Below, piece by piece: positions 1 to 64,000 of a stretch of DNA of 64,000 bases. The notes below the pieces were generated by a model. That model was given only the letters and a program-made list of their open reading frames with translations, made no database searches and had not been told where the DNA came from. The DNA is from Candidatus Kapaibacterium sp. (GTDB lineage Bacteria > Bacteroidota > Ignavibacteria > Kapaibacteriales > UBA2268). The position numbers and the translations under genes are program-made. Where the stretch lies: NCBI GenBank assembly GCA_026418625.1, contig JAOABA010000001.1:1-64000 (forward strand), in the 5' to 3' direction. The first letter of the stretch is position 1, and every line of letters begins with the position of its first letter.

Positions 1-51
1 TAACAGAGCGAATATGATTTTTATCCGCCTGAGGATTTTCTGTGTCTTCAT
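1..51 (-). CDS. N-terminus of an unidentified, probably exported protein (cut by window start)
   Basis: Seventeen codons are visible, starting at the ATG complementary to 49-51 and running out of the window. The peptide begins MKTQKILRRIKIIFALL, a basic stretch followed by hydrophobic residues, which looks like the start of a signal peptide or membrane anchor. An AGGAG ribosome binding site lies at 60-64, eight bases upstream of the ATG, which supports this start. Nothing more can be said about function. The AT-rich stretch from 65 to 274 shows no further gene. Confidence 0.5.
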   Translation of the reverse strand, partial: MKTQKILRRIKIIFALL

Positions 52-274
52 CTTCTTAACTCCTGATAAATAAAAAAAAATAATTAAAATCTATATCAGC
101 AAATTGCTGCCGGAGTTATTTATATTATTTATTTTTAAATTAACATTAATTAATTAGAATACAAAATAATTTTAACAGATTTTTCATTTTTGCATCCTAT
201 TATATATTAAACACATAAAAATGAAAAAAGTCTCAAAAAAATTAAAAAAATGTTACAAATATTTTGATTTTTCT

Positions 275-1360
275 TTACAAACTGAGAGATTCCCTTCGTT
301 TTGGGTAGGTTCTTCTTAATTCATCAAATTGATATGCCCTCATTTTATCTTCAAATAGCATTGTTTTTAATAAATTAAGATAGTCATCAGAAAATTTTCT
401 GTTGCTTTCCAAAATTTCGAGAAGAGTCAGTATGTTTGTAAAAAGTTCTTTATTAATTGGTTTGAAATCCTTCAGATGGTTATTAATTAAATAATAATCA
501 GGAGTTAATCCAGTTTCGCGATGAAAGAAATCAGCCATCATTTTTACTCCCTTAATTTTTCCATCGAAGGAATAACCAGCAATGTGGGGAGTTGCCATAA
601 AAGAAAGTCTGCAAAGAAGGGAATTTATCAACGGTTCATTCTCCCAAACATCTATTACAGCAAAAAATTTCCTTGCTGAGAGTGCCTGAATTAGAGCATC
701 TTCGTCCACCACTCCCCCTCTTGAAGTATGAATGAAAAGAGAATCTTTTTTTATTAATCCTATTAAGCTATTATCAATTAATTTTAAAGTTGGATATTTT
801 CCGCTTGTTGTCAGTGGAATGTGGTTGGTTATAATATCACACTGTCGGAATATTTCCTCTAATTTAGAATATATAAAATTTTTTGGAAATTCATAAGCTT
901 CATCAAGTAAAGGTGGATCATTTACGTAAATTTCAAGTTCAAGCAAATCCGAATATCCTGCTACTAATTTACCAATATTACCATATCCAATAACACCAAT
1001 TTTTCTTCCCTTTAATTCTATATTATTAATCTGAGCCCATTTAAGTATAGAATATATTACATATTCCGCAACTGAATTTGCATTTGAGCCTTTTGCATCT
1101 GAAAATTTTATGTTATTTTTCGTAAGATATTCCAAATCAACGTGGTCAGTTCCGGATGTCGCTGAACCAATGAATTTTACTTGAGTTCCTTCGAGTAAAT
1201 CTTTATCAACTTTAGTTGTTGAACGAACAAAAAGAAATTCACATTTTTCCTTAATCAAGTCATTATTGGTTAGGTCCCGTCCTTTGAATAGCACAATTTC
1301 ACCACAATTCTTTAAAACATCTTTGAGTAGTGGAATGTTTTCATCAATAAAAATTTTCAT
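275..1360 (-). CDS. pdxB: 4-phosphoerythronate dehydrogenase (PdxB-like)
   Basis: NAD-dependent D-2-hydroxyacid dehydrogenase of 361 residues. PdxB oxidises 4-phospho-D-erythronate in the DXP-dependent route to pyridoxal phosphate. The N-terminus (KIFIDENIP), the NAD-binding motif GVIGYGNIG at 122-130, the TSRGGVVDE motif with catalytic Arg about 214, DVWENEP with Glu about 242 and ATPHIAGYS with His about 259 all match the family. The C-terminus (FDELRRTYPKRRESLSL) resembles the PdxB-specific dimerisation tail rather than SerA or LdhA. It lies 11 bases downstream of the outer-membrane gene on the same strand, so the two are probably co-transcribed. PLP-dependent Kbl and LtaE are encoded elsewhere in the window. 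Confidence 0.88.
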   Translation of the reverse strand: MKIFIDENIPLLKDVLKNCGEIVLFKGRDLTNNDLIKEKCEFLFVRSTTKVDKDLLEGTQVKFIGSATSGTDHVDLEYLTKNNIKFSDAKGSNANSVAEYVIYSILKWAQINNIELKGRKIGVIGYGNIGKLVAGYSDLLELEIYVNDPPLLDEAYEFPKNFIYSKLEEIFRQCDIITNHIPLTTSGKYPTLKLIDNSLIGLIKKDSLFIHTSRGGVVDEDALIQALSARKFFAVIDVWENEPLINSLLCRLSFMATPHIAGYSFDGKIKGVKMMADFFHRETGLTPDYYLINNHLKDFKPINKELFTNILTLLEILESNRKFSDDYLNLLKTMLFEDKMRAYQFDELRRTYPKRRESLSL

Positions 1361-1371
1361 AATTTTTCAGT

Positions 1372-2001
1372 CTAAAAGTAAATAGAAATAATTAATAAAT
1401 GTGAAAATGGTCTAATGCCAAAACTTTTTTCTCCCGGCAGTTCATCTTCTTGTATAATATTACCCATTTTGGCAGTTTTTTTACCAAGGATAGTTTCATA
1501 AAAAATCCCTGACTCAATGCTTAAACTTAAATTTTTTAACAAAAAGTATTCAATTCCAAGACTTAAACCACCGAGTATGCCAAGCTTTTCTTCAGAAATA
1601 ACTAATGAGGAAAAATTAACACCTTCAGTTTTGTTCAAATCATAACTCAATGAAAAATCCATAAAACTATATAACAATATCTTTTCGGACTTTGATAAAT
1701 TTATCTTCAAACCAGAGTTTAAGTAATAATATTCTTTAATCTCTTTCTTATCTGCCTCTGTATTTATTGGTTTTAATGAAGTAATTATTTTTGAATTAAT
1801 ACCCCAAAAAAACCTCAAAGCAAATTTCTCATTCAAATTGAAAGAATATCCAATTTTAAATTTTTCTGACTCATCATTAAAATTAACAAAATTTGAAAGA
1901 GGGAAAATAAAGGAATGGTCATAATCTAATGAATTCTCACTCCTTGCTGTGATAAAACAAAGAAAAAAACAAAAAGAGACTAATATTTTAGATACTGCCA
2001 T
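1372..2001 (-). CDS. small outer-membrane beta-barrel protein, unknown role
   Basis: A 209-residue protein with an N-terminal hydrophobic signal sequence (about residues 1-21, SKILVSFCFFLCFITA). Alternating amphipathic strands follow, and the chain ends in aromatic-rich IISIYF with a terminal Phe, the usual signature of an outer-membrane barrel. Length suggests an eight-stranded barrel of the OmpW/OmpA-like type. No catalytic motif is visible. It is divergent from panB with an 86-base spacer and lies just upstream of pdxB on the same strand. The barrel assignment is by pattern only. Confidence 0.6.
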   Translation of the reverse strand: MAVSKILVSFCFFLCFITARSENSLDYDHSFIFPLSNFVNFNDESEKFKIGYSFNLNEKFALRFFWGINSKIITSLKPINTEADKKEIKEYYYLNSGLKINLSKSEKILLYSFMDFSLSYDLNKTEGVNFSSLVISEEKLGILGGLSLGIEYFLLKNLSLSIESGIFYETILGKKTAKMGNIIQEDELPGEKSFGIRPFSHLLIISIYF

Positions 2002-2087
2002 AAAATATCAAATAATTTAATATTCTTTCCGATAATAAATTATCATATTTTTGTGAATGTTCATTTAACAAAATAGGAAAAATTTAA

Positions 2088-2918
2088 TTGGATTATTCAG
2101 CAAGTTCAAGCTTTGATTCAAAGAGCATTACTACTTTAAGGCTCCAAGAAATGAAAAAATCGGGCATTAAAATTGTTTGCCTAACGGCTTACGATGCTTT
2201 GATTTCAAGAATTTTAGATGAATGTGGAATAGATGTAATTTTAGTCGGGGATTCTTTGGGAAACATTGTTCAGGGAAATGAAACAACATTATCCGTAACA
2301 CTTGAAGAAACTATATATCATACAAAAGCTGTTGTAAAAGGAGCCAAAAGACCATTAATCATTGCTGATATGCCATTTATGACATTTCAGGTTTCTGCCG
2401 ATGAAGCCTTTCGAAATGCAGGAAGAATAATGAAAGAAACAGGTTGTGCTGGTGTCAAACTCGAAGGAGCAAGCGATAATATCCTTCAAGGTCTCCCCCG
2501 AATGACTGAGTCAGGAAGATATGTCATGGGACATCTTGGATTAACCCCTCAAAGTATTAACAAATTTGGATCATACAGAGCAAGAGGGAAGGAAGAAAAA
2601 GAAGCAGAAAAAATATTCGAAGATGCTCAAAAACTTCAAGAAGCTGGTGCTTTTGCAATTGTTTTGGAGAAAATACCCGCAGAATTAGGGAAAAAAATCA
2701 CTGAATCCCTTTCTATACCCACAATTGGGATTGGTGCCGGACCTTACTGCGATGGTCAAATACTTGTTTATACTGATATGCTTGGCTTAACGGTTGATTT
2801 TAACCCCCGTTTTGTTCGCCGATATGCCTATTTGAACGATGAAATAAAATTAGCTGTAAAGAATTATATTGAAGATGTTAAAAATCAGGATTTCCCTTCA
2901 ATGGAGGAAAGTTATTAA
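2088..2918 (+). CDS. panB: 3-methyl-2-oxobutanoate hydroxymethyltransferase
   Basis: PanB transfers a hydroxymethyl group from methylenetetrahydrofolate to alpha-ketoisovalerate, the first committed step of pantothenate synthesis. The 276-residue chain has the TIM-barrel motifs: LTAYDA, GDSLGN with metal ligand Asp55, IADMPF with Asp94, KLEGA with Glu126, and VLEKIP with catalytic Glu194. The start is a TTG at 2088 preceded by AGGAAA at about 2074-2079; no in-frame ATG precedes the conserved core. A TATTTTTG box at 2046-2053 resembles a Bacteroidota -7 element, but no TTG sits at the right distance. The TAA stop overlaps the next start (TAATG), so the lipoprotein downstream is probably translationally coupled. 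Confidence 0.95.
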   Translation: MDYSASSSFDSKSITTLRLQEMKKSGIKIVCLTAYDALISRILDECGIDVILVGDSLGNIVQGNETTLSVTLEETIYHTKAVVKGAKRPLIIADMPFMTFQVSADEAFRNAGRIMKETGCAGVKLEGASDNILQGLPRMTESGRYVMGHLGLTPQSINKFGSYRARGKEEKEAEKIFEDAQKLQEAGAFAIVLEKIPAELGKKITESLSIPTIGIGAGPYCDGQILVYTDMLGLTVDFNPRFVRRYAYLNDEIKLAVKNYIEDVKNQDFPSMEESY

Positions 2919-3301
2919 TGAAAATCCTAATACTAACAATTTTGAGTTTAGCGAGTTTATTTATCTTTGATTCTTGTAATGATCCAATTGTAACTTCAGG
3001 TAAAAATATTATTTTCCCTGATTCTAACGTTAGCTATCAATATCACGTTCAACCTCTTCTAAGATACACTTGTAATTATCCCGGTTGCCACGATATCACA
3101 AATCCCATAATGGCAACTTATTTTGATTTGATAATTGCTGGTGCTGGAAGTATTGTCAGACCCGGTGACCCTGATAGAAGCAGGTTAATTTATATACTTG
3201 AAGGAAAGGAACCTCATTATCCTTATGTATATTGGGAAATAACAGAAAATCAACGAAAAGGACTGAGAAAATGGATAGCAGAAGGTGCTCAAAATAACTA
3301 A
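2918..3301 (+). CDS. small lipoprotein with a CX4CH haem-like motif
   Basis: A 127-residue protein with a hydrophobic N-terminus and a lipobox-like FDSC (Cys20), so probably a membrane-anchored lipoprotein facing the periplasm. Residues 52-58 read CNYPGCH, a CX4CH spacing rather than the standard CXXCH. The later stretch VRPGDPDRSRLIYIL and the end WIAEGAQNN match the pattern of single-domain cytochrome c-like modules found in Bacteroidota and Planctomycetes, in which PGDP follows the haem site. The usual MPP motif supplying the distal Met is not visible. Its start overlaps the panB stop by one base, and its stop overlaps the convergent ptsI stop by four. Haem attachment is uncertain. Confidence 0.6.
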   Translation: MKILILTILSLASLFIFDSCNDPIVTSGKNIIFPDSNVSYQYHVQPLLRYTCNYPGCHDITNPIMATYFDLIIAGAGSIVRPGDPDRSRLIYILEGKEPHYPYVYWEITENQRKGLRKWIAEGAQNN

Positions 3302-5085
3302 TTAAGAGCAAGTAATTTTCTTACCTCATCATGAGTCTGGCATTTTAGAATTTCATCAGCAAATTTAACCGCTTCACTAAATTTAATTTCTCTTGTTCTT
3401 TTTTTCAGTTCCAAAAAAGATGTTGGTGAAACACTTAATTCAGTAACTCCCATTCCTATAAGAATAGATGTAGCTGCTAAATGTCCAGCAAGTTCACCAC
3501 AAATACTAACAGGTATATTGGCTTCTCTAGCAGCATCTATCGTCATCTTAATTAATTTTAAAACTGCAGGATGAAAAGAATCAAAAACATCAGAAACTAA
3601 TTCATTGGTTCTATCAGCAGCTAATGTGTATTGTGTTAGATCATTTGTTCCAATACTAAAAAAATTAGCATAATTTGAAAACACTTTTGATTGAATTGCG
3701 GCAGCAGGGGTTTCAATCATAACACCGAACGGGCAATTATTATCAAAAATTTTGCCTTCATCTTTAAGTTGATTTTTGCATTCTTCGAATATTTCTCTTG
3801 ATTTAATTATTTCTTTTACACTTGTAATCATTGGCAGCATAACAGAAACATTTCTTGTTTCGGAAGCTAAGAGAATAGCTCTGAATTGAGTTTTCAATAT
3901 ATCTTTTCGATAAAGCAGAAATCTAATACCTCTAAAACCAAGAGCTGGGTTTGTCTCTTTGTGCGGCATTCCGGGGGCTTCTTTGTCACTACCAATATCA
4001 AATACCCTAAATGTAACAGGATTTGGATAAATCTGTTCGGCAATATGTTTATACCATTGATATTGTTCTTCCTCGTCAGGGAATTTGTCCATATTACTTA
4101 ATAAAATTTCTGTTCTGACAAGACCAATTCCATCAGTTGAAAGTAACAATGTAGTTTCTAAATCTCCTTGAACATTAATATTTGTTTTTAAGAAAATTCT
4201 GTGCTTGTCCTTAGTTTCGGATGGTAGAGAAATCAGCTTACCTAATCTCTTTCTATAAGCTTTTTCTTTGCTTTTTAATATCTCATATTCATTAAGAGTC
4301 TCTTTGTCTGGATTAATAATAACCAATCCTTTATAGCCGTCTGCAATGATAAAATCATTTTCCTTAATAACTTCGGTTGCATTTTTAACGCCGATAATTT
4401 CCGGAATCTGATAAGCTCTTGCAAGAATTGAACTATGGGATGATATTCCACCAAGTTCAGTGATAATAGCAGAAATTTTTGAGTCTCTAAAATTTACGAC
4501 ATCGGTTGGAGTTACGTATTTCGAAACAACCAATTTACCGGGCAAAATATCACGTTTAATCTTTTTCTTTCTTAGTATTTCAATAATTCTTTCTTTAATA
4601 TTATCTAATTCTATAGCACGCTCTCTTAACAAAAAATCATTTGAATTTTGTAAATTTTGTTTTTGGGCATCAAACTCTTGAATAATTGAGCTTTCGGCTG
4701 TGTAACAGCTTTGAATTCTTTTTTTTATCCCATTGATTAAATAAGGGTCTGATATGATGAGTATATTTGTTTCTATAACTGCGTGAATGTTTTTTGATTC
4801 AAATTGAACCTTTCTTAGTGCAAGATAATATTCAGAGATTAATTCATTTTTAGCACTTTCGAACTTTTCCAACTCTTCATTAATTTTTGATTTTTCAATA
4901 GTTTCGGTTGGAATTACAACTGTTTCTGGTTTGATAACAAATGCATATCCGTAAGCTATGCCCGGAGAAGATGGTATACCCCTAAAAATTGAATTGTTAG
5001 TATAATTTTCATTATGATTATCATCTACAATTAATCTATCATCAATTTGAATCTTACTATCCATATTAAATTCAGATGTGTTCAT
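3298..5085 (-). CDS. ptsI: PTS enzyme I (phosphoenolpyruvate-protein phosphotransferase)
   Basis: Enzyme I takes phosphate from PEP and passes it to HPr. The 595-residue chain has the whole architecture: N-terminal core starting at about residue 34 (FRGIPSSPGIAYG), phospho-His217 in GGISSHSSILARA, and a PEP-binding barrel with FSIGTNDLTQYTLAADR and catalytic SICGELAG near the C-terminus. Residues 1-33 are an Asn/Asp-rich extension that typical enzyme I lacks; Met8 is an alternative start that shortens it only slightly. No HPr or EII gene is in the window. The start overlaps the end of the hybrid kinase gene by 14 bases, so translation is probably coupled. A regulatory rather than sugar-uptake PTS is possible (inference). 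Confidence 0.93.
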   Translation of the reverse strand: MNTSEFNMDSKIQIDDRLIVDDNHNENYTNNSIFRGIPSSPGIAYGYAFVIKPETVVIPTETIEKSKINEELEKFESAKNELISEYYLALRKVQFESKNIHAVIETNILIISDPYLINGIKKRIQSCYTAESSIIQEFDAQKQNLQNSNDFLLRERAIELDNIKERIIEILRKKKIKRDILPGKLVVSKYVTPTDVVNFRDSKISAIITELGGISSHSSILARAYQIPEIIGVKNATEVIKENDFIIADGYKGLVIINPDKETLNEYEILKSKEKAYRKRLGKLISLPSETKDKHRIFLKTNINVQGDLETTLLLSTDGIGLVRTEILLSNMDKFPDEEEQYQWYKHIAEQIYPNPVTFRVFDIGSDKEAPGMPHKETNPALGFRGIRFLLYRKDILKTQFRAILLASETRNVSVMLPMITSVKEIIKSREIFEECKNQLKDEGKIFDNNCPFGVMIETPAAAIQSKVFSNYANFFSIGTNDLTQYTLAADRTNELVSDVFDSFHPAVLKLIKMTIDAAREANIPVSICGELAGHLAATSILIGMGVTELSVSPTSFLELKKRTREIKFSEAVKFADEILKCQTHDEVRKLLALN

Positions 5086-7144
5086 TTATTTTGTTGAGAA
5101 AATTCAAGAATTCTTTTAAACTTTTATTTATTTCAAGAACTCTAAAATTATCAGTAAGATTAATCAAATATTTGCCAAACTCAAATAATGGAACTAAGCT
5201 GTTTTTATAACCGAAATCGGCTATATTGATTCCAAGCTCTTTGATTTTTCTAATAACAGGTATATTTATCAGTTCAGCAGTCTCTTCTAAAAAGTTATTA
5301 ACGAGATCAAGTTTGATTTGATAATTAATACTCATATTTTCTAAATAAGAATAGTCAAAGCCGATATTATTTGAATTAATGTGATTTTCGTAAGTAATTA
5401 CTTTTTCGTATTTTAAAAATTTCATTAATTCTTTGTATAGAACAGCTCTTGGTAACGGTTTAGTCAAATATCCATCAACACCAGATTCCCAGATTAACCT
5501 TTCTTCCTCTTTCATAGCGTGGGCAGTCAGGGCTATAACAAAAATGGATTTAAATCGAGAGTTATTTTTGATTATCCTTGTTGTTGTCATACCATCGAGA
5601 ATTGGCATTGTCGTATCAATCAAAATAAGATCAGGTATAACCCTATCAATAATTTCAAGAACTTCCTGACCATTTGTTGCTTCTATAACACTCAGTCCAG
5701 TTCCCGATAGAAATTCTTTAATCAATCGGCGATTAAGGGCATCATCATCAGCTACAATGATAGTTTGAGGTAAAAATGCTATTTCATTAATATTAATTTT
5801 TTCATCAATTTCCTCAAATTTATATTCCTCCTTCGACCAGCAATCAATATTTTGAAAGGATACTTTGAAGGTTGAACCAAATCCGGGCGAACTTTCAACT
5901 CCAATTGTTCCGCCCATCGCCTCCACCAATCTTTTACTAATTGTTAATCCTAAACCTGTTCCACCGTATTTTCTTGTAGTTTCGGCTGATTCTTGAGTAA
6001 AAGATTCAAAGATTTTTTCAAGTTGGTCAGGTGCAATTCCGATACCTGTGTCAATTACCTCAATTGTAAGATCACCTTTGTTAATATTTTTATCAAATTC
6101 TTCAATAACTTTAATCTTAATTTTACCATTATCAGTAAATTTAATAGCGTTCCCCAAAAGGTTAATTAAAACCTGCCTTATTCTAATTTCATCGAGAAAA
6201 TATAAACCTCTGGAACCTTTAACAAATTCAATTTCTAAAATATTACCTTTTCTTTCGTTTTCAGGTGTAAATATTCCTGCTACCTCTTTTACAACTGATT
6301 GTATATCAACTTTATCGAACTTTAATTCAATTTTCCCCGCTTCAATTTTTGATAAGTCTAAAATGTCATTTATTAAAGTTAGTAGATTTCTCCCGCTGTT
6401 GATAATCGTTTTTATCATACCACGATCTTGTTCGCCATTGGCTTTGTCCAGCAATATTTCACTAAAACCAAGGATTGAATTAAGTGGGGTTCTTATTTCG
6501 TGTGACATATTTGCAAGGAATTCACTTTTTAGTTTATTAGCGACTTCAGCTCCGATTTTTTCCTGTCTCATTCTCATTTCATTTTCATAAGCTCTTTTAC
6601 CATATATAATTTGAGCAGTCTGAACTCCAATAATAGAAAGGATTTTTAAATCACTATCTGTAAAGCCACCTTCTTTTACTTTATTATATAAGACAATAAT
6701 GCCAAGAATTTTTCCTTTTAAAAATAATGGAGCAGCAATGAGTGACCTTATACCAGTAGTTTGATTTTCATCAAAATTGAACCTGCTGTCATTTAATAAA
6801 TCATTTATAATAAGTCCTTTTTGCTCTTTGACTATCCAGCCAATTATTTGAACACCAAGATGAAAAGAAAAATTGTGTGCCTTTGTATCTGTTTTTCGAA
6901 TTACTGTTTTCAAGAGTTTTTCAGAATTAGATTCTTCTAATAAATGAATAACTCCCTGTTCAACACCTAAATGAATAATGCACTTTTTAATTATCATTTC
7001 AAGCACCTTGTCTTCGGAAATCTCTGTTCCAAGGCTCATCGAGACATCATTTAGGATTTTTAATTCACCAATTGACTCACGCAATCTCCTATTTTCTTCT
7101 CTTAATTTTTCTATTTCATTATGTAATAGAGCTTTGTCTTCCAT
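5072..7144 (-). CDS. hybrid sensor histidine kinase (GAF-HisKA-HATPase-REC)
   Basis: A 690-residue cytoplasmic kinase without membrane segments. An N-terminal coiled coil (about 1-35) leads to a GAF domain (about 40-185), then HisKA with phospho-acceptor His215 in FLANMSHEIRTPLNS. The ATPase domain follows (GNAIKFT about 331-337, DTGIGI, GGTGLGL about 394-400), then a receiver domain with ADDD near 465-468, phospho-acceptor Asp510 (LILIDTTMP) and the conserved Lys in YLTKP. Residues about 585-690 are helical and placed where an HPt domain often sits, but no HPt-type His motif is visible. It is followed by ptsI with a 14-base overlap and preceded, 82 bases away, by four small proteins and a Ser/Thr kinase on the same strand. 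Confidence 0.92.
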   Translation of the reverse strand: MEDKALLHNEIEKLREENRRLRESIGELKILNDVSMSLGTEISEDKVLEMIIKKCIIHLGVEQGVIHLLEESNSEKLLKTVIRKTDTKAHNFSFHLGVQIIGWIVKEQKGLIINDLLNDSRFNFDENQTTGIRSLIAAPLFLKGKILGIIVLYNKVKEGGFTDSDLKILSIIGVQTAQIIYGKRAYENEMRMRQEKIGAEVANKLKSEFLANMSHEIRTPLNSILGFSEILLDKANGEQDRGMIKTIINSGRNLLTLINDILDLSKIEAGKIELKFDKVDIQSVVKEVAGIFTPENERKGNILEIEFVKGSRGLYFLDEIRIRQVLINLLGNAIKFTDNGKIKIKVIEEFDKNINKGDLTIEVIDTGIGIAPDQLEKIFESFTQESAETTRKYGGTGLGLTISKRLVEAMGGTIGVESSPGFGSTFKVSFQNIDCWSKEEYKFEEIDEKININEIAFLPQTIIVADDDALNRRLIKEFLSGTGLSVIEATNGQEVLEIIDRVIPDLILIDTTMPILDGMTTTRIIKNNSRFKSIFVIALTAHAMKEEERLIWESGVDGYLTKPLPRAVLYKELMKFLKYEKVITYENHINSNNIGFDYSYLENMSINYQIKLDLVNNFLEETAELINIPVIRKIKELGINIADFGYKNSLVPLFEFGKYLINLTDNFRVLEINKSLKEFLNFLNKINEHI

Positions 7145-7226
7145 TTTTTAAATGAATTGTGAAAATACCTATAAATTAGAATATTCATTCTCTTTATTTA
7201 CTTAAGAAATATAGTATTAATAATTA

Positions 7227-7574
7227 TTAATAATTTCTTCTGATAATAACTTCTGGATCATCAATTATTATTTTGCCATTTTTAAAAATTGCCACGAAAT
7301 ATTTATATTTACCATTTGGTGCATCAGATAAGACTTCTAAATCACCCTGAAATATATTACCTTTCCTTTCTAAGTGAATTTGTGTCTCCTTAAAAGGCGA
7401 ATTCCAACCAAAAAAAAGTGTTACTGCTTCTGCATCACAGTTACAAATAGGTTTAAACCTGTCTTTTGGCTTAATAACAGGTATTTTAGTAGGATACTCA
7501 AATCCTCTTTCATCTGAATATTCATTATTAAATGAAAATTCAAACTTGACTTCTGCGGTTTCATTAAATTCCAT
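7227..7574 (-). CDS. small beta-rich protein with the shared IIRR tail, CBM48-like
   Basis: A 115-residue protein without signal peptide. The region FFGWNSPFKETQIHLERKG, then GKYKYFVAIFKNGKIIIDDP, looks like the early-set (CBM48/AMPK-glycogen-binding-like) pattern of W, GxYxYxF and a final DP. The last residues, DDPEVIIRRNY, match the tails of the three genes upstream (7602, 7952, 8378). AAAGGA precedes the start. It is the last of the four small genes and the closest to the hybrid kinase gene. The fold assignment is weak; glucan binding should not be assumed. Function unknown. Confidence 0.6.
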   Translation of the reverse strand: MEFNETAEVKFEFSFNNEYSDERGFEYPTKIPVIKPKDRFKPICNCDAEAVTLFFGWNSPFKETQIHLERKGNIFQGDLEVLSDAPNGKYKYFVAIFKNGKIIIDDPEVIIRRNY

Positions 7575-7601
7575 TTTTTTGTCCTTTAAATATTTAAAAA
7601 T

Positions 7602-7928
7602 TTATCTTCGAATGACAACATCTGTGTCAGTGTTTGTGATTGTTGTTTGACCTCCTACTTGTTGTAAAGCAGCAGTAAAAATAGTGGCAGGAGTTTGACC
7701 AGTAAATGTCTGGTCAATTATCGTTGTTATTTCCTGAAGACCACTTATAGGGTTTAATTGAGAAACAAAAACTCTACCTAAAACTGCAGGATTATTGGTT
7801 ATACTTAAGGAAAATTGCTGATTACCCGCTTGTCTTGACCAAATAATGGAATTATCTGTTCCGAGAATAATATCCTTAGGCATTATAACCCTACCATCGG
7901 GTTGAATGATTAAATTAATTTGTGGCAT
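7602..7928 (-). CDS. small beta-rich protein with the shared IIRR-type tail
   Basis: A 108-residue Thr-rich protein without signal peptide or membrane segment. It has NSIIWSRQAGNQQFSLSI near residue 27, a W-containing strand that parallels NLINWNLQIN in the 7952 gene and DQIRWVIQNN in the 8378 gene. It ends in TDTDVVIRR, aligning with the tails of its neighbours but stopping exactly after the double Arg. A strong AAGGAG lies upstream of the ATG. It appears to be one of four diverged paralogues in a row. No known family recognised. Confidence 0.6.
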   Translation of the reverse strand: MPQINLIIQPDGRVIMPKDIILGTDNSIIWSRQAGNQQFSLSITNNPAVLGRVFVSQLNPISGLQEITTIIDQTFTGQTPATIFTAALQQVGGQTTITNTDTDVVIRR

Positions 7929-7951
7929 AAAATCTCCTTATATTAAAAAAA

Positions 7952-8299
7952 TTATCCTTGATTGCCTGGAGCTGGTCTTCTGATTATGATATCAACATCA
8001 TCAGAAACGACCTTCGGAGGATTACAGTAACACAATATAAATGTTGCTCTGACAGTTTGATCCCTAATAACAGTTATGCCAGTTTGCAAGTTCTGCATAT
8101 TAGTTACAGACCCTTTAATAACTTTTATTTCATTATTATTATCTAAATAAGAAATTACTACAGAAAAAAAGTTTGGTGGTGTAGGTGGTGTTGTGTTGAT
8201 CTGAAGGTTCCAGTTAATAAGATTTTCAGTAATAACTGTATTTTTGATTAATACTAAATCTAAATTTGTCCCATTAAATGGTATGTTAACATTTTGCAT
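7952..8299 (-). CDS. small beta-rich protein with the shared IIRR-type tail
   Basis: A 115-residue protein starting at the ATG complementary to 8297-8299. A TTG further upstream (8311) would add four residues, but it overlaps the GAGGT ribosome binding site of the ATG, so the ATG is preferred. The protein is rich in Asn and Thr, has NLINWNLQINTTPPTPP near residue 30, and ends in DDVDIIIRRPAPGNQG. The DDVDIII[RK]RP segment is identical in core to that of the 8378 gene. Probably cytoplasmic. A two-Cys stretch (ILCYCN) precedes the tail. Function unknown. Confidence 0.6.
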   Translation of the reverse strand: MQNVNIPFNGTNLDLVLIKNTVITENLINWNLQINTTPPTPPNFFSVVISYLDNNNEIKVIKGSVTNMQNLQTGITVIRDQTVRATFILCYCNPPKVVSDDVDIIIRRPAPGNQG

Positions 8300-8377
8300 A
8301 TTATACCTCAAAAATTTAAAAAAATGTTCATTATTTATCTAAAAATAAATTTTTACGAAAATTTAAAAAGGCTAAAT

Positions 8378-8818
8378 TTAGACATCTGATTTTGGCCTTT
8401 TTATTATTATGTCCACATCATCCTTTATTATTTTGTGATTATTATCTTGTCTATGGTAATACAAAAATATTTGAGCATTATAAATCATTCCTTGCGTTAA
8501 AAAACTTTGAATGTTAGTTTCAATTGATATATTATTGTCATTATTTTTTAAAGATTGAAAAGAGATATTTTTTAAACTTTTAGACTCAATATATGAAAAA
8601 TTAATTATAAACAAAGAGGGTATTTCTTGGGGATTAGTGGGATTATTTTGAATTACCCATCTAATTTGGTCATTTGTTAAATTTGACGGTATTTGTGGCA
8701 TAAATACTATTCTCTCGTTTTCAACTCTGATGTTTATAATAAAAGGCAATTGGTTTAATTCCTTTTGCTCATTAGCTTTACCTTTTGTTTTCTCAGTTGT
8801 ATTAGATTTTTTTTGCAT
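8378..8818 (-). CDS. small beta-rich protein with the shared IIKR tail
   Basis: A 146-residue protein beginning with a charged, Gln/Asn/Lys-rich head of about 25 residues followed by a beta-rich body. It has DQIRWVIQNNPTNP near residue 55, a Tyr-rich strand (QIFLYYHRQ), and the tail DDVDIIIKRPKSDV. The body resembles the 7602 and 7952 products in the placement of the W-strand and the tail. AAGGTG lies upstream of the ATG. It lies 25 bases downstream of the Ser/Thr kinase gene, so it is probably in the same transcript. No signal peptide, so it would share the cytoplasm with the kinase domain. Function unknown. Confidence 0.6.
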   Translation of the reverse strand: MQKKSNTTEKTKGKANEQKELNQLPFIINIRVENERIVFMPQIPSNLTNDQIRWVIQNNPTNPQEIPSLFIINFSYIESKSLKNISFQSLKNNDNNISIETNIQSFLTQGMIYNAQIFLYYHRQDNNHKIIKDDVDIIIKRPKSDV

Positions 8819-8843
8819 ATAGCACCTTATAATTTTAAAAAAG

Positions 8844-11453
8844 TTATTTAATCATTTCCTTAAATCTTGGGTCTTCTCTTAATTTAGATAAACGTATACT
8901 ATTAAAAATATCAACTTTTGGACCGTTAGCCAGAAAATATTTTCTTACAAATTCCAATGCTTTATTTCTATCACCACTTACTTCTTTGTTTACAGCTGCT
9001 TTTAAAAGAACAACTGGAGTTTCAGGAGATAAAGTTAAAGCTTTATTGATATACTCCTCACTTTTTTGTTTATTACCGAGAAAAATATAATAATTAGAAA
9101 GAGAAGCTAAAACGCTCGAATTGTTAGGATTGATTTTAATCATATCTTCAGCTAATTTAATAGCTTTTAATAAATTTTCCTGCTCCTTCTGTTTCATATT
9201 TGGTATATAATGATAAGCTTCTGCAAGATTGCCATAGTAAACAAAACTTGGTTTATCTAATTTTAAAGCTTTTTCGTATTCTTCGGCTGCTTCTTTTGGT
9301 TTATGCATTAGAAAATATGCAGCTGCTCTATTATTGTAAGTATCAGGATTTTTGTTATTAATTTTTAGAGCCTTATCAAGATATTCAAAAGCATCATTAA
9401 ATTTTCTTTGCATTATATAAATACCAGCAATATTGTTATACCCTCTATCATTGTCTTTTGTTAATTCGATTACCTTTTTGAACATTTCAATAGCCTTGTC
9501 GTATTGACCTCTAAAACGATAGAAAAAACCTAAGTTATTATACTTTGACCATTCAAGGCTATCATACATTATTGCTCTTTTGTAATTTTTTTCAGCTAAG
9601 TCAAATTGATTGGCATTTTCGTATGCAATAGCAATTTTTAACAAGGCTTTAGAATTAGAGGGATTTGCTTTTAATATTTTTGAATAGACCTCGATAGCTT
9701 TATTGAAGGCACCTATTTGAGAATAAGTGTTACCCATTGCCAATAATGTTTGATGGTAATCTGGGGCAAGTTCAACTGCTTTCTTAGAATTTAATTCTGC
9801 AAGATTAGCATCAGCTTTATCATAAGTTATATCATATTTATACCAATAAGCCTCGCTTAAACCAGCATAAGCAAGGGCATAAGTGTTATCATTTTTAATA
9901 GCTTCCTCGAATAAACTTATTGCTTGATTGATATTTTCAATTCTTTCATATCTTCCTAAATATGCTAATCCTTTAATATAAAGTTCATAAGCCTTTTCGC
10001 TGAATGTTGGAGGTGGTAGAATCTTTGTTTGTTTAGATGCAAGAGCATAATCAATGCCTAACATATTAGCAACAATTGTAAATGCACTATCCTGCAAAAG
10101 ACTCTTTCTGTTATCAGACTCTACAATAATTCTAGTCTTTTGTGTAATCATATCTTTATCATATAATCGTAAAGTCAGTTGGATTTCCTGACCTCTTCTC
10201 ATAAATGTGCCGGAAATGGCTATGTTTGCATTGAATTTCTCTCGTGCAGCAGAAATAGTTTTGATTTGATTTTCAAAAATTTCATTTGGAGATATAATTG
10301 AAAGGTATTTACCATAATTCTGAAATTGTGCAAGGTTATCAGCAAGATTATAAGTAAAACCTTTTGAAAATATTTCATCATCTTCCTTTGAATTAATAAA
10401 ATCAAATTTCAATATGGCAACTCGTTTGAATTCGTCACTTTCAATATCAACTCCTTTTGGTTCAAAACTGTTAGTAAAAAAATATAATAAAGTGAAAATA
10501 ATCAGAAAGACACCAAGAGAAATCAATAAAAGTTGAGATTTTGATAATTTACTTAAAAATCCTTTCTCTAATACTTTATCAATATACGATTTCTGCCTTA
10601 TGGGTTTATCATAGGTGGCTGTTTTAAGATAAGTCCCAGTGATATAATTATCTAAATCTTTTATGACATCCTCGCAGGTATGATACCTATTATCAGGATT
10701 TTTTTCAAGGCACTTTAGAACAATATTATCCAAGTATTCCGGAACATTTGGGTTTATGAAGCTTGGTTTGATTGGCTCTTCGTTAATAATGGAATAGATA
10801 ATGGCTTCTTCATAGTCACCCTTGAAAGGAACCTCCCCAGTTAAACATTCATAAAGAACAACTCCGGCGGACCATATGTCTGACCTGTTATCAACTTTTT
10901 TGCCTAAAGCTTGTTCAGGAGACATATAAGCAGCAGTTCCATATAATTCATCTAATTCATAAGCTGGAATTTCTCTTTCTAATCTTGATAAACCAAAATC
11001 AACTATTTTTAAACTTCCATCGGTATTTATCATTAGATTTGCCGGTTTAATATCCAAATGAAGAATGCCTTTTTTGTGAGCTGCGCTGAGACCAAGAAAG
11101 CACTGCTTTATATAATTAACGGAATCATCAATAGTCAACTCTGAATTTTTGATTAAATCTGACAGAGATTGACCGTCGTTCCATAACATAACAATATAAT
11201 AAAAGCCTTCTTCATTTTGGTCAATTTCGATTATTGTGCAGATATTCTGGTGGTCTAATTGGGAAGCCATATATGCTTCTTGCTTGAACCTATTAATAGC
11301 ATTATGATCATCTAATTTCTGACTAATTACTTTTATCGCAACATTTCTATTCAAATTCCTATCAATAGCTTTATAAACCTCCCCCATTCCACCTTCATTA
11401 ACTTTGGAGTCTATATAGTAATGTTTTAATACTTTGCCGCTTAAATCTTCCAT
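8844..11453 (-). CDS. transmembrane Ser/Thr protein kinase with TolB-like and TPR domains
   Basis: An 869-residue protein. The kinase domain spans about residues 10-270: glycine loop NEGGMGEV (19-26), VAIK with Lys41, catalytic loop LHLDIKPANL with Asp134, DFG at 152-154, and MSPEQ. The HRD motif reads HLD (non-RD), and the first loop glycine is Asn19. One membrane helix lies at about 308-326. Beyond it are a TolB/FlgO-like alpha-beta domain (about 342-465) and roughly ten TPR units to the C-terminus, presumably outside the cytoplasmic membrane. The architecture is common in the Ignavibacteria/Bacteroidota group. The gene heads a seven-gene minus-strand run. Substrates are unknown; the four small proteins encoded next are candidates (inference). 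Confidence 0.9.
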   Translation of the reverse strand: MEDLSGKVLKHYYIDSKVNEGGMGEVYKAIDRNLNRNVAIKVISQKLDDHNAINRFKQEAYMASQLDHQNICTIIEIDQNEEGFYYIVMLWNDGQSLSDLIKNSELTIDDSVNYIKQCFLGLSAAHKKGILHLDIKPANLMINTDGSLKIVDFGLSRLEREIPAYELDELYGTAAYMSPEQALGKKVDNRSDIWSAGVVLYECLTGEVPFKGDYEEAIIYSIINEEPIKPSFINPNVPEYLDNIVLKCLEKNPDNRYHTCEDVIKDLDNYITGTYLKTATYDKPIRQKSYIDKVLEKGFLSKLSKSQLLLISLGVFLIIFTLLYFFTNSFEPKGVDIESDEFKRVAILKFDFINSKEDDEIFSKGFTYNLADNLAQFQNYGKYLSIISPNEIFENQIKTISAAREKFNANIAISGTFMRRGQEIQLTLRLYDKDMITQKTRIIVESDNRKSLLQDSAFTIVANMLGIDYALASKQTKILPPPTFSEKAYELYIKGLAYLGRYERIENINQAISLFEEAIKNDNTYALAYAGLSEAYWYKYDITYDKADANLAELNSKKAVELAPDYHQTLLAMGNTYSQIGAFNKAIEVYSKILKANPSNSKALLKIAIAYENANQFDLAEKNYKRAIMYDSLEWSKYNNLGFFYRFRGQYDKAIEMFKKVIELTKDNDRGYNNIAGIYIMQRKFNDAFEYLDKALKINNKNPDTYNNRAAAYFLMHKPKEAAEEYEKALKLDKPSFVYYGNLAEAYHYIPNMKQKEQENLLKAIKLAEDMIKINPNNSSVLASLSNYYIFLGNKQKSEEYINKALTLSPETPVVLLKAAVNKEVSGDRNKALEFVRKYFLANGPKVDIFNSIRLSKLREDPRFKEMIK

Positions 11454-11601
11454 AGAGATTTAAAAAGAGTGTAAATTAATAGAAACTAAAAGATTAAATT
11501 AAAAAAAATAGAAACAAAAAACTAACTTAAATATTTTTTAAAACTATTTATTTTTTTCTAACTAAATAGTTTGTTAAATTAGGAAAAATCTTTAAAATAG
11601 A

Positions 11602-13110
11602 ATGAATACTTTTATTTACATATTGATAATTATTATTATGGCAATATCTTTCAATTCATTTTCATCCAGCCAAGATATGCTTGATCCAAATCAAATATCT
11701 TACAGACCACCAAAAGTGGCAGGCTCTTTTTATCCAGCAGACCCTGATAGCTTGAAAGAAATGATTAAGGAATATTTAGATTTACAACAACCTAAAAAAG
11801 TAAATACTGAAATTTACGGTTTAATTTCTCCTCACGCAGGATATGTTTTTAGTGGGTCTGTCGCTGGAAAAGCTTATAGGGAAATTATTGGCTCTGATTA
11901 TGATTTGGTAGTAATAATATCACCAAGTCATTTTAAATCTTTCAAAGGTTCTTCTGTATTCGATGGTGAAGCATACGTAACACCTTTGGGAATTTCAAAA
12001 GTAGACACAGAATTTGCAAAGAAGCTAACTTCTATCAATGAGTATGTCTTTCTCTCAAATATTGGGCACGGATGGAAAGACTCATCTGCTGAACACAGCC
12101 TTGAGGTTCAAATACCATTTTTACAAACTGTTTTACCAGATGTGAAAATTGTTCCTATTGTAATGGGCTCACAAGATTTCAAAGGTATACACACCTTATC
12201 AATGGCTTTGATAAAGACAATCATTTCTTTAAACAAGAAAATCCTTCTTGTTGCAAGTTCAGACCTTTCACATTTTTATGATTACAACACAGCACGCAAA
12301 TTGGATATATCATTTATAAAGCTACTTTCAGCTTATGATTATTTTTCATTAAGCTCACAATTATATCTCCATAAAGTAGAAGCTTGCGGTGGAGGACCAA
12401 TAGCTACAGTTATGATCGTGTCAGAATATTTAGGAGCGAATAAATTAGTCCCGCTTAAATATGCAAATTCAGGGGACTCACCTGCAGGAAAAACCCGAAG
12501 GGATAGAGTGGTCGGTTATCTTGCAGCTGCTTTAACAAAGGATGAAGATTATACTCCTTCTTTTCCAACTTTTACTGACGAAGAAAAAGAAATTCTTTTG
12601 AATACGGCTCGAGAAAGCATAAAAAGGACTGTAACAAATACAACACAAGAAGAAAAAATCAGAAACTACGTTCCACGTAATCTTGGTGAATTTCTAACTT
12701 GTTTTGTTACAATTAGAAAAAATGGCAAACTGAGAGCTTGTATGGGTCATACATATCCCCGATCTTCTCTGATTGTGGAAGTTGAAGAAGTTGCAAAACT
12801 TGCTGCAACTCAAGATTACCGATTTGGACCAATACAGAAATCGGAACTCGATTCTTTGGATATTGAAATCACTATCCTCTCAAGATTTTATAAAATCTTT
12901 GACATATCAGAAATAGTAATCGGTCGTGACGGTTTACTTATCAGATATGAAAATGCGACGGGACTTTTATTGCCTCAGGTCGCCACTGAAAACAACTGGG
13001 ATACTCAAACATTTTTAGAACATCTCTGCAGAAAAGCTGGATTTCCAGAAGACTACTATTTGAATCCAGATGCTGAACTTTATCGGTTTTCTGCTGTGAT
13101 TATCAAATAA
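11602..13110 (+). CDS. Memo-AMMECR1 fusion (AmmeMemoRadiSam proteins B and A), with signal peptide
   Basis: A 502-residue fusion. Residues 1-23 form a hydrophobic signal-like segment (YILIIIIMAISFNSFSS). Residues about 37-310 are a Memo domain: AGSFYPADP, SPHAGY (His78), ISPSH (His110), SSDLSH (His224) and EACGGGP (Cys262), which correspond to the four metal-site residues known in human MEMO1. Residues about 330-502 are an AMMECR1 domain (LGEFLTCFVTI, LRACMGHTYP). Memo and AMMECR1 genes are often linked to a radical-SAM gene, giving the AmmeMemoRadiSam name; no radical-SAM partner is in this window. Memo has been linked to copper and redox handling in eukaryotes; the bacterial reaction is not settled. 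The gene diverges from the Ser/Thr kinase over 148 bases. Confidence 0.88.
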   Translation: MNTFIYILIIIIMAISFNSFSSSQDMLDPNQISYRPPKVAGSFYPADPDSLKEMIKEYLDLQQPKKVNTEIYGLISPHAGYVFSGSVAGKAYREIIGSDYDLVVIISPSHFKSFKGSSVFDGEAYVTPLGISKVDTEFAKKLTSINEYVFLSNIGHGWKDSSAEHSLEVQIPFLQTVLPDVKIVPIVMGSQDFKGIHTLSMALIKTIISLNKKILLVASSDLSHFYDYNTARKLDISFIKLLSAYDYFSLSSQLYLHKVEACGGGPIATVMIVSEYLGANKLVPLKYANSGDSPAGKTRRDRVVGYLAAALTKDEDYTPSFPTFTDEEKEILLNTARESIKRTVTNTTQEEKIRNYVPRNLGEFLTCFVTIRKNGKLRACMGHTYPRSSLIVEVEEVAKLAATQDYRFGPIQKSELDSLDIEITILSRFYKIFDISEIVIGRDGLLIRYENATGLLLPQVATENNWDTQTFLEHLCRKAGFPEDYYLNPDAELYRFSAVIIK

Positions 13111-13175
13111 ATTTTTGAAATATTATCTTATTGTTTTCGTATTTCATCAGCTTTTGAATAAAATAGACTTGATTT

Positions 13176-14675
13176 ATGGAACCAGAAGAAAAAAAAAAGA
13201 AACCAAGAATATCATCTAAAAAAAAAGTTATTAGTATTACAAACTTAAATACTAACACCATTCAAATATCAAATCCGATTCTTATTGAATTAGCAGATTT
13301 TGCAACAAAACAAAAAGTTGAAATATATCTCGTTGGCGGGTCTGTAAGAGATATGTTATTAAATAGACCAACAACGGATTTTGATTTTACTGTTGTAGGG
13401 GACTCAATCGCTTTTGCAAAGCAATTAGCAAAAAAATTCAAGTCCAATGCAGTTGTATACGAAAAATTCAGAACAGCAATGATTCCGTATAAAAACTATA
13501 AACTTGAATTTGTGGGAACCCGCAAGGAAGTATATGAAGAGGATTCAAGAAATCCTATTGTTACTGAAGGAACCCTCGAAGACGATATACGCCGTAGAGA
13601 TTTTACTATAAATGCAATGGCAGTGGCTTTAAATGGTGACTCAGTAGGTAAAATAATCGATTTATTCGGTGGTATGAATGACCTTAAATTAAAAATTTTA
13701 AGAACACCACTTGACCCTATGATTACTTTTTCTGACGACCCATTAAGAATGCTGAGAGCAGCTCGTTTTGCATCTCAATTAAATTTTAATATTGATGAAA
13801 TTTGCCTTGAAGCCATAAAACAAATGGCAGATAGAATCAAAATCATTTCTCAGGAAAGGATTACTGATGAATTTCTAAAAATACTTAAAAGCGAAAAACC
13901 AAGTATCGGACTATTAATTCTTCATAATACAGGATTATTAAAATACATATTTCCAGAACTCGAAGAACTTGCTGGAATAGAATATCAATTTGAAAACGGA
14001 GAGAAAATCGGGCATAAGGACATTTTCCTCCACACACTGAAAGTCCTTGATAATGTTGCATCAAAAACAGACAATGTATGGTTGAGATTTGCTGCCCTGA
14101 CTCATGATATTGCAAAGCCTCGAACCAAGAAATTCGTTAAAGGCACCGGTTGGACTTTTTGGGGACATGAGGAATTAGGTGCAAAAATGATGAAAAAAAT
14201 TTTTCATAGAATGAGATTGCCTTTAGATAATTTAAATTATGTGGAAACAATCATTAGACTTCATCAAAGGCCAATGGTATTAGTGGGTTCAGAAGTTACC
14301 GATTCAGCTTTAAGAAGATTAGCTTTTCAAGCCGGGGAAACACTCGAAGACCTTTTCACATTGTGTCGCTCTGATATAACAACAAACAATCCAAAATTGT
14401 CAAAAAAATATTTGGAAAACTACGACAGAGTTGCCGAAAAAATCCTACAGGTTCAGGAAAAAGACAAGCTTCGTGAATTCCAAAGCCCTGTGAGAGGTGA
14501 GGAAATTATGGCTATCTGCAATCTCTCACCATCACGAGCAGTTGGTTACATCAAGAAAGCCATTGAAGAAGCTATACTTGATGGAGTCATAGCAAATGAT
14601 TATGATGAAGCAAAAAAATATTTGCTCGAAAACAAGGATAAGTGGCTCAAAGAGATCGAAGAAAACAAAATATAA
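13176..14675 (+). CDS. cca: CCA tRNA nucleotidyltransferase with HD domain
   Basis: A 499-residue class II nucleotidyltransferase that adds or repairs the 3' CCA of tRNAs. It has YLVGGSVRDMLL (54-59 core), the metal-binding DFDF at 68-71, RRRDFTINAMA at about 139-149, the neck/body region (DPLRMLRAARFASQL), and a C-terminal HD phosphohydrolase domain with LTHDIAKP near residue 310. The Lys-rich first 18 residues are encoded by an A-run. The enzyme is needed here: the tRNA-Pro gene at 38789-38863 has no encoded CCA. It converges on msrB with an 18-base gap. Confidence 0.92.
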   Translation: MEPEEKKKKPRISSKKKVISITNLNTNTIQISNPILIELADFATKQKVEIYLVGGSVRDMLLNRPTTDFDFTVVGDSIAFAKQLAKKFKSNAVVYEKFRTAMIPYKNYKLEFVGTRKEVYEEDSRNPIVTEGTLEDDIRRRDFTINAMAVALNGDSVGKIIDLFGGMNDLKLKILRTPLDPMITFSDDPLRMLRAARFASQLNFNIDEICLEAIKQMADRIKIISQERITDEFLKILKSEKPSIGLLILHNTGLLKYIFPELEELAGIEYQFENGEKIGHKDIFLHTLKVLDNVASKTDNVWLRFAALTHDIAKPRTKKFVKGTGWTFWGHEELGAKMMKKIFHRMRLPLDNLNYVETIIRLHQRPMVLVGSEVTDSALRRLAFQAGETLEDLFTLCRSDITTNNPKLSKKYLENYDRVAEKILQVQEKDKLREFQSPVRGEEIMAICNLSPSRAVGYIKKAIEEAILDGVIANDYDEAKKYLLENKDKWLKEIEENKI

Positions 14676-14693
14676 TTATCTGAAATATATTTT

Positions 14694-15155
14694 CTATTTT
14701 TTTATAAAATCCAATGAAATTGAATTAACGCAATGTCTTGTATTTTTGGGGGTGAAACCCTCTCCAATAAAGACGTGTCCAAGGTGACCACCGCAATTAG
14801 CACATATAATTTCTGTTCTCATTCCGTCAGGATCAGGAACCCGCTTGACTGCACCGGGTATCTCATCATCAAAGCTGGGCCATCCGCAACCTGAATCAAA
14901 TTTATCCTCTGAACGATATAGCGGAGCATTGCATCTTTTGCAGATGTATATGCCTTCTTCCTTATGATTATAGTATTTTCCTGTAAATGGATATTCAGTG
15001 CCTTTGTGAATTATTACTCTCTCCTCTTCGGGAGTCAATTTATTATATTTAATGTTTTCCTTCATATTTAAATTTTCCTTTGAGCAAGAAAATAAGATAC
15101 CAAATAAAATAATTAACCAAAAAAATTTAATCATAGTTGTTCTCATATTCATCAT
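14694..15155 (-). CDS. msrB: peptide-methionine (R)-S-oxide reductase, lipoprotein form
   Basis: MsrB reduces methionine-R-sulfoxide in proteins. The 153-residue chain has an N-terminal hydrophobic segment and lipobox LFSC (Cys24), pointing to a lipid-anchored periplasmic enzyme. The catalytic domain shows the zinc cysteines C72/C75 (CKRC) and C118/C121 (CANC), the [10 protein letters not shown] motif with Cys90, and catalytic Cys142 in TRHCVNS. Cytoplasmic MsrB lacks the lipoprotein head, so this copy probably protects envelope proteins. Several Met codons lie close together at the start (residues 1, 2, 4, 8), leaving the exact start open. Confidence 0.9.
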
Positions 15156-15270
15156 TTTTTAATACGAATTTTGAGTATTTTATATTGGATTAATCTTATT
15201 ATAAATTAGTCCGGATGTAATATTAGAGATAAAATAATACTTAATTAATCAAATTTAACCGTTTTGTAAC

Positions 15271-15300
15271 TTGTTTACAAAAAAACATTTCATATTTTTG
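15271..15300 (+). promoter_or_regulatory. Bacteroidota-type promoter upstream of the TPR protein gene
   Basis: TTG at 15271-15273 and TATTTTTG at 15293-15300 are separated by 19 bases, fitting the TTG/TAnnTTTG pattern recognised by the primary sigma factor of Bacteroidota. Transcription would start around 15307, leaving about 28 bases of leader containing CAGGAG before the GTG start at 15335. Confidence 0.55.
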
Positions 15301-15334
15301 TAATTTACGTTGATTATATTTCAGGAGTATATTT

Positions 15335-16843
15335 GTGAGAAAAGAAATATTTGTTCTTATTTTAGTTGTATCAAGTTTTTTGTTTATGCAAGGGTTTCAA
15401 TGCTCTTCACCGGAAATGACAACAGCCAAATTAGCCATTCGAAATCAGGAATATGACAAAGCACAATTAAATTTAGAGAAAGAATTACAAAAAAATCCTC
15501 AGAACGCTGAAGCCCGAATTATGCTCGCAGGAATTTACGAAATAAAGGGCGATTTAGCCTCAGCTGCACGCGAGCTTATCACAGCTGACCAATATATTAC
15601 TAAACCAGACGATAGGAACCTTTCTAATTTAAGAAAAAATGAAATTTGGGTAAAAGCATATAACGGTGGTATCGAAGCATATAATAAATATACAATGACT
15701 CAAGACAAAAAGTATCTTGATACTGCTATTTATAACTTCAGAACCGGCACTATAATTAAGCCCGAAATGCCAGACTTTTATCATTTTATTGGTAAAAGCT
15801 ACGAAGCTATGGGAGATACCAATAAAGCTATCATTTCATATAACGAGTATATAAAACTTCAACAACCTGTAGTTGATATTTGCTATGAAAAAAAGATTTA
15901 TATCTCTGCAACAAGGGCTGAAGTAAATCAAGCACTTGGCAAACCCGTATCTTTCAAAGTAAATGTTTTTGGTAATAATGATTCTTCACTAACTGAAATT
16001 TACAAATACAAAGATAAAGATTTATTTATCTTCTATGATATGGACAAGGAAATGCGTTGGAGTGTGTTTGGGATTAAATACAACCCACCCACAACTTGGT
16101 TGCAACAAGAAAGAGAACTGCCAACTCAACTTTATATCGAACCTTGGGGAGCACTTGCCACTATAAATTTCGATAGAAAAAACTACGATAAAGCAATTGA
16201 TTATCTTAAAGTAATAAACATTATTGATCCATCAAATACATCAGCTAATAGTTTTCTTGCTTCAATTTATGAAATGCAAGGTAGGACAGATGAAGGAATT
16301 AAATACTTAAGAGAATTAGTCAATAAAAACCCTGATAATATCATATACAAGGCACAATTAGGTGATTTTCTATTAAGGCTTTCAAATTATGACGAAGCTA
16401 TCAAAATTTATCAGGAAATAATTAAATCTGGTGTTGAACAACCAGATATTTATAGAAATTTAGGTGCTGCATACAAAAACAAAGTAGTTGAAATTCAGCA
16501 GAGACAAATGAAGGATATTGATGCCGGTAAAATGAAGGATTATAATCCTGATGAGTATAATCCTTTCTTGAGAAAATCTGCTGAAAATTTTGAAAAAGCA
16601 AGAACTTTCATCAAATATTCACGTGATTTTGAGATATTAGCTGAACTTGCAGAAATTTATTTCTTTTTACAAGAAAATGAAAAACTCAAAAATGCCGTTG
16701 CAGAGCTTGAAGCTTATGAATTTATGGTTCCAGATAATCAAAAAGAGACTTATTATCTGAAAATGATAAAAATTTATGATAGTAGATTAAAAAATGCCCA
16801 GAAAAGTGCTGCTATGCAAGAAAAACTTAAAAGTTTAAAATAA
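15335..16843 (+). CDS. TPR repeat protein, probable lipoprotein
   Basis: A 502-residue protein starting at a GTG that follows CAGGAG by nine bases. The N-terminus is a hydrophobic export signal ending near Cys23 (MQGFQCSS), so it may be a lipoprotein, although the lipobox is atypical. TPR-like helical pairs occupy about residues 30-120 and 125-185, and again from about 270 to 390. A middle segment of about 185-260 (GKPVSFKVNVFGNN...FDMDKEMRW-like) is beta-rich. The periplasmic TPR array suggests a scaffold role, but no partner is evident. The DUF3467 gene follows 27 bases later. Confidence 0.75.
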   Translation: MRKEIFVLILVVSSFLFMQGFQCSSPEMTTAKLAIRNQEYDKAQLNLEKELQKNPQNAEARIMLAGIYEIKGDLASAARELITADQYITKPDDRNLSNLRKNEIWVKAYNGGIEAYNKYTMTQDKKYLDTAIYNFRTGTIIKPEMPDFYHFIGKSYEAMGDTNKAIISYNEYIKLQQPVVDICYEKKIYISATRAEVNQALGKPVSFKVNVFGNNDSSLTEIYKYKDKDLFIFYDMDKEMRWSVFGIKYNPPTTWLQQERELPTQLYIEPWGALATINFDRKNYDKAIDYLKVINIIDPSNTSANSFLASIYEMQGRTDEGIKYLRELVNKNPDNIIYKAQLGDFLLRLSNYDEAIKIYQEIIKSGVEQPDIYRNLGAAYKNKVVEIQQRQMKDIDAGKMKDYNPDEYNPFLRKSAENFEKARTFIKYSRDFEILAELAEIYFFLQENEKLKNAVAELEAYEFMVPDNQKETYYLKMIKIYDSRLKNAQKSAAMQEKLKSLK

Positions 16844-16870
16844 CTGAATTTAAAACTAATAGATTTTAAA

Positions 16871-17200
16871 ATGATTATGAACGACAAAAAAAATCCTGAA
16901 CAACCAATTCAACAGCAAATAAATATTGAATTAGGGGAAAAAGAAGCCGAAGGTATTTATTCGAACTTAGCTATTATTTCGCACTCACCCGCTGAATTCA
17001 TTGTTGATTTCACAAGAATTCTTCCGGGAGTAACAAAAAGCAAAGTTCTTGCAAGGATTATTATGACTCCCCAACACGCTAAGCTTCTTATGAATGCAAT
17101 GATTGATAACATTGCAAAATACGAACAGCAATATGGGGAAATCAAACTTGAAAGACAGGACAGGAATTTCGGCTTTCCCGATTTCCCGAAGATAAATTAA
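16871..17200 (+). CDS. DUF3467 family protein
   Basis: A 109-residue protein matching the DUF3467 pattern: EAEGIYSNLAIISHSPAEF, DFTRILPGVTKSKVLARI, and TPQHAKLLMNAM, ending in a short FGFPDFP tail. The family is small, cytoplasmic, widespread in Bacteroidota and related phyla, and of unknown function. Two starts are possible six bases apart (16871, 16877). It follows the TPR gene closely and is probably co-transcribed with it. Confidence 0.85.
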   Translation: MIMNDKKNPEQPIQQQINIELGEKEAEGIYSNLAIISHSPAEFIVDFTRILPGVTKSKVLARIIMTPQHAKLLMNAMIDNIAKYEQQYGEIKLERQDRNFGFPDFPKIN

Positions 17201-17284
17201 TTTATTATTATTATTATCTTAATATAAGATATAGGTTTATCATAATAAATCATCTACCTTTTTAATCAAACTTTAGAAAAAGTA

Positions 17285-18949
17285 TTGAAAAAGGCAATAT
17301 TATTATCCTTAGCAATTTTTTTGCTACTATTAGTCGTTTATTTTTATTATCAATATATAATAAATTCTTGTTCTGGTCATTTCATTTATGGACTTGATGA
17401 TACTTATATTCATCTGTCATTAGCAAAAAATTTCCTTGAAAGTGGAAATTTTGGAATAAATCACGAAGAATTTGGTTTTGCAACTTCCTCACCTCTTTGG
17501 ACTGTCATTTTAATTATTATATTTAAGATTTTTGGATACAACGAGCTTGTTCCATTTTATCTAAATATTTTAATTTCAATTCTAATTATCATATTAAGCT
17601 TAAGAATTGTAAATAAATCATTAGATAATTTACCATCTTTATTCTCATTGATTATTTTGATAATCCTTAGTATTCCAATAATACCAATGATTTTTATAGG
17701 AATGGAACATTTATTACATCTCCTAATATCATTGTTATTTATAAGTGTAACGCTCAATCTGAAATATGAACAAGATAAAAAAACAAAAAACTTAATATTT
17801 TTAGCAATTTTATCAATTCTATTGACTTTAGTTCGCTATGAAGCTATTTTCTTGATAATTGCTACATCAATTTTTATGATTATGTCCCCAATCAGAATAA
17901 AATATTTCTTAATTGTAGCTTTTTTTGCAATTGTGCCTCACATTATTATTGGTTTTTATTCAATTAGTTACGGTGGTCTTTTCTTTCCAAATCCTATTCT
18001 GCTAAAAGGATACGAAGGAGCTGACTCAATAATATCTTTTATCCAAAGATATGTTTATTCAGGTGTAATCAATCTGGTTGAGAACTCTCACTTGTTGGTT
18101 GCATTTTTAATTAGCATTGGTTTATTGATTTATATTCATTTTCAAAATAAAAACAATTTTTTAGAAACCTTATCAAAAAATAATATTGAGTCTTTCAACG
18201 AAAATTTCCCTTTTCAAGAAAAAACTGAATATGTTAAAGATTTAATTTTAATATTCTTAATTACATCGATTTTTCATTTACAGTTTGCTAAAACAGGCTG
18301 GTTCTATAGATATGAAGCTTATTTAGTTGGCATCTTCCTCATTTTCTTATTGCCATTTTTAGCGAAATTATTAATCGGCTACACAAAAAAAACCAATTTT
18401 TTTGTCATAGCAAAAGGAAGGTTCTTATTTATTCTTCTTTCTATTTTGCTGATTCTTCCGTTTATTCATCGTGGGATAGAATCACACAACAAATTAAGAT
18501 TTGCCCCAATAAACATTTATGAACAGCAATTCCACATATCAAGATTTTTAGATAAATACTACAAAAACCAACCCATTGGAATGAATGATATTGGATTAGT
18601 GAGCCTATCAACAAATGTCAAAGTGATAGATGTTTATGGCTTGGCTGATAATAACATCACAAAAGCAAAGTTTGATGGAGTATATTCTCCAGAATATTTT
18701 TATGATTACTTAAAGAAAAAAAATTGCAATATTTTGGTGATTTTTGATGCTTGGTTCAAAAAAGAGATAAAATACAACACTGAATTAATCAGGGTAGCAA
18801 CTTGGAAAATTGAAAATAATGAAGTATGCGGAATGGACGAAGTTACATTTTATACCCTTGATTTGCAAAAAGCTGAAAATCTCAAAACTTATTTAGAAAA
18901 ATATAAAGAAATAATGCCAAAAACTATTAATTTAAGGATATTGATTTAA
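17285..18949 (+). CDS. multi-spanning GT39-like membrane glycosyltransferase
   Basis: A 554-residue integral membrane protein with about ten hydrophobic helices, followed by a soluble C-terminal part of about 150 residues. It starts at a TTG at 17285. The first periplasmic loop contains LDDTYIHLSLAKNFLESG, with the Asp pair after the first helix and the FATSSPLW stretch typical of GT-C (family 39 and related) enzymes that use polyprenyl-phosphate sugars. The substrate cannot be read. It opens a same-strand block with the GH57 enzyme, a flippase and UDP-galactopyranose mutase, pointing to glycan or surface-polysaccharide work. Confidence 0.65.
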   Translation: MKKAILLSLAIFLLLLVVYFYYQYIINSCSGHFIYGLDDTYIHLSLAKNFLESGNFGINHEEFGFATSSPLWTVILIIIFKIFGYNELVPFYLNILISILIIILSLRIVNKSLDNLPSLFSLIILIILSIPIIPMIFIGMEHLLHLLISLLFISVTLNLKYEQDKKTKNLIFLAILSILLTLVRYEAIFLIIATSIFMIMSPIRIKYFLIVAFFAIVPHIIIGFYSISYGGLFFPNPILLKGYEGADSIISFIQRYVYSGVINLVENSHLLVAFLISIGLLIYIHFQNKNNFLETLSKNNIESFNENFPFQEKTEYVKDLILIFLITSIFHLQFAKTGWFYRYEAYLVGIFLIFLLPFLAKLLIGYTKKTNFFVIAKGRFLFILLSILLILPFIHRGIESHNKLRFAPINIYEQQFHISRFLDKYYKNQPIGMNDIGLVSLSTNVKVIDVYGLADNNITKAKFDGVYSPEYFYDYLKKKNCNILVIFDAWFKKEIKYNTELIRVATWKIENNEVCGMDEVTFYTLDLQKAENLKTYLEKYKEIMPKTINLRILI

Positions 18950-18980
18950 TACTGAATTAAAAAACAATTAAGGATGAATA

Positions 18981-20726
18981 ATGTTTGCTGGAAATTATGT
19001 TTTGATTTTGCATACACACTTACCGTGGGTTTTACACCACGGCAACTGGCCCCACGGTGTTGAATGGCTTACTGAAGCTGTTGCTGAATGCTACATACCT
19101 TTATTAAACGTATTTAACGATTTACTGAACGAAGGAATTTCGCCGAAAGTCAGTCTTGATATTTCTCCTGTGCTTTGTGAACAACTTGAGCACCCTGAAT
19201 TCAAATATATCTTCATTGATTATTGCAATCAGAAAATATTAGCTGCACAAAAAGATGAAAAGAACTTTACTGACTGGGGCTGGGATGAACATCATATTTA
19301 TTTGACTCGTTTCTGGCAGCATTGGTATGAACAGCGAAAAAATGATTTTTTATACAGATATAATGCTTCTGTTATTACAGCTTTCAAAGAATTACAAGAC
19401 AATGGAGCAGTCGAAATACTGACTTGCGGAGCAACACACGGATATTTACCCTTGTTAGGTGATGACAGAAGTATTAATTTACAAATTGAAGCTGCAGTTG
19501 AAAATTATAAAAAACATTTTGGCAGAAACCCACGAGGAATTTGGCTGCCAGAGTGTGCTTATAGACCTTCTTACGAGTGGAAATCACTTCTACCAATTCA
19601 CCCATTTCATCATCCAAGGTTGAGACCGGGAATTGAGCAATTCTTAGCCAAACATCATATTGAATATTTCATTACAGACGAAGACCTTATTCAAAGGGCT
19701 TATCCAATTGGAATGTATCTTGATTTTTCAAAAGAACGATTTATTACTCTCGAATCACAGTCATCGCATTTAAAAAAGGCATTTTTTGAAAATACCCCAT
19801 TAATGATTTTTAATGTCAGTTCGAGCGAAAAAGTTGAATACGGAACTGCTGTAGCTTTTTCACGCCATCATAAAATATCAATGCAGGTATGGAGTGGCGA
19901 AATGGGTTATCCCGGTGAACCTGATTATCTCGATTTCCATAAAAAGCATCTTGATTCAATGATTAGATATTGGAGGGTAACAGACACAAAAGCTGATATG
20001 ATGTATAAATCACTTTATCACCCGGACTGGACACAGAAAAAAATAGATTTACAATCCAATCATTTCATTCATCATATAGAAAATACTCTAAATTGGTTTC
20101 GAAATGAAAAGAAAAGAACCGGAACCCTTTGCACTCCATTCGATACCGAGCTTTTCGGGCATTGGTGGTTCGAGGGTCCAGAATTTATAAGAGCTTTAGC
20201 TAAGGGGCTTTCTCATTCACCCTACGTAAATATGGCAACTGCGTCAGAGGAACTATTTAGAGTGAAACCCTTAGAAGTAAAGGGAATGCCTGAAGGTTCT
20301 TGGGGAAAGAATAATAATCACGATGTTTGGATAAACGATGAGACTAAATGGACTTGGGAGGTTATTTATAACAACGAAAACCGTTGGAATGCGATTATGC
20401 AGAAATTTAATGATTTTATTCAAAAAAAGGAATATGAAGGCAAAGCAAAATTGGATGCTGATTTAAGGAGAATACTCACTCAAGCACTTCGCGAAATGAT
20501 GTTGCTTCATGCATCCGACTGGCAGTTCTTGATAACCACTCAATCAGCAAGAGATTATGCCGAGCAAAGATTCTCTTATCATCACTCCGATTTCAATAAA
20601 TTATGTGATATTGCTGAAAAATTTATCGAAACAGGATTAATCAACCATCAAGATTTCCTTTTCCTTGAAGAAACAGAAAAAAGAAACTCACCTTTTCCGG
20701 AATTACAACTTGAATGGTGGAGATAA
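18981..20726 (+). CDS. GH57 family 1,4-alpha-glucan branching enzyme-like protein
   Basis: A 581-residue glycoside hydrolase family 57 protein. Its N-terminus (LILHTHLPWVLHHG) gives the GH57 HxH motif, WLPECAYRP holds the probable nucleophile Glu191, and FDTELFGHWWFEGP, at about residue 385, holds the probable acid/base Asp. The DUF1957-like C-terminal helices (ASDWQFLITTQSARDYAE) are typical of GH57 branching enzymes rather than amylases. The likely role is forming alpha-1,6 branches in glycogen, working with the GlgA at 50427. It sits 31 bases after the GT39-like gene and 9 bases before the flippase. Confidence 0.85.
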   Translation: MFAGNYVLILHTHLPWVLHHGNWPHGVEWLTEAVAECYIPLLNVFNDLLNEGISPKVSLDISPVLCEQLEHPEFKYIFIDYCNQKILAAQKDEKNFTDWGWDEHHIYLTRFWQHWYEQRKNDFLYRYNASVITAFKELQDNGAVEILTCGATHGYLPLLGDDRSINLQIEAAVENYKKHFGRNPRGIWLPECAYRPSYEWKSLLPIHPFHHPRLRPGIEQFLAKHHIEYFITDEDLIQRAYPIGMYLDFSKERFITLESQSSHLKKAFFENTPLMIFNVSSSEKVEYGTAVAFSRHHKISMQVWSGEMGYPGEPDYLDFHKKHLDSMIRYWRVTDTKADMMYKSLYHPDWTQKKIDLQSNHFIHHIENTLNWFRNEKKRTGTLCTPFDTELFGHWWFEGPEFIRALAKGLSHSPYVNMATASEELFRVKPLEVKGMPEGSWGKNNNHDVWINDETKWTWEVIYNNENRWNAIMQKFNDFIQKKEYEGKAKLDADLRRILTQALREMMLLHASDWQFLITTQSARDYAEQRFSYHHSDFNKLCDIAEKFIETGLINHQDFLFLEETEKRNSPFPELQLEWWR

Positions 20727-20735
20727 ACGGCTAAA

Positions 20736-22139
20736 ATGACTGGAGCAAGATTAATCCTTAAAAATATGCTGTCCCTTTCGGTTGCCGAAGTAGCAAAACA
20801 AGGCTTGACAGTTATTTTTACTATTTATGTTGCAAGAGTTCTAAGTCCAGAAGGCTTTGGTATTATTAATTTTGCCAAAGCCTTTGTTATGTATTTTATT
20901 CTCGTTGTCGGTCTTGGTTACGACACTTACGGAACCCGTGAAATTGCAAAAGACAAATCAAGCCTCCAGAAAAATGTAAATACAATTTTCACAATCAGAT
21001 TAATTCTTTCTACACTTGCTTATATTATATTTCTTGGAATTGTTTTTTTCCTTGACAAACCGGACTTAGTAAAAATTGTTTTAATCATAGTTGGCACTCA
21101 AATTTTTTCCAATGCCTTCTTATTGAACTGGGTTTATATTGGTCTTGAAAGGATGGAAATAGTTGCTATTCGTCAGGTTGCAGTTAGTATATTGAACTTG
21201 CTTGGTGTAATTTTGCTTGTCCATCACCCTGATGATACTATCATAGCAGTTATTATCACATCCGCTTCCTTAGCAATCAATACAATTTGGCTGATTATTT
21301 ATTATATCAAAGAATATGGTGTAATTAAACTTGATTTTGACTGGGCTTATTTCAAACAAATGACAAAGTCATCAATAAGGCTGGGCTTGATATTTTTTAT
21401 AATCACTATTTATAACTATCTCAATATCAATATGCTTGGATTTATGAAATCCAATGTTGAAACCGGAATTTATAGTGCTGCCTTCTCCATTACCTTGTTC
21501 TCATTGGTTCCGTCTTCAATTTTCCAGAATGCTTTTTTCCCAAATTTTTCAAGAGCAGAGCTAAGAGAGGATAGAATCAAAATTATGAGCAAGTTCTCAT
21601 TGCTTAGTTATATGTTCGGATCAATAATTGCTGTTGGATTATTTACATTTGCTGATGGAATTGTAATTATTTTTGGAAGTAAATATGTTAATGTGCTTCC
21701 GGTTATACGGATTGTGATGGTAACGGTGCTAATTATGTATATGAACATAAATTTTTCTTCTCCGCTTATAGCTTGGAAAATGGAAAGCAAGGTGCTATAT
21801 GCAATTATTGCAGGAGGAGTCACCAACGTTATTGCTAATATTTTTTTAATTCCCAGATATGGTGCAATAGGAGCTGGAATTGGAACAATATTAAGCGAAA
21901 CCGCAGTTTTTATAGGGCTGGCAAGAACTTATTATTTGACTGTCAGAAAATTCGAATTTTTCAAATTGCTGGTATTAATTTTGTTATCTCTTACTTCTTG
22001 TGGGCTGGGGTATTTGCTATATTTAAATGGACTGAATATATTTATAGCAGCTGTGTTATCCTTTATAGCTTATTTTGTGTTAATCTTTGCTTTTAAATTA
22101 ATTACAATGAACGAACTAATGGGGTATCTTAAAAGATGA
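20736..22139 (+). CDS. oligosaccharide flippase (Wzx/MATE-like)
   Basis: A 467-residue protein with about 12-14 hydrophobic helices. The opening pattern LSVAEVAKQGLTVIFTIYVARVLSPEGFGIINFAKAF is divided over the first two helices and typical of the polysaccharide biosynthesis/MOP flippase family. It would translocate lipid-linked oligosaccharide units across the inner membrane. Its TGA overlaps the ATG of the UDP-galactopyranose mutase gene (ATGA), so the two are translationally coupled; galactofuranose in the exported unit is a reasonable inference. Confidence 0.85.
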   Translation: MTGARLILKNMLSLSVAEVAKQGLTVIFTIYVARVLSPEGFGIINFAKAFVMYFILVVGLGYDTYGTREIAKDKSSLQKNVNTIFTIRLILSTLAYIIFLGIVFFLDKPDLVKIVLIIVGTQIFSNAFLLNWVYIGLERMEIVAIRQVAVSILNLLGVILLVHHPDDTIIAVIITSASLAINTIWLIIYYIKEYGVIKLDFDWAYFKQMTKSSIRLGLIFFIITIYNYLNINMLGFMKSNVETGIYSAAFSITLFSLVPSSIFQNAFFPNFSRAELREDRIKIMSKFSLLSYMFGSIIAVGLFTFADGIVIIFGSKYVNVLPVIRIVMVTVLIMYMNINFSSPLIAWKMESKVLYAIIAGGVTNVIANIFLIPRYGAIGAGIGTILSETAVFIGLARTYYLTVRKFEFFKLLVLILLSLTSCGLGYLLYLNGLNIFIAAVLSFIAYFVLIFAFKLITMNELMGYLKR

Positions 22140-23260
22140 AATATGATTATTTAATCGTTGGAGCGGGGCTTTCCGGCTCTGTTTTAGCTGAAAGGATTGC
22201 TTCACAACTTAACAAAAAAGTCCTGGTAATAGATAAAAAAGATCACATTGCCGGTCACTGCTACGATTATGCCCACGAGAGCGGGATAATGATTCATAAA
22301 TTCGGTCCCCATATTTTTCATACAAATATCAAAAAAGTTTGGGACTACCTTTCAAAATTTACAAAATGGCATCTTTATTTTCATAGAGTTTTAGCGGTAG
22401 TCGAGGGAAAAAAAGTCCCTGTCCCTTTCAATTTAAATTCAATCTATCTACTTTTCCCAAAGAAATATGCAGAGAAACTTGAAGATTTGCTTATCAAAAA
22501 CTTTGGTTACGGAATAAAAATACCAATTTTAAAACTAAAAAATAATTCAAATCCTGAAATCAACTTTTTGGCTGACTATATTTATAAAAATGTTTTCTTG
22601 GGTTATACTTTAAAGCAGTGGGATTTGAAACCCGAAGAGCTTGATTTTACTGTAACATCGAGAGTCCCCGTTTATATTAGCCGTGACGATAGATACTTTC
22701 AGGATACTTATCAGGGTATTCCTTTGAAAGGCTATGCAGAATTAGTAAAAAATATTCTAAATCATAAAAACATTACAATTCTTTTAAATACTCATTATTC
22801 AAAGCTGCCAACAGATATTAATTATAAAAAGATAATCTTTACAGGTCCAATTGACGAATTTTTTGATTATAAACACGGGGAGTTACCTTACAGAAGCTTA
22901 AGATTTGAATATGATGAAATAAGAAAAAGTTATTTTCAGGAAGTCGCTCAAGTTAATTATCCAAATAATTATGATTTTACGAGAATAACTGAGTTCAAGC
23001 ATTTTTTGGATACAGAGTCCGATCTGACAGTAATCGCAAAGGAATTTTCTGAAGAATACAAAATTGGATTAAATGACCCATATTACCCAATCCCCAGAAA
23101 AGAAAACGATGAAATTTACCTCAAATACAAGCAAGAAGCAGAGAAACAAAAGAACAAAGTCATTTTTGTTGGAAGGTTAGCTGACTATAAATATTATAAT
23201 ATGGATCAGACAGTCGCAGTAGCCTTGACTGTATTTGAAAAGAATATTGGGAAAAAGTAG
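22136..23260 (+). CDS. glf: UDP-galactopyranose mutase
   Basis: This flavoenzyme interconverts UDP-galactopyranose and UDP-galactofuranose. The 374-residue chain has the FAD-binding start YDYLIVGAGLSGSVLAERIA, DKKDHIAGHCYDY, HKFGPHIFHTN, and the C-terminal VGRLADYKYYNMDQ motif that is diagnostic of the family. The length matches bacterial Glf. Coupled to the upstream flippase by a four-base overlap, it closes the polysaccharide block that starts at 17285. Confidence 0.95.
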   Translation: MKYDYLIVGAGLSGSVLAERIASQLNKKVLVIDKKDHIAGHCYDYAHESGIMIHKFGPHIFHTNIKKVWDYLSKFTKWHLYFHRVLAVVEGKKVPVPFNLNSIYLLFPKKYAEKLEDLLIKNFGYGIKIPILKLKNNSNPEINFLADYIYKNVFLGYTLKQWDLKPEELDFTVTSRVPVYISRDDRYFQDTYQGIPLKGYAELVKNILNHKNITILLNTHYSKLPTDINYKKIIFTGPIDEFFDYKHGELPYRSLRFEYDEIRKSYFQEVAQVNYPNNYDFTRITEFKHFLDTESDLTVIAKEFSEEYKIGLNDPYYPIPRKENDEIYLKYKQEAEKQKNKVIFVGRLADYKYYNMDQTVAVALTVFEKNIGKK

Positions 23261-23343
23261 ACTTAAGTAGAATAAAAATTTAGATTACTTTAGTATAATA
23301 TTTTTTAAAAAGATTTTTTTCAAAAAATTTAATTATATTCCTG

Positions 23344-25359
23344 ATGACAAGGTTTGAGGCTGAAGAAATTTTAAAGAAAACTTTCAAGTTATCAAAATTC
23401 TACGATGACCAATGGACTACTATTAAATATATTTTAGAGGGTCGGAAGGTTCTGCTTATTCAAAGAACTGGATTTGGTAAATCACTTTGTTTTCAATTTC
23501 CAGCAACAATTTTTAAAGGAATGACTGTCATTTTTTCTCCTCTGATTGCATTAATGAGAGACCAAGTTAAAAAATTGAATGACCTCGGTATTAAAGCAAG
23601 ATGTATCAATAGCGAACAAACTCTTGAAGAAAACTCCAAAATTATTAATGAAGCAAAATTGGGTAAAGTTAAAATTTTATATATTGCACCAGAAAGACAA
23701 GAAAATATTGAATGGATTGAAGCAGTTCGGGAAATGAATTTATCGATGATTGTTGTTGATGAGGCACACTGTATATCCCTTTGGGGACATGACTTTAGAC
23801 CAGCGTTTAAACGAATTGTAGATCTTGTAAATCTCTTACCAAAAGGATTTCCGGTTCTTGCAACAACTGCAACTGCAACAAAAAGAGTTGAAAATGATAT
23901 AGCCAAACAAATTGGCTACGACACGATTACAATTAGGGGAAATTTGATAAGGGACAATTTAAAATTGTATGTAATACAAGTTTCTTCTGAAGATGAAAAA
24001 TTAATTTGGTTAGGCAAAAACCTAAATAAACTTCCGGGCTCTGGAATTATATATACTGGGACCAGAGTTAATACCTTAATTTATTCCAACTGGTTAGAAT
24101 ATTTAAAAATCTCTTCTACTTCTTATAATGCTGCTTTAGATCCTGAATCAAGAGTTGCAATCGAAAATGGCTTTATGGTTAATCAGTGGAAATGTATTGT
24201 TTCAACTAATGCTTTAGGTATGGGTATTGACAAACCTGATATAAGATTTATCATTCATACTCAAATTCCGCAATCTCCAATTCATTATTACCAAGAAATT
24301 GGTAGGGCCGGAAGGGATGGAGAAACTTCCTATATTATTTTGTTCTACAATAAAGAAGATAGAAAATTACCTGAGGCTTTTATTGAAAGCAGTAGACCGG
24401 AGATGTCAATATACGATAAAGTAATAAATGTTGTAAAAAACGAATTATTAAGTGAAAGAGAACTGATGAAGCAAACCAACCTAAAACAGACACAAGTAAG
24501 GGTTATAAAAGCTGATTTAATAGAACAAGGAATTATTCGTGAATTAAATTTTGGAGGAAGTAAAAAATATGAATTCATTACTAATGCTAAAAAAATAGAT
24601 ACAAAAAAATTCGTTGATCTTAGAAATCATAAATTGAAAGAACTTGAAGATATGATTGCATATGTTGAAACAGATAAATCAAGAATGAAATTCCTTTGCG
24701 AATATTTAGGCGACACCATAAAAAGTAATATTTCAAATTGTGATAATACCAGTGAAAATAAAATTAAAATTTCTGTTACTCCCGAATGGATTGAAAAACT
24801 TCAAAATTTCAGGGAAGAATATCTTCCAATATTAGAAGTAGAAACTAAAGGATCAAATCTTATTAATGGTATAGCCGCTTCTTACTATGGAACTTCATCG
24901 GTTGGATCTGCTATACATCGTTCTAAATATGAAAATGGAGGAGATTTTCCCGATTTTTTATTAAAGTTATTTATTAAAGCTTTTAGAAAAAAATTTGGAA
25001 ACGAAACATTTCATTATATTTTATACGTCCCTCCAACAAAATCAGGGGACTTAGTTAAAAATTTTGCAATCAAAGTATCTAAAATTCTGAAAATTCCGAT
25101 CTCACATAAATTAGTCAAAACTAGACATACTATTGAGCAAAAGGTTTTTGAAAATTCCTTATTAAAAACAGAAAATGTTAAAAACGCATTTGTATATTTA
25201 GAACCAAATGAAATAAAAGGAAAAACAATTTTAATAATTGATGACATATTTGACAGTGGAGCAACTATGAAGGAAATTGGTAGATATTTAACAACCTTAG
25301 GAGTTTTAAAAATTGTTCCTATGGCTATTGCAAAAACTGTTGGTGGAGATATTGTTTAA
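23344..25359 (+). CDS. RecQ-family helicase fused to a ComF-like phosphoribosyltransferase domain
   Basis: A 671-residue fusion. Residues 1-340 are a superfamily 2 helicase of RecQ type: TGFGKS (42-47), DEAH (139-142) in VVDEAHCISLWGHDFRPAF, TTATAT (174-179), and motif VI QEIGRAGRDG (317-326). A winged-helix-like region follows (about 355-415). The RecQ zinc site is degenerate: only Cys452 and Cys466 remain where four cysteines are expected. Residues about 480-671 form a phosphoribosyltransferase domain with the PRPP loop IIDDIFDSGAT (631-641), preceded by a ComFC-like TRHTIEQ...NVKNAF block. No HRDC domain is seen. The DprA-like gene starts four bases after the stop. A role in single-strand DNA handling, uptake or defence is inferred, not shown. 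Confidence 0.88.
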   Translation: MTRFEAEEILKKTFKLSKFYDDQWTTIKYILEGRKVLLIQRTGFGKSLCFQFPATIFKGMTVIFSPLIALMRDQVKKLNDLGIKARCINSEQTLEENSKIINEAKLGKVKILYIAPERQENIEWIEAVREMNLSMIVVDEAHCISLWGHDFRPAFKRIVDLVNLLPKGFPVLATTATATKRVENDIAKQIGYDTITIRGNLIRDNLKLYVIQVSSEDEKLIWLGKNLNKLPGSGIIYTGTRVNTLIYSNWLEYLKISSTSYNAALDPESRVAIENGFMVNQWKCIVSTNALGMGIDKPDIRFIIHTQIPQSPIHYYQEIGRAGRDGETSYIILFYNKEDRKLPEAFIESSRPEMSIYDKVINVVKNELLSERELMKQTNLKQTQVRVIKADLIEQGIIRELNFGGSKKYEFITNAKKIDTKKFVDLRNHKLKELEDMIAYVETDKSRMKFLCEYLGDTIKSNISNCDNTSENKIKISVTPEWIEKLQNFREEYLPILEVETKGSNLINGIAASYYGTSSVGSAIHRSKYENGGDFPDFLLKLFIKAFRKKFGNETFHYILYVPPTKSGDLVKNFAIKVSKILKIPISHKLVKTRHTIEQKVFENSLLKTENVKNAFVYLEPNEIKGKTILIIDDIFDSGATMKEIGRYLTTLGVLKIVPMAIAKTVGGDIV

Positions 25360-25363
25360 TAAA

Positions 25364-26521
25364 ATGATGAAAGAAACAGCATATTGGATAAGTTTAGCCC
25401 ATATACCAAAATGGGGATATAAAAAAATCAATAGTCTCATTGTTAAGTTTTTTCATGATTTTCAAATCCCTATTGACGAATTTTTTCATTTGGATGAAAC
25501 AGATTGGAAAAATAAATTCCATTTAGAGGATAAAGATATAAATGATTTGAAAAAAGCAAAATCTGAAGTAGCTAGTAATTCTTTTCTTGCTGAATCATTG
25601 CTTAACCAAGGTTATGAAATTTTACCCATTATTTCCTCTGACTATTCAAAAACATTAAAAGAAAACTTAAAAACATCTAATTCGCCACCTATTCTCTATT
25701 TAAAAGGAAATAAAAACATTTTAGGAGAAAATTCCGTTGCTATTGTAGGCTCTCGAAATGCCTCTAAAAAAGCTTTAGATTTTGCAGACAACATAGCCAA
25801 ATTGGCAAGTAATAAATTTAAAGTTGTTGTTAGTGGCTTTGCTAAAGGTGTAGACAAACAGGCATTGGATTCAGCCATTAAATACAAAGGTCAAAGTATA
25901 ATTGTTTTACCACAAGGTATTTTGACATTTGATTCTGGCTTTAAAAAATACTATAAGCAAATAATAGATGGCGACATCTTAGTTCTGAGCACTTTTTTCC
26001 CTAAAGCCCCTTGGAAAGCAGAATTGGCTATGGCTCGAAATCCAATCATTTATGGGCTTGCTAAAGAAATTTTTGTTGCTGAGTCATCCGATAAAGGTGG
26101 AACCTGGTCTGGAGTTATTGACGGTCTAAGAAAAGGTAGGAAGATTTATGTTCTTAAACCTGAAATTGATGATAATAATGCTAACAATTTATTAATACAA
26201 AAGGGTGCCATTCCTGTGGACTTTGAGGGTAATGAATTATATAAAGAATACGATATAGTCGAGAATCATCTTTTAGTATCTGCAGAAGAACAAGTTGAAA
26301 CTTACGATTTAGAAAAAAAAATCCATGAAATTCTCACAGTAAAACCAATGACTGCCACAGAAATTCTTGCTAAACTGGATATCGATTGGAAAATAAAAAA
26401 AATGAATAATTATCTAAAAAAATTAAATTTCATTCAATTCGAAAAAAGCGGTCGAAGAAATATATATAAGCTCAGAGAATCAATTGAAAGATTTCAACAT
26501 AAACTATTTGATAACAGTTAA
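25364..26521 (+). CDS. divergent DprA/SLOG-family DNA-processing protein
   Basis: A 385-residue DprA-like protein starting at the ATG at 25364, or the adjacent ATG at 25367; an in-frame TTG-type start inside the helicase gene is unlikely. The N-terminus has helical-hairpin character. The Rossmann core shows VAIVGSRNAS (125-134), VVVSGFAKGVDKQALDSA (154-171), STFFPKAPWKAELAMARNPIIYGLA (209-233, key residues S209, R225, N226) and KGGTWSG (244-250). The last stands where competence DprA usually has SGSLIT. A winged helix closes the chain (about 315-370). Family DprA binds single-stranded DNA and loads RecA. The pairing with the RecQ-PRTase and the altered motif suggest a specialised version. Confidence 0.85.
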   Translation: MMKETAYWISLAHIPKWGYKKINSLIVKFFHDFQIPIDEFFHLDETDWKNKFHLEDKDINDLKKAKSEVASNSFLAESLLNQGYEILPIISSDYSKTLKENLKTSNSPPILYLKGNKNILGENSVAIVGSRNASKKALDFADNIAKLASNKFKVVVSGFAKGVDKQALDSAIKYKGQSIIVLPQGILTFDSGFKKYYKQIIDGDILVLSTFFPKAPWKAELAMARNPIIYGLAKEIFVAESSDKGGTWSGVIDGLRKGRKIYVLKPEIDDNNANNLLIQKGAIPVDFEGNELYKEYDIVENHLLVSAEEQVETYDLEKKIHEILTVKPMTATEILAKLDIDWKIKKMNNYLKKLNFIQFEKSGRRNIYKLRESIERFQHKLFDNS

Positions 26522-26584
26522 AAATACTTTCTTTATAATTTATTTTGTTCTTTGTCACAATTTGGTTAATGATACTGTAAAAAA

Positions 26585-27649
26585 TTACTTTTCCTTTAAT
26601 TTTACTGGAATTCCATTTCTTAATTGAATAATAGCTGAACTAATTATTGTGTCACCTTTATTGATGCCCTCGATTACCTCAACTAATGAGTCTGTTTTAT
26701 TTCCTGTTTTGATAAGTGTTTGAACTGCTTTTCCATTTTTATATTTAAAAACTGTTTCACCTTCAACATCAGGGACAATGACATCAGAGGGTAGCAAGAA
26801 AGACTCTTTGTCTTTATTAATTTTATACTTCACTTTGACATAAGAACCGGGTATTAATTTAAAATTGCTATTATTGACTGTAGCTCTAACTAATAAGGTT
26901 CTTGTATTATTATTAATCCTTGTTTCAAAAGCATATATATTTGCCGGAATTTCTTGCTGGGATTCTGGAATTATTAAATTAACTTTGGTTTGATAACTAA
27001 GTGTTTTTGTATATTCCTGAGGTAAAGAAAATTCAACTTTCAAAGGATTATTTTTCTGAATTAAAGCTAATCTTGTAGATGGAGAAATATAAGCCCCTTC
27101 ACTTACCCAACGAAGCCCGACAATACCATCAAATGGTGCTTTTATAAGTGTTTTTTGAATTTTTGTTTCGAGTTCGAAGATGTCAGCCTTAATCAAATTT
27201 AATTCATTTAAGGTAATATCATATTCTTCTTGTGATATTCCCTGTTTCTCGAGTAAAGCTCTTTGCCTTTTCTCTTTTATTTCAGCAAGGTTCAACCTTG
27301 TTTTTAACTTGTTCATTTGAGCTTGGAATTCATCATCATTTATTTTGAAAAGAGTAGTTCCTTTTTTGACAAAAGACCCTTCTTTAAAATAAATTTTTTC
27401 TAATTTCCCCGAAATTTCACTTCTAAGATCAACTTCTTCGTCTGGTAAGATACTTCCATTAGAGAAAATAAAATCATCAAATTTCTCTTGATTTAAAACC
27501 AAGTAATCTACAGTGACTGATTTCTTCTGAGGGTTTGCCACTTTTTTTGATTCTGATTTTGTAGGAAAGATTTTTGGGATAAATATTATACCAATAATCA
27601 AGATTAAAATGATTATCCATATAGTCTTTTTAGGAAATTTACTGCTCAT
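26585..27649 (-). CDS. RND efflux periplasmic adaptor (HlyD/AcrA-like)
   Basis: A 354-residue membrane-fusion protein anchored by one N-terminal helix (TIWIIILILIIGIIFIP). It has the lipoyl/barrel-sandwich halves (SGKLEKIYFKEGSFVKKGTTLF, then KAPFDGIVGLRWVSEGAYIS), separated by a short coiled-coil hairpin of about 60 residues, then beta-barrel and membrane-proximal domains. Adaptors bridge an inner-membrane pump to an outer-membrane channel. No RND pump or TolC gene is adjacent, so either it serves a pump encoded elsewhere or it does another job. It lies three bases downstream of a response-regulator gene at the end of a long minus-strand run. Confidence 0.85.
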   Translation of the reverse strand: MSSKFPKKTIWIIILILIIGIIFIPKIFPTKSESKKVANPQKKSVTVDYLVLNQEKFDDFIFSNGSILPDEEVDLRSEISGKLEKIYFKEGSFVKKGTTLFKINDDEFQAQMNKLKTRLNLAEIKEKRQRALLEKQGISQEEYDITLNELNLIKADIFELETKIQKTLIKAPFDGIVGLRWVSEGAYISPSTRLALIQKNNPLKVEFSLPQEYTKTLSYQTKVNLIIPESQQEIPANIYAFETRINNNTRTLLVRATVNNSNFKLIPGSYVKVKYKINKDKESFLLPSDVIVPDVEGETVFKYKNGKAVQTLIKTGNKTDSLVEVIEGINKGDTIISSAIIQLRNGIPVKLKEK

Positions 27650-27652
27650 AAA

Positions 27653-28264
27653 TTAATTCACTTCTAATATTTTTTTAAGGGTTGCTTCAGTCGAATTGAT
27701 CAAGTTTAATAAATTTTTATAATCATTAGAAAGATTATCGTTTTTTTCAATTTCAGCTCTTATTTCATTTAAGTTAGCAATAACATCATTCTCAATAATA
27801 TCGAGAGTATTTTGGAAATTTTGCATAACATCTTTGAGCCGATTGTTAACAAGTAATAGCATATCTTTTGATTTTCTCAAAGAAATATGAGTTTTAACTC
27901 TGGCAAGTAGTTCGGCTTGATTAAAAGGTTTGGTTACATAATCGCTTCCACCGGCTTCGAAAGCTTCCAAAATATCCTTTGTTTCAGTTTTTGCTGTCAA
28001 AAAAATAATGGGTATTTCTTTTAAAACATCATTACTTTTAATTTTTTTACACACCTCAAAACCATTCATTTCAGGCATCATAACATCAAGTAGAATCAAA
28101 TCAGGAAAAATAGTTTCAAGCATTTCGAGGCACTGATGACCATTTGTTGCCATTGAAATCTCGTAACCAGCATCCATTAAAGCTGTTCCTATAACCTGAA
28201 GGTTTTGAAGGACATCGTCAACTATAAGTATTAATCTTTTCTCTTCGGTCTCAGAATTATGCAT
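27653..28264 (-). CDS. response regulator with C-terminal coiled coil
   Basis: A 203-residue protein. Residues about 10-130 are a receiver domain: LIVDD, phospho-acceptor Asp60 in LILLDVMMPEMNG, FLTAKT, and VTKPF with the conserved Lys. The remaining 70 residues are helical and heptad-like (KDMLLLVNNRLKDVMQ and beyond), with no DNA-binding or enzymatic domain. It therefore probably signals by protein contact or dimerisation. The neighbours are the FecR/TPR protein and CHASE2 genes upstream and the RND adaptor three bases downstream. No dedicated histidine kinase is adjacent. Confidence 0.88.
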   Translation of the reverse strand: MHNSETEEKRLILIVDDVLQNLQVIGTALMDAGYEISMATNGHQCLEMLETIFPDLILLDVMMPEMNGFEVCKKIKSNDVLKEIPIIFLTAKTETKDILEAFEAGGSDYVTKPFNQAELLARVKTHISLRKSKDMLLLVNNRLKDVMQNFQNTLDIIENDVIANLNEIRAEIEKNDNLSNDYKNLLNLINSTEATLKKILEVN

Positions 28265-28309
28265 TATATTTCTTCAATCAATATACTAATCTCATCATAA
28301 CTTATATTT

Positions 28310-29263
28310 CTACTGATTTTTATTAATTCTTTTCAAAAAAGCTGTATAAAGATTTTTATATTCTTCAACTTCTGGCTCAAGTTGGATAGCAGTCTTATAA
28401 TATTGTTCTGCTTGTTCAAACATATAATTTTGCTCAAAAAAGTTAGCATACATTAAGTTAGCAAATGCAGAGTTAACATCATCTAATTCTTGTTTTAAAG
28501 CTTCAAGAGAGTCATTAATTTCTCTAAATGTTACATCAGACATAAACATAAGGCAATAATCATCGGATTTTAAATTTGAATTTCCTTGAGCAGTAACTTT
28601 AACAAAATAGAATTCATCTTTGTTGAGTTTGAGCTTATCTACATCAAAAATAAATTCATTACCAGTAACTTTCTGTTTAAAGATTTCTTCATCATATCTG
28701 TCGGTTACAATAATTTGATAATCTTTTTGATTTGGTTGAGGTGTCCAAATAAAACGATAAGAGTTCGCTAAAATATTAATTCTGCGTGGCGAGGCTACAT
28801 TAATTTTAGAAGTAATTTGGGTAGTGGCAGTTGAACTTCCAGCAAAACCTCTTTCAACGGAGCCGGTTACACCCATATTTTCTCTGTAATCATCTTTTTC
28901 GAGAATACCCTTTTGTCCTTTTATTTGTTCTACAATATAACCAGAAAATCTGGATGTCATATTCTTTTTCTTGTTTTGCAAGAGTTTGTCAATATCTTCT
29001 TTAGAAAACTCACCAGCATTTTTTAATTCTACAGTCTTACCGTTTGAACCTGCAAGAACGATATAGTCTCCTTCGGATAATTTAATTCTATCGTTGTTTT
29101 GAAATAGCATACCGGTTTTTAACTTATCCCATTTACTTTGGTTACTTTTTTGAATCGAAGGATTGCCCTTAGAAGCCAAAATATCGTAATAAACATCTCT
29201 CTGTGTTAGAGAAATTTGAGTAACTAAAAGAAAAGTTATTAAAAGTAGAACTATTTTTTTCAT
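28310..29263 (-). CDS. exported FecR-like protein with C-terminal TPR
   Basis: A 317-residue protein with a signal peptide (about 1-20, KKIVLLLITFLLVTQISLT). Residues about 45-90 (GMLFQNNDRIKLSEGDYIVLAG, then GKTVELKNAGEF) match the FecR-like pattern. A fibronectin/Ig-like stretch follows (about 160-235, YRFIWTPQPNQKDYQIIVTD), then a short coiled coil and at least one TPR (FEQAEQYYKTAIQLEPE). FecR-like and CHASE2 modules are often found together in bacterial sensory systems. Here they are encoded in adjacent genes, so this protein probably works in the periplasm with the CHASE2 proteins (inference). Confidence 0.65.
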   Translation of the reverse strand: MKKIVLLLITFLLVTQISLTQRDVYYDILASKGNPSIQKSNQSKWDKLKTGMLFQNNDRIKLSEGDYIVLAGSNGKTVELKNAGEFSKEDIDKLLQNKKKNMTSRFSGYIVEQIKGQKGILEKDDYRENMGVTGSVERGFAGSSTATTQITSKINVASPRRINILANSYRFIWTPQPNQKDYQIIVTDRYDEEIFKQKVTGNEFIFDVDKLKLNKDEFYFVKVTAQGNSNLKSDDYCLMFMSDVTFREINDSLEALKQELDDVNSAFANLMYANFFEQNYMFEQAEQYYKTAIQLEPEVEEYKNLYTAFLKRINKNQ

Positions 29264-29331
29264 AAATCACCTACTATGATTAAAATCATATTTTTATATC
29301 CAATAAAGACTAAATTGTTTCAAAATTATTC

Positions 29332-30549
29332 TTAAAAAATTTTTTTTGCTTGGTTATAAATATAAAGGAAAAAAGGTTTGATGGAATCTACATAAGCTTC
29401 GAAAATAAAGACTGTAGCAGCAATGGCTATCAAAGATAAAGTTAATTTTAAATCGAAATTAAAGCTGAAATAAAAGTAATATGTCAATAAGATAATTAAA
29501 GTTGATTGAATCAAAAAAGCAAAAATACTAACCAGTTCATATAATTCCTTCTTGTATTCAGTTACTTTCAAAAATAATATAAAATTAAAATAGGTAATTA
29601 AAAAAGCAATCAATATAATAAACAGACCGGGCATAATGTTATAAAAAGAACCTTGATTGAACATATTGATAATATTAGCTATGATAATTACTTTAAACAT
29701 ATCTGGAAATGTTCTCCCTGCATAGTTTTTGTTCAAAGGGGTAAAATATAGATCATCAAGTTCTTTTTCACTGTCGAACACTGGGCAATTTCCAATCAAA
29801 ATAATTTTATTTGTAAATCTATTTACTGGCTCTTCATCATATAATAATTCTTTTCCTCTATAAAAAAAGAATTTATTAAAATTCCCTATGAAATTAATAA
29901 CTTCTTTATCAGTTTTATCTGTATATCTTTTGTCTAAGTGTTTTGAACCGAATAAAAAAGAAATTTTATAAGCTAATGAATGTATTATTCCGCTATCAGC
30001 TTTTATTATTGGAAAAAATTCCCTTTGTGTATAGAATCTTTTGTCTTTTTGAAAATCAAGGTCAATATAACCAAGAATATCTCGATGCCTATTATAAAAA
30101 TTATATCGAATTGAGTCATAAATATTCAAATAATCCTGCTTTTCCAAATCGAAAAGTCTATATCCAATCACAAATTTATTTTTTAATTCTGATATGAGAC
30201 TATCTAATTTGGTCATTGACTCAGGACTAATTTCATCGAAATGTAACTCTTCAAGTGCTATAACTTTAGGATTGAAAACATTGAGCTTAGCTATCAAATC
30301 TAAGGTTTCGTCAAATTCTAACTTACTATTATCAATTAAGATAATGTTAGTATCTGGTTTAATATTATCTTCATCTCGAAAATAAGTATTTACATCAGTA
30401 ATTGCAAAATCTTCGAAAACTCTCTTTAATGGTGTGAAAATATCTGCTGAGAAAATTAAAGAAAAAATAAAAATCGTTAAAAAAACAAAAATTGTCCCAA
30501 AAAAAGCATCAACATTAAATAATTTTTTATATTTATTTTTTCTTGCCAT
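29332..30549 (-). CDS. CHASE2-domain membrane protein without output domain (second copy)
   Basis: A 405-residue protein: an N-terminal membrane helix (FGTIFVFLTIFIFSLIFSA), an extracytoplasmic CHASE2 sensory domain (about 55-285, with PDTNIILIDNSKLEF and the later FTNKIILIGN), and three C-terminal helices (about 300-395). The usual cyclase, kinase or phosphatase output domain is missing; only a few residues follow the last helix. The start overlaps the preceding CHASE2 gene by 17 bases. The two are similar in layout (405 and 402 residues) and are probably paralogues. Signal output must rely on another protein; the response regulator and FecR protein encoded downstream are candidates. Confidence 0.8.
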   Translation of the reverse strand: MARKNKYKKLFNVDAFFGTIFVFLTIFIFSLIFSADIFTPLKRVFEDFAITDVNTYFRDEDNIKPDTNIILIDNSKLEFDETLDLIAKLNVFNPKVIALEELHFDEISPESMTKLDSLISELKNKFVIGYRLFDLEKQDYLNIYDSIRYNFYNRHRDILGYIDLDFQKDKRFYTQREFFPIIKADSGIIHSLAYKISFLFGSKHLDKRYTDKTDKEVINFIGNFNKFFFYRGKELLYDEEPVNRFTNKIILIGNCPVFDSEKELDDLYFTPLNKNYAGRTFPDMFKVIIIANIINMFNQGSFYNIMPGLFIILIAFLITYFNFILFLKVTEYKKELYELVSIFAFLIQSTLIILLTYYFYFSFNFDLKLTLSLIAIAATVFIFEAYVDSIKPFFLYIYNQAKKIF

Positions 30550-31741
30550 CTTTTTTTAATTTATTTATTAATCCCTCGAGTAATGGTTTAATAGAATCAA
30601 AATAGGCTTCATAGCAAGGAATAATTATCAAAAATACAAATACCGATATCATCAAGTTCAAATCAACTCTGAATAAATAAATTGAATTTAGATTTAGAAA
30701 AATAAAAAGAAAAATTGAAGCAAAAACAGTTAAAATGCTAATCGGCTCATAAAAACGACTTGTAAATTCTGACTTGGTTCTTAAATAAGTGAAAAAATTA
30801 AAAACTAAAAATACATAAACAAATATAATAATGGCAGCAATATATAAATCAAACTTGTAGTAAAAGCTTTCGTCAAGTATCATAGAAATCACATTAGCGT
30901 GAACAACTATACCATACATATCAGGCAAAGATTTGCCAATGTATTGTTCATTCATAGGAGTGAAGAAAATATCATCGGTAGTTAGTGTATGAAAATTTGG
31001 TCCCATATAACCCATTAAAACAATTTTATCCCTTATAAAACCGAGGCTATCCTGCCTTTGAAAAATTTCATCTGCATCTATATGATAATACTTATTGAAA
31101 TTTCGCCTGAAATTAATTATCTCAATTTCGTTATTTCTATCTAATAATTTTTTTGTCTTTTCTGGATTAAATACTGAGGCTATAACACAAGAAAAATTAA
31201 TTTCTGTTTTGTTTCCGACCTGTTGTTTGGGAGTGAAAGTTCTTGTTGTTCTTGAACTTGTATCTTTATCCATTATAAAATTAACAAAACCGGTTCGATG
31301 ATTTTGTTTAAATTCAGGGTGACAATATTCAATAGTGTCATACTGATCATTTTCAGAATTCCAAATTAATTTACTAACAAGAACTGCATTTTTAGTTTTT
31401 TGTAAAACTGCTTTCAAGGTGCTATCATTGAAGGGATTGTTTAGTTTTCTGAAAAACACATCAATACCAACAACTTTTGGTTCATACCTATTAATTATTT
31501 CTAATTGTTTAGCAATGCCATACCTTGTTAATCTACCAATGTTTACAAGAACAATGTTGGTATCAACTTGAATATCATCCTTTTTTATCATTTTCGAAAA
31601 CACAATGTCAGATAAATTCAAATCCTGTATTGTATTTTCAATTGGATCTAAAAAGTTTAGATTTAAAATTATTGGAAAGAAACGGATAATTATGAAAACA
31701 AATCCTGTAGCAATTAAGTTATGTAGGATTTTAAATTTCAT
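30533..31741 (-). CDS. CHASE2-domain membrane protein without output domain (first copy)
   Basis: A 402-residue protein with an N-terminal helix (LIATGFVFIIIRFFPIIL), a CHASE2 domain (about 40-275, with VDTNIVLVNIGRLTRYG, EPKVVGIDVFF and IRDKIVLMGYMGPN), and three membrane helices at the C-terminus, followed by a short Lys-rich end. There is no enzymatic output domain. It is paired with an overlapping paralogue directly downstream. The exonuclease III gene upstream ends 27 bases before this start. The ligand is unknown; CHASE2 is described only as an extracellular sensory domain. Confidence 0.8.
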   Translation of the reverse strand: MKFKILHNLIATGFVFIIIRFFPIILNLNFLDPIENTIQDLNLSDIVFSKMIKKDDIQVDTNIVLVNIGRLTRYGIAKQLEIINRYEPKVVGIDVFFRKLNNPFNDSTLKAVLQKTKNAVLVSKLIWNSENDQYDTIEYCHPEFKQNHRTGFVNFIMDKDTSSRTTRTFTPKQQVGNKTEINFSCVIASVFNPEKTKKLLDRNNEIEIINFRRNFNKYYHIDADEIFQRQDSLGFIRDKIVLMGYMGPNFHTLTTDDIFFTPMNEQYIGKSLPDMYGIVVHANVISMILDESFYYKFDLYIAAIIIFVYVFLVFNFFTYLRTKSEFTSRFYEPISILTVFASIFLFIFLNLNSIYLFRVDLNLMISVFVFLIIIPCYEAYFDSIKPLLEGLINKLKKDGKKK

Positions 31742-31768
31742 ATATTATTTTTTTGTGTGTCTTATTAT

Positions 31769-32575
31769 TTACAAATCAATATTAAGAACTATAGGACAAT
31801 GATCCGAACCAAATATTTCGGGCTGTATTATTGAATTTTGAACAAGCCTTGAAGTCTTCTTATCTGCGAAGAAATAATCAATTCTCCAGCCAACATTCTT
31901 TTCCCTTGCTCTTCCCCTCTGACTCCACCAAGTATAATTTCCACCGTCTTTGTTAAACATTCGAAAAGTATCGATATAGCCCATATCAATAATTTCATCT
32001 ATTTTTTTTCTTTCTTCGGGTAAAAATCCAGAATTGCCTTCATTTTCTTTAGGTCGAGCAAGATCAATTTCCTTATGAGCAGTATTATAATCTCCACAAA
32101 CGATATGTTTTTTCCCTTTGTCTCTATATTTTTTTAAATACAAAAATAAAGCATCGTAAAATTCAAGTTTATACTCAACACGATGATAACCAGAGGTTCC
32201 ATTTGGGAAATAAACATTTATTAAAACGAAATCATCGAAGTCTGTTTCGACAATTCTTCCCTCAATATCAAACTTATTTATACCAATATTGAAATTTATT
32301 TCCTTTGGTTTGTGTTTGGTAAATGTAACAACACCGCTATAACCTTTTTTAAAAGAGCAATGACTATAATAGTAATGATAACCCGAAGGAGCTTTTAACT
32401 CAACATTTATTTGATTTTCATCAACTTTGGTTTCTTGAAGACAAATAATATCAGGTTTTTCAGCCTCTATATACTTGAAAAGTTTATTATCATAGCTAAC
32501 ATTGTCATATCTTTTGCTTGGATTTTGTCCAGTGATTGATCTATAACCGTTTATATTCCAAGAAACTATTTTCAT
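31769..32575 (-). CDS. xth: exodeoxyribonuclease III / AP endonuclease
   Basis: A 268-residue member of the endonuclease/exonuclease/phosphatase family, which cleaves abasic sites and removes 3' blocking groups in base-excision repair. It has the family order: MKIVSWNINGYR at the start, CLQETKV with metal-binding Glu, VCGDYNTAHKEIDLARP, FRMFNKDGGNYTWWS, and SDHCPIVL at the end. Length matches ExoA/Xth. It lies in the middle of a minus-strand run, 22 bases downstream of the Rieske gene. Confidence 0.93.
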   Translation of the reverse strand: MKIVSWNINGYRSITGQNPSKRYDNVSYDNKLFKYIEAEKPDIICLQETKVDENQINVELKAPSGYHYYYSHCSFKKGYSGVVTFTKHKPKEINFNIGINKFDIEGRIVETDFDDFVLINVYFPNGTSGYHRVEYKLEFYDALFLYLKKYRDKGKKHIVCGDYNTAHKEIDLARPKENEGNSGFLPEERKKIDEIIDMGYIDTFRMFNKDGGNYTWWSQRGRAREKNVGWRIDYFFADKKTSRLVQNSIIQPEIFGSDHCPIVLNIDL

Positions 32576-32597
32576 TCAATCATCAAAAATAATTAAT

Positions 32598-33014
32598 TCA
32601 TAAATTTTCACTCATTGGAGAAATTTTCCATTTTGGTAATTCGAATTTAGGTTCTTCTATGTAAACTAATCCATTTTTTTCGAAGACCTCAAATTTTTTT
32701 AGCCCCTTTCTCCCCTGTTTTTGATATTTATTCTCGCCAGTTGATAATGAATAGGTCCAGCCGTGTTCGGGACAGATAACATAACCATCTTTGATAATTC
32801 CATCATAAATTTTGTCAATATGACGATGAGGGCAAATATTTTCAAGAGCAATTAGTTTGCCTTTGTATCTAAAAACAGCTATTTGCATTTCAAATTCATC
32901 ACCAAAATGGAATTTTTTACCTTTGCCTTCATAAATCTCAGAAGAGGGACAGATAATCAAATATTTCTTGCCATCAATATATTCAGATTTATATTTAAAA
33001 TTACTTACTGGCAT
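32598..33014 (-). CDS. Rieske [2Fe-2S] ferredoxin-like protein
   Basis: A 138-residue soluble protein with a complete Rieske cluster site: CPH (Cys61, His63) and CPEH (Cys81, His84), 17 residues apart, followed by GWTYSL. The surrounding ENICPHRH and YVICPEHGW fit the ferredoxin subunits of nitrite reductases or aromatic dioxygenases rather than the bc1 type. No signal peptide is present, so it is cytoplasmic. No oxygenase or reductase partner is adjacent; the MBL-fold hydrolase gene ends 26 bases upstream. Confidence 0.88.
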   Translation of the reverse strand: MPVSNFKYKSEYIDGKKYLIICPSSEIYEGKGKKFHFGDEFEMQIAVFRYKGKLIALENICPHRHIDKIYDGIIKDGYVICPEHGWTYSLSTGENKYQKQGRKGLKKFEVFEKNGLVYIEEPKFELPKWKISPMSENL

Positions 33015-33040
33015 TGGTAATAAGTGAAAAATCTTAATTT

Positions 33041-33892
33041 TTAATCAGAAATTTTTATTTTTTCGCCTGACATAAAGCCTTTTTCAGTCGCTTGAACTTT
33101 TGAACCTTCGAAAAAAGCATCGTGCTCGTAACATAAAATCCAACCTTCTTCATAAGCTTGTGGAATAATTTTCTTTTTCTCCTCTATAGCGGTCAGTGGA
33201 TAATTATCATAACCCATAACATAAGGAATTGGCACGTGAGCATTTGTAGGACATAAATCAGCACAATAGTAAAGCGTAACACCAGCATCAGAAATTTTAA
33301 CTGTTTGCATAGCTTTTGTATGACCATAAACTGGAATTACCGAAATACCGGGAAAAATTTCACCTTCACCATCAATTGTTTCAATTAAACCATTAGCAAG
33401 AAGGGGCATAAAATCATCTTTATAAAAAGAAGCTCTGTCTTTTTCAGTTGGGTTTTTTGCCCATTCCAAATGTTCTTTTTGAACATAATATTTGGCATTT
33501 GGAAGGGAAGGAATAATGTCATTACCAACAATTTTTGTAGCACCACCAGCATGATCAAAATGAAGATGTGTGAAGATTACAGCATCAATATCCTCAGGAT
33601 CTAAATTAATTTTTTTCAAAGCGATATCCAAAGAAGATTTTGTTTTATCAATGGAATAGATATTTGCTAATTTATCATTGAATTTATTGCCATTGCCTGT
33701 ATCAATCAAAATTTTTTTGTTATCCCATTGAACTAAAAGAGGTCTGGCAGAAAGAGGAATTCTATTTAATTCATCACCGGGGTGATACGCTTTTGCCCAT
33801 AAAGCTTTAGGAACAACGCCAAACATTGAGCCACCATCAAGTGCGAAAATCCCAGTATCCAATACATCTACAGTAAATTTCCCAATTTTCAT
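33041..33892 (-). CDS. MBL-fold metallo-hydrolase
   Basis: A 283-residue metallo-beta-lactamase-fold hydrolase. The metal motif THLHFDHAGG (His109, His111, Asp113, His114) is intact, with IDTGNGN before it and GHTKAMQ and later His residues after it. The overall pattern resembles the AHL-lactonase-like branch (LLVQWDNKKILIDTG). The substrate cannot be told; lactonase activity is only one option. It is the first gene of the eight-gene minus-strand run ending at 26585 and diverges from the parvulin gene across a 206-base AT-rich spacer. Confidence 0.82.
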   Translation of the reverse strand: MKIGKFTVDVLDTGIFALDGGSMFGVVPKALWAKAYHPGDELNRIPLSARPLLVQWDNKKILIDTGNGNKFNDKLANIYSIDKTKSSLDIALKKINLDPEDIDAVIFTHLHFDHAGGATKIVGNDIIPSLPNAKYYVQKEHLEWAKNPTEKDRASFYKDDFMPLLANGLIETIDGEGEIFPGISVIPVYGHTKAMQTVKISDAGVTLYYCADLCPTNAHVPIPYVMGYDNYPLTAIEEKKKIIPQAYEEGWILCYEHDAFFEGSKVQATEKGFMSGEKIKISD

Positions 33893-34018
33893 TATTTTAA
33901 ACTATAATAATTTGAACAAATAAACTTAATTAAAAAAAATTAATTCAAAAAATGAATTTAATTGCTGAATATGACTAATTAAATATTAATTCATTTTATT
34001 AAGTAAAATGTTTATACT

Positions 34019-34049
34019 TTGGAAAATTACTAATATATGGTTAATTTTG
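34019..34049 (+). promoter_or_regulatory. Bacteroidota-type promoter upstream of the parvulin gene
   Basis: TTG at 34019-34021 and TAATTTTG at 34042-34049 are separated by 20 bases, matching the TTG/TAnnTTTG pattern. The leader before the ATG at 34099 would be about 43 bases, including CTGGAG close to the start. Confidence 0.55.
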
Positions 34050-34098
34050 AAGTTTGCTAAAATTAAATTTATATAAAAGAATAACTGGAGCTTAAAAA

Positions 34099-36276
34099 AT
34101 GGGAACAATGGAAAAAATGCGGAGGACATCACCATATCTCCTTGCTTTGTTTGTTATTATTTTTGTTGGATTTATGGTTGCATCAGATGCTGATATAAGC
34201 AATCTACTACGACATGCAACAAATCCACAAACCGCAGAAATTGGTAAGGTTAATGATGATGTTATACTCTATAAAGATTTCGAAGCTAAAGTTCAAGAGC
34301 AGATTGATCAACAAAAACAACAAGCTGGTGAAGAACAATTCGAAATTGATTACAATCAGATAAGAAGTTCTATATGGTCTCAAACTATTGAAGATTTATT
34401 AATTAAACAGCAAGCTAAAAATTTAGGTCTTTTTGTTTCTGATAAAGAAATTTTGGATATTCTTTTCGATAACCCACCAGATTATCTAAGAAAACCATTT
34501 ACTGACTCAGCTGGTAATTTCTTGGCAGAACAGTATTATGAGATCATAACAAAACCTGATATTATATACCAAAGACTACCTCAAGATATGTCTCAGGAGG
34601 AAAAGAAGAATGTTGTTGAAACTTTCAAAAAAGATCTTATCAAAATTGAACAATTCCTTCGTGATGAAAGATTAAGAGAGGGATTAAGGAACATTGTTTC
34701 GACTGCTACATCCTTTATTTCACCAACTTATGCTAGACAAAAATATATTGAAGATAACTCAAGGGCTAATGCAAGTTTCATTAAATTGGATATTAACACT
34801 ATTCAGGATTCTGAAATAAAAGTAAGCGATGAAGAAATCCAAAATTATTACGAGAATAATAAACGTTTTTATCCGCAAAAACCAAAAAGAAAGTTAAAAT
34901 TTGTTACATTCAGATTAGTTCCCTCTGATAAAGACACTGCTGCTGCAAATAAAAGCGTTGCAAAAATTAACAATGCCCTTCAGGAAGCTCCCACTTTCGA
35001 GGAAAAAGATACTGTCTTCACAAAGAAGGCAATGGAATTTCAGGGCGAAACAATTGAATATACTAACTTAAATGATATTAAACCTGATCTATTACCCTAT
35101 CTTTCAAATGCACAAGTAAGACAAGTTATTGGACCAGTATATTTAAGGGATGCAATATATTTTTTCAGAATTGACGACAAAAGAACTGGTGATAATCCGG
35201 TAGTCAAAGCTTCCCATATATTAATTAATTTTGGATCTAACAAGGACAGTGCAAAAGCAGAAGCAGAAAAGATATTAAAAAGAGCTAAGTCAGGCGAAGA
35301 TTTTGCTGAACTTGCAAAAAAGTATTCCGAAGATAAAGGCTCGGGTATGCAAGGAGGTGATCTTGGTTATTTCGGAAAAGGAAAAATGGTTAAACCTTTC
35401 GAGGATGCAGCTTTTTCTGCCTCAGTTGGCTCTATTGTAGGACCTGTTGAATCTCAATTTGGTTACCATATCATAAAAGTTGTTGACAAACAAGCTACAG
35501 AAATTAAATATAGCCAAATTAAAATACAACCACAAATTTCAAGGGCAACCACAAGAAATCTTAACAGGAATGCTAAAGATTTCAAAACAAGAGTAGAAGA
35601 AGGCACCCCATTTGACTCTGTTGCAAAATATTATAACTTGATTGCAAGAGAAACAGATTTCTTTGAAAGAGATCGTCCAGTTCTTGGTTCAAATTATCTT
35701 TCGAGCTTAGCTTTCGAGGAATCTGTTGGCAAAGTTCTTGAACCAATTGAAATTAAAGGGCAAGGTATTGTTGTTGCTCAAATAATAGATAGTCGTCAAG
35801 CAGGATTCTCGCCCTTGGTTGATGTAAAAGATAGAATTAAACAAACATTAGTAAGAATTAAGAAGCTTGATGCTTTAAAATCAAAAGCAAATGAATTATA
35901 CAACAAAATTAAAAATTCCGGTTCACTTGCAAATGCAGCTGAATTAGTAAAACCTTATGAAGTTAGAACGGTTAATGATATTATCAATAACGGTATAGTT
36001 CCCGGTTATGGTCAAGACATTGCCTTTACGAATAAAGTATTCTTGCTTCCTTTAAATAAAATTTCTGAACCTATAAGAGGAGAAACAGGTTATTATATTA
36101 TTGAAGTTCATAGCAGAACAATTCCTGATGAAAATATTGTTAAGCAGAATTTGCCTGATTACTTGAAAAATTTAAGAACTGCAGCAAAAAGTATGGGCTA
36201 TTATCAATGGTTCCAAAAAATAAAAGAAGATGCTAATATCGAAGATTTCAGATTTAAATTTTTCCGTGAATATTAA
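34099..36276 (+). CDS. membrane-anchored parvulin-type peptidyl-prolyl isomerase (PpiD/SurA-like)
   Basis: A 725-residue periplasmic folding factor. One N-terminal helix (about 12-28, PYLLALFVIIFVGFMV) anchors it, followed by a SurA/PpiD-type N-terminal chaperone region. A parvulin domain lies at about residues 370-465: VKASHILI, SEDKGSGMQGGDLGYFGKG, and FGYHIIKV. A second, weaker parvulin-like segment may lie near 620-700 (GYYIIEVHSR). PpiD-type proteins help newly exported proteins fold. A Bacteroidota-type promoter lies upstream and a strong hairpin terminator follows 26 bases after the stop. Confidence 0.88.
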   Translation: MGTMEKMRRTSPYLLALFVIIFVGFMVASDADISNLLRHATNPQTAEIGKVNDDVILYKDFEAKVQEQIDQQKQQAGEEQFEIDYNQIRSSIWSQTIEDLLIKQQAKNLGLFVSDKEILDILFDNPPDYLRKPFTDSAGNFLAEQYYEIITKPDIIYQRLPQDMSQEEKKNVVETFKKDLIKIEQFLRDERLREGLRNIVSTATSFISPTYARQKYIEDNSRANASFIKLDINTIQDSEIKVSDEEIQNYYENNKRFYPQKPKRKLKFVTFRLVPSDKDTAAANKSVAKINNALQEAPTFEEKDTVFTKKAMEFQGETIEYTNLNDIKPDLLPYLSNAQVRQVIGPVYLRDAIYFFRIDDKRTGDNPVVKASHILINFGSNKDSAKAEAEKILKRAKSGEDFAELAKKYSEDKGSGMQGGDLGYFGKGKMVKPFEDAAFSASVGSIVGPVESQFGYHIIKVVDKQATEIKYSQIKIQPQISRATTRNLNRNAKDFKTRVEEGTPFDSVAKYYNLIARETDFFERDRPVLGSNYLSSLAFEESVGKVLEPIEIKGQGIVVAQIIDSRQAGFSPLVDVKDRIKQTLVRIKKLDALKSKANELYNKIKNSGSLANAAELVKPYEVRTVNDIINNGIVPGYGQDIAFTNKVFLLPLNKISEPIRGETGYYIIEVHSRTIPDENIVKQNLPDYLKNLRTAAKSMGYYQWFQKIKEDANIEDFRFKFFREY

Positions 36277-36301
36277 TAAATAAGAAAAAAATTTAAAAAA
36301 A

Positions 36302-36330
36302 TAGGGGCTGTCTTAAAGAGGCAGCCCCTA
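36302..36330. terminator. bidirectional hairpin terminator between convergent genes
   Basis: Nine perfectly paired bases (TAGGGGCTG at 36302-36310 with CAGCCCCTA at 36322-36330) extend inward through further pairs (with two G-T wobbles) to an AAA loop at 36315-36317. A-rich sequence lies before it and AATTTTTTT after it, so it can terminate the parvulin gene on the plus strand and the 36338-36796 gene on the minus strand. The same GGGCTGTCTT core appears in the inverted repeat at 49865-49972. Confidence 0.85.
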
Positions 36331-36337
36331 AATTTTT

Positions 36338-36796
36338 TTATTGATCTGTTTTTTTCAAATGGAAACGATATTTAGCTTTGTTAAAATCAATTTCTAAGTC
36401 TCGCTCCAATACATTTCCGTTTTTATCTATTAAATTACAAACAACGGTGTCATAAGGATTGTTTTTAGATTTTAATTTTAGAAATACAAAAACTTTGTTT
36501 TTATCTTGGTCATCAGTATAAACTTCAATAAAACTAAGTTTTGCATAGCTTTTGTAGTAATAATTATATTGAGGGAATGTAGGAATAATATTGTATTTTT
36601 CGGAAATTACTTGCTCAATTTTATATATCACCATCCATTTGAATAAAGCTTCAGAAATACCTTCAAAATCCTCGTTCATTTCATCATCATTCCACAAAAT
36701 ACCAGATTCTCTGAAAACAGGAATTAAAACAATCAAAGCTTCCCGGAAATTTTTAATCAAATCGTTTAAAGTCAATGATTTACCTTTTTCTGCCAT
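36338..36796 (-). CDS. conserved-looking protein of unknown function
   Basis: A 152-residue cytoplasmic protein. The N-terminal half is helical (LNDLIKNFREALIVLIPVF, GILWNDDEMNEDFEGISEALFKWM), while the C-terminal half is beta-rich and charged (FLKLKSKNNPYDTVVCNLID, then GNVLERDLEIDF). No known motif is recognised, and there is no signal peptide. It stands alone between the hairpin terminator it shares with the parvulin gene and a 168-base spacer divergent from ffh. Confidence 0.7.
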   Translation of the reverse strand: MAEKGKSLTLNDLIKNFREALIVLIPVFRESGILWNDDEMNEDFEGISEALFKWMVIYKIEQVISEKYNIIPTFPQYNYYYKSYAKLSFIEVYTDDQDKNKVFVFLKLKSKNNPYDTVVCNLIDKNGNVLERDLEIDFNKAKYRFHLKKTDQ

Positions 36797-36906
36797 AATT
36801 CAAAACCAAAAATTCAATAAATAAAAAGATAAGAATAACAAATTTATAAAGATTAAAATAAAAAACACAATTTAACTTTGTTATTATTTTAATAATGAAA
36901 ATAAAT

Positions 36907-36937
36907 TTGTTAAAAAGCTGATTTAATCCTAAATTTG
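36907..36937 (+). promoter_or_regulatory. Bacteroidota-type promoter upstream of ffh
   Basis: TTG at 36907-36909 and TAAATTTG at 36930-36937 are separated by 20 bases, a close match to the TTG/TAnnTTTG pattern. The ffh ATG follows at 36965, giving a leader of about 20 bases. Confidence 0.6.
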
Positions 36938-36964
36938 TAGTTCTTTATTTTTCAATAACTAAAA

Positions 36965-38302
36965 ATGTTTGAGAATTTACAGGAAAAGCTCGAAGTAGCA
37001 TTAAAGCGTTTTCGAGGACAGGCAACAATAACAGAAAACAACATTCAAGAAGCTCTCGACGAGATTCGAAAGGCTCTCATTGAGGCAGATGTTAATTTGA
37101 ATGTTGCCCGTAAATTTGTCGAAGACGTTAAAGAAAAAGCTATTGGGACTGAAGTCAGAGGCAAGCTGCTCCCTGAACAATTAATCGTAAAAATTGTCAG
37201 AGATGAGCTTGTCGAACTACTCGGTAGCAAACAATCAGACATTCTAATGTCCCCTCAACCACCGACTGTGATTTTAGTTGCAGGATTGCAGGGGTCTGGT
37301 AAAACAACATTTTGTGCAAAACTCGCTAAAAATCTCAGAAAGAAAGGAAGACAACCACTATTAGTTGCCTGCGACGTTTATAGACCTGCAGCAATTGAGC
37401 AATTGAAATTACTCGGTAGTTCGGCTAATATTCCTGTGTTCTCTCAAGACAGCCAAGATCCAATTAAAATTGCAAACGAAGCCTTAGCTTATGCTAAAAG
37501 GTTTGCCAGAGATGTTCTTATTATTGATACAGCAGGTCGGTTAACCATTGACGAACAGATGATGACGGAAATAAGGAACTTAAGCAATTCTTTGCATCCT
37601 ACCGAAACTTTGTTCGTTTGTGATGCTATGATTGGGCAAGATGCAGTAACAACAGCAAAAGCTTTTAACGATGTTTTGAACCTTACAGGTATTGTTCTAA
37701 CAAAATTAGATGGAGACACAAGAGGCGGTGCTGCTTTATCAGTAAAATCAGTTGTTGGAAAACCCATTAAATTTATTAGCACTGGTGAAAAGATTGAAGC
37801 TTTAGAGCCTTTCCATCCCGAAAGAGTTGCATCAAGAATTCTTGGAATGGGTGATATTCTTACTTTGGTTGAAAAAGCAGAGCAAGAATTTGATGAAAAA
37901 GAAGCCCAAAAGCTTGAACAAAAAATCAGAAAAAATCAATTTACATTTGAGGATTTTCTGGATCAGCTTCGAACAATAAAAAAGATGGGTTCTATTAGAG
38001 ACCTGCTTGGGTTAATTCCGGGAATGGATAAAGCGCTTCGTGGTGTCAATATTGATGATAAGTCATTTTCTAAAGTCGAAGCAATCATCTTATCAATGAC
38101 TAAACAAGAAAGAGAGAATCCCAAGATATTAAATGGTTCAAGACGTAGGAGAATTGCTTTAGGAAGTGGGACAACCGTTCAGGACGTAAACCGCTTAATT
38201 AAGCAATTCGAAGATATGACAAAAATGATGAAAAACATTTCTCGTGGAGGTAGGTCAAATTTCCTTAGCCAATTTGGTTTACCCAAAAATTTTGGAATTT
38301 AA
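36965..38302 (+). CDS. ffh: signal recognition particle protein Ffh (SRP54)
   Basis: Ffh binds 4.5S RNA and nascent signal sequences and docks with FtsY at the membrane. The 445-residue chain has the helical N domain (1-85), the G domain with GLQGSGKTT (107-115), DVYRPAAIEQL, DTAGR (188-192) and TKLDGDTRGG, and the Met-containing M domain (about 300-445) with the RNA-binding GSRRRRIALGSGT stretch. Length is standard. The ribosomal protein S16 gene follows 35 bases later, a common arrangement. Confidence 0.97.
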   Translation: MFENLQEKLEVALKRFRGQATITENNIQEALDEIRKALIEADVNLNVARKFVEDVKEKAIGTEVRGKLLPEQLIVKIVRDELVELLGSKQSDILMSPQPPTVILVAGLQGSGKTTFCAKLAKNLRKKGRQPLLVACDVYRPAAIEQLKLLGSSANIPVFSQDSQDPIKIANEALAYAKRFARDVLIIDTAGRLTIDEQMMTEIRNLSNSLHPTETLFVCDAMIGQDAVTTAKAFNDVLNLTGIVLTKLDGDTRGGAALSVKSVVGKPIKFISTGEKIEALEPFHPERVASRILGMGDILTLVEKAEQEFDEKEAQKLEQKIRKNQFTFEDFLDQLRTIKKMGSIRDLLGLIPGMDKALRGVNIDDKSFSKVEAIILSMTKQERENPKILNGSRRRRIALGSGTTVQDVNRLIKQFEDMTKMMKNISRGGRSNFLSQFGLPKNFGI

Positions 38303-38337
38303 TTTGAAATTATTTTTAATAAATATTAGGATATAAA

Positions 38338-38754
38338 ATGGTTAAATTAAGATTAAGAAGAAAAGGCAGAACACATTACCCAATTTACGACATTGTTGCA
38401 GTTGACAGTCGTCAGAAGCGTGATGGAGCATATCTCGAGCGATTGGGCTATTATGATCCGCATACCAAACCCTCAACTATTAAAGTTGACCCCGACAGAG
38501 CTGTTTATTGGCTTAATATCGGAGCTCAACCAACTGATATGGTTCGAGAACTTTTCAGTTACGAAGGAATTTTGCTCAGAAGACACTTACAATTTAAGGG
38601 AAAGACTGAGTTTGAAATTCAGGAAGCTGTAAAAGAACACAAAAGAATAGCTACTGAGAGATATTTCAGAAGGGCTGAGCTTCGCAAACGAAGATTTGAA
38701 TTAAGAGAGAAGGAAAAGCAGCAACAATCGGAAGAACAAGCTAAAGCTGAGTAA
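38338..38754 (+). CDS. rpsP: 30S ribosomal protein S16
   Basis: The first 80 residues are typical S16 (MVKLRLRRKGRTHYPIYDIVAVD split over the start, then AYLERLGYYDP and the Asp-Arg-Ala-Tyr-Trp segment). The protein is 138 residues long, with a charged Lys/Glu/Gln-rich helical extension of about 50 residues, as seen in several Bacteroidota. The usual downstream partners rimM, trmD and rplS are missing; the next gene is a tRNA on the opposite strand. Confidence 0.95.
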   Translation: MVKLRLRRKGRTHYPIYDIVAVDSRQKRDGAYLERLGYYDPHTKPSTIKVDPDRAVYWLNIGAQPTDMVRELFSYEGILLRRHLQFKGKTEFEIQEAVKEHKRIATERYFRRAELRKRRFELREKEKQQQSEEQAKAE

Positions 38755-38788
38755 TTTTTTATAATTACAATCAAAGTGGAAGGTTTAG

Positions 38789-38863
38789 TCGGGGCGGCGG
38801 GATTCGAACCTGCGACCTTCTGCTCCCAAAACAGACGCGCTAACCGGGCTGCGCTACGCCCCG
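38789..38863 (-). tRNA. tRNA-Pro (anticodon UGG)
   Basis: A 75-nt cloverleaf on the minus strand. Acceptor halves CGGGGCG and CGCCCCG pair perfectly. The D arm begins GCGCAGCCCGG, the anticodon stem TCTGT/GCAGA (with one G-T pair) encloses loop TTTGGGA with anticodon TGG, and the T arm carries GGTTCGAATCC. The discriminator is A, and the next bases are CTA, so CCA is not encoded and must be added by the CCA enzyme at 13176. A CAAAATTA element at 38875-38882 (reverse complement TAATTTTG) may be its -7 box. Confidence 0.95.
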
Positions 38864-38924
38864 AAAAAAGTTTACAAAATTATGAAATTATTGTCTCTTT
38901 TAAAAATTATTTTTAGCTTGAATT

Positions 38925-39623
38925 TCATTTTTCTTGAAATATTTTGTCATCAACACCTTTATTAATGGAATAATTCGAATATGTTATAATAACTTCTCCA
39001 GTTGTTGATGGTGGTTTATCGCTTTTTTTCTTTCCTGGAGTATCAAAACCACTAAAGTTTTTTGGCATTCGCATATTCTTTAAATCAAAAGTAAATTTGA
39101 GCTTACTTGGCAAACCATATTTTAATAACTTATCTTCATAATCAAAATTCAGAACAACTGTGCCGCCTTGTTTAAATGTGCTTTCCACTTTTCTAATGAC
39201 ATTTTCCTTTTCATCAATCCAAATAGTTGAAAGAACCAAGTCACTTTTATCATCATTTGGAATAATTTTTATAACATTAGTTTGATAGGTATTCAATACT
39301 TCTTTCTTAACAAAAACACTTGTGATGTTTTCTTTAAAAAATGATTCAGGGGAAAAATTAAATCCTTCCTTTGGCAACATTAGGAAACCATCAGATTGAA
39401 TTTTGAATTTATCAGGTTTTTTATAAAAAATTTTTGCGTCAACATCAGGAACTTTTAGGAAATCAATATTTACCTTAATTTTTATATCTGCTTTGTAATC
39501 ATTTAAAGATTTTTGTTTTTCCCTTACCTTTTTGATAATTTCATTAGAATCTTGTGAATATGAAAGATTAAAGATTATTAACAAAAAAATAACAACTGAA
39601 GATAATAGAGTTCTTTTTTTCAT
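38925..39623 (-). CDS. LolA-like outer-membrane lipoprotein-sorting protein
   Basis: A 232-residue exported protein with signal peptide (about 1-23, LLSSVVIFLLIIFNLSYS). The mature part has the LolA/LppX-like pattern: an initial helix (NEIIKKVREKQKSLNDYKAD) and then antiparallel strands such as AKIFYKKPDKFKIQSDGFLMLP. LolA-like proteins carry lipidated cargo between membranes. The gene lies one base after an ABC permease gene and in the same run as its ATPase, so it may work with that exporter rather than as the general LolA. Confidence 0.72.
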   Translation of the reverse strand: MKKRTLLSSVVIFLLIIFNLSYSQDSNEIIKKVREKQKSLNDYKADIKIKVNIDFLKVPDVDAKIFYKKPDKFKIQSDGFLMLPKEGFNFSPESFFKENITSVFVKKEVLNTYQTNVIKIIPNDDKSDLVLSTIWIDEKENVIRKVESTFKQGGTVVLNFDYEDKLLKYGLPSKLKFTFDLKNMRMPKNFSGFDTPGKKKSDKPPSTTGEVIITYSNYSINKGVDDKIFQEK

Positions 39624-39624
39624 A

Positions 39625-40461
39625 TCAACTCAGAATATCCTTTCTTTCGAAACTTAAAATTGTGATTGTAAGAAAAATTATAATATGACCTAACAAAATA
39701 ATTCCGGATTGAATGATTGAAGTTAAATTTATTGGATCATCGAAAATATCCATCCAAGAAAGCATATAGTAGGTAAACATAAATGGTTTAATTTGATTAA
39801 AAAAATCTAAATCAATTGACGAGATTATTAGAAACACTATTATTACAGCCATTGTGGCAACTATAGGTCCAATAGCATTTTCAACAAATGAGGAAAAAAG
39901 GAAAGCAAGAGTTGTTACTACTGACATACTCAATGCAGCAAAACCATAGGCAATAAAAAATCTCCAGAGAATATCATTTGTTGGAAAAATTATTATTATG
40001 TCTCTCAAAACAATCAATTCCCCGGTTCCAAAAATTAATATGCCAAGTCCTAAGCTGACCAATGCCAAGAATAAAATTAAAAGATTTGTGTAGATGATTC
40101 CAGCTATAAATTTGGATAAGATGAACTTTAATCTGGAAACCGGACGTGAAAGGATTAATCTATAAGTTCCACCTGTAGCTTCTCCAGCAAGTAGATCACC
40201 AGCGACCAAAGTAATTAAAAATGGGATATGAATTGTTATCATATTTAAAATAAAATAGGCAATTAAGTAACCATTCAAAAAATTTCCACTTATCACAAAA
40301 TTTTGCTGTAAGCCTCTTGTAACAGTATCCAAAAAATTTTGCCCTTGGAAATACATTACTAATTGGATGATTATACTTAAAACTGCCAGAGTAATGAAAC
40401 TTATATATGTTCTCCACTTTCTAAAAATTTTATAAAGTTCAATACTTACCAATGTAATCAT
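39625..40461 (-). CDS. ABC transporter permease (ABC-2 type)
   Basis: A 278-residue membrane protein with six predicted helices, arranged as in ABC-2 type permeases: a first helix near 17-37, the GDLLAGEATGGTYRLILSRPVSR loop, typical of this family (key residues GEATGG and RPVSR), and paired helices to the end. It forms a transporter with the ATPase encoded upstream; the two genes overlap by four bases (ATGA type). The substrate is unknown. The LolA-like gene follows immediately. Confidence 0.88.
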   Translation of the reverse strand: MITLVSIELYKIFRKWRTYISFITLAVLSIIIQLVMYFQGQNFLDTVTRGLQQNFVISGNFLNGYLIAYFILNMITIHIPFLITLVAGDLLAGEATGGTYRLILSRPVSRLKFILSKFIAGIIYTNLLILFLALVSLGLGILIFGTGELIVLRDIIIIFPTNDILWRFFIAYGFAALSMSVVTTLAFLFSSFVENAIGPIVATMAVIIVFLIISSIDLDFFNQIKPFMFTYYMLSWMDIFDDPINLTSIIQSGIILLGHIIIFLTITILSFERKDILS

Positions 40462-41393
40462 TTTGCACCTCCATCAGTGAGGCTTAGAAAATAATCTTCA
40501 AGAGAACGTGATGGTGTTATTGAATAGACATCTATACCATTTTCTACAAATTTTTTATTAAGAACTGGTATTTTCTCTTTTTGAATTTTAATTTTAATAA
40601 CTTGGCTGTTTTCATTATTCATATTGTTTGTATCCGATAAAACCTGCAGGTTTACCTCATTAGCGATGTTCCGAGCTTTTTCCGTATCGTTCACTGTAAA
40701 GGAAACCTCTAATTCCTTGGGTCTTAGTAACTCTTCAACTGAACCTTCAATAACTGTCTTGCCTTTGTTAATAATAATCATTCTATTAGCTATTGCTTCA
40801 ACCTCAAAAAGTAAATGTGAAGAGAGAAAAATGGTTTTTCCAAAATCGTTTCTTAAGGATAAAATAAGCTCTCTTATCTCTTTCATTCCGTGAGGATCGA
40901 GTCCTGTAGTTGGTTCATCTAAAATTATTAATTCAGGATCGTGAATAAGAGCTTGGGCAATTCCCAATCTTTGCTTCATCCCTGATGAAAAAGTCTTGAC
41001 CTTGCTTGTTGCTCTTTCTTTAAGCCCGACAATATCCAAAATTTCCATTATTCTTTTATTACTAATGTCATATCTTGAAATTTTAGCAAGAATTTCCAAA
41101 TTTTTATAGGCTGATAGATAGCCATATAAATCTGGTTTTTCAACAATTGCGCCAACCTTTTTAAGAATCTTTATTCGATGTTTTAATAAATCTTTGTCAA
41201 AAATTTTAATTGAGCCTGTTGTTGGGTAAATCAGAGTCAATAACATTCTGATGGTAGTGCTTTTTCCTGCTCCATTGGGACCAAGAAAACCAAATATATC
41301 ACCCTTGAAAACATTAATATTGAGATTATTTACAGCCCACAAAGATTTAAACCTTTTGGACAAATTTTTAACTTCGATAATTTTGTTTTCCAA
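40458..41393 (-). CDS. ABC transporter ATP-binding protein
   Basis: A 311-residue ATPase with Walker A GPNGAGKST near residue 39, the Q-loop region, signature SSGMKQRLGIAQAL, Walker B LIILDEPTTGLDPHG, and switch SSHLLFE. The C-terminal 90 residues form the extension seen in ABC-2 drug or lipid exporters (family of CcmA/NatA-like ATPases). It pairs with the permease gene that overlaps its end. The metallophosphoesterase gene ends 22 bases upstream. Confidence 0.95.
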   Translation of the reverse strand: MENKIIEVKNLSKRFKSLWAVNNLNINVFKGDIFGFLGPNGAGKSTTIRMLLTLIYPTTGSIKIFDKDLLKHRIKILKKVGAIVEKPDLYGYLSAYKNLEILAKISRYDISNKRIMEILDIVGLKERATSKVKTFSSGMKQRLGIAQALIHDPELIILDEPTTGLDPHGMKEIRELILSLRNDFGKTIFLSSHLLFEVEAIANRMIIINKGKTVIEGSVEELLRPKELEVSFTVNDTEKARNIANEVNLQVLSDTNNMNNENSQVIKIKIQKEKIPVLNKKFVENGIDVYSITPSRSLEDYFLSLTDGGAK

Positions 41394-41415
41394 ATTTAAA
41401 CCTTTAAAAAATGAT

Positions 41416-42765
41416 TTAAGCCAAGTTGGAAGCTTTTCTCAAAATATGAAGTGATATTTCCGGAGGAATACCAACTCTAACAGGTGGTCCGACAGTTCCG
41501 ATACCTCGATTTACATATAAGTATTGATCTCTATCTCTGTATAAGCCTGCATATTGTTTATAAACAATTCTTGTAGGTGTAATAGTTTCACCGAAAATTT
41601 CAACACCAATTTGACCACCGTGAGTGTGACCAGAAAGCATTAAATCAACTTTTGTTCTTCCTCTTACCTCTCTATCCCAGTTAATAGGGTCATGACTGAG
41701 TAATATAATTGGTTGACTATTATCTAAACCAGATAAAGCTTTGCCAACATCTCCGAACTTGATTCTTTCGCTTGAATTATCAATTCCAGCGACTTGAAGT
41801 ATTTCTTTTTCAATTTCAATTTTTACATTAGAATTAATTAACAGATTAATGCCAGCAGATTGAAGCAATCCTATTAACTGAGATTGTTTTTCTAATGTCA
41901 TATAATGATCGTGATTACCAAGACAACCATAAACCCCGTATTTTGCACTCAAGGATTTCAGAGATTTGAAAATGAAAGGAATTTCATCAGGCTCAAAATT
42001 TACAAAATCGCCGGTTATCAAAATTAAGTCAGGGTTCAAAGAGTTTACTAAAAAGGCTACCCTTTCCATTGGTTTTTGTGAATTAAAAGATCCGGCGTGA
42101 ATGTCTGATAGTTGGACTAATCTTAATCCATCGAGGGAATTAGGTAAATTGAACAATGGTATTTCGGTTTTGTGAATTTGATAATCATAAGTAGTATTTA
42201 TCATACCATTGGCAACCATAATATAAGGGACCCCTGCAATTGACCACCCAGCCATTTTTAAAATTTTTCTTCTACTAATTCCTTTATCAATTTGGTAGTT
42301 TGAGTCAAGCTCTTTTAAATCTTCAGATTCATATAATGATAACTCATTATTAATAATAGAGTTATTTTTTATCAAAGCAGAACTTACTTCATTATCATTT
42401 TGTATGTTATTATTCACCAAATGATTAGCTAAATTTTTTCCTTTAAGCTTTTTAAAAATAAATTTAATAATATCTTTAATCATTAAAACTGGTGAGATAA
42501 CTATTTTTGGTAAATACCAAATAGCAGTTGTCAAATAAAGATATTTTTCAATCTGATGAGGCATTTTATCAACTATTCTCATAATCAGAGAATAGAAAGA
42601 GACAGCAAAAACGAAAATGCCAATACCCCAAAATAATTGGTAAAAAACTTTATTCCATTTATGCTCTTTGATAAATTTTGTCCAGCTTTTTAAGAAATAA
42701 AAATCAAAGACATATAAAATTATCGTAACAGCAATAATAAATGGCAAATATTTATGTGTATCCAT
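41416..42765 (-). CDS. membrane-bound metallophosphoesterase with internal twin-arginine motif
   Basis: A 449-residue protein. Three N-terminal helices (about 8-26, 43-63, 76-98) precede a linker and then SRRKILK at 164-170, followed by a hydrophobic stretch (171-187). This looks like an internal Tat signal that would place the catalytic domain outside. The metallophosphoesterase motifs are complete: LSDIHAG (Asp221, His223), TGDFVNF (Asp253), GNHDH (284-288), LLSHDP (His358), and SGHTHGG (His380, His382). It resembles YkuE/YaeI-type enzymes, some of which cleave lipid pyrophosphates such as UDP-diacylglucosamine. It is first in a run with the ABC transporter. The substrate is unknown. Confidence 0.85.
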   Translation of the reverse strand: MDTHKYLPFIIAVTIILYVFDFYFLKSWTKFIKEHKWNKVFYQLFWGIGIFVFAVSFYSLIMRIVDKMPHQIEKYLYLTTAIWYLPKIVISPVLMIKDIIKFIFKKLKGKNLANHLVNNNIQNDNEVSSALIKNNSIINNELSLYESEDLKELDSNYQIDKGISRRKILKMAGWSIAGVPYIMVANGMINTTYDYQIHKTEIPLFNLPNSLDGLRLVQLSDIHAGSFNSQKPMERVAFLVNSLNPDLILITGDFVNFEPDEIPFIFKSLKSLSAKYGVYGCLGNHDHYMTLEKQSQLIGLLQSAGINLLINSNVKIEIEKEILQVAGIDNSSERIKFGDVGKALSGLDNSQPIILLSHDPINWDREVRGRTKVDLMLSGHTHGGQIGVEIFGETITPTRIVYKQYAGLYRDRDQYLYVNRGIGTVGPPVRVGIPPEISLHILRKASNLA

Positions 42766-42837
42766 TTTTCAACTAATTAACTTGATTTATCGTTTATTTG
42801 ACGTGTATTTTTTTGAATTCTTTTAATAGGTGTTAGA

Positions 42838-43395
42838 ATGGCTGCAACCGAATCAAAAATGATTCCCCTTGGGATAAAGGCACCATCATTTTCACTATAT
42901 GATGTTGTTTCGGATAAAATATTATCGCTTGATGAATTAAAATCTAATGTTGCAACGGTTATAATGTTTATTTGCAATCATTGCCCTTTTGTTAAACATA
43001 TTAACAAAAAATTAGTTGAAATTTCTAATTATTATATAGAGAAAGGTATATCTTTTATTGGTATAAATTCAAATGACATTGAAAATTATCCAGAAGACTC
43101 ACCTGAAAATATGAAAAAACAGGCCATAGAGTTAGGTTATAAATTTCCATATCTTTTCGATGAAACTCAAGATGTTGCCAAAGCTTATGACGCAGCTTGC
43201 ACTCCGGATTTCTATGTTTTCGATAAAAATCTGGAGCTTGTTTATAGAGGACAATTTGATGATTCCAGACCGGGTAATAATATTCAAGTAACTGGTAAAG
43301 ATTTATCTGCAGCTCTTGACGCTATAATCAACAATAAACCAATTGATAACAATCAAAAACCAAGTATTGGTTGTAATATTAAATGGAAAAAATAA
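42838..43395 (+). CDS. thioredoxin-family redoxin (AhpC/TSA-like)
   Basis: A 185-residue cytoplasmic redoxin of the type annotated as thioredoxin-family protein. After a short head it shows GIKAPSFSLYDV, the active site ICNHCPFVKH (CNHC, a CxxC motif), and FYVFDKNLELVYRGQFDDSRPGN, which is characteristic of this subfamily. A peroxidase or thiol-transfer role is likely, but the substrate is unknown. It diverges from the metallophosphoesterase over 72 bases and lies four bases upstream of hsp33, with which it makes a redox-stress pair. Confidence 0.88.
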   Translation: MAATESKMIPLGIKAPSFSLYDVVSDKILSLDELKSNVATVIMFICNHCPFVKHINKKLVEISNYYIEKGISFIGINSNDIENYPEDSPENMKKQAIELGYKFPYLFDETQDVAKAYDAACTPDFYVFDKNLELVYRGQFDDSRPGNNIQVTGKDLSAALDAIINNKPIDNNQKPSIGCNIKWKK

Positions 43396-43399
43396 TTTT

Positions 43400-44305
43400 A
43401 TGCAAGACAATAAAAGTAAAATAAAAGAAATCAAATTAGCTGATAGAGTTTTGACATTAATTTCCAAGGATGGAAAATTCAGAGCTGGGGTTATCAAAAG
43501 CTCAAATCTATCAAGAATTGCTCAATCTAATCATAAGCTCCCCCCTATTCCAGCTTCACTTCTTTCGAGATTATTGACTGGAGCCTCGCTTATGGCAGCT
43601 TTTTTAAAGGGTGAAGAGAGAATCATCCTCGAAGCAACTGGTTCTCATACAATCAAAAAAATATTTGCAGAAGCAATTCAAGTTGGTGAAGTCAGAGGTT
43701 TTGTTGAATATGAAGCCAACCACAATGACAATGCTTCAATTTCAGATTTCTTGGGTAATGGTTTGTTTAAAGTATCAAAAATACTGTATAACAAAGCTGA
43801 ACCAATTGTTGGAATAGTGGAATTAAAAAAAGGTGACATTTCTTCGGATTTAGCATATTATTTTCAAAAATCTGAACAAATACCGACAGCTGTGTTTTTG
43901 GATGTTAGTTTAGATGATTATGGAATAATTGAACACTCAGGTGGATTTCTCATTCAAGCTTTACCCGGTGCATCAGATAAAGAAATTAGCGAACTTTATC
44001 ATACATTAAAAAATAGCCCAAAAATAACTGAATTATTCAGTAATGAGATGAATATTGAAGATGTAACTCGTGTTTTAATACCTTTCGATTACGAAATACT
44101 CAAGAATTATAGAGTTGATTTTTACTGTCGCTGTTCCAAAGAAAAATTTGTTTCTAAACTGTTAACTCTTGGAATTGACGAAATAAAAAAGATGAAAAAC
44201 AACAATCACAATGAATTGATTTGTATTTATTGCAACAAGCATTACTATCTTGATGAGCAGGACTTTACAAACTTAATAAATGAACTCAAAGCAATTGAAA
44301 ATTAA
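43400..44305 (+). CDS. hslO: redox-regulated chaperone Hsp33
   Basis: Hsp33 is a chaperone switched on by oxidation of its zinc-binding cysteines. The start is the ATG at 43400, four bases after the redoxin stop; an earlier in-frame start at 43343 lies inside the redoxin gene and is unlikely. The 301-residue chain has the N-terminal core (LLTGASLMAAFLKGEERI, GGFLIQALPGA) and the C-terminal zinc site CRC and CIYC. Pairing with a thiol redoxin fits oxidative-stress defence. Confidence 0.93.
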   Translation: MQDNKSKIKEIKLADRVLTLISKDGKFRAGVIKSSNLSRIAQSNHKLPPIPASLLSRLLTGASLMAAFLKGEERIILEATGSHTIKKIFAEAIQVGEVRGFVEYEANHNDNASISDFLGNGLFKVSKILYNKAEPIVGIVELKKGDISSDLAYYFQKSEQIPTAVFLDVSLDDYGIIEHSGGFLIQALPGASDKEISELYHTLKNSPKITELFSNEMNIEDVTRVLIPFDYEILKNYRVDFYCRCSKEKFVSKLLTLGIDEIKKMKNNNHNELICIYCNKHYYLDEQDFTNLINELKAIEN

Positions 44306-44455
44306 CTTTAAAAGATTACATTTTTATTTATTAATACTAAATCTAAAGGAACTAATTCTTATGAAAATCATTGTATAAAGCAGTAAATAAACCCTTGAGA
44401 AAAACATAATAAAATAACTGCAAAACAAGCAAAAATTCAAAGTCATTCCATTTAA

Positions 44456-44641
44456 CTACTCTGAAGCTTTTAACTGCCTTTCTTTCCTTTCCTTTAATCT
44501 CAAATATATTTCACTAATTTGTTTCTTTTTTTCTAAAAGCAAAATAAGTTCTTTTAAATTTGAATTTGCTTCTTCAACAAACTTATCTCTGATTTTTCGC
44601 TGAAATTCTACACAATCAAATTTTTTATCAATCATCTTCAA
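44456..44641 (-). CDS. small charged protein partnered with a PIN-domain protein (possible antitoxin)
   Basis: A 61-residue helical protein, rich in Lys, Glu and Arg (FDCVEFQRKIRDKFVEEANS near the N-terminus, then KERKERQL). The FDCVxxxxxIRxK opening recurs in small proteins encoded next to PIN-domain genes in Bacteroidota and cyanobacteria, as far as can be recalled. Its start overlaps the PIN gene by 14 bases, so the two are translationally coupled. It lacks an obvious DNA-binding domain. An antitoxin role is inferred from position only. Confidence 0.6.
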   Translation of the reverse strand: MKMIDKKFDCVEFQRKIRDKFVEEANSNLKELILLLEKKKQISEIYLRLKERKERQLKASE

Positions 44642-45089
44642 TCACCTCCCTTGGTGAACGAATATTAAGTAAAGGATATCCAAACATCAGATTAATAGAA
44701 TTATAAAGCTGAATTCTTCTGAAATTAACAATATGTTTAAAATTCCAACTAACAAGAATATCAACTTTATAAATTGTTGCAGTAGCTATATGAATTGCAT
44801 CTTGAATAAATTTTGGACTAATAGCATTAAATTCAATATATTTAGAAGTTAAATACTCTATTTCTTCAATTCTTTCAACGATTTCAATATTTTCAGGAGG
44901 AATATCTTCAATCCGATTTTTAATAAAATCAGGTGCTTCGCTTAATTCAGCCATTGTAATATCAGATATAACAGCAATTTTCTTTCCTCTGATAAATTCA
45001 TCGAACAACTTATTGGACCACTCGGCAAATTCTTCATCAAAACAGCCTCCGATAACAGAAGTATCAATATAAATTCTGAGTTTATGCAT
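44628..45089 (-). CDS. PIN-domain ribonuclease-like protein (VapC-type)
   Basis: A 153-residue PIN-fold protein. The acidic site is present: Asp9 in YIDTSVIGG, Glu48 in TMAELSEAP, Asp97 in FIQDAIHIATA and Asp110 in VDILVSWNFKHIVN. The spacing fits the PIN family of metal-dependent RNases that serve as toxins in type II toxin-antitoxin pairs. The small partner gene lies downstream (overlap of 14 bases), the reverse of the common antitoxin-first order. A 178-base spacer separates it from icmF. Confidence 0.82.
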   Translation of the reverse strand: MHKLRIYIDTSVIGGCFDEEFAEWSNKLFDEFIRGKKIAVISDITMAELSEAPDFIKNRIEDIPPENIEIVERIEEIEYLTSKYIEFNAISPKFIQDAIHIATATIYKVDILVSWNFKHIVNFRRIQLYNSINLMFGYPLLNIRSPREVIEDD

Positions 45090-45267
45090 TTTAAAATTAT
45101 AGCTAATAACGCACTAAATTAGTAAAAATTAAACTATAATAAAAATTAATTCTTTTTTTTGCAAGCTCAAATAATTTCTTAATCCCCAAAGATTTCTCTA
45201 TCTGTCAGATATTTATTATTTTGCTTTTTATTTTATTAATTATTTTTAATAAATCTGAGATAAATAA

Positions 45268-48200
45268 ATGAGCAAGATAAAAGTATTGACAGCAACTGCC
45301 TTATTTGACGGACATGACGTTTCGGTTAATATTTTCAGAAGATTATTACAAGCAAGAGGTGCAGAAGTAATTCATCTTGGGCATAATCGATCAGTGCGTG
45401 AAGTCATAACTGTCGCTTTGCAAGAAGATGTTGATGCACTTCTTATAAGTTCCTATCAAGGCGGGCATAATGAATATTTTAAATTTCTTGTTGATGAATT
45501 AAAAAGAAATAAAGCTGATAATATGTTAATTTTCGGCGGTGGAGGTGGTGTAATTTTACCTTCTGAAATAGAAGTCTTGGAAAAAGCTGGCGTTACTAAA
45601 CTGTATCACGCTGTTGACGGTCAGAAATTAGGCATCACAGGCATTGCTGATGATATTATTAAGAGAATAAATGAAAATAAACAAAAACTGAATGGAAGAT
45701 TATTTGTAGAACCAACTGAAGAGCTAATCTCAAATAATTCAGCAGACCAACATCTTTCGATTGCTAGACAAATTTCCTACATTGAAAATAATGTAAATAC
45801 CCCTGAAAAACTTATCAATATAAGGGAACTATATAAAAAATACGACAAAAATAAATCTCTGGTTATTGGGGTTACTGGCACAGGTGGTAGTGGTAAAAGC
45901 TCAGTGATTGATGAAATAATTGGGCGTTTCATTTCATTTACAAGTAACTTCAATATCGGTGTTCTCGCTATAGATCCAAGCAAATCAAAATCTGGTGGTG
46001 CTTTACTTGGAGATAGAATAAGATATAATCAAATTTACAATAATAGGGTTTATTTTAGGAGTTTTGCAACTCGGAGCAGTTATAATGAATTGAGTATGGC
46101 TGTTCAGGATTCCATTAAAGTTTTGAAAAGCTGCGGTTTTGACTTAATTTTCGTCGAAACAAGTGGTATCGGTCAGGGTGATAGCAGAGTTGCTGATATT
46201 AGTGATTATTCGATTTATGTTATGACAGCTGAATTTGGAGCTCCAACCCAACTCGAAAAAATTGATATGCTCGACATTGCAAATTATATAGTAATCAATA
46301 AATTCGAAAAACGTGGCTCTGAAGATGCTTTAAGAGAAGTTAAAATTCATTATATCAGAACACATCAACTTAAGGTACCTCATAATATTCCTCTTGATGA
46401 CATTGAATTACCTGTTTATGCTACTTCAAGCAATCAATTCAATAATCACGGTATTAATAGGTTATTCAAAGACTTACTCAAACTCATACAAGAAAAGAAG
46501 AATGGTGACTATGGCCTTAATACTCAGCTTATTGATCTTCTACCGACTGAGCTTACAAAGGATTTTGGGCTAATTGATAATCGAAGAGTAAATTATTTAT
46601 CAGAGATTGCTGATACAATTAAAGAATATCATCAAAAAATTGAAAGTCAGGCAAAAATTGCTTTTGATGCTCAAGCCATCAAAGAGACAATGGCAAATGT
46701 CAATGATCCAGAAACACAAAAAAAATTACAGGCTGCTTTTGATGAGAAATGGAATCAATTAGATGATGACAGCAAAAATAAAATATTAAAATGGGAAGAG
46801 CTAAAGAAAAGCTATCAAGTTGAGAAATTAAAATATAACATACAAGGCAAAGATTATGAGATAGATCTTTTCAACAAAAGTATCTGTGGCTCTTATATTC
46901 CAAAGGTAGCAATGCCAGAGTATAAATCTTGGTATGAATTACTAAAATTTTTATATAAAGAAAACTTGCCGGGATATTTCCCATTCACTGCTGGTGTTTT
47001 TCCATTCAAGCGTGTAACCGAAGACCCCAAACGACAGTTTGCCGGTGAAGGAGGACCAGCAAGAACAAACAAGAGGTTTCATTATCTATCAGCTAACGAT
47101 AAAGCAAAGAGGCTATCTGTCGCTTTTGATGGAATAACTCTTTATGGTGAAGATCCGGATCTCGACCCTGATGTTTATGGAAAAATTGGTGAGAGTGGAG
47201 TTTCAATATGCACAATTGACGATATGGATGAATTATTAAAGGGTTTTGACCAAACCGATCCCCTCACTTCAGTATCAATGACAATTAACGCTCCTGCACC
47301 AATTATGGTTGCTTTTTACTTTATGGTTGCTTTCCGCCGAGAGTTAGCCAAAATTGAAGCACAAGGTATCAAATTATCAGATGAAGAAAAAGAAAAATTA
47401 AAAATTGAAACATTCAGAAAGCTACGTGGCACTGTTCAAGCTGATATGCTCAAAGAAGATCAGGGACAGAACACCTGCATTTTCTCAATTGACTTTGCAA
47501 TGAAGATGATTGGTGATTTGCAAGAATATCTTTCAAAAAACAAAATCACAAATTATTATTCACTTAGCATCAGCGGTTACCACATAGCCGAAGCGGGAGC
47601 TAATCCTATCACACAACTTGCTTTTACATTGGCAAATGGTTTCACTTACGTTGAATATTTCTTAAATCGTGGTTTGAATGTTGATGATTTTGCTCCAAAT
47701 CTATCTTTCTTCTTTTCAAATGGTATGGATCCTGAATATTCAGTTATTGGAAGAGTGGCACGTAGAATCTGGGCTATAGCTATGAAATACAAATATGGAG
47801 CTAACGATAAAAGTCAGCGTCTTAAATACCATATTCAAACATCAGGTAGATCATTGCACGCTCAGGAAATTGATTTTAATGACATACGAACTACATTGCA
47901 AGGATTACTTGCATTTTATGATAATTGCAATTCATTACATACTAATTCTTATGATGAAGCAGTAACAACACCAACTGAAGAATCCGTTAGACGCTCTATG
48001 GCTATACAACTAATCCTATCTAAAGAATTTGGTATGCTAAAAAATGAAAATCCGAATCAAGGATCATTCATTATAGAATATCTTACTGACTTGGTCGAAG
48101 AGGCAGTTCTCGAAGAATTTAATAGCCTTTCGAGACGCGGAGGAGTTCTTGGAGCAATGGAAACTCAATATCAGCGTTCAAAAATTCAGGAACAGTCAAT

Positions 48201-48525
48201 GTATTATGAATCCTTGAAACAGTCGGGTGAATATCCAATCATCGGTGTTAATACTTTCATAAATGAGAATCCACCCAATGTTTATGACAAAATGCAGATT
48301 ACCAGAGCTTCAGAAGAAGAAAAACAAGAAAGGCTTAGACAATTAAGAGAGTTTCAGGAAAGAAACAAAGACAAGGTTGAAGAAGCACTTAATCGATTGC
48401 GGGAAGTTGCATTAACACGTGGAAACATATTTGAAGAACTTCTAAATACAGTCCAGTATGCATCAATGGGACAAATAACACGAGTTCTTTATGAAATTGG
48501 GGGAAAATACAGACGAGGAATGTAG
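45268..48525 (+). CDS. icmF: fused isobutyryl-CoA mutase (IcmF), adenosylcobalamin-dependent
   Basis: A 1085-residue fusion of three parts. Residues 1-135 are the B12-binding domain with ALFDGHDVSVN (His16 is the likely cobalt ligand) and ISSYQGGHNEYFK. Residues about 195-440 are a MeaI-like G-protein chaperone with Walker A GVTGTGGSGKSS (201-212) and INKFEKRG. Residues about 520-1085 are the mutase barrel (GYFPFTAGVFPFKR, FAGEGGPARTNKRFHYL, QTSGRSLHAQEIDFNDIRTT, the last quoted as key motif). This order is that of IcmF, not of MutA/MutB. It rearranges isobutyryl- and n-butyryl-CoA, linking branched-chain acyl catabolism; some homologues act on other acyl-CoAs. Confidence 0.93.
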   Translation: MSKIKVLTATALFDGHDVSVNIFRRLLQARGAEVIHLGHNRSVREVITVALQEDVDALLISSYQGGHNEYFKFLVDELKRNKADNMLIFGGGGGVILPSEIEVLEKAGVTKLYHAVDGQKLGITGIADDIIKRINENKQKLNGRLFVEPTEELISNNSADQHLSIARQISYIENNVNTPEKLINIRELYKKYDKNKSLVIGVTGTGGSGKSSVIDEIIGRFISFTSNFNIGVLAIDPSKSKSGGALLGDRIRYNQIYNNRVYFRSFATRSSYNELSMAVQDSIKVLKSCGFDLIFVETSGIGQGDSRVADISDYSIYVMTAEFGAPTQLEKIDMLDIANYIVINKFEKRGSEDALREVKIHYIRTHQLKVPHNIPLDDIELPVYATSSNQFNNHGINRLFKDLLKLIQEKKNGDYGLNTQLIDLLPTELTKDFGLIDNRRVNYLSEIADTIKEYHQKIESQAKIAFDAQAIKETMANVNDPETQKKLQAAFDEKWNQLDDDSKNKILKWEELKKSYQVEKLKYNIQGKDYEIDLFNKSICGSYIPKVAMPEYKSWYELLKFLYKENLPGYFPFTAGVFPFKRVTEDPKRQFAGEGGPARTNKRFHYLSANDKAKRLSVAFDGITLYGEDPDLDPDVYGKIGESGVSICTIDDMDELLKGFDQTDPLTSVSMTINAPAPIMVAFYFMVAFRRELAKIEAQGIKLSDEEKEKLKIETFRKLRGTVQADMLKEDQGQNTCIFSIDFAMKMIGDLQEYLSKNKITNYYSLSISGYHIAEAGANPITQLAFTLANGFTYVEYFLNRGLNVDDFAPNLSFFFSNGMDPEYSVIGRVARRIWAIAMKYKYGANDKSQRLKYHIQTSGRSLHAQEIDFNDIRTTLQGLLAFYDNCNSLHTNSYDEAVTTPTEESVRRSMAIQLILSKEFGMLKNENPNQGSFIIEYLTDLVEEAVLEEFNSLSRRGGVLGAMETQYQRSKIQEQSMYYESLKQSGEYPIIGVNTFINENPPNVYDKMQITRASEEEKQERLRQLREFQERNKDKVEEALNRLREVALTRGNIFEELLNTVQYASMGQITRVLYEIGGKYRRGM

Positions 48526-48610
48526 GCTAAAAGACTACTTTCATATTTAACTTTCGATTGAATTTATTTATTTTTGAAATATATAGTTATAACTTTGTTA
48601 AGGAGAAAAA

Positions 48611-49855
48611 ATGTTTGGCAAAATGAAAGAATATCTACAGAATGAACTTCAAAAGCTTAATGAACAAAAATTATATAAGCATGAAAGAATCATTGAAAGC
48701 CCACAGGGTGCTGAGATATTTGTTAAAGGAAAAAAAGTATTAAATTTTTGTGCGAATAATTATCTCGGATTGTCATCACATCCAGATTTAATCAAAGCTG
48801 CTCATGAAGGAATTGATTATCGTGGATATGGTTTATCATCAGTCAGATTCATTTGCGGCACTCAGGATATTCATAAAATTTTGGAAGAAAAAGTTAGTAA
48901 ATTTCTTGGAACAGAAGATACCATTTTGTTCTCTTCCTGCTTTGACGCTAATGGTGCTGTTTTTGAACCTTTACTAACTGAAGAAGATGCAATAATAACT
49001 GATGCATTAAATCACGCTTCGATTATTGATGGAATCAGGCTTTGCAAAGCTCAAAGGTGGATATATAGCCACGGAAATATGAGTGATGAAATTGGACTTG
49101 ACCCATCAACTGGTAAAGAGCTTAAAGGTTTAGAAAGGTGTTTAAAAGAAGCAAATGAAAAAGGGTGTAGATTCAAGATGATTGCTACTGATGGATGCTT
49201 CTCAATGGATGGGGATATAGCAAAATTGGATGAAATTGTTGCACTGGCAGAAAAATACGATGCTCTTGTTATGGTGGATGATAGCCACGCTACTGGTTTT
49301 ATGGGAAAAACAGGTAGAGGCACTCATGAATACAAAAATGTTATGGGTAAAGTTGATATAATAACTACAACTTTTGGAAAGGCTCTCGGAGGTGCTTCTG
49401 GCGGTTGTATTTCCGGTCATAAAGAAATTATTGATTGGATGAGAAATAAAGCAAGACCATATCTTTTCTCTAATACTGTGCCTCCGGCAACTGTTACTGC
49501 CACAATAAAAGTTATTGATCTTTTATCCGAAAGCACTGAGCTTAGAGATAGACTCGAAGCTAATACAAAAAAATTTAGAAGTGAAATGACCGCAGCAGGA
49601 TTTGATATCATCCCCGGCGAACATCCGATAGTTCCAATAATGTTTGGAAAATATCCAAATTGTTCGCAATTAGCAGTAGATTTTGCTAATAAGATGCTTG
49701 ATGAAGGAATTTATGTTATAGCTTTTTCTTTCCCGGTAGTCCCAAGAGGAAAGGACAGAATCAGAGTCCAACTATCCGCAGGTCATTCAACTGAAATGAT
49801 TGATAAAGCAATATCAGCATTTATCAAAGTTGGAAAAGAGTTAAATATGATTTGA
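48611..49855 (+). CDS. kbl: glycine C-acetyltransferase (2-amino-3-ketobutyrate CoA ligase)
   Basis: A PLP enzyme of the alpha-oxoamine synthase family that condenses glycine with acetyl-CoA or cleaves 2-amino-3-ketobutyrate. The 414-residue chain shows NFCANNYLGLSSHP, DALNHASIIDGIRL, DDSHATGF (223-230) and the PLP-lysine loop TTTFGKALGGASGG (Lys257). It is about 17 residues longer than usual because of an insertion at about 155-172 (after YSHGNM). AAGGAG precedes the ATG. Threonine dehydrogenase is not in the window; LtaE at 53624 acts on the same pool. Confidence 0.92.
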   Translation: MFGKMKEYLQNELQKLNEQKLYKHERIIESPQGAEIFVKGKKVLNFCANNYLGLSSHPDLIKAAHEGIDYRGYGLSSVRFICGTQDIHKILEEKVSKFLGTEDTILFSSCFDANGAVFEPLLTEEDAIITDALNHASIIDGIRLCKAQRWIYSHGNMSDEIGLDPSTGKELKGLERCLKEANEKGCRFKMIATDGCFSMDGDIAKLDEIVALAEKYDALVMVDDSHATGFMGKTGRGTHEYKNVMGKVDIITTTFGKALGGASGGCISGHKEIIDWMRNKARPYLFSNTVPPATVTATIKVIDLLSESTELRDRLEANTKKFRSEMTAAGFDIIPGEHPIVPIMFGKYPNCSQLAVDFANKMLDEGIYVIAFSFPVVPRGKDRIRVQLSAGHSTEMIDKAISAFIKVGKELNMI

Positions 49856-49864
49856 TAAAGAACT

Positions 49865-49972
49865 GGGCTGTCTTTTAACTTATTATAAATTAATTTTGAA
49901 AAGTAAAATACTTTCAAATAAAATTTATACTAAGCTTATATAAAGGACGTTATCCTCAAAAAAAGACAGCCC
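49865..49972. repeat. 108-base element with 12-base terminal inverted repeats
   Basis: GGGCTGTCTTTT at 49865-49876 is the exact reverse complement of AAAAGACAGCCC at 49961-49972. Inside lies a second hairpin, TTTGAAAAGTA (49895-49905) and TACTTTCAAA (49909-49918), with one bulged A and an AAA loop. The element fills the whole space between convergent kbl and the thioredoxin gene. It could be a long bidirectional terminator or a MITE-like remnant; the outer arm matches the core of the hairpin at 36302-36330. Confidence 0.6.
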
Positions 49973-49982
49973 CTTTTTTAAA

Positions 49983-50351
49983 TTAGTTCTTAATTGGTGG
50001 ATTAATACCAAAAATATCCTTAATTGCAGTCTGATAGCCTTCCTTGGGCATTGCACCAACAGCCATTCTGGGTTTGTCATTAATTGGAATAAAAAGCACA
50101 GAAGGAATACTTCTTATTCCGAAAACAGAAGCGAGTTCTTGCTCTTGTTCTGTGTCTATTTTATAGACGTCAACAAGCCCAGCATAATCTTTTGATAGCT
50201 CTTCCATTATGGGTGCAACCATTTTACAGGGACCACACCAGTCAGCATAAAAATCTATGATGCATGGCTTATCACCCTGAAACTGCCATTCAGTTTTTGT
50301 TTCGTAATCAAATACTTTTTCTAAAAAAGTTTGTTTTGTTAAGTGTTCCAT
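49983..50351 (-). CDS. thioredoxin
   Basis: A 122-residue thioredoxin-fold protein with the standard active site FYADWCGPCKMVAP (WCGPC), the cis-proline region IRSIPSVLFIP, and the usual YKIDTEQEQELASVFGI stretch. No signal peptide, so it is cytoplasmic. Slightly longer than a minimal thioredoxin because of an N-terminal EKVFDYETKTEWQFQG head and a short C-terminal tail. It serves as a general thiol reductant; MsrB and the redoxin at 42838 are possible clients. Confidence 0.93.
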   Translation of the reverse strand: MEHLTKQTFLEKVFDYETKTEWQFQGDKPCIIDFYADWCGPCKMVAPIMEELSKDYAGLVDVYKIDTEQEQELASVFGIRSIPSVLFIPINDKPRMAVGAMPKEGYQTAIKDIFGINPPIKN

Positions 50352-50426
50352 ATTTTCTCCGTAAAAAAAATTAAATTAGTAAATGTAAAACGAAATAAAT
50401 CACAATATATTGCTAATTAAGAATAT

Positions 50427-51896
50427 TTATCTTACTTTTTCTAATGCCCAAGTGAAAACTTTCAAATATTCAAGAGCTGAACGACTGGAGGAATAATCGC
50501 AGGACATAGCATTTTTACGAATAATTGTCCAGTGTGGTTCTTGCTGATAAATTGATAGCGCCCTTCTCATTGCATAGGCAAAATCATCTGAATTATAATG
50601 CCAAAAAGTAAACCCATTTCCGTTTCCAGTGGCAGGAATATACTCGAAGACAGTGTCTGCAAGACCTCCAGTCTGACGAACAACTGGAATAGTCCCATAT
50701 CTAAGAGCAAACATTTGAGTCATTCCACAGGGTTCAAATCTTGAGGGTAATATTAAATAGTCAGATGCCGCTATTATCTGATGTGATAGGGATGTATTGT
50801 AACCTAAATGAATTAGTGCTTTGCCGGGATACTTCCATTGAATATATTTAAAATAGTCAGTATATCTTGCTTCACCAGACCCAAGAAGAACGAATCTGAA
50901 AATATTATTGTCAAGGTAATACTCCAATTTATCAATTAACAAATCCAACCCTTTTTGCTCTGTTAGCCTACTTATCATTCCAACAAGAGGTAATTCAGGA
51001 TTATCGTAATCTTCGACTTTATGCTCCCTTAAAAACTCTAATTTATTTAACTTTTTCTTTTCTAAACTATTTAAATCATATTTATGATTAATATATAAAT
51101 CAATTGAAGGATTCCATTCAGTATAGAGAACACCATTTAGAACACCAATAAGGTCAGCACCTCTAAGATTCAAAACATCCTGCAAACCTTCACTGTAATA
51201 ACCGGAACGAATTTCATTAGCATAAGTTGGGCTAACTGTTGTTATTTTATCAGCAAACATAATTCCTGTTTTCATTGCATTTACTTTTCCATAATGTTCA
51301 AACCAGCAACCCGGATAAAATTCTTTTATTCCAAAAGTTGAGAAAAACATTGCCCTATCAGGATCGAACCAGCCTTGATAGGCTAAATTATGTATTGTGT
51401 AAACCCCGGCTGTTTGATTGAACAAAGGATCGTATCTATAATGCGACTTAAGAAAAGCCATTGTAAAAGCAGTGTGAAAATCGTGTGAATGAATTATGTC
51501 TGGCTTAAAATTTAAACTCTTTGCAGTTTCAAAAACTGAACGACTGAAAAATATGAATCTTCTATCATTGTCTGGGTATTCGTCGGGATCACCATAGATT
51601 CCATTACGATTGAAGTAATCATCATTTTCGACTAAATAGACAGGTACATTAGTATCAGGCAAACGACCTTCCCAAAGATGTGCAAATTCAGTCCAATTGC
51701 CTAATGGGACATACAGAATACGATAAGTGGGTTTAAATCCATAAAAATCAACATTTATATCTCGATATTTTGGCAAAATAACAATTGAATTTTGCCCAAA
51801 TTTTTCCCAATCAGTGGGTAAAAATTGTGCTATATCACCTAATCCACCTCTCTTAGCAAACGGGGCAACTTCAGCTGATGCCAAAATAATATTCAT
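50427..51896 (-). CDS. glgA: glycogen/starch synthase (GT5)
   Basis: GlgA elongates alpha-1,4-glucan from ADP-glucose. The 489-residue GT-B enzyme has the ADP-glucose motif AKRGGLGD (Lys15; usually KTGGL), SHDFHTA, TVSPTYANEI, SRLTEQKGLDLLI, and the C-terminal LILPSRFEPCGMTQMFALRYG block, split across key residues E and CGMTQ. Length is standard. It stands between thioredoxin and ispE genes on the same strand and probably cooperates with the GH57 branching enzyme at 18981; no glgC is in the window. Confidence 0.95.
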   Translation of the reverse strand: MNIILASAEVAPFAKRGGLGDIAQFLPTDWEKFGQNSIVILPKYRDINVDFYGFKPTYRILYVPLGNWTEFAHLWEGRLPDTNVPVYLVENDDYFNRNGIYGDPDEYPDNDRRFIFFSRSVFETAKSLNFKPDIIHSHDFHTAFTMAFLKSHYRYDPLFNQTAGVYTIHNLAYQGWFDPDRAMFFSTFGIKEFYPGCWFEHYGKVNAMKTGIMFADKITTVSPTYANEIRSGYYSEGLQDVLNLRGADLIGVLNGVLYTEWNPSIDLYINHKYDLNSLEKKKLNKLEFLREHKVEDYDNPELPLVGMISRLTEQKGLDLLIDKLEYYLDNNIFRFVLLGSGEARYTDYFKYIQWKYPGKALIHLGYNTSLSHQIIAASDYLILPSRFEPCGMTQMFALRYGTIPVVRQTGGLADTVFEYIPATGNGNGFTFWHYNSDDFAYAMRRALSIYQQEPHWTIIRKNAMSCDYSSSRSALEYLKVFTWALEKVR

Positions 51897-51981
51897 TTTT
51901 CAATCAATTTGAAATAAAAAAATAATTTACAAAAAAATATTACAATATTTTAATTTTATGTGATTTCTGTAAAGCAAAAAA

Positions 51982-52839
51982 TCAACCAATTTTTAACAAG
52001 TGGGTTTCTAAAAATAAATTTGTTTCTATTTTTTTTAAAATATCAAGACTTGTAATTGCTGATTGGGCATTATTAAGTTCGTTAAATAAACCAAACATCG
52101 TTGAGCCACTTCCGCTCATTCCTGCATAGACAGCTTTTTGCTCATACATTAAATCTTTAATTCTATTTAAAACTGGATATTTTTGAAAAATTTTTTTCTC
52201 GAAATCGTTAAACAAAATTTCTTTAATAGGTCTATCAGTCTTTAATATTTCATCAAAGGGTTGTTCAATTATACTACTTTTTAAATCTATATTTGAATAT
52301 GCTTCTTTAGTTGAGATATGAATATTCGGTAGAACTAATACTAAATAACCAAAAAATTTATAGTCAAGTTTTTTTAGTATTTCCCCCCTACCTTTCCCTA
52401 TTGCTACATCATAATCAGTCAAAAAAAATGGGACATCCGAACCAAGCTCTAAGCCAATTTCATTAAGTTCAGAAGGCTTTAGTTTTAATCCCCAATAATC
52501 ATTCAGAAAAAGCAGTGTCATAGCAGCATTTGAACTACCTCCTCCAAGCCCTCCACCTTTTGGAATATTTTTATTTAAAATGACTCTTAAATTCCTGTTT
52601 ATGTTAAACTTTTGCTTTATCAAGTTGATAGCTTTGAAAACAATATTATCCTCTAAAGGAATTGATAAATCAGGGTTGCAAACAACATTAATATTTTCAG
52701 CTTCTTCAAAAATCAATTCATCAAAAAAAGGAATTCTAAAAAAAATAGTATTTATGTTATGATAACCGTCATTTCTTTTGGATAAAATCTGAAGAGCTAA
52801 ATTTATTTTTGCTGGTGAGAGTTTTTTTATTAAATTCAT
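51982..52839 (-). CDS. ispE: 4-diphosphocytidyl-2-C-methyl-D-erythritol kinase
   Basis: IspE phosphorylates CDP-methylerythritol in the non-mevalonate isoprenoid route. The start is placed at the ATG complementary to 52837-52839, giving MNLIKKLSPAKINLALQI and 285 residues; a longer reading to 52905 adds a non-conserved head that overlaps the divergent gene. GHMP motifs are clear: SPAKINL, PKGGGLGGGSSNAA and YAGMSGSGSTMFGLF. The DXP pathway it implies also feeds PdxB-type pyridoxal phosphate synthesis. Confidence 0.93.
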   Translation of the reverse strand: MNLIKKLSPAKINLALQILSKRNDGYHNINTIFFRIPFFDELIFEEAENINVVCNPDLSIPLEDNIVFKAINLIKQKFNINRNLRVILNKNIPKGGGLGGGSSNAAMTLLFLNDYWGLKLKPSELNEIGLELGSDVPFFLTDYDVAIGKGRGEILKKLDYKFFGYLVLVLPNIHISTKEAYSNIDLKSSIIEQPFDEILKTDRPIKEILFNDFEKKIFQKYPVLNRIKDLMYEQKAVYAGMSGSGSTMFGLFNELNNAQSAITSLDILKKIETNLFLETHLLKIG

Positions 52840-52872
52840 ATTTGTTAAATTTCGGTTAATTAATGTTAAGAT

Positions 52873-53532
52873 ATGAATTGTCAAAACGAAATACCATTTG
52901 AACAAGAACTATTACGAAAAGGTATTCACCTTATTTCATTGTCAATACCTATTTCCTATTTTTTCTTCAATAAAGATCTTCTGCTTTTTGTTCTTGGACC
53001 TTTGGCATTAGCTTCACTGGTGATTGATTTATTAAGCAAAGAAAATTCCATTGTAAGAGAAATATTATATAAATTTTTTGGAAAGATGCTTCGACCGCAC
53101 GAAACACAAAAAGGATTGATATTTAATGGTGCAACTTGGGTTTTGATTTCAGCTTTTCTCAGCATACTTATTTTTCCTAAATTAATAGCAGTTACAAGCC
53201 TTTCTATATTGGTTGTTTCTGATATATCTTCAGCTATCATAGGTAGAAAATTCGGTAAAACAAAATTTTTCAATAAAAGTTTTGAGGGAACAATTGCATT
53301 TATCATTTCAGCTATTATTATGGTTATAATTATAGGATTGATTTTTTCAGCTCCCTATTCATTTTTTATTGCTGGAGTGATAGCCTCGATTATTGGAGCA
53401 TTTGTAGAGGTTTATTCAGGTATTTGTAAAATTGATGACAATTTTTCAATTCCTTTTAGTGTCGGTATTACATTATGGTTATTAGGTCTATATTTTGATT
53501 GGATTAACCTACCTTATATATATTTACAATAA
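52873..53532 (+). CDS. dolichol/polyprenol kinase-like membrane protein (CTP-dependent type)
   Basis: A 219-residue integral membrane protein with about six helices. It begins with ELLRKGIHLISLSIPISYF, typical of the dolichol kinase/phosphatidate cytidylyltransferase-related family, and has the diagnostic cytoplasmic motif VSDISSAIIGRKFGKTKF followed by KSFEGTIAF. Relatives phosphorylate isoprenoid alcohols (dolichol, phytol, farnesol) or diacylglycerol with CTP. Divergent from ispE with only 33 bases between the starts, which may tie isoprenoid lipid salvage to synthesis (inference). Confidence 0.8.
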   Translation: MNCQNEIPFEQELLRKGIHLISLSIPISYFFFNKDLLLFVLGPLALASLVIDLLSKENSIVREILYKFFGKMLRPHETQKGLIFNGATWVLISAFLSILIFPKLIAVTSLSILVVSDISSAIIGRKFGKTKFFNKSFEGTIAFIISAIIMVIIIGLIFSAPYSFFIAGVIASIIGAFVEVYSGICKIDDNFSIPFSVGITLWLLGLYFDWINLPYIYLQ

Positions 53533-53623
53533 AACCATAACTAAATAAAATTCCTAATTTTTATAATTATTTGAAATTCATTGTTATTTTTGAATTTTTT
53601 AATAATAAATTTAAGACTTTGCA

Positions 53624-54658
53624 TTGATAGATTTAAGAAGTGATACAGTAACAAAACCAACTGAGGAAATGCGAAAAGTAATAGCAAACGCCGAAGTTGG
53701 TGATGATGTATATGGTGAAGACCCATCAGTAAATGAATTACAAAATTATGTTGCTGAGTTATTTGGAAAAGAGGCATCCCTATTTGTTTCATCAGGCGTG
53801 ATGGGCAATCAATTGGCATTAAAAGCTTTGACAAATCCCGGGGACGAAGTAATAGTTGAAAGCCAATCTCATATTTTTTATTATGAAACAGCTGCTCCCT
53901 CTGTCATATCAAGAGTTCAACTTAGACCTATTGAATCAAAAGATGGAATGCCAGATGTAAATCTAATAAAAAATTCAATTCGCTCTTCGGAGTATTATTT
54001 TCCAAAAACATCATTAATATGCCTCGAAAACACACATAACAGACATAGTGGAACTATTATTTCTATAGATTATATCCGTGAAGTAAAAAAATTAGCAATC
54101 GAAAATAATATCCGCCTTCATTGTGATGGTGCAAGGATTTGGAATGCTTGCATCGAAACTGGCATATCCCCAAAAGTTTATGCAGAGCCTTTTGATACTC
54201 TTTCAGTTTGTTTGTCAAAGGGATTAGGTGCTCCAGTTGGATCTTTGCTTATTGGTTCAAAAGAAGTTATTTCCACAGCTAAGAAATGGAGAAAAATACT
54301 TGGTGGTGGTATGAGGCAAGTTGGTATCCTTGCGGCGGCGGGTTTGTATGCTATTAAGAGCCATTTCCCTTTGCTCAAAGAAGATCACATAAATGCAAAA
54401 AAATTCTCTGAAATATTATCAAATTCGCCATTTATTGATATAAATCTTTCAAAAGTTCAAACAAATATCGCTTATTTTCATATAAGCGATGACATAAATG
54501 CACAAACATTTATCGAAAAGTTAAAAGAGAAAGAAATTCTAATAAGCCAAACAGAAAACAACTCATTCCGAGCTGTTTTTCATCTACAAATTAATTTTGA
54601 ACAAGCTATATATTCTGCAAAAACTATCTTAGAAACTTTAAATGAACTCAAAAAATAA
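53624..54658 (+). CDS. ltaE: low-specificity L-threonine aldolase
   Basis: A PLP enzyme that cleaves threonine and allo-threonine to glycine and acetaldehyde. The 344-residue chain starts at a TTG at 53624 and shows [50 protein letters not shown] and the PLP lysine in [13 protein letters not shown] (Lys199). The first residue of the mature pattern leaves no room for a longer start. The thioesterase gene overlaps its 3' end by 17 bases. Acts on the same glycine/threonine pool as Kbl. Confidence 0.95.
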
Positions 54659-55130
54659 TCAAACTCAAAAATTATCATCTTTAGCTGATGAAATTAGTCT
54701 CTTCAAGCATAAATTCACTCGACAAGTTGAATTTAGTCAGGTAGATTCTTTCGGGGTGGTCCATAATCTACAATATTTTTACTTTTTGGAATGGGCTCGA
54801 ACGGATTATCTGAGGGCGATTGGACTGAATTTAAACCCAATGACGTTTCTCAAAGAATATCCAATTATGACAGTTCATTCAGAAATAGATTATTTTGCAC
54901 CATTAAAATTTAATGATATTTATATTGTTCTGACAAGAGTTGAGTTCATTAAAAATTCCTCTCTTGGATTTAAGAACCTGATTTTGAATGATAAGTTTGA
55001 ATTAATAATAAAAGGCTCTTCGATTTTAGTTAATGTTAATCCTAAAACTCTTGAATCAGTCAGAATACCTGAAGATTTTAGGCAATTAATAAAAGATTAT
55101 GAGGGAGATAACGTAAAATTTCTGGATTGA
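54642..55130 (+). CDS. acyl-CoA thioesterase (4HBT/YbgC-like hot-dog fold)
   Basis: A 162-residue hot-dog-fold protein. The family motif VDSFGVVHNLQYFYFLEWAR contains the Asp (VDSFGVVH) used by 4-hydroxybenzoyl-CoA thioesterases and YbgC. The segment SEIDYFAPLKFNDIYIV also fits. The substrate is probably an acyl-CoA, identity unknown. The start overlaps ltaE by 17 bases and the end lies three bases before the GH3 gene, so all three are likely one transcript. Confidence 0.85.
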   Translation: MNSKNNQTQKLSSLADEISLFKHKFTRQVEFSQVDSFGVVHNLQYFYFLEWARTDYLRAIGLNLNPMTFLKEYPIMTVHSEIDYFAPLKFNDIYIVLTRVEFIKNSSLGFKNLILNDKFELIIKGSSILVNVNPKTLESVRIPEDFRQLIKDYEGDNVKFLD

Positions 55131-55133
55131 TTT

Positions 55134-56675
55134 ATGAGAAAGAGCCAATATACTGAATACCTTGAAGATTTGGAATTTATATCAGCTCAGGTTGTTTTCC
55201 CAAGAATATCCGCTGATGAGTTCAATGATAATAATTACAAGAAAAAGATTTATGAGTTAGTAGAGAAAAATATCGGTGGATTTTGTGTTTTTCAAGGTGA
55301 ATTGAATGAAACATACAATATGATAAATGATTTACAAAGTCGGGCAAAAGTTCCATTATTGTTTTGTTCAGACTTTGAAAATGGTCTTCCAATGAGGTTA
55401 AGGGGCGGGACAGAATTTCCGCATTTAATGGCTTTAGGAAAAGTGAATGACACAAAATTAACTTACCAAATTGCAAAATCAATAGCAATAGAATCAAAAA
55501 AAATTGGAATACATTGGAATTTAGCACCTGTTGCTGACATCAACTCTAATAAAAAAAACCCAATTATAAATATCAGGTCTTTCGGGGAAACGCCAGAAAT
55601 TGTATCTAAACACGTCGAAGCTTATATCAACGGAATGCAGTCTGAAAATGTTTTAGCTTGTGCAAAGCATTTTCCCGGTCATGGAGATACATATCTTGAC
55701 TCTCATATAACACTACCAGTTTTAAACCATTTGGAAAACAGAATAAGAAGCATAGAATTGCAGCCTTTTATCACAGCAATAAATAATAATGTCAAATCAA
55801 TAATGATTGGTCATCTTGCTGTTCCTTCAATCGATTCTGATTCAATACCAGCAACACTTTCTCCAAAAATATTAGGGATACTCAGAAATGAATTAAAATA
55901 TCAAGGATTAGTAGTCAGTGATGCACTTGATATGAAGGCTATTACATCTAATTTTTCAAATTCAGAGGCAGCAATAAAAGCAGTTTATGCTGGTTGTAAC
56001 ATTTTGCTACTACCTCCCGAACCTTCTGAAGCCATTGATAGTTTAATTAATGAATCCACAAAAAATGTGGATTTCAGGAACTATTTGAAGTTTTCTGCAA
56101 CAAAAATTCTCGAAGCAAAAAATTGGGCTGGTTTGTTTAATACTAATCAATCAACTAATGAAAATACAAATTTTTCTATAGAACACGAAAAATTAGCCTT
56201 AAAAACAGCATATAGAGCTATCGAAATAACAGGAAATACTGATTTAATGCCAATCCCAAATAATCAGAAATTTGCTGGATTTGCATTTATTCAGGATGAT
56301 AACCTTGAAAAACCAACTTTGTTTTTTAAAATACTCGCTCAAGCAGTTGATAATGATTGTGATTTCGGTTTTGTTGACGATAATATCACAAACGAAGAGC
56401 TAAATAATTTACTTAACTCAGTAGGCAAAGTTGATTTTTTTCTGTTAGCTTTTTTCTATAAAGCTAAAGCTTATTCTGGTTCAATAGATATTTCAGATAA
56501 GCTAAGGATAATAGTTGAGAAATTAAGTGGAAAATCAAAAGCCATAGCTGTTTTTTTCGGGAACCCATACTTAGCAGAAAAAATAAATGCCGATTTGAAA
56601 TTGAATACATTTAGCGACAGTTTGCCTTCTATAGCAGCATCGATATTATATTTAAGTGGAAGAAAACCGATATAA
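55134..56675 (+). CDS. GH3 family beta-N-acetylhexosaminidase-like protein
   Basis: A 513-residue family 3 glycoside hydrolase of NagZ type. The N-terminal barrel has FCSDFENGLPMRLRGG, the His-Asp motif KHFPGHGDTYLDSH (178-191) that serves as general acid/base in NagZ, and nucleophile Asp263 in VVSDALDM. Residues about 345-513 form an alpha-beta sandwich-like second domain, longer than in minimal NagZ. No signal peptide, so a cytoplasmic role in recycling cell-wall or other N-acetylhexosamine glycans is likely. It sits downstream of the thioesterase. Confidence 0.88.
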   Translation: MRKSQYTEYLEDLEFISAQVVFPRISADEFNDNNYKKKIYELVEKNIGGFCVFQGELNETYNMINDLQSRAKVPLLFCSDFENGLPMRLRGGTEFPHLMALGKVNDTKLTYQIAKSIAIESKKIGIHWNLAPVADINSNKKNPIINIRSFGETPEIVSKHVEAYINGMQSENVLACAKHFPGHGDTYLDSHITLPVLNHLENRIRSIELQPFITAINNNVKSIMIGHLAVPSIDSDSIPATLSPKILGILRNELKYQGLVVSDALDMKAITSNFSNSEAAIKAVYAGCNILLLPPEPSEAIDSLINESTKNVDFRNYLKFSATKILEAKNWAGLFNTNQSTNENTNFSIEHEKLALKTAYRAIEITGNTDLMPIPNNQKFAGFAFIQDDNLEKPTLFFKILAQAVDNDCDFGFVDDNITNEELNNLLNSVGKVDFFLLAFFYKAKAYSGSIDISDKLRIIVEKLSGKSKAIAVFFGNPYLAEKINADLKLNTFSDSLPSIAASILYLSGRKPI

Positions 56676-56733
56676 AAATTTTTGTGTTTATTTTCGTCTT
56701 TTAACAGTTTATTGTTAATTTTTTTAGAGGAAT

Positions 56734-57750
56734 ATGGCAAAAGAAACTATTTTAGTAACAGGTGGTGCAGGTTTTATTGGTAGCAATTTCATAAGATATA
56801 TCCTTTCTACAGAAGATATCAATATAATTAACCTTGATGCTCTTACCTATGCGGGAAATCTTGAAAATTTAACAGATGTTCAATCACACCCAAATTACAA
56901 ATTTGTTCACGGTAACATCCAAAACAAGGAACTTGTAACTTATATTTGCCAAATTTATAATGTAAATGGTATAATAAATTTTGCGGCTGAGTCTCACGTT
57001 GATCGATCTATTCTCAGTGCTGCTCCTTTTGTTGAAACCAATATCACAGGGACACTTATATTGCTTGAAGTAGCTCGTGAATTGAAAATTAATAGATATT
57101 TACAAATATCAACTGATGAAGTTTATGGCTCTCTTGGTAAAGAAGGACTCTTCACTGAAAAAACGCCAATTTCACCCAATTCACCGTATTCTGCCTCTAA
57201 AGCTTCAGCTGATTTATTAGTTAATGCTTTCGTTCATACTTATGGTTTTCCTGCTCTAATTACCCGATGTTCTAATAACTATGGTCCTTATCAGTTTCCC
57301 GAAAAACTAATTCCACTTATGATACTTAATGCTTTAGAAAACAAACCATTACCAGTTTATGGCGACGGTTTAAACGTAAGAGATTGGATACACGTTCTCG
57401 ATCATTGCTCGGGTATTTGGACTGTTTATCGAAAAGGAAAAATCGGTGAAGTTTATAATATTGGTGGTTCCAATGAAAAAACTAATATCGAGATAGTTAA
57501 GCTTATTTTAAAGCTTCTTGATAAGCCAGAATCTTTAATTCAATATGTTAAAGACAGACCCGGTCACGATAGACGATATGCTATTGACAGCACCAAAATA
57601 GAAACTGAATTGGGTTGGGAAAGAAAAATTCCATTTGAACAAGGAATAAAAGATACTATAAAATGGTATATTGATAATCTGGAATGGTCAAAAAATGTTC
57701 GCGATGGCTCTTATAGAGAATATTATCAGAAACAATATGGAAACATTTAA
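56734..57750 (+). CDS. rfbB: dTDP-glucose 4,6-dehydratase
   Basis: RfbB converts dTDP-glucose to dTDP-4-keto-6-deoxyglucose, an early step towards rhamnose and other deoxy sugars. The 338-residue SDR protein has TGGAGFIGSNFIRY (GGAGFIG at 10-16), AAESHVDRSI, STDEVYGSLG, the catalytic SPYSASKASADLLV (Tyr and Lys) and NNYGPYQFPEKLIPL. AGAGGA precedes the ATG. It opens the exopolysaccharide region that extends to the window end; rfbA, rfbC and rfbD are not seen. Confidence 0.95.
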   Translation: MAKETILVTGGAGFIGSNFIRYILSTEDINIINLDALTYAGNLENLTDVQSHPNYKFVHGNIQNKELVTYICQIYNVNGIINFAAESHVDRSILSAAPFVETNITGTLILLEVARELKINRYLQISTDEVYGSLGKEGLFTEKTPISPNSPYSASKASADLLVNAFVHTYGFPALITRCSNNYGPYQFPEKLIPLMILNALENKPLPVYGDGLNVRDWIHVLDHCSGIWTVYRKGKIGEVYNIGGSNEKTNIEIVKLILKLLDKPESLIQYVKDRPGHDRRYAIDSTKIETELGWERKIPFEQGIKDTIKWYIDNLEWSKNVRDGSYREYYQKQYGNI

Positions 57751-57770
57751 TTTAACTATAAATTAAAAAA

Positions 57771-59492
57771 ATGATAAAAAAAATAGTTTTAGCAATATTT
57801 GTTCTATCTGCATATTTTTCATTCGCCCAAATAAAAGGCTTGCAAACCTTTGATCCAGAAAAGTTATTCCAAGAGGATGTTATTGGAAAACTTGATAAAG
57901 ATCAGGAAGTTTTAAAAGATTTCTCAACAATAGGAAACATTGTTGACCCAAAATACTATTTTGTTGGTCCCGGCGACTTACTCGCTTTGCAAAACCTTCC
58001 TTTTTCTGTTACTACTGAATACCTCAGAGTTACACCAGAAGTATCCATCTTAATTCCCCGAATAGGAGAAATAAGTTTAAAAGGGAAAACCTTAGAAGAA
58101 GCTCGAGAACTGGTCATAAATACCATAAAAAAAAGAAATCCTGAAGCAATAGTTTCTTTATCATTGTATAAACCGAGAAATGTCCTTGTATCTGTTAAAG
58201 GAAATGTCATTAAAGATGGGGTTTACTCTTTCCCTGCCTCATATAGAGTATCAACTGCAATACAAATGGCAAATTTGACACAAACACAGAACATTTTCCA
58301 GCAACAGCAATTTTTTACTTTTTCCCGATTCAAGGATTTAAACAAGGAAATCGAAAGACTTTACAATGAAACCGGTCATCCTCATACAAGAGTTTATTCA
58401 TTAAGAAATGTTACTGTTATTCATTCAGATGGTTCTTCTGAAACAGCTGATATTATCAAAGCAATTGCTCTTAACAATCCAGACTACGATAAGTATATCA
58501 AGGAAAATGATGAAATAATTGTCCCTTATGAATTAGAAGAATTCCCAACTATTACTGTAGCTGGGGCTGTTAGAAAACCCGGAACCTATGTTTATAAACA
58601 AGATGACGATTTGAACTTTTTGTTGAGAGCTTCTGGTGGCTTTACTGAAGATGCTGACTTAGATAATATTCTACTTATAAATGGTGATGGGATAACCCAA
58701 AAAATTAATGTTTCTTCCGATATGAAACTAACAAACAATTTCCCCGTTTATCCGGGAGCGATTCTTAATGTTGGAAGAAAAAATTATGAATTAAAACAAA
58801 AAGTTGGTTTAGTCTCAGTCATTGGAAATGTGAAAAAGCCCGGCAACTATCAAATAATACCCGGTAAAACGAGATTAAAGGAAGCTATTGAAATGTCTGG
58901 TGGATTTACAAATGAAGCTTATTTACCATTAGCAACAATAATTAGAAAAGAAAATAAATATCTATCAGCTTTTAATCCAAGTAGGGAATTATTTGAAACT
59001 TTTAAGCAAACGGATTTGACTTTGGAAGACACTGTTCGCTTTAATATTGATATTTCTTATAAAAAACCTTACGTTGCTTGTGATTTTTACAATCTATATG
59101 AGAAAAACGACGAGACTCAAAATGTAATTTTAGAGGATGGAGATTTAATCACAATACCCTCAAATCCTAAATCTGTCTATGTTTTCGGTCAAGTAAAAAA
59201 TCCGGGTTACATAAATTACTCTGAGGGAAAAGATATTTATTGGTATATCGAACGTGCAGGTGGTTTTGCTCCGAGAGCCGATAAAGGAAGAGCAAGAATT
59301 ATTCGTGGCAAAAATAAAGTCTGGATTGAACAGGAAAAAAATGTGAAAGTTTTTGCTGGTGATGAAATTTACGTTCCTAAACCTCCAGACTTACCTCCGG
59401 GGGTCGAACTTCAAAATTACAGCTTGATTGCAACTGCTATCACTACAGCAATCTCATTATCATATCTGCTAATAACATTATTTCGAAAATAA
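57771..59492 (+). CDS. SLBB-domain polysaccharide export protein (Wza-like)
   Basis: A 573-residue exported protein with signal peptide (about 1-20, KKIVLAIFVLSAYFSFA). A polysaccharide export domain occupies about 60-135 (YYFVGPGDLLAL, TPEVSILIPRIGEISLKG). Several SLBB units follow: near 143 (VSVKGNVIKDGVY), 262 (VAGAVRKPGTY), 347 (VIGNVKKPGNY) and 470 (VFGQVKNPGYI). A membrane helix closes the chain (about 549-570). Unlike Escherichia coli Wza there is no lipobox. It would form part of the export channel. The Wzi gene starts on the base after its stop. Confidence 0.88.
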   Translation: MIKKIVLAIFVLSAYFSFAQIKGLQTFDPEKLFQEDVIGKLDKDQEVLKDFSTIGNIVDPKYYFVGPGDLLALQNLPFSVTTEYLRVTPEVSILIPRIGEISLKGKTLEEARELVINTIKKRNPEAIVSLSLYKPRNVLVSVKGNVIKDGVYSFPASYRVSTAIQMANLTQTQNIFQQQQFFTFSRFKDLNKEIERLYNETGHPHTRVYSLRNVTVIHSDGSSETADIIKAIALNNPDYDKYIKENDEIIVPYELEEFPTITVAGAVRKPGTYVYKQDDDLNFLLRASGGFTEDADLDNILLINGDGITQKINVSSDMKLTNNFPVYPGAILNVGRKNYELKQKVGLVSVIGNVKKPGNYQIIPGKTRLKEAIEMSGGFTNEAYLPLATIIRKENKYLSAFNPSRELFETFKQTDLTLEDTVRFNIDISYKKPYVACDFYNLYEKNDETQNVILEDGDLITIPSNPKSVYVFGQVKNPGYINYSEGKDIYWYIERAGGFAPRADKGRARIIRGKNKVWIEQEKNVKVFAGDEIYVPKPPDLPPGVELQNYSLIATAITTAISLSYLLITLFRK

Positions 59493-61136
59493 ATGAAGAA
59501 AAAAATAATTATATCTCTAATTTTTTTTTATACCTTATCAGTAAATCATTTATTTTCTCAAGTTGAACATATAGTTGTGCAACATCCTGTTTATCAATTT
59601 CTTGAATATGCTTATACAAAAGGTATTTTGGAAAATTTTTCACTTTCAACACTACCTTTGCAACGTAAAGAAATACAAGAAGCCTTAAAAGTTATTAGAT
59701 TGAATGATTCATCCCTTTCTGAAACCGATAAAAAAACATTATCACTTTTCGAAAAAGAATTCGAATTATCTTATCGTCAAAACGCCACCATTTTCTTCAG
59801 TAAATCTGATACTAACCAGCTCCTATTTAGTAGAATCTTTACTGATGATGAAAAATATATTTATCGTTATTCTGACTCATCAAGCTCTGTTTCGCTTATT
59901 CCATTAGGTTCTATTGAAAATATTAACAAGATTAATAATAAAAATGAATTTGATAAAGTTTTTCTTGGCAATCTTGGTTTCAGGCTCTATGGAACAATTG
60001 ATAATTCTCTTGGTTACGGTCTTCAGGTAACCAATGGAGTAGTTTTGGCTGGGACAAGAAACCTTGCAATTGAAGAAAGCAAAATTACAAGGAACATCAA
60101 GTTCGTTTTACTCAATAGCGATTTCGATTTTTCTGAATCACACATAAGATACTCAAAAGACTGGTTTCATTTCATTTTTTCAAGGGAGACAAGATTAATA
60201 GGGTCTGGTTTAAGGCAAAGGTTAATCATATCCGATAATGCGCCACCAATGGATGGAATAAGTTTAGGAGCTAAATTTTCCAATTTTGAATATAGATACT
60301 CTCATTTCAAATTAATCGGTCAGCCTGATTCGAATGTTCCAGTTGGTGCTTTTACCAAAATTCCTCCAAAATATTTTGTTCTTCAAAAATTTACATTAAA
60401 GCCTTCTTGGGGAGATATTTCCTATTTTCATTCAATTGTATATTCAGGCAGAGAACTCGAATTTGCTTATTTAAATCCATTAAGTTTTCTAAAATCAATT
60501 GAACATTCTCTTAGAGACCGTGATAAGACAACAATGGGGTTTGATTTCAATATCAATCCATTTAGAAATGTTCAAATATCTGGAACTTGGATGCTCGAAG
60601 ATATAATTATCTCAAAGATTGGAACTGGTTTTTGGAGCAACAAAACTGCTTGGAATATTGCTTTGAAATATTCATTGCCATTTTCTGCTGATATTGGGCT
60701 TGAATATACAAGGATAGAACCATATATGTTCACCCATTTTAATGTGCAGAATAACAGAACAAATGACGGATACCTTTTTGGGACTTATCTTTATCCAAAT
60801 TCTGACGAAACATCACTACAATTTCGTTGGTTTTGGGGTAATAGGTATCCTTTGATCTTTGCAATAATTTATCAAAGACACGGCAACAATATTTATGATA
60901 ATAACGGTAATTTAGTCAGAAATGTTGGTGGAGACCCATTTTATGTAAGATTGCCAAAGGATTCAGAAACTGTAACATTTCTTGATGGAGACAGATCAAA
61001 CTCTTTATCTTTCTCTATTAATGCAGGTTTTGAATTATTCCGTGGTTTCAATCTGCAGTGTTACTACTTGCTAAGAATAACAAATGACAGTCCAGAAAAC
61101 ATTTTTAAGATTTATTTTAGATTTGCAGACTTTTAG
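59493..61136 (+). CDS. Wzi-like outer-membrane capsule assembly protein
   Basis: A 547-residue protein with a signal peptide (about 1-22, IIISLIFFYTLSVNHLFS). An N-terminal helical segment (EYAYTKGILENFSLSTLPLQRKE) is followed by many amphipathic strands and a C-terminal aromatic end (KIYFRFADF), consistent with an outer-membrane barrel of about 18 strands as in Wzi. In E. coli Wzi anchors capsule to the surface. Immediate adjacency to the SLBB export gene supports the call. Confidence 0.8.
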   Translation: MKKKIIISLIFFYTLSVNHLFSQVEHIVVQHPVYQFLEYAYTKGILENFSLSTLPLQRKEIQEALKVIRLNDSSLSETDKKTLSLFEKEFELSYRQNATIFFSKSDTNQLLFSRIFTDDEKYIYRYSDSSSSVSLIPLGSIENINKINNKNEFDKVFLGNLGFRLYGTIDNSLGYGLQVTNGVVLAGTRNLAIEESKITRNIKFVLLNSDFDFSESHIRYSKDWFHFIFSRETRLIGSGLRQRLIISDNAPPMDGISLGAKFSNFEYRYSHFKLIGQPDSNVPVGAFTKIPPKYFVLQKFTLKPSWGDISYFHSIVYSGRELEFAYLNPLSFLKSIEHSLRDRDKTTMGFDFNINPFRNVQISGTWMLEDIIISKIGTGFWSNKTAWNIALKYSLPFSADIGLEYTRIEPYMFTHFNVQNNRTNDGYLFGTYLYPNSDETSLQFRWFWGNRYPLIFAIIYQRHGNNIYDNNGNLVRNVGGDPFYVRLPKDSETVTFLDGDRSNSLSFSINAGFELFRGFNLQCYYLLRITNDSPENIFKIYFRFADF

Positions 61137-61149
61137 TAAATAATTTTTT

Positions 61150-62346
61150 ATGACTTTATCAAATGTATTTGAAATAATTGTTCTTATCTCTTTTTTTATT
61201 ATAATTTATACTTTTATTTTATACCCCATTTTTGTATATATCTTAGCAAAATTAATTAAAAGACCAATAATTACTAAAACTGATGAATTAAAAAAAATAG
61301 CTGTGGTTATTGCAGCATATAATGAAGAAGATACTATTGAAGAGGCAATACAATCAATCTTAAAATCCGGTTACCCTCTTGACAAAGTTACAATTTATGT
61401 GGGACTTGATGGTTCAACTGACTCCACTTATAACATTCTACAGGAGCTTCAGAAAAAAAATAATAATATTGTCATATATAAATTTGAACGAGGAGGAAAG
61501 AATAGAACTCTGAACAAATTGATGGAAAAAATTAAAGAAGATTTCGTTTTTTTCCTTGACGCTGATTTGAGAGTTCAACCAAATACCTTTCAGCATTTGG
61601 TTTCAATTCTGCAAGCTGAAAATGTAGCTGGTGTTATGATACCTGTCAAAATTGTTAACGAAGGAACCTCAGATAGTGGCGGCACTGGTGAAAAAATTTA
61701 CCAAAAATTTGATGCTTTCATAAGAAATAATGAATCATTGATTTACTCAACGGCTAACAGTCTTGGAACTCTTTTTGGCATTCGTAGAGAAGCACTTTCA
61801 CCAATACCCAATGATAGAGTGTGTGACGACCTTTATAGAGTTTTTCACATAATATCATTAAGAAAAAGATTTATTTTTGATACAAAATTTAGTGTTACTG
61901 AGGTAAGAACCAAATCTCTGAATAAAGAACTAAATCGTAGGATTAGGCTTGTTTCTGGAGGAATATCAACTTTGATGACCGTTAAAAAAATTTTATCACC
62001 AAGCTATGGTTTAATGTCAATATTTGTTATATCTCATAAATTACTACGATGGCTTACACCAGTATTTATGATAATTTTTCTTTTGAGTTTGTTTTTTATT
62101 GAAACTGATTCTTTTCTATATTATCCATTACTATATTTCAACTTAATCGTTTATGGCTTTGCCTTTTTAGGGTGGATTTTTGAAAAATTAAACATAAATT
62201 TTTTACCTTTTAAGGTTATGTTATTCTTTGTATCAATGAATATAGGCTTTTTATTGGGGATATTCAGATTTCTAAGAAAAAAACAAAATTCTTTGTGGGA
62301 CAGAAATAAATTAGATGATGAAATTAAAAACCTTAATCTCAATTAA
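61150..62346 (+). CDS. membrane-bound family 2 glycosyltransferase
   Basis: A 398-residue processive-type GT2 enzyme. One N-terminal helix (about 7-33) leads to the GT-A domain: KKIAVVIAAYNEEDTIEEAI, GLDGSTDST, FFLDADLRVQPN (the DxD equivalent), VCDDLYRV and a RRIRLVSGG stretch in place of QxxRW. Three or four helices lie at the C-terminus (about 295-375). The layout resembles hyaluronan/poly-N-acetylglucosamine-type synthases and chain-extending enzymes. The substrate cannot be read. It lies 13 bases after the Wzi gene. Confidence 0.88.
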   Translation: MTLSNVFEIIVLISFFIIIYTFILYPIFVYILAKLIKRPIITKTDELKKIAVVIAAYNEEDTIEEAIQSILKSGYPLDKVTIYVGLDGSTDSTYNILQELQKKNNNIVIYKFERGGKNRTLNKLMEKIKEDFVFFLDADLRVQPNTFQHLVSILQAENVAGVMIPVKIVNEGTSDSGGTGEKIYQKFDAFIRNNESLIYSTANSLGTLFGIRREALSPIPNDRVCDDLYRVFHIISLRKRFIFDTKFSVTEVRTKSLNKELNRRIRLVSGGISTLMTVKKILSPSYGLMSIFVISHKLLRWLTPVFMIIFLLSLFFIETDSFLYYPLLYFNLIVYGFAFLGWIFEKLNINFLPFKVMLFFVSMNIGFLLGIFRFLRKKQNSLWDRNKLDDEIKNLNLN

Positions 62347-62381
62347 TTACATAAATTTGTAATTTTATTAAAAATAATTTA

Positions 62382-63863
62382 ATGTTAGATAAAGCTGAAA
62401 ATATTAAAGATTTAACTTTGAGTAAGAAAAATTACTTAAAGCTAAAATCACGATTGAAGCCAAATTATTTTCTGACCCCTACTTTTTTTCAGCTTGTCTC
62501 TGATATAATAGCAATAGTAATTACAACTTTAGTTCAATATTATTTGAGGTTCGAAACAGGTATTTATTCTTATCCAATAAGTTTTGAGCCGATATATATA
62601 TTTTTAATGACTTTTTTTCTAACAGGATATTGGTTACTAATTTTTTGGTTTTCAGGTTTATATAAAAATTGGTATATACGCTCTCCATTTGATGAATTCT
62701 TCACAATAATTAGGGCTACGTTTTTTGGAAGTTTCTTGATAATGTTCTTGATTTTTATGGATGGTAGCCCATCAACAAGACAATTATTTTTAATTTACTT
62801 TGCTTTAATTACCTTCAATGTCGCATTAGGGAGGTTCATAATAAAAAGGATTCAGAAATTTTTGCGTGAAAAAAGGATTTTATTTATTCCCTCGATTATA
62901 ATAGGATCAAAAGAAAAAGCTTTAGAACTTTACCAAAAAACTGAGAACTCACCAAGCTGGGGCTATAAAGTCATAGGTTATATCTCTGTGGAAAATAATG
63001 GCAGCATTGATCTAAATAATCAAAATTCTTTAAGATATCTGGGAAATATCAACAAGCTTGATGAACTTCTCGATGAACTTTTACCTCAAGAAGTATTAAT
63101 CACTACTGACTCACCTAATCGACAGTTTTTACTGAAAATAGCTTCAATTTGTTCAGAAAAAAATATTATAGTCAAAATTGTTCCTGATTTATACGATATC
63201 TTTATGGGACAAGTGAGAACATTGCCTGTTTATGGAATACCTCTTATCGAAATAACCACAGAAATTTTAAAGCCTTGGGAAAGAATAATCAAGAGATTTA
63301 TTGACATAATTTTCAGTTTACTGGTTTTAGTCTTAGGAATTCCACTTTGGATATTAATAGCTATAATAATCAAACTTGAGTCCAAAGGTCCTATATTATA
63401 TAAACAAGAAAGAGTTGGAAGGCACGGCAAAATATTTAAAATGTATAAGTTTAGGTCGATGGTTCAAGATGCTGAAAAGCACGGTCCTCAATGGGCAAAA
63501 GTAAATGACCCGAGAGTTACAAAGTTTGGTTATTTTCTTAGGAAGTCTCACTTAGACGAAATCCCACAATTTATTAATGTTCTTAAAGGTGAAATGAGCA
63601 TTGTTGGACCTCGCCCAGAAAGACCAGTGTTCGTTGAAAAATTTAGTGCTTTAATACCATATTATAAACGAAGATTGATTGTTCGCCCGGGCATAACTGG
63701 ATGGTGGCAAGTTAATTATACAACTTATGTCGAAAGTGTTGAAGAAATCGAAAACAGACTAAAAGACGATTTTTATTATATTGAAAATGTTTCTTTAAAA
63801 CTTGATCTCGAAATAATAATCAGGACTATTTATTTAATGATTAAAGGACACGGTCAAACCTAA
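62382..63863 (+). CDS. polyprenyl glycosylphosphotransferase (WcaJ/WbaP-like priming enzyme)
   Basis: A 493-residue enzyme that transfers a sugar-phosphate to undecaprenyl phosphate and so starts repeat-unit assembly. Four N-terminal helices (about 30-160) precede a nucleotide-binding CoA_binding_3-like domain (about 165-290). The bacterial sugar transferase domain follows (about 300-493) with KRFIDIIFSLLVLVLGIP, KQERVGRHGKIFKMYKFRSM, KSHLDEIPQFINVLKGEMS and IVGPRPERP, all family hallmarks. The RPGITGWWQVN end is typical. The next glycosyltransferase starts nine bases downstream. Confidence 0.92.
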   Translation: MLDKAENIKDLTLSKKNYLKLKSRLKPNYFLTPTFFQLVSDIIAIVITTLVQYYLRFETGIYSYPISFEPIYIFLMTFFLTGYWLLIFWFSGLYKNWYIRSPFDEFFTIIRATFFGSFLIMFLIFMDGSPSTRQLFLIYFALITFNVALGRFIIKRIQKFLREKRILFIPSIIIGSKEKALELYQKTENSPSWGYKVIGYISVENNGSIDLNNQNSLRYLGNINKLDELLDELLPQEVLITTDSPNRQFLLKIASICSEKNIIVKIVPDLYDIFMGQVRTLPVYGIPLIEITTEILKPWERIIKRFIDIIFSLLVLVLGIPLWILIAIIIKLESKGPILYKQERVGRHGKIFKMYKFRSMVQDAEKHGPQWAKVNDPRVTKFGYFLRKSHLDEIPQFINVLKGEMSIVGPRPERPVFVEKFSALIPYYKRRLIVRPGITGWWQVNYTTYVESVEEIENRLKDDFYYIENVSLKLDLEIIIRTIYLMIKGHGQT

Positions 63864-63872
63864 TGATAAGTT

Positions 63873-64000
63873 ATGAATAAATCTATAATTGTTATACCGA
63901 CATATAATGAAGTTGATAACATCTCAAGATTAATAGATACAATCTTCAACATCAAATCTGATATTGATATTTTAATAGTTGATGATAATTCACCAGATGG
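63873..64000 (+). CDS. family 2 glycosyltransferase, N-terminus only (dolichyl-phosphate mannose synthase-like)
   Basis: The first 42 codons are visible before the window ends. They read as [18 protein letters not shown] and [11 protein letters not shown], the standard opening of polyprenyl-phosphate mannosyl/glucosyl transferases such as Dpm1 and ArnC-like enzymes. The ATG at 63873 lies nine bases after the priming transferase stop, so it belongs to the same transcript. Such an enzyme could make the lipid-linked sugar used by the GT39-like protein at 17285 (inference). Confidence 0.82.

Follow-up and report, generated by a model that had tools for sequence, protein, structure and literature searches.

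The locus described here occupies positions 23,344 to 26,521 of the window, by which we mean the whole 64,000-nucleotide stretch of a Candidatus Kapaibacterium sp. contig that was analysed. It holds two genes in the same orientation, with the following features:

23344..25359, + strand: psyrT/rqlH, a RecQ-like SF2 helicase, linker and ComF-like phosphoribosyltransferase (PRTase), 671 aa (PADLOC, Pfam, AlphaFold)
23479..23481, + strand: Walker A lysine K46, a lysine wherever the position is filled (83 tree members)
23758..23769, + strand: DEAH box D139-H142, with D139 and E140 invariant (84/84)
24682..24759, + strand: degenerate RecQ zinc-binding site (SRMKFLC...NCDNTSEN), from alignment with relatives keeping Cys4 or CCCD
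25240..25266, + strand: PRPP-binding loop DDIFDSGAT, residues 633-641, with D633/D634 kept in 83 of 84 members
25364..26521, + strand: psyrA/rqlI, a DprA/SLOG-like partner, 385 aa (PADLOC, DNA_processg_A, AlphaFold)

The original prediction, made from the nucleotide letters, had proposed that the first gene joins a RecQ-type helicase to a ComF-like PRTase with an intact PRPP loop at residues 631-641, and both elements are confirmed. Within one uninterrupted frame, the helicase spans residues ~5-360, the linker with the degenerate zinc site ~447-475 and the PRTase ~478-665. Pfam recovers DEAD (PF00270; 1.3e-26), Helicase_C (1.6e-19) and, at residues 577-657, Pribosyltran (PF00156; 5.3e-8), and the NCBIfam models for comF (TIGR00201; 3.5e-9) and the recQ family (TIGR00614; 338.9 bits) agree. 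The loop reads IDDIFDSGAT, and D633, D634, D637, S638 and T641 are all present. The protein is not a canonical RecQ, however, scoring 372 bits against the 640-bit cut-off of TIGR01389 and having lost most of its zinc ligands; relatives carry four cysteines or three cysteines and an aspartate, whereas no more than one or two of the four ligands survive in the window protein and its closest relatives, and RecQ_Zn_bind is marginal (25.7 bits against a cut-off of 25). The AlphaFold single-chain model (pLDDT 87.6) best matches the RecQ core of E. coli and Cronobacter (1oyw/4tmu); the 50 structural matches listed are all RecQ-type helicases, with no PRTase among them.

The second gene follows at a spacing typical of an operon, its ATG at 25364 coming exactly four bases after the psyrT stop codon, which ends at 25359; its frame is likewise uninterrupted, and a promoter and terminator scan returned signals no more frequent than chance. 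PsyrA combines an N-terminal helical domain, a Rossmann (SLOG) domain and a C-terminal winged helix, matches Pfam DNA_processg_A at 1.4e-40, and yields a single-chain model (pLDDT 88.7) resembling Streptococcus DprA (3uqz) and E. coli ShosA (8zva). The prediction's description of a 'divergent DprA' located four bases downstream is thus accurate: the protein reaches only 112.1 bits against the TIGR00732 cut-off of 191.15, shares 23% identity over 209 aligned residues with the genome's own DprA, and carries RNP and GGTW in place of the DprA motifs RNR and GGA. Judged from open-frame lengths, the winged helix is absent from 5 of 15 close PsyrA proteins, which end at ~311-325 residues. This fits the report that the helix-turn-helix of E. 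coli RqlI is not required to restrain RqlH.

Taken as a pair, the two genes (23344-25359 and 25364-26521) are probably a PsyrTA (RqlHI) toxin-antitoxin system. The PADLOC PsyrT model matches the first gene at 867.5 bits over residues 4-669 of 671, the PsyrA model matches the second at 259.6 bits, and the next-ranked families, DpdF and ShosA respectively, score far lower. The toxin gene comes first, fusing a RecQ-like helicase to a C-terminal PRTase, with the DprA-like gene directly downstream, and the expected motif residues (K46, D139, E140, D633, D634, D637, S638 and T641) are all in place. This architecture has already been described as RqlH-RqlI in E. coli and PsyrT-PsyrA in Pseudomonas syringae, and is catalogued as 'PsyrTA'. 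The pair of extraintestinal E. coli F11 (PMC4670107) shares its domain order, gene order and winged-helix DprA-like partner with the window pair, and the RqlH residues K49, D148 and D663, mutated in the E. coli work, have counterparts in K46, D139 and D637, a correspondence drawn from motifs and not from the aligned F11 sequence. It differs in that the zinc site is degenerate in the window protein, and family homology was traced at ~30% identity through Pseudomonas, Providencia and other members. The PADLOC PsyrTA profiles match both genes nearly end to end, although identity to the gammaproteobacterial members compared is again only ~30% and the window clade is a distinct one, with members in Bacteroidota, Ignavibacteriota and a handful of other phyla. 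ShosT-ShosA also pairs a PRTase toxin with a DprA-like antitoxin, and ShosA (8zva) is among the structural matches of PsyrA. Membership of that family was rejected, as ShosT has no helicase domain and its profile matches the window toxin only at residues 457-666 (33.6 bits), within the C-terminal part.

The same three fold types occur in the competence proteins ComFA, ComFC and DprA, and the original prediction had suggested that the pair rebuilds this trio around a RecQ motor. The parallel is a fair one, already drawn in 2017 (PMC5512222), and it is the basis for supposing that the fused helicase-PRTase and its DprA-like partner act on single-stranded DNA taken up in natural transformation. 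We regard such a role as highly improbable. The window helicase is of RecQ type and fused to the PRTase, and the genome also encodes a dprA (C47; 241.8 bits), a comF-like gene at C42, which at 101.9 bits falls short of the TIGR00201 cut-off as most controls do, and a separate RecQ-type ORF of 728 residues (C4:14063-15205); because these copies lie elsewhere, the pair replaces no recQ, dprA or comF, contrary to one form of the proposal. Moreover, PsyrA departs from DprA at RNR and GGA, the scanned window flanks contain no competence genes next to the pair, and transformation went undetected in the E. coli RqlHI strains studied by Russell and Mulvey. The window adds another genome to a known toxin-antitoxin type and does not reveal new machinery for DNA uptake.

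In the family, 10 of 54 genomes encode a full-length PsyrT, with E-values of 8e-252 or better against a RecQ background of 4e-115 or weaker; across a sample of the phylum, 32 of 396 genomes pass 1e-150, fragments counted. The pair was not found in G004, the only genome of the same genus that was compared. There, the DNA match stops at ~23255, the end of glf, and restarts at ~32229, leaving ~9 kb that includes the pair unmatched apart from short conserved bits; the G004 contigs end on both sides of this gap, so that no exact empty site is defined. A quick PsyrT tree, built without bootstrap, mixes families: a member of f1 (G043) groups with one of f12 (G411), and one of f17 (G200) falls among the f1 sequences. 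Beyond the class, the broader PsyrT clade includes Chloroflexota, Deinococcota and Armatimonadota, and a contig of a methanogen lineage holds an incomplete PsyrT copy, 56% identical, that may reflect contamination of the metagenome-assembled genome. Patchy presence and the family-mixing tree suggest horizontal spread. Carriage of the window subfamily by phages or plasmids was considered and set aside, with only weak matches found on four plasmids (<33% identity) and in four unannotated phage-labelled records (<40% identity). Among the observations that, according to the original prediction, would together count against it were ordinary comF and dprA genes elsewhere, which the genome does have, and a pair fixed and vertically inherited among relatives, which is not what the survey returned.

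Pairing of the two genes is strict within the class, where a DprA-like gene adjoins psyrT on the same strand in 16 of 16 complete loci. Most Actinomycetota homologues, by comparison, have no DprA-like gene, in agreement with a published survey; many of these bacteria thus encode an unaccompanied toxin homologue, and an antitoxin is not required in every case. Some loci deviate in architecture. In one (L125:8006-10100), the PsyrT homologue has not one but two weak DprA-like genes in tandem behind it, with frames of 384 and 310 aa. In another, from a genome of the same phylum (L168:2537-6073; G341:C86:48188-51724), PsyrT is fused at its N terminus to exonuclease I (SbcB-like RNase_T and Exonuc_X-T_C) in a continuous frame of 1181 residues. 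Of 16 family genomes, none besides this one has the fusion, and in G446 an exonuclease I gene lies 4.7 kb away; the fused frame may stem from a recent deletion that joined the two genes or from an error in assembly.

These distributions bear on whether the pair serves DNA repair, with helicase and PsyrA acting together on damaged DNA and toxicity appearing only when the partner is missing. The clear RecQ fold is compatible with such a function, the solo homologues of Actinomycetota suggest that a non-toxic role is possible, and Russell and Mulvey lean towards a cooperative DNA function that benefits the cell. Patchy presence and a discordant tree are nevertheless ill-suited to core repair, and E. 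coli loses no fitness when rqlH and rqlI are both deleted (Russell and Mulvey), which leaves a repair accessory an unlikely reading.

The original prediction also proposed to see whether the pair sits in variable islands near defence genes; it lies beside such genes in some relatives but not in the window. In two relatives (G053 and G050; loci L031:10659-12641 and L033:3346-5316), genes for a type II restriction enzyme and a methyltransferase lie directly upstream in the same direction, in an operon-like arrangement; the G053 genes were scanned individually, and those of G050 were assigned from matching lengths and a tally of two. G014 has a type I methyltransferase close to the pair. The window neighbours encode a GH57 enzyme, a flippase, glf, an efflux adaptor, a response regulator and CHASE2 proteins, and a defence island is unsupported among these polysaccharide, efflux and signalling genes. 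PADLOC searches of 47 neighbouring ORFs gave, past 1e-15, only matches led by kinase-type models. The window also encodes a Ser/Thr protein kinase with TPR repeats (8844-11453, - strand), probably the source of the generic kinase-model matches PD-T4-6 and mad6, and two tandem CHASE2-domain membrane proteins with no obvious output domain (29332-31741, - strand). With its patchy distribution, apparent horizontal spread and restriction-modification neighbours in some relatives, the conflict or defence role that had been proposed is plausible.

Defence catalogues list PsyrTA among anti-phage systems, and a related DprA-PRTase pair blocks phages T7 and lambda. A single test of native E. coli PsyrTA gave no detectable phage protection (PMC12409345), and for the helicase-bearing pair a role against phage is not settled in the literature examined. 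A toxin with its antitoxin, patchy and horizontally spread, could alternatively be a selfish locus that stabilises itself at no benefit to the host; we consider this distinctly unlikely, given the phage protection afforded by the related pair and the position directly beside restriction-modification genes in two relatives.

For the toxin-antitoxin reading, the mechanism can be sketched from E. coli RqlHI and ShosTA. RqlH alone induces SOS, filamentation and loss of viability in E. coli, requiring its PRTase domain and D663, and RqlI physically contacts RqlH and relieves its toxicity (PMC4670107); by analogy, the window PsyrT would be toxic and PsyrA would rescue the cell. According to a review, a secondary source here, ShosT acts as a PRTase and pyrophosphatase disturbing purine metabolism, and ShosA binds DNA. 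Most likely, then, the PRTase domain would be the effector, held in check through direct contact with the helicase and with PsyrA, both of which probably watch single-stranded DNA. Phage replication, or DNA stress of another kind, would upset this balance in an infected cell and release the PRTase, which would then cause DNA damage or nucleotide-pool stress, so that infected cells would stop growing or die. For this organism, trigger, product and defence role are extrapolated; the parts, their pairing and their spread are observed. A ribosylated nucleotide has been proposed as a signal or DNA mark. In a more specific variant, confined to the zinc-decayed clade, the helicase would have ceased to be mainly a repair motor and would serve as a DNA sensor gating the PRTase, which would make a ribosylated nucleotide or a DNA adduct for the SLOG domain of PsyrA to read or remove; we hold this to be very unlikely.

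The window pair opens no new kind of system. With it, the toxin-antitoxin family gains a well-defined clade whose members come from Bacteroidota, Ignavibacteriota and some further phyla. Within this clade, the zinc site is kept, partly kept or lost, and the antitoxin occurs with or without its winged helix; such natural variation could help to tell the essential parts of the system from the dispensable ones.
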